Notes under the pieces: generated by a model
Database searches by the model: none
Told to the model about the DNA's origin: nothing
The model's input: only the letters and a program-made list of their open reading frames with translations
Program-made: the position numbers and the translations under genes
Assembly: GCA_017550775.1 (NCBI GenBank)
Contig: JAFZOA010000284.1
Coordinates: forward strand, 1 to 6,936
Direction of reading: 5' to 3'
Origin: Ruminiclostridium sp.
GTDB taxonomy: Bacteria; Bacillota_A; Clostridia; Oscillospirales; Ruminococcaceae
Length of the DNA stretch: 6,936 nucleotides
In this document: piece by piece, positions 1 to 6,936 of the stretch
Layout: each line of letters begins with the position of its first letter
Position numbering within the stretch: position 1 is the first letter of the stretch

Positions 1-2
1 AG

Positions 3-1379
3 CGGACAGGATATGCGTTCGTGTATAAGCTCGGGCGGTACGCGACTGAGCTTGTGATAATGCTCACCTCCGCCTCGGTCATATATCTTGCCGTACTTCA
101 CGACCCGGACTTTGATACGGGGCTTTACGGTGTGGCGGAGCTTGTCTATGACCTTCTGAAGGTGCCGTCGGCGGTTCTTCTTTCCACATGGCTCGTTATC
201 AACCTCATAGTCTTTGTCATCATCGAGCTTGTTAGCCGCGAAAAGCTCACGAAGCCGAAGAAGCTGGGTCTTGCCGTCCTTCGTTTTGCGGCATCGGCGG
301 GGGTATCGTTCCTTATCTGCTTCGGGGTTTTCAGCAGCGACGGCTTCGGCGCGGGTGCGTATGTTCCCGGGGTGTCGGAGATCGGGAGCGTCGGTATGTA
401 CTGGTACAGCTCGGATATGTATGCTATAGACCATTACGCCGAGGTGAAGGACGAGAGCGCGGTAAAGCTCATCACCGACTATCACCGCCGTATTATCGCA
501 GAGCGCCCCGACGAATACTTCAACTCGTTAAGCCTCAGCTACTACATGAAAAACGGGGAATATGTCCACAGGACGTATTACCTCCCCACGGAATACACCC
601 TCGACTGCACGAAGCTGTGGTTTGAGAGCGGCGCCTTCGCGGAGGGCTGCAAGAGCAGAATGCCCGGGTATGACGCGATCCCGAGGCTGTCCGTGAACGT
701 CGGTACTGTCGGCAACATCAACGGCGAGGCGGTATGGACGAAAGCCGGTATAGGCGCGAATGAGTTCCTTACCGCGCTTACACACGATGTCGAAAAGACC
801 GCCTACGAGGACATTTTCCGGCACGACGGAGCAGGCTATATCTGGGTAGCTCTGCTCCCCGAGAACAGCATTACCTCGCAGTACAAGTTTCAGGTGTGGG
901 ACACCTTCGAGGAGACCCGCGGGCTGCTGAGAGAGTGCAACTGCGACGTTTTCGGACAGCTCCTTGACGATCACGCCGTGAAATTCTATATGTACAAGGC
1001 GACAAGTCTCGGAGACTACACCACGAAGAAAAAGCTCATGGAGACCGTGGATATCTACGGCGACACCAGGGTTTACGACGAGCCGAGGGAGTACCGCGAG
1101 CTCGACTATGTGACGGCAAGGGAGCTGATAACGAAGTCGGCGGTCATGACCATGTACTCTGAAAGCCGCGATATATACATCATCGTGCCGTCCTACGAGT
1201 TCCTGGACGAAAACGGCGAGAAATACTTCCGCACAGGCTACAGCGGGGATTACGAATACTATGTCACCGAGGCGAACCTTGACGAGGCGGCGGGAATATA
1301 CGCGAACGCTCCCGCCGCGACCGACGATGAGCTCCGGAAGTACCTCGGCGTGATAAACAATTACACATGGGGAGAGTGA
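3..1379 (+). CDS. ABC-2 type permease with extracytoplasmic C-terminal domain, 5' truncated by window edge
   Basis: The frame is open from position 3 with no stop, and a GTG at 21 has no ribosome binding site, so I read this as the C-terminal part (458 visible residues) of a longer gene. Its opening residues (RTGYAFVYK) match RTGNAFVFK of the next gene, which lie about 290 residues into that protein, so roughly that much is missing here. Three hydrophobic segments follow (roughly visible residues 14-35, 56-77 and 90-111), then a polar, Tyr-rich domain presumed outside the membrane. Shared with the neighbour is the pattern SY..K.G....R.Y..P.EY (around visible residues 180-200). It is probably one half of a heteromeric ABC exporter membrane unit, like other Firmicute loci with paired permeases. 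The tail continues about 120 residues beyond the point where the paralogue ends. The ATPase and substrate are not visible. The C-terminal domain resembles what is annotated DUF6449 in such permeases, from memory. Confidence 0.8.
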   Translation, partial: RTGYAFVYKLGRYATELVIMLTSASVIYLAVLHDPDFDTGLYGVAELVYDLLKVPSAVLLSTWLVINLIVFVIIELVSREKLTKPKKLGLAVLRFAASAGVSFLICFGVFSSDGFGAGAYVPGVSEIGSVGMYWYSSDMYAIDHYAEVKDESAVKLITDYHRRIIAERPDEYFNSLSLSYYMKNGEYVHRTYYLPTEYTLDCTKLWFESGAFAEGCKSRMPGYDAIPRLSVNVGTVGNINGEAVWTKAGIGANEFLTALTHDVEKTAYEDIFRHDGAGYIWVALLPENSITSQYKFQVWDTFEETRGLLRECNCDVFGQLLDDHAVKFYMYKATSLGDYTTKKKLMETVDIYGDTRVYDEPREYRELDYVTARELITKSAVMTMYSESRDIYIIVPSYEFLDENGEKYFRTGYSGDYEYYVTEANLDEAAGIYANAPAATDDELRKYLGVINNYTWGE

Positions 1380-1384
1380 GAGGA

Positions 1385-3244
1385 ATGAAATATTATCTGT
1401 ACAAGCTTAGAACGCTTAAAGTGCATATCGTGCTGATGTGCATTTTCGCGGCGGCTTCCTATCCGCTCTTTTCGTCGGCGCTCGCCGCATATTTCAACAT
1501 CTACATCGGCTACGACGAAATGGTGAAGACCGCCTATAACCGTAACTCCGCCGAGCTCGCGAAGCTGGACGAAATGCTCTCGGACGCTCTGAACACCACC
1601 ATATTTATGGGTATCATAGGCGCGGTGGCTCTGATAGCAATGTTCACGACGGCGATACCGGTACTTGTGAAGTGCTTCGGGTATCTGAGCAAAAAGCCGC
1701 TCGCCGATATGGAGATGTCCGCGCCGGTAACGGTGAGGACGCGCTTCTTCGGAAGCTTCTTCGCCGGTCTCACAGTTTATCTTGTACCCCACGTCATCGC
1801 GGCGGCCATCGGCTGGGCGGAGATAGGCGGGGACACGGGCGTGAGGGTGATCGACAACGTACACGAATCCTACCGGCGCATGATGATCTACGGGCTTATG
1901 ATGTGCGTGCTGTTCTACTGCTCGACGGCGCTTATCGTTGCGGTATGCGGGCGGATAAGGACAGCGGTGATACTGACGGTATTCATGAATTTCGCGGTTC
2001 CCGCCGTGACGATCTGCGCGGGGTATCTCTCGTTCACCTTCGGCTACGGGCTGAACACGGGGCTTGTCGATGAGATGTTTGAAAGGGTAGGGTGGTTCTC
2101 GCCGCTCGGACTGCTGATAAAGTATCTCGCGCAGGGCATTTTCGGCTCCCACGCGAGCGGCATGATACAACCTGCGCACCTGCTCCTGTTCCTGCTGTAC
2201 TGCGCGGTTTTCGCTGCGGCGGCATACTTCCTCGTGAAGCACCGCCGCCACGAGCGCACCGGCAATGCTTTCGTGTTTAAGAATGCGCGGCACGTATTCT
2301 CAGCTGCTGCGGTACTCGCCGTGACACTTATCATCACCTCGTCTGTGGTACCGGGCTTTGATGCCATGACGCAAATAGGAGTAGCGGCGGGGACTGTTGC
2401 GAGGATAGTGGCGGTTGACGCAGTGCTCTGGCTCCTTACCACATTCGGCTTCTTCTGCGCCTTTGAATTTGCGGGGAGCAAGGGTGAGAAAAACAGAAAG
2501 AAGCGGTTCGCACTGTTCGCGCCGATCGTCATGGCAAGCGCTGCGGTGACCTTCGCGGTGACCTTTACTCAGGGCTTCGGCGCGGCTTATCAGGTCCCCG
2601 TACCCGACAACATAGACAACGCCCGTATAAGCGTTGAGGTGGGGGATATGTATTTCAGCGCGGCGTATTTCGACAAGGAGATCTACGCCCCGTACTTTGA
2701 CGAGGGTATCTACGGTAGCGAGATACTCGACGACCAGCCCGACCCGTCCGAGATAACAAACCTTCACCGGGACATCATCACGGGTGTCAGGGGAGATACC
2801 GGCGAGGTGGAGATATCGTATGCTCTGAAAAGCGGGGTCGCGGTATCGAGAAAATACACCGTCCCGGAGGAATACCTGAAACGCGCCTTTGAGCTTACCG
2901 GAATGCCGGATATCAAGCCGTGGGAGCTTGAGGGTATAGGCAAAAGCGAGTATGTGAAGGTCGAGACACCCTACCGCGGCAAGCCCGCCATGAGCGCCGA
3001 GATACCGTCGGAGGAATTTCTGAAGGCGATAAAGGCGGACTGCGCAGATCTTTCTTACGAACGCGCAAAGATCATGAACACCCACAGCGCGGACGAAAAC
3101 TGTTACTTCTGGGTATATTACGGGAGCGGAGAGGAAAAGTACAGCTACGGCTTCTCGATCACCGTGAACAGTCTTTTTACGCGCACCATAGACCTTCTCG
3201 AACAGTACGGGATCCCGCGTGAGGAGCTTTTTCCCTGGAAATGA
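1385..3244 (+). CDS. ABC-2 type permease with extracytoplasmic C-terminal domain (tandem paralogue)
   Basis: A 619-residue membrane protein beginning MKYYLYKLR. I chose ATG 1385, with GGGGAG about 10 nt upstream. An in-frame ATG at 1367 would overlap the previous gene by 13 nt and lacks a clear Shine-Dalgarno. With 1385 the gap to the upstream stop is 5 nt, so the two genes are co-transcribed and probably translationally coupled. I see about nine hydrophobic segments: near residues 13-36, 73-97, 121-144, 167-187, 195-218, 265-284, 302-321, 335-362 and 376-398. The last ~210 residues form a polar domain with the same SY..K.G....R.Y..P.EY pattern as the paralogue. The layout of short cytoplasmic N-terminus, two groups of membrane segments and a large C-terminal domain fits ABC-2 type transport permeases that need a separate ATPase. 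Substrate is unknown; drug, peptide or envelope-stress export are the usual roles. The gene ends at the hairpin at 3257. Confidence 0.85.
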   Translation: MKYYLYKLRTLKVHIVLMCIFAAASYPLFSSALAAYFNIYIGYDEMVKTAYNRNSAELAKLDEMLSDALNTTIFMGIIGAVALIAMFTTAIPVLVKCFGYLSKKPLADMEMSAPVTVRTRFFGSFFAGLTVYLVPHVIAAAIGWAEIGGDTGVRVIDNVHESYRRMMIYGLMMCVLFYCSTALIVAVCGRIRTAVILTVFMNFAVPAVTICAGYLSFTFGYGLNTGLVDEMFERVGWFSPLGLLIKYLAQGIFGSHASGMIQPAHLLLFLLYCAVFAAAAYFLVKHRRHERTGNAFVFKNARHVFSAAAVLAVTLIITSSVVPGFDAMTQIGVAAGTVARIVAVDAVLWLLTTFGFFCAFEFAGSKGEKNRKKRFALFAPIVMASAAVTFAVTFTQGFGAAYQVPVPDNIDNARISVEVGDMYFSAAYFDKEIYAPYFDEGIYGSEILDDQPDPSEITNLHRDIITGVRGDTGEVEISYALKSGVAVSRKYTVPEEYLKRAFELTGMPDIKPWELEGIGKSEYVKVETPYRGKPAMSAEIPSEEFLKAIKADCADLSYERAKIMNTHSADENCYFWVYYGSGEEKYSYGFSITVNSLFTRTIDLLEQYGIPREELFPWK

Positions 3245-3256
3245 AATAAAGAACAA

Positions 3257-3296
3257 ACAAAGCGTATAACTTGCATAGGCGGGTTATACGCTTTGT
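3257..3296. terminator. Bidirectional intrinsic terminator between convergent genes
   Basis: Perfect 14-bp inverted repeat: ACAAAGCGTATAAC at 3257-3270 and GTTATACGCTTTGT at 3283-3296, with a 12-nt loop. It lies 12 nt after the permease stop and 87 nt beyond the araD stop on the other strand. On the minus strand the stem is followed by a T-rich run (TTGTTCTTTATTTC). On the plus strand the tail is GTTGTCTG, which is weak, so it probably serves araD better than the permeases. Confidence 0.8.
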
Positions 3297-3383
3297 GTTG
3301 TCTGCAATATTCACATGATAACGCTTGAAGCGAGTGATGTGTAATCAACGTGACGCTGCACCTGTACGGCAGCATGACGGAAA

Positions 3384-4076
3384 TCAGTTCTGGCCGTAGT
3401 ATGCGTTCTTTCCGTGCTTTCTGAGGTAGTGCTTATCAAGCAGCTCCTGCTGCATAGGACCGATACCGGGAGTCATGCTTTGCGCATGATAGTTCATGAA
3501 CGCAGCTTCTTCGAGCACCACCGCGTTATGCACCGATTCGTGCGCGTCCTTGCCCCATGTGAAGGGTCCGTGGCTCATAACAAGCACAGCGGGTATCGTC
3601 ATGGGGTCGATGCCTTCAAAGGTCTCGATTATCACATTTCCGGTCTCTTTCTCGTATTCTCCTGCGATCTCCGCTGGAGTCATTTTTCTTGTACAGGGTA
3701 TCTCGCCGTAGAAGTAGTCGCCGTGCGTCGTGCCGAGAGCCATAATACCCTTGCCCGCCATTGCGAACGAGGTCGCCCAGCGGCTGTGGGTATGGCAGAT
3801 ACCGCCGACCTCTTTAAATGCGCGGTACAGCGCAAGATGTGTCGGAGTGTCGCTTGAGGGCTTGTATTTTCCCTCCACCTTCTCGCCCGTTTCAAGGCTC
3901 ACGACTACCATATCGTCGGCGGTCATACCGTCATATTCCACTCCGGAGGGCTTTATGACGAACATACCGCTCTCCCTGTCAACGCCGGAAACATTGCCCC
4001 ATGTGAATGTGACAAGTCCGTGCTTCGGGAGCATAAGGTTCGCTTCAAGTACTTCCTGTTTCAGTTTTTCAAGCAT
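3384..4076 (-). CDS. araD: L-ribulose-5-phosphate 4-epimerase (class II aldolase family)
   Basis: A 230-residue protein, about the length of E. coli AraD (231). It interconverts L-ribulose-5-phosphate and D-xylulose-5-phosphate in the cytoplasm, the last step joining L-arabinose use to the pentose phosphate pathway. Family residues are all visible: Asn28 in WGNVSG, Lys42-Pro-Ser44-Gly45 in the phosphate site, Ser74-Ser75-Asp76, the zinc ligands His95 and His97 in CHTHSRW, His169 in SHGPF, Asp120 in THGDYF, and Tyr227 in the terminal AYYGQ motif. The start ATG has AGGAG six to seven bases upstream on the minus strand (TATAGGAGAAGATC), which fixes it. The gene stands alone: no araA, araB or transporter is in the window, so it is a single-gene unit here or those genes are elsewhere. 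UlaF and SgbE are the close alternatives within the family; the arabinose role is the more usual in gut Firmicutes. Confidence 0.95.
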
Positions 4077-4110
4077 GATCTTCTCCTATAATAATATTTT
4101 TTTATTCAGC

Positions 4111-4235
4111 CGATCGTAAAACTCTGAAAACATCTTTAATACATTTGTTATAAATCATTTAAAACATAGTTTTCTTCCTCTTGATATTTATCCCCGTCGG
4201 AGGTGTGGATAGATACTGTCGGACTTTTACGATCG
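4111..4235. promoter_or_regulatory. Inverted repeat pair flanking the araD control region
   Basis: CGATCGTAAAA at 4111-4121 is repeated exactly in reverse complement (TTTTACGATCG) at 4225-4235, start-to-start distance 114 bp, about eleven helical turns. Both lie upstream of araD on its strand, the nearer one 35 bases before the ATG. The DNA between is AT-rich and must hold the araD promoter, but I see no good TTGACA/TATAAT pair, which fits an activated or repressed promoter. Paired operators for a sugar-responsive regulator are one reading; this is inference. The remaining bases up to 4353 are the 3' flank of the acyltransferase gene, and I see no convincing terminator there. Confidence 0.35.
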
Positions 4236-4353
4236 CCTGTTGTTATTAATGATTCTCTGTTTCGTGCATCGTTCATACCGGCATGTCAAACAGCTTGCAG
4301 AAATTGTTGGTGTCCGGAAAAAGTCTCTCGCGGAGCAGCGGGCTGTTCAGCGC

Positions 4354-5442
4354 CTATACCGAATACGTCCTTTTTTTCCAATGCTTTGCGATCACCGCAA
4401 ACAACGGCTTTGTTACCAGATCGTATATCAGGTACAGCACAAAGCTTATAAGATACATTACGATCGTGCAGCCGAGGATATGTGCCGTGAGAAGCGCGGG
4501 GTTTTCCTGCACAAACCTGTCGATGCCGCAGTATTCAAGCAGGTTCATGTGGATAAGATATGCCGGGAATGACGCGACAGCAAGCTTGTTTATCACGCTG
4601 TTGCCGGCCATATTTATGTTCCGGAATAGCAGGAACACAAGGACGGATTCTATTATCACCAACGGGTGCTCGTAATTGTATGCGGTCGTAGCAAAGATGT
4701 CTCGTCCGGTGATCGTCTTTTCAAGATATGTGAGACCCATGATCGCCGCGACTGTAAGTAAAAGCCAGAGCAGGAGCTTGCCGGAACCCGTTTTTTTGCC
4801 CTTGTCCTCACGGTCTTTCAGATAGCAGCCGATCAGATACACGAGCACAAAATTCACTATCGTATATCCCGCCTGTGAACCGAAAAGCCCTATGGTGCTT
4901 GCTCCGTAAATATCGTCCTGATAGTAATACTGGACAATGTCGGGGATTATGGCATATACCGAGAACAGACCCGCCAATATCAGTAACAGCGTCTTTTTGC
5001 CTGAGTCGGAGAGGTGTGTCCAGACAAGGTTGATATACGGCGAGATAAGATACAGTGCGATATACACGAACACGAACCAGTAGCTCGGCGTGAAGTATCC
5101 GAGAACAGTCCTGAAGTCGAGACTGTTTCCTTTCGGAAGCTCCTTTATCAGGCAGAATGCAAGTTCAAAAACCACAAGCTGTGCAATAAGTCCCACCGGC
5201 TTTAAGAAGTCACGTTTCATCGAGCCGCGCATAAAATAGCCGGATATGAGCACATAAAGATTGACCGCGCATATTGATAACGACTCAAAGAACGTCATGA
5301 TCGCCTGGTTTATGCTCCCGTCGGTAACAGCTGCATATCCGCCTCCTATTTTCGGATTGTTGTAGTGAAGAATGATAACTCCGCACGCCGCGATTATTCG
5401 CAGCAATTCTATATTTGATTGTCTGTTCGCTCTGTCCGCCAT
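4354..5442 (-). CDS. Membrane O-acyltransferase, acyltransferase-3 family
   Basis: A 362-residue polytopic membrane protein. The N-terminus carries the family signature, R..NIELLRII then V.ILHY, with the conserved His in the first membrane helix; this His is thought to take part in acyl transfer. Further family marks are YLVLISGYF-like FAM region (NLYVLISGYFM), SYWFVFVYIALYLISP in the middle, and SFPAYLIH near the C-terminus. About ten hydrophobic segments are seen, as usual for this family, which moves acetyl or other acyl groups onto cell-surface sugars, teichoic acids, exopolysaccharides or secreted metabolites. I start at ATG 5442 because the purine-rich GAGAGAAG sits 8 nt upstream; a GTG three codons earlier would abut that site. 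It has its own promoter (5502-5530) and no glycosyltransferase neighbours, so the acceptor cannot be inferred. The protein ends in a basic stretch, KHWKKR, typical of a cytoplasmic tail. Confidence 0.9.
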   Translation of the reverse strand: MADRANRQSNIELLRIIAACGVIILHYNNPKIGGGYAAVTDGSINQAIMTFFESLSICAVNLYVLISGYFMRGSMKRDFLKPVGLIAQLVVFELAFCLIKELPKGNSLDFRTVLGYFTPSYWFVFVYIALYLISPYINLVWTHLSDSGKKTLLLILAGLFSVYAIIPDIVQYYYQDDIYGASTIGLFGSQAGYTIVNFVLVYLIGCYLKDREDKGKKTGSGKLLLWLLLTVAAIMGLTYLEKTITGRDIFATTAYNYEHPLVIIESVLVFLLFRNINMAGNSVINKLAVASFPAYLIHMNLLEYCGIDRFVQENPALLTAHILGCTIVMYLISFVLYLIYDLVTKPLFAVIAKHWKKRTYSV

Positions 5443-5501
5443 GTTACACACTTCTCTCAGGTAGTAAGTCCATATATCCTAAAGCAAATCACTTTCTGTT
5501 A

Positions 5502-5530
5502 ATTATAGCACATTTTCACGAAAAGGTCAA
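5502..5530 (-). promoter_or_regulatory. Sigma-A promoter of the acyltransferase gene
   Basis: Read on the minus strand: TTGACC (5525-5530), 17-nt spacer, TATAAT (5502-5507), with TGC directly before the -10 (extended -10). The start site should fall near 5495, giving a leader of about 52 nt. An imperfect dyad (AAAAG-g-TCA-a-TGA-CTTTT, 5521-5538) covers the -35 box and could be an operator. Confidence 0.8.
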
Positions 5531-5666
5531 TGACTTTTGAAGGACTTTCGGTAATTTTTATAAATGCGGAACATACACGCCCGGTCAGAGATCCCGCAGA
5601 AATAAAGCGCGTATTCCGGTTTTACAGTCGATCACATAAAGAATATTGTTTTTTTGCCCAAAACAC

Positions 5667-5695
5667 TTGACAAATCCGGAGAAAAATAGTATAAT
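5667..5695 (+). promoter_or_regulatory. Consensus sigma-A promoter of the 98-aa protein gene
   Basis: TTGACA (5667-5672), 17-nt spacer, TATAAT (5690-5695): a full match to consensus, diverging from the acyltransferase promoter. The start site should be near 5702, and a small dyad ACGGT-aaa-ACCGT (5704-5716) lies exactly there, as a possible operator or 5' stem protecting the transcript. The rest of the 309-bp divergent intergenic stretch (5443-5751) shows nothing else I can name. Confidence 0.85.
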
Positions 5696-5751
5696 ATTCA
5701 CGAACGGTAAAACCGTAACATATATCAATCTTATTTTTAGGAGGCTATATT

Positions 5752-6048
5752 ATGGCACACAAGGAAACATTAGAACAGTTGAAGGGTAATCCCCAGCAGG
5801 CAAAGCAGTTCAACGAGGTCGCTACATTTATCAACGATGCGCTCAAAAAGGAAATGCCTGTTCTTATGAAGCTGGTGCAGTTTGATGTCCTGGCGGAGAT
5901 CCAGAAGAAAGCAATTGCGGACGGCCTCAAAAACGCCAATTCGGGCGAAAAACAGCTTACAGAAACGCTCGACAAGCTGCTCGGTCAGGTAAACAAGGAT
6001 CTGCTGAATCAGATCTCCAAGGCTTGCGAGAAGCTCAAGGCGCAGTAA
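5752..6048 (+). CDS. Hypothetical small helical protein, strongly expressed
   Basis: A 98-residue protein that I do not recognise. It has no signal peptide or membrane segment, so it should be cytoplasmic. The sequence is rich in Lys, Gln, Glu, Leu and Ala with few helix breakers after residue 15, and reads as three or four amphipathic helices: about 15-32, 34-60, 65-80 and 82-96. A Gly and Ser bearing turn (NANSGE, 61-66) separates the halves. There is one Cys (92). Reality as a gene is supported by a consensus promoter, AGGAGG seven bases before ATG, and a terminator right after the stop. Such a high-expression single-gene unit suggests a structural or binding protein needed in many copies rather than an enzyme. 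It could be a small coiled-coil or bundle protein; no function is claimed. Confidence 0.85.
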   Translation: MAHKETLEQLKGNPQQAKQFNEVATFINDALKKEMPVLMKLVQFDVLAEIQKKAIADGLKNANSGEKQLTETLDKLLGQVNKDLLNQISKACEKLKAQ

Positions 6049-6060
6049 ATACATTATCTA

Positions 6061-6100
6061 AAAGCGGTTTGTCTCTGTTCAGGACGGGGACAGCCGCTTT
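6061..6100 (+). terminator. Intrinsic terminator of the 98-aa protein gene
   Basis: Begins 12 nt after the stop. AAAGCGG (6061-6067) pairs with CCGCTTT (6094-6100), and an inner stem CTGTTC/GGACAG extends it with a bulge on the 5' side. The tail ATTTGGAT is only moderately T-rich, so read-through into the repeat block downstream is possible. Confidence 0.7.
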
Positions 6101-6113
6101 ATTTGGATAAACC

Positions 6114-6366
6114 CGGCGGCGAGGAAGAAAATATCCCGCCTCGGGAGACCCGGGACGGGAATGGGTCCAGCGTCACGCCGTTAGAGTTAACATTTCAGAT
6201 AATACTACGGCGGCGAGGAAGAAAATATCTCGCCTCGGGAGACCCGGGACGGGAATGGGTCCAGCGTCACGCCGTTAGAGTTAACATTTCAGATAATACT
6301 ACGGCGGCGAGGAAGAAAATATCCCGCCTCATGTGACCCGGGACGGGAATGGGTCCAGCGTCACGC
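6114..6366. repeat. 94-bp tandem direct repeat, 2.7 copies, GC-rich
   Basis: Copies start at 6114, 6208 and 6302 with an exact 94-bp period; the third is cut at 6366 (65 bp). Copies 1 and 2 differ by about one base (C to T in ATCCCGCC). Copy 3 has three clustered changes, where CTCGGGAG became CTCATGTG. Each unit has a GC-rich part with several short complementary arms (CGGCG/CGCCG at its ends, GGAC/GTCC inside) and an AT-rich linker containing GTTAAC. Because 94 is not a multiple of three, the reading frame changes in each copy, so this is not coding. The last copy runs into a perfect 8-bp palindrome, TCCAGCGT-c-ACGCTGGA (6354-6370). It may be an intergenic repeat family or a repeated structured RNA; I recognise neither. 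Confidence 0.9.
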
Positions 6367-6381
6367 TGGAGGAACAATACC

Positions 6382-6539
6382 ATGACATCTGGAAGCCGTT
6401 CAGCTTTCAAAGGTGAACATACTGTAGGGGGGGATATTACATTATTGACCCTATAAAAAAGCCTCCGGATTGTTATAGTTGGTACTTCAAATTCTACGGA
6501 CGATTTTTAAGACGCTCGAATCGAATAAGATTAATTTAA
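6382..6539 (+). pseudogene. Possible tiny gene interrupted at a 7-G run
   Basis: ATG 6382 has GGAGG ten bases upstream and opens a 24-codon frame (MTSGSRSAFKG...) that stops at 6456. It contains seven consecutive G at 6427-6433. With one more G the frame would pass into another that stays open to TAA 6537-6539, giving 52 residues with an aromatic, basic C-terminus (YSWYFKFYGRF). This could be a phase-variable or decayed small gene, a base-call error in a homopolymer, or chance. No family is recognised. Confidence 0.2.
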
Positions 6540-6564
6540 CTAAGATTTATAAGTATATTCTTAC

Positions 6565-6593
6565 TTGACAAAATCAAATTAATAATATATAAT
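6565..6593 (+). promoter_or_regulatory. Consensus promoter upstream of the type III antitoxin region
   Basis: TTGACA (6565-6570), 17-nt spacer, TATAAT (6588-6593). The start site is expected near 6600, just where a perfect dyad AAAGAT-atg-ATCTTT sits (6601-6615). About 45 nt further an AT-only hairpin AACAAAAAT/ATTTTTGTT (6644-6667) lies before the next promoter. It could be a second promoter for the downstream locus or drive a short RNA. In such AT-rich DNA chance matches are more likely, hence moderate confidence. Confidence 0.55.
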
Positions 6594-6686
6594 TATAAAA
6601 AAAGATATGATCTTTAAAATCAATCGGGCTGTTGTACAAAATTAACAAAAATGTTATTATTTTTGTTTGAAATATTATTAAAAGTG

Positions 6687-6714
6687 TTGACTTTTTTGAT
6701 TTGTGTGCTATAAT
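6687..6714 (+). promoter_or_regulatory. Promoter of the type III antitoxin-toxin transcript
   Basis: TTGACT (6687-6692), 16-nt spacer, TATAAT (6709-6714), with TGC immediately before the -10, an extended -10 element. The start site is expected near 6720, where an 8-bp hairpin TAAAGAAG-tattt-CTTCTTTA (6719-6739) begins. It precedes the 45-nt repeats directly. Confidence 0.75.
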
Positions 6715-6744
6715 AATGTAAAGAAGTATTTCTTCTTTATTGAA

Positions 6745-6871
6745 CAATTACGTTTCACAATGTACGGCAAAAAACATTGTATTATGATTCAATTATGTTT
6801 CGCAATGTACAGCAAAACACATTGCACTATGATTCAATTACGGCTCGCAATGTCCGGCAAAACACATTGTA
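6745..6871 (+). ncRNA. Type III toxin-antitoxin antitoxin RNA (CptI/ToxI-like), three 45-nt pseudoknot repeats
   Basis: Three direct repeats with an exact 45-nt period start at 6745, 6790 and 6835 (unit begins CAATTAYGKYTC). In each, a 7-bp helix RCAATGT/ACATTGY (6757-6763 with 6774-6780; 6802-6808 with 6819-6825; 6847-6853 with 6864-6870) is crossed by a 3-bp helix between the bases before it and the first three loop bases: CGT with ACG, TGT with ACA, CGG with CCG. This gives an H-type pseudoknot with a 3-nt first loop and an A-rich last loop (GCAAAAM). Base changes between copies keep both helices paired. In known type III systems (ToxIN, CptIN, TenpIN) such repeats are cut by the toxin RNase into units that wrap and neutralise it. 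Unit length, promoter upstream, terminator and gene downstream all fit. The family is inferred; a 45-nt unit and clostridial host suggest CptIN. A structured regulatory leader is the alternative. Confidence 0.75.
6745..6871 (+). repeat. 45-bp tandem direct repeat, three copies
   Basis: Units 6745-6789, 6790-6834 and 6835-6871; the third is cut short at the terminator stem. The most constant parts are CAATTA, CAATGT, GCAAAA, ACATTG and the linker TATGATT. The start of the first unit differs upstream of CAATTA (TGAA instead of GATT). Confidence 0.95.
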
Positions 6872-6914
6872 GATACTGCTGTATTTAAGATTATACAGCA
6901 GTATCATTTTGTTT
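6872..6914 (+). terminator. Intrinsic terminator between antitoxin RNA and downstream gene
   Basis: Perfect 13-bp stem: GATACTGCTGTAT (6872-6884) and ATACAGCAGTATC (6893-6905), 8-nt loop, followed by ATTTTGTTT. It starts one base after the last pseudoknot and ends at the Shine-Dalgarno of the next gene. In type III systems a leaky terminator here makes the RNA far more abundant than the toxin mRNA; partial read-through is expected because no other promoter lies between. Confidence 0.85.
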
Positions 6915-6926
6915 AGGAGAGTTAAA

Positions 6927-6936
6927 ATGGTAGAAC
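6927..6936 (+). CDS. Start of a gene cut by the right edge, predicted type III toxin endoribonuclease
   Basis: Only ATG GTA GAA C is visible (Met-Val-Glu). The start is supported by AGGAG at 6915-6919, seven bases upstream. Position directly after tandem pseudoknot repeats and a terminator predicts a ToxN/CptN-fold endoribonuclease of roughly 150-200 residues, which would act in the cytoplasm on A-rich RNA and commonly gives abortive phage resistance or plasmid/locus stability. The protein sequence itself gives no evidence here; this rests on context alone. Confidence 0.6.

Follow-up and report, generated by a model that had tools for sequence, protein, structure and literature searches.

The closest described relative of the locus considered here is CptIN of Eubacterium rectale, a type III toxin-antitoxin system (PDB 4RMO), in which a 45-nt pseudoknot released from a repeat array inhibits the toxin CptN (PMC4627078). 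The antitoxin RNA, CptI, carries a cyclic phosphate at its terminal A45 (PMC4627078), and in our own reading of the primer table of that paper, its unit begins with AA, six nucleotides before the first stem (S1). Each of three CptI RNAs neutralises its own toxin only, and CptIN stabilises plasmids; more than 200 coliphages were not stopped by it (PMC4627078). The repeats of ToxIN/AbiQ are 34–36 nt long (PMC5086642), compared with 45 nt here, and PMC8040213 already puts forward, as ToxI antitoxins, three candidate RNAs that precede ToxN in Clostridiales and Leptotrichia. A further parallel is AbiF of Clostridioides, where a structured-RNA motif (the abiF RNA motif, RF03085) likewise lies upstream of a toxin-like gene, although both the protein and the RNA differ from those of the present locus. 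PMC12373285 credits this motif to Weinberg 2017 and presents it as a candidate from a structured-RNA survey whose role as partner RNA to a toxin-like gene was then pursued, which provides a precedent.

We analysed a stretch of 6,936 nt from Ruminiclostridium sp. (contig JAFZOA010000284.1; hereafter “the window”). A preliminary description of its right edge had proposed a candidate type III locus composed of a promoter, three 45-nt direct repeats, a terminator, a Shine-Dalgarno sequence, and a start codon, and this layout was borne out on the forward strand. The promoter (TTGACT-16-TATAAT with an extended -10 TG, 6687–6714) agrees with the consensus at 11 of 12 positions in a scan that, for promoter-like sites as a class, is not above chance (5 found, 4.2 expected). 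At the predicted transcript start lies a 9-bp hairpin (6718–6740; ViennaRNA fold of 6715–6745, -7.9 kcal/mol), and short inverted repeats occur at the same place in the related loci L005, L008, L010, and L013, as seen by eye rather than by systematic counting. The three copies of the repeat follow at 6745–6789, 6790–6834, and 6835–6879, copies 2 and 3 having 87% and 71% identity to copy 1; Tandem Repeats Finder reports 6745–6871 with a period of 45, 2.8 copies, and a score of 191. This periodicity is far above chance: the best 80-base self-match within 6601–6926 is 69/80, whereas 300 dinucleotide shuffles average 37.3 and never exceed 44. An intrinsic terminator (6872–6905; inverted repeat I2, with a 13-bp stem, an 8-nt loop, and a T-rich tail; 1 terminator found, 0.1 expected) separates the array from the presumed toxin gene, whose ATG (6927–6929) is preceded by the Shine-Dalgarno sequence AGGAGAG, read directly at 6915–6921. 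Its reading frame breaks off at 6936, where the contig itself seems to end. The type III order of tandem repeats, terminator, and toxin gene is thus present in the window, with the toxin gene represented by its first ten bases alone. Two other features lie nearby: a G+C-rich 94-nt repeat (6114–6366; 2.7 copies, 96% matches) between a small gene (5752–6048) and the toxin-antitoxin locus, and a perfect TTGACA-17-TATAAT promoter-like site (6565–6593; 12/12) upstream of the array promoter, in very AT-rich surroundings.

The repeat had at first been regarded as unrecognised, which needs correction: the 45-nt array belongs to the Rfam family RF02920 (Fusobacteriales-1 RNA). The cmscan match on the forward strand (6746–6870) is full-length and spans all three units, and its score of 81.4 bits exceeds the gathering score of 52.1 (E 2.7e-10 for a search of the window). 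The family takes its name from the Fusobacteriales, an order outside the genomes examined, and presumably stems from the same survey as the abiF RNA motif. In Rfam it is typed “Cis-reg”, with no antitoxin role assigned, and its consensus structure line consists of three hairpins only. Our reading differs on both points, since each Rfam hairpin appears here as one of the two stems (S2) in a pseudoknot, and we interpret the RNA as an antitoxin rather than a cis-regulatory element. RF02920 was absent from all 14 control genomes; the window repeat, used as an exact and as a degenerate pattern, found nothing in the viral contigs, and no similar DNA turned up in the plasmid records. A literature search of limited extent returned no title tying Fusobacteriales-1 or RF02920 to such a toxin, and the link may already have been published.

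Each unit is an H-type pseudoknot, in which S2 is a 7-bp stem, and S1 is formed when the three bases after the 5' strand of S2 pair with three bases located 4–6 nt before that strand; loop L1 has 3 nt, mostly UUC, and L2 is often A-rich. On the basis of the repeat family, RF02920, and the unit scan, three units were assigned on the forward strand. Unit 1 (6745–6789) pairs CGT 6751–6753 with ACG 6764–6766 in S1, and 6757–6763 with 6774–6780 in S2. The corresponding strands of unit 2 (6790–6834) are TGT 6796–6798 and ACA 6809–6811, and 6802–6808 and 6819–6825, and those of unit 3 (6835–6871) are CGG 6841–6843 and CCG 6854–6856, and 6847–6853 and 6864–6870, the last with one G-T end pair. At the RNA level, the S1 pairs read CGU/ACG, UGU/ACA, and CGG/CCG; the C-G to T-A change in unit 2, and the T-A to G-C and T-A to C-G changes in unit 3, are all compensatory. 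The RNA sequence differs from that of E. rectale CptI, as do the proportions: S1 of 3 bp and L1 of 3 nt here, compared with a longer S1 (as we read the repeat from the primers tabulated in PMC4627078) and a one-base L1 there. The repeat period of 45 nt in the window (mostly 42 in relatives, with a common range of 38–45) agrees with the approximately 45 nt of CptIN.

The same pairing recurs across the family. Units were picked by S2 pairing and the three L1 bases, not by S1; S2 pairing is therefore not independent support, because it served to find the units. S1 is fully paired (3/3 positions) in 96 of 104 distinct units from 66 sequences, against a mean of 29.6 and a maximum of 43 in 2000 shuffles of the partners, a control that ignores the relatedness of units. 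Some of the 104 are plain chance hairpins that pass the pattern, and their retention lowers the count. When S1 is slid by -2, the three positions pair in 99, 76, and 50 cases, the first as often as in register (99/104) because S2 has a fixed GT end. Comparison of adjacent units within arrays gave 330 cells, of which 124 are changed on both sides and still Watson-Crick (double changes of 15 kinds), 12 are otherwise paired, and 5 are broken, after the removal of four of 178 units with fewer than two of the three S1 pairs, a step that favours the pseudoknot reading. When repeated neighbour pairs are removed, 110 double changes, 12 otherwise paired cells, and 5 broken cells are left in 279. S1, which crosses S2, thus covaries as expected of the H-type pseudoknot of a type III antitoxin; the ViennaRNA energy fold is unable to form pseudoknots. 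The two A's before S1 are nearly invariant (70/71 and 71/71 distinct linkers).

By DNA similarity, the array is common to two Clostridioides phages. At locus L001, three units and a terminator precede a 176-aa gene whose product matches both the NCBIfam model of CptIN (64 bits; cut-off 90) and the CptN of PDB. Of 953 candidates, 888 are related to this protein at E <= 1e-5, and the names shown among the best 120 of them are all “hypothetical” or “uncharacterised”. An alignment (A1) of 51 of the 120 listed relatives was used to find toxin loci, giving 69 in genomes and 8 in viral contigs, or 76 once L073, which is the contig of L003, was left out. In 56 of these 76 loci, most of which were fetched through the CptN-like toxin itself, an above-threshold RF02920 match immediately precedes the toxin. 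In 47 of the 56 the toxin is full-length in one frame, and in nine it is split or partial (L055, L058, L060, L061, L063, L064, L065, L066, and L069). Among the 20 others, seven have a second repeat type, recognised by eye, and eight keep leftover units: at least one each, by pattern or by eye, in L004 (its upstream region cut by the contig end), L019, L021, L044, L049, L052, and L067, and one with an imperfect S2, seen by eye, in L048. Two have no array (L023 and L040), and three are toxin fragments (L068, L070, and L072). The loci include near-copies; at 90%, the 60 full-length toxins form 44 clusters, 35 with RF02920 and 9 without. According to record titles, the loci occur in Lachnospiraceae, Oscillospiraceae, Negativicutes, Bacilli, and some viral contigs.

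Some further observations concern the surroundings of these toxins. The second repeat type (around CGCCTGCTATGTAGCGTTCCTAAATAGCATAGATTGA) lies upstream of the toxin in L050, L053, L054, L056, L057, L059, and L071, and it could, by eye, adopt the same pseudoknot topology. In the toxin tree, which was restricted to loci with a full-length toxin, six of these fall in a sister clade with the motif IPTSD..HR, found in Lachnospiraceae and Treponema. Downstream of the CptN-like gene in L040, a locus without an antitoxin array, there is a CRISPR repeat array (CRISPR-DR2; 3230–3592), and two CptN-like loci are closely followed by an Rfam small RNA, skipping-rope in L013 (2493–2570) and DUF3800-I in L063 (2711–2823).

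The one relative toxin that was modelled has the CptN fold, at 25–26% identity to E. rectale CptN. The relatives miss the curated cut-off of NCBIfam NF047359 (90 bits), with 59.9 bits for P0114 and 64 bits for the L001 protein; as judged from E-values, all 51 toxins should score below 90 bits, because the best of them reaches E 2.1e-18. Ser51 of E. rectale CptN is a glycine in 51/51 relatives, and the following position 52 is N, D, A, K, or M; His55-Arg56 is invariant, with R56 aligned with CptN R53, and CptN Asp81 has no clear counterpart. The [Ser]-[Ser/Thr]-[Arg] active site of E. rectale CptN (PMC4627078) is therefore not found in the relatives, where the triad residues were assigned by counting along the E. 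rectale chain; the triad may or may not define the family. Because the NCBIfam cut-off and the active-site serine are both missed, we file the locus as a CptIN-like type III variant and not as a strict member of CptIN, which is the nearest of ToxIN, CptIN, and TenpIN. ToxIN is more distant: the ToxI RNA family had no match in the window at E <= 5, and PF13958 had none among the 51 toxins of A1.

The type III toxin-antitoxin reading of the preliminary description is supported by the RF02920 array upstream of CptN-like toxins, the CptN fold, and the covarying H-type pseudoknot, and is by far the best one. Very probably, the right edge of the window carries the antitoxin half and the first ten toxin bases of a CptIN-like type III module working by the mechanism proposed below. 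A bolder version, which we offer tentatively and consider rather unlikely, is that RF02920 marks a separate, large, and mostly unannotated type III family that is sister to CptIN, in which a glycine replaces the active-site serine and RNA is cut via the invariant His55-Arg56, the antitoxins are set by a three-bp stem that changes freely but in step, and the orphan units of phages are decoy antitoxins.

As far as it goes, the gene at the edge starts like many of these toxins. Its ten bases, ATGGTAGAAC (6927–6936, forward strand), read M-V-E and then a codon starting with C (H, Q, P, L, or R). The pattern [A/T/G]TG-NNN-GAR-C opens the toxin match in 40 of 77 other sequences examined, GAR-C alone being expected by chance about once in 128, and P0024, P0091, and P0114 start with MVEH. 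The ATG follows the last pseudoknot by 56 nt, a spacing inside the range of the relatives. We infer that the cut gene encodes a CptN-like toxin and is intact.

The strongest competitor of the type III module is an array that is a remnant or a stand-alone antitoxin, with a toxin broken or absent past its start, so that the RNA would be either a relic or active alone, for example, on a toxin elsewhere. Searched from the RNA side (Infernal, stricter filters), 9 of 791 genomes matched RF02920, 8 over the cut-off, and two of the nine, the centre genomes G001 and G002, were left out, leaving seven loci. A full-length toxin lies beside three (L089, L091, and L094), a partial one beside L090 and L092, and none beside L088 and L093; as L089, L092, and L094 coincide in their DNA with L021, L060, and L028, the new places are only L088, L090, L091, and L093, one of which has a full toxin. 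Arrays lacking a full toxin are therefore common in this search (4/7 loci), so that the module of the window may itself be decayed or orphan, and the nine split or partial toxins among the 56 RF02920-bearing loci point the same way. Among viral contigs with the unit pattern, 6 of 8 carry the toxin, and those six were also found by the toxin search; the other two, L096 and L102, have a single RF02920-type unit and no CptN-profile gene in the fetched stretch, and are possibly decoy antitoxins or relics. In L090, a decayed module, the array, terminator, and a normal start are present, and the toxin gene is reduced to parts resembling its two ends, so that a start alone is no proof. Against a remnant in the window speak the Shine-Dalgarno sequence and the ATG with the family's N-terminal pattern at the usual distance, and the full S1 pairing kept in all three units by compensatory change, which suggests selection. 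We consider the remnant unlikely.

Far less probable is an ordinary cis-regulatory leader, acting by attenuation of the downstream gene with no antitoxin action. The Rfam type and the position of the terminator between RNA and gene would suit it. Against it stand the tandem self-contained pseudoknots, in a phase of mostly 42 nt in relatives and 45 nt here; the downstream gene, since a 45-nt pseudoknot processed from such an array inhibits its solved relative (PMC4627078); and the different repeat type that goes with the sister toxin clade. That the gene behind the array is another type III toxin, ToxN/AbiQ, is scarcely credible: in Clostridioides phage ES-S-0107-01 (L002, 2464–3330), RF02920-type units do precede repeats of another kind and a ToxN/AbiQ gene (PF13958, E 2.5e-35; PADLOC AbiQ, E 7.7e-28), but there the third unit is missing and the other repeats adjoin the toxin, whereas the three RF02920 units of the window run straight into the terminator and the ATG. 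The last residues, VALTSLADNE, are identical in the ToxN/AbiQ gene of L002 and the CptN-like gene of L001, an apparent module exchange at this one phage locus, as far as the sequences indicate.

For the CptIN-like module, we propose that transcription from the single promoter would place three 45-nt H-type pseudoknot units on one RNA. The terminator behind them would halt most transcripts, so that the RNA antitoxin would be in excess, and read-through would provide the toxin message. By analogy with CptIN, the CptN-like toxin, presumably a ribonuclease of the MazF/Kid fold, would split the precursor into units, probably by cutting at the almost invariant CAA in front of each pseudoknot; the A45 end of CptI, its AA start before S1, and the invariant A's here make this linker a likely cutting place. 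The toxin would then stay bound to the units, which would block its active site, and loss of the locus or a stop of transcription, such as during phage infection, may free it.

Judged by analogy, the RF02920 array is most likely an RNA antidote to an RNase-shaped toxin. This reading would give a testable function both to an Rfam family that so far bears only a cis-regulatory label and to a large family of proteins whose best-matching members have uninformative names. Even within a single array, the three-base S1 stem varies from unit to unit in a compensatory manner; a given toxin may therefore tolerate several different stems, which makes the system a convenient one for finding out which features of its RNA a CptN-type toxin recognises. 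The glycine that replaces the serine likewise raises a question about the chemistry of the RF02920-linked toxin clade.
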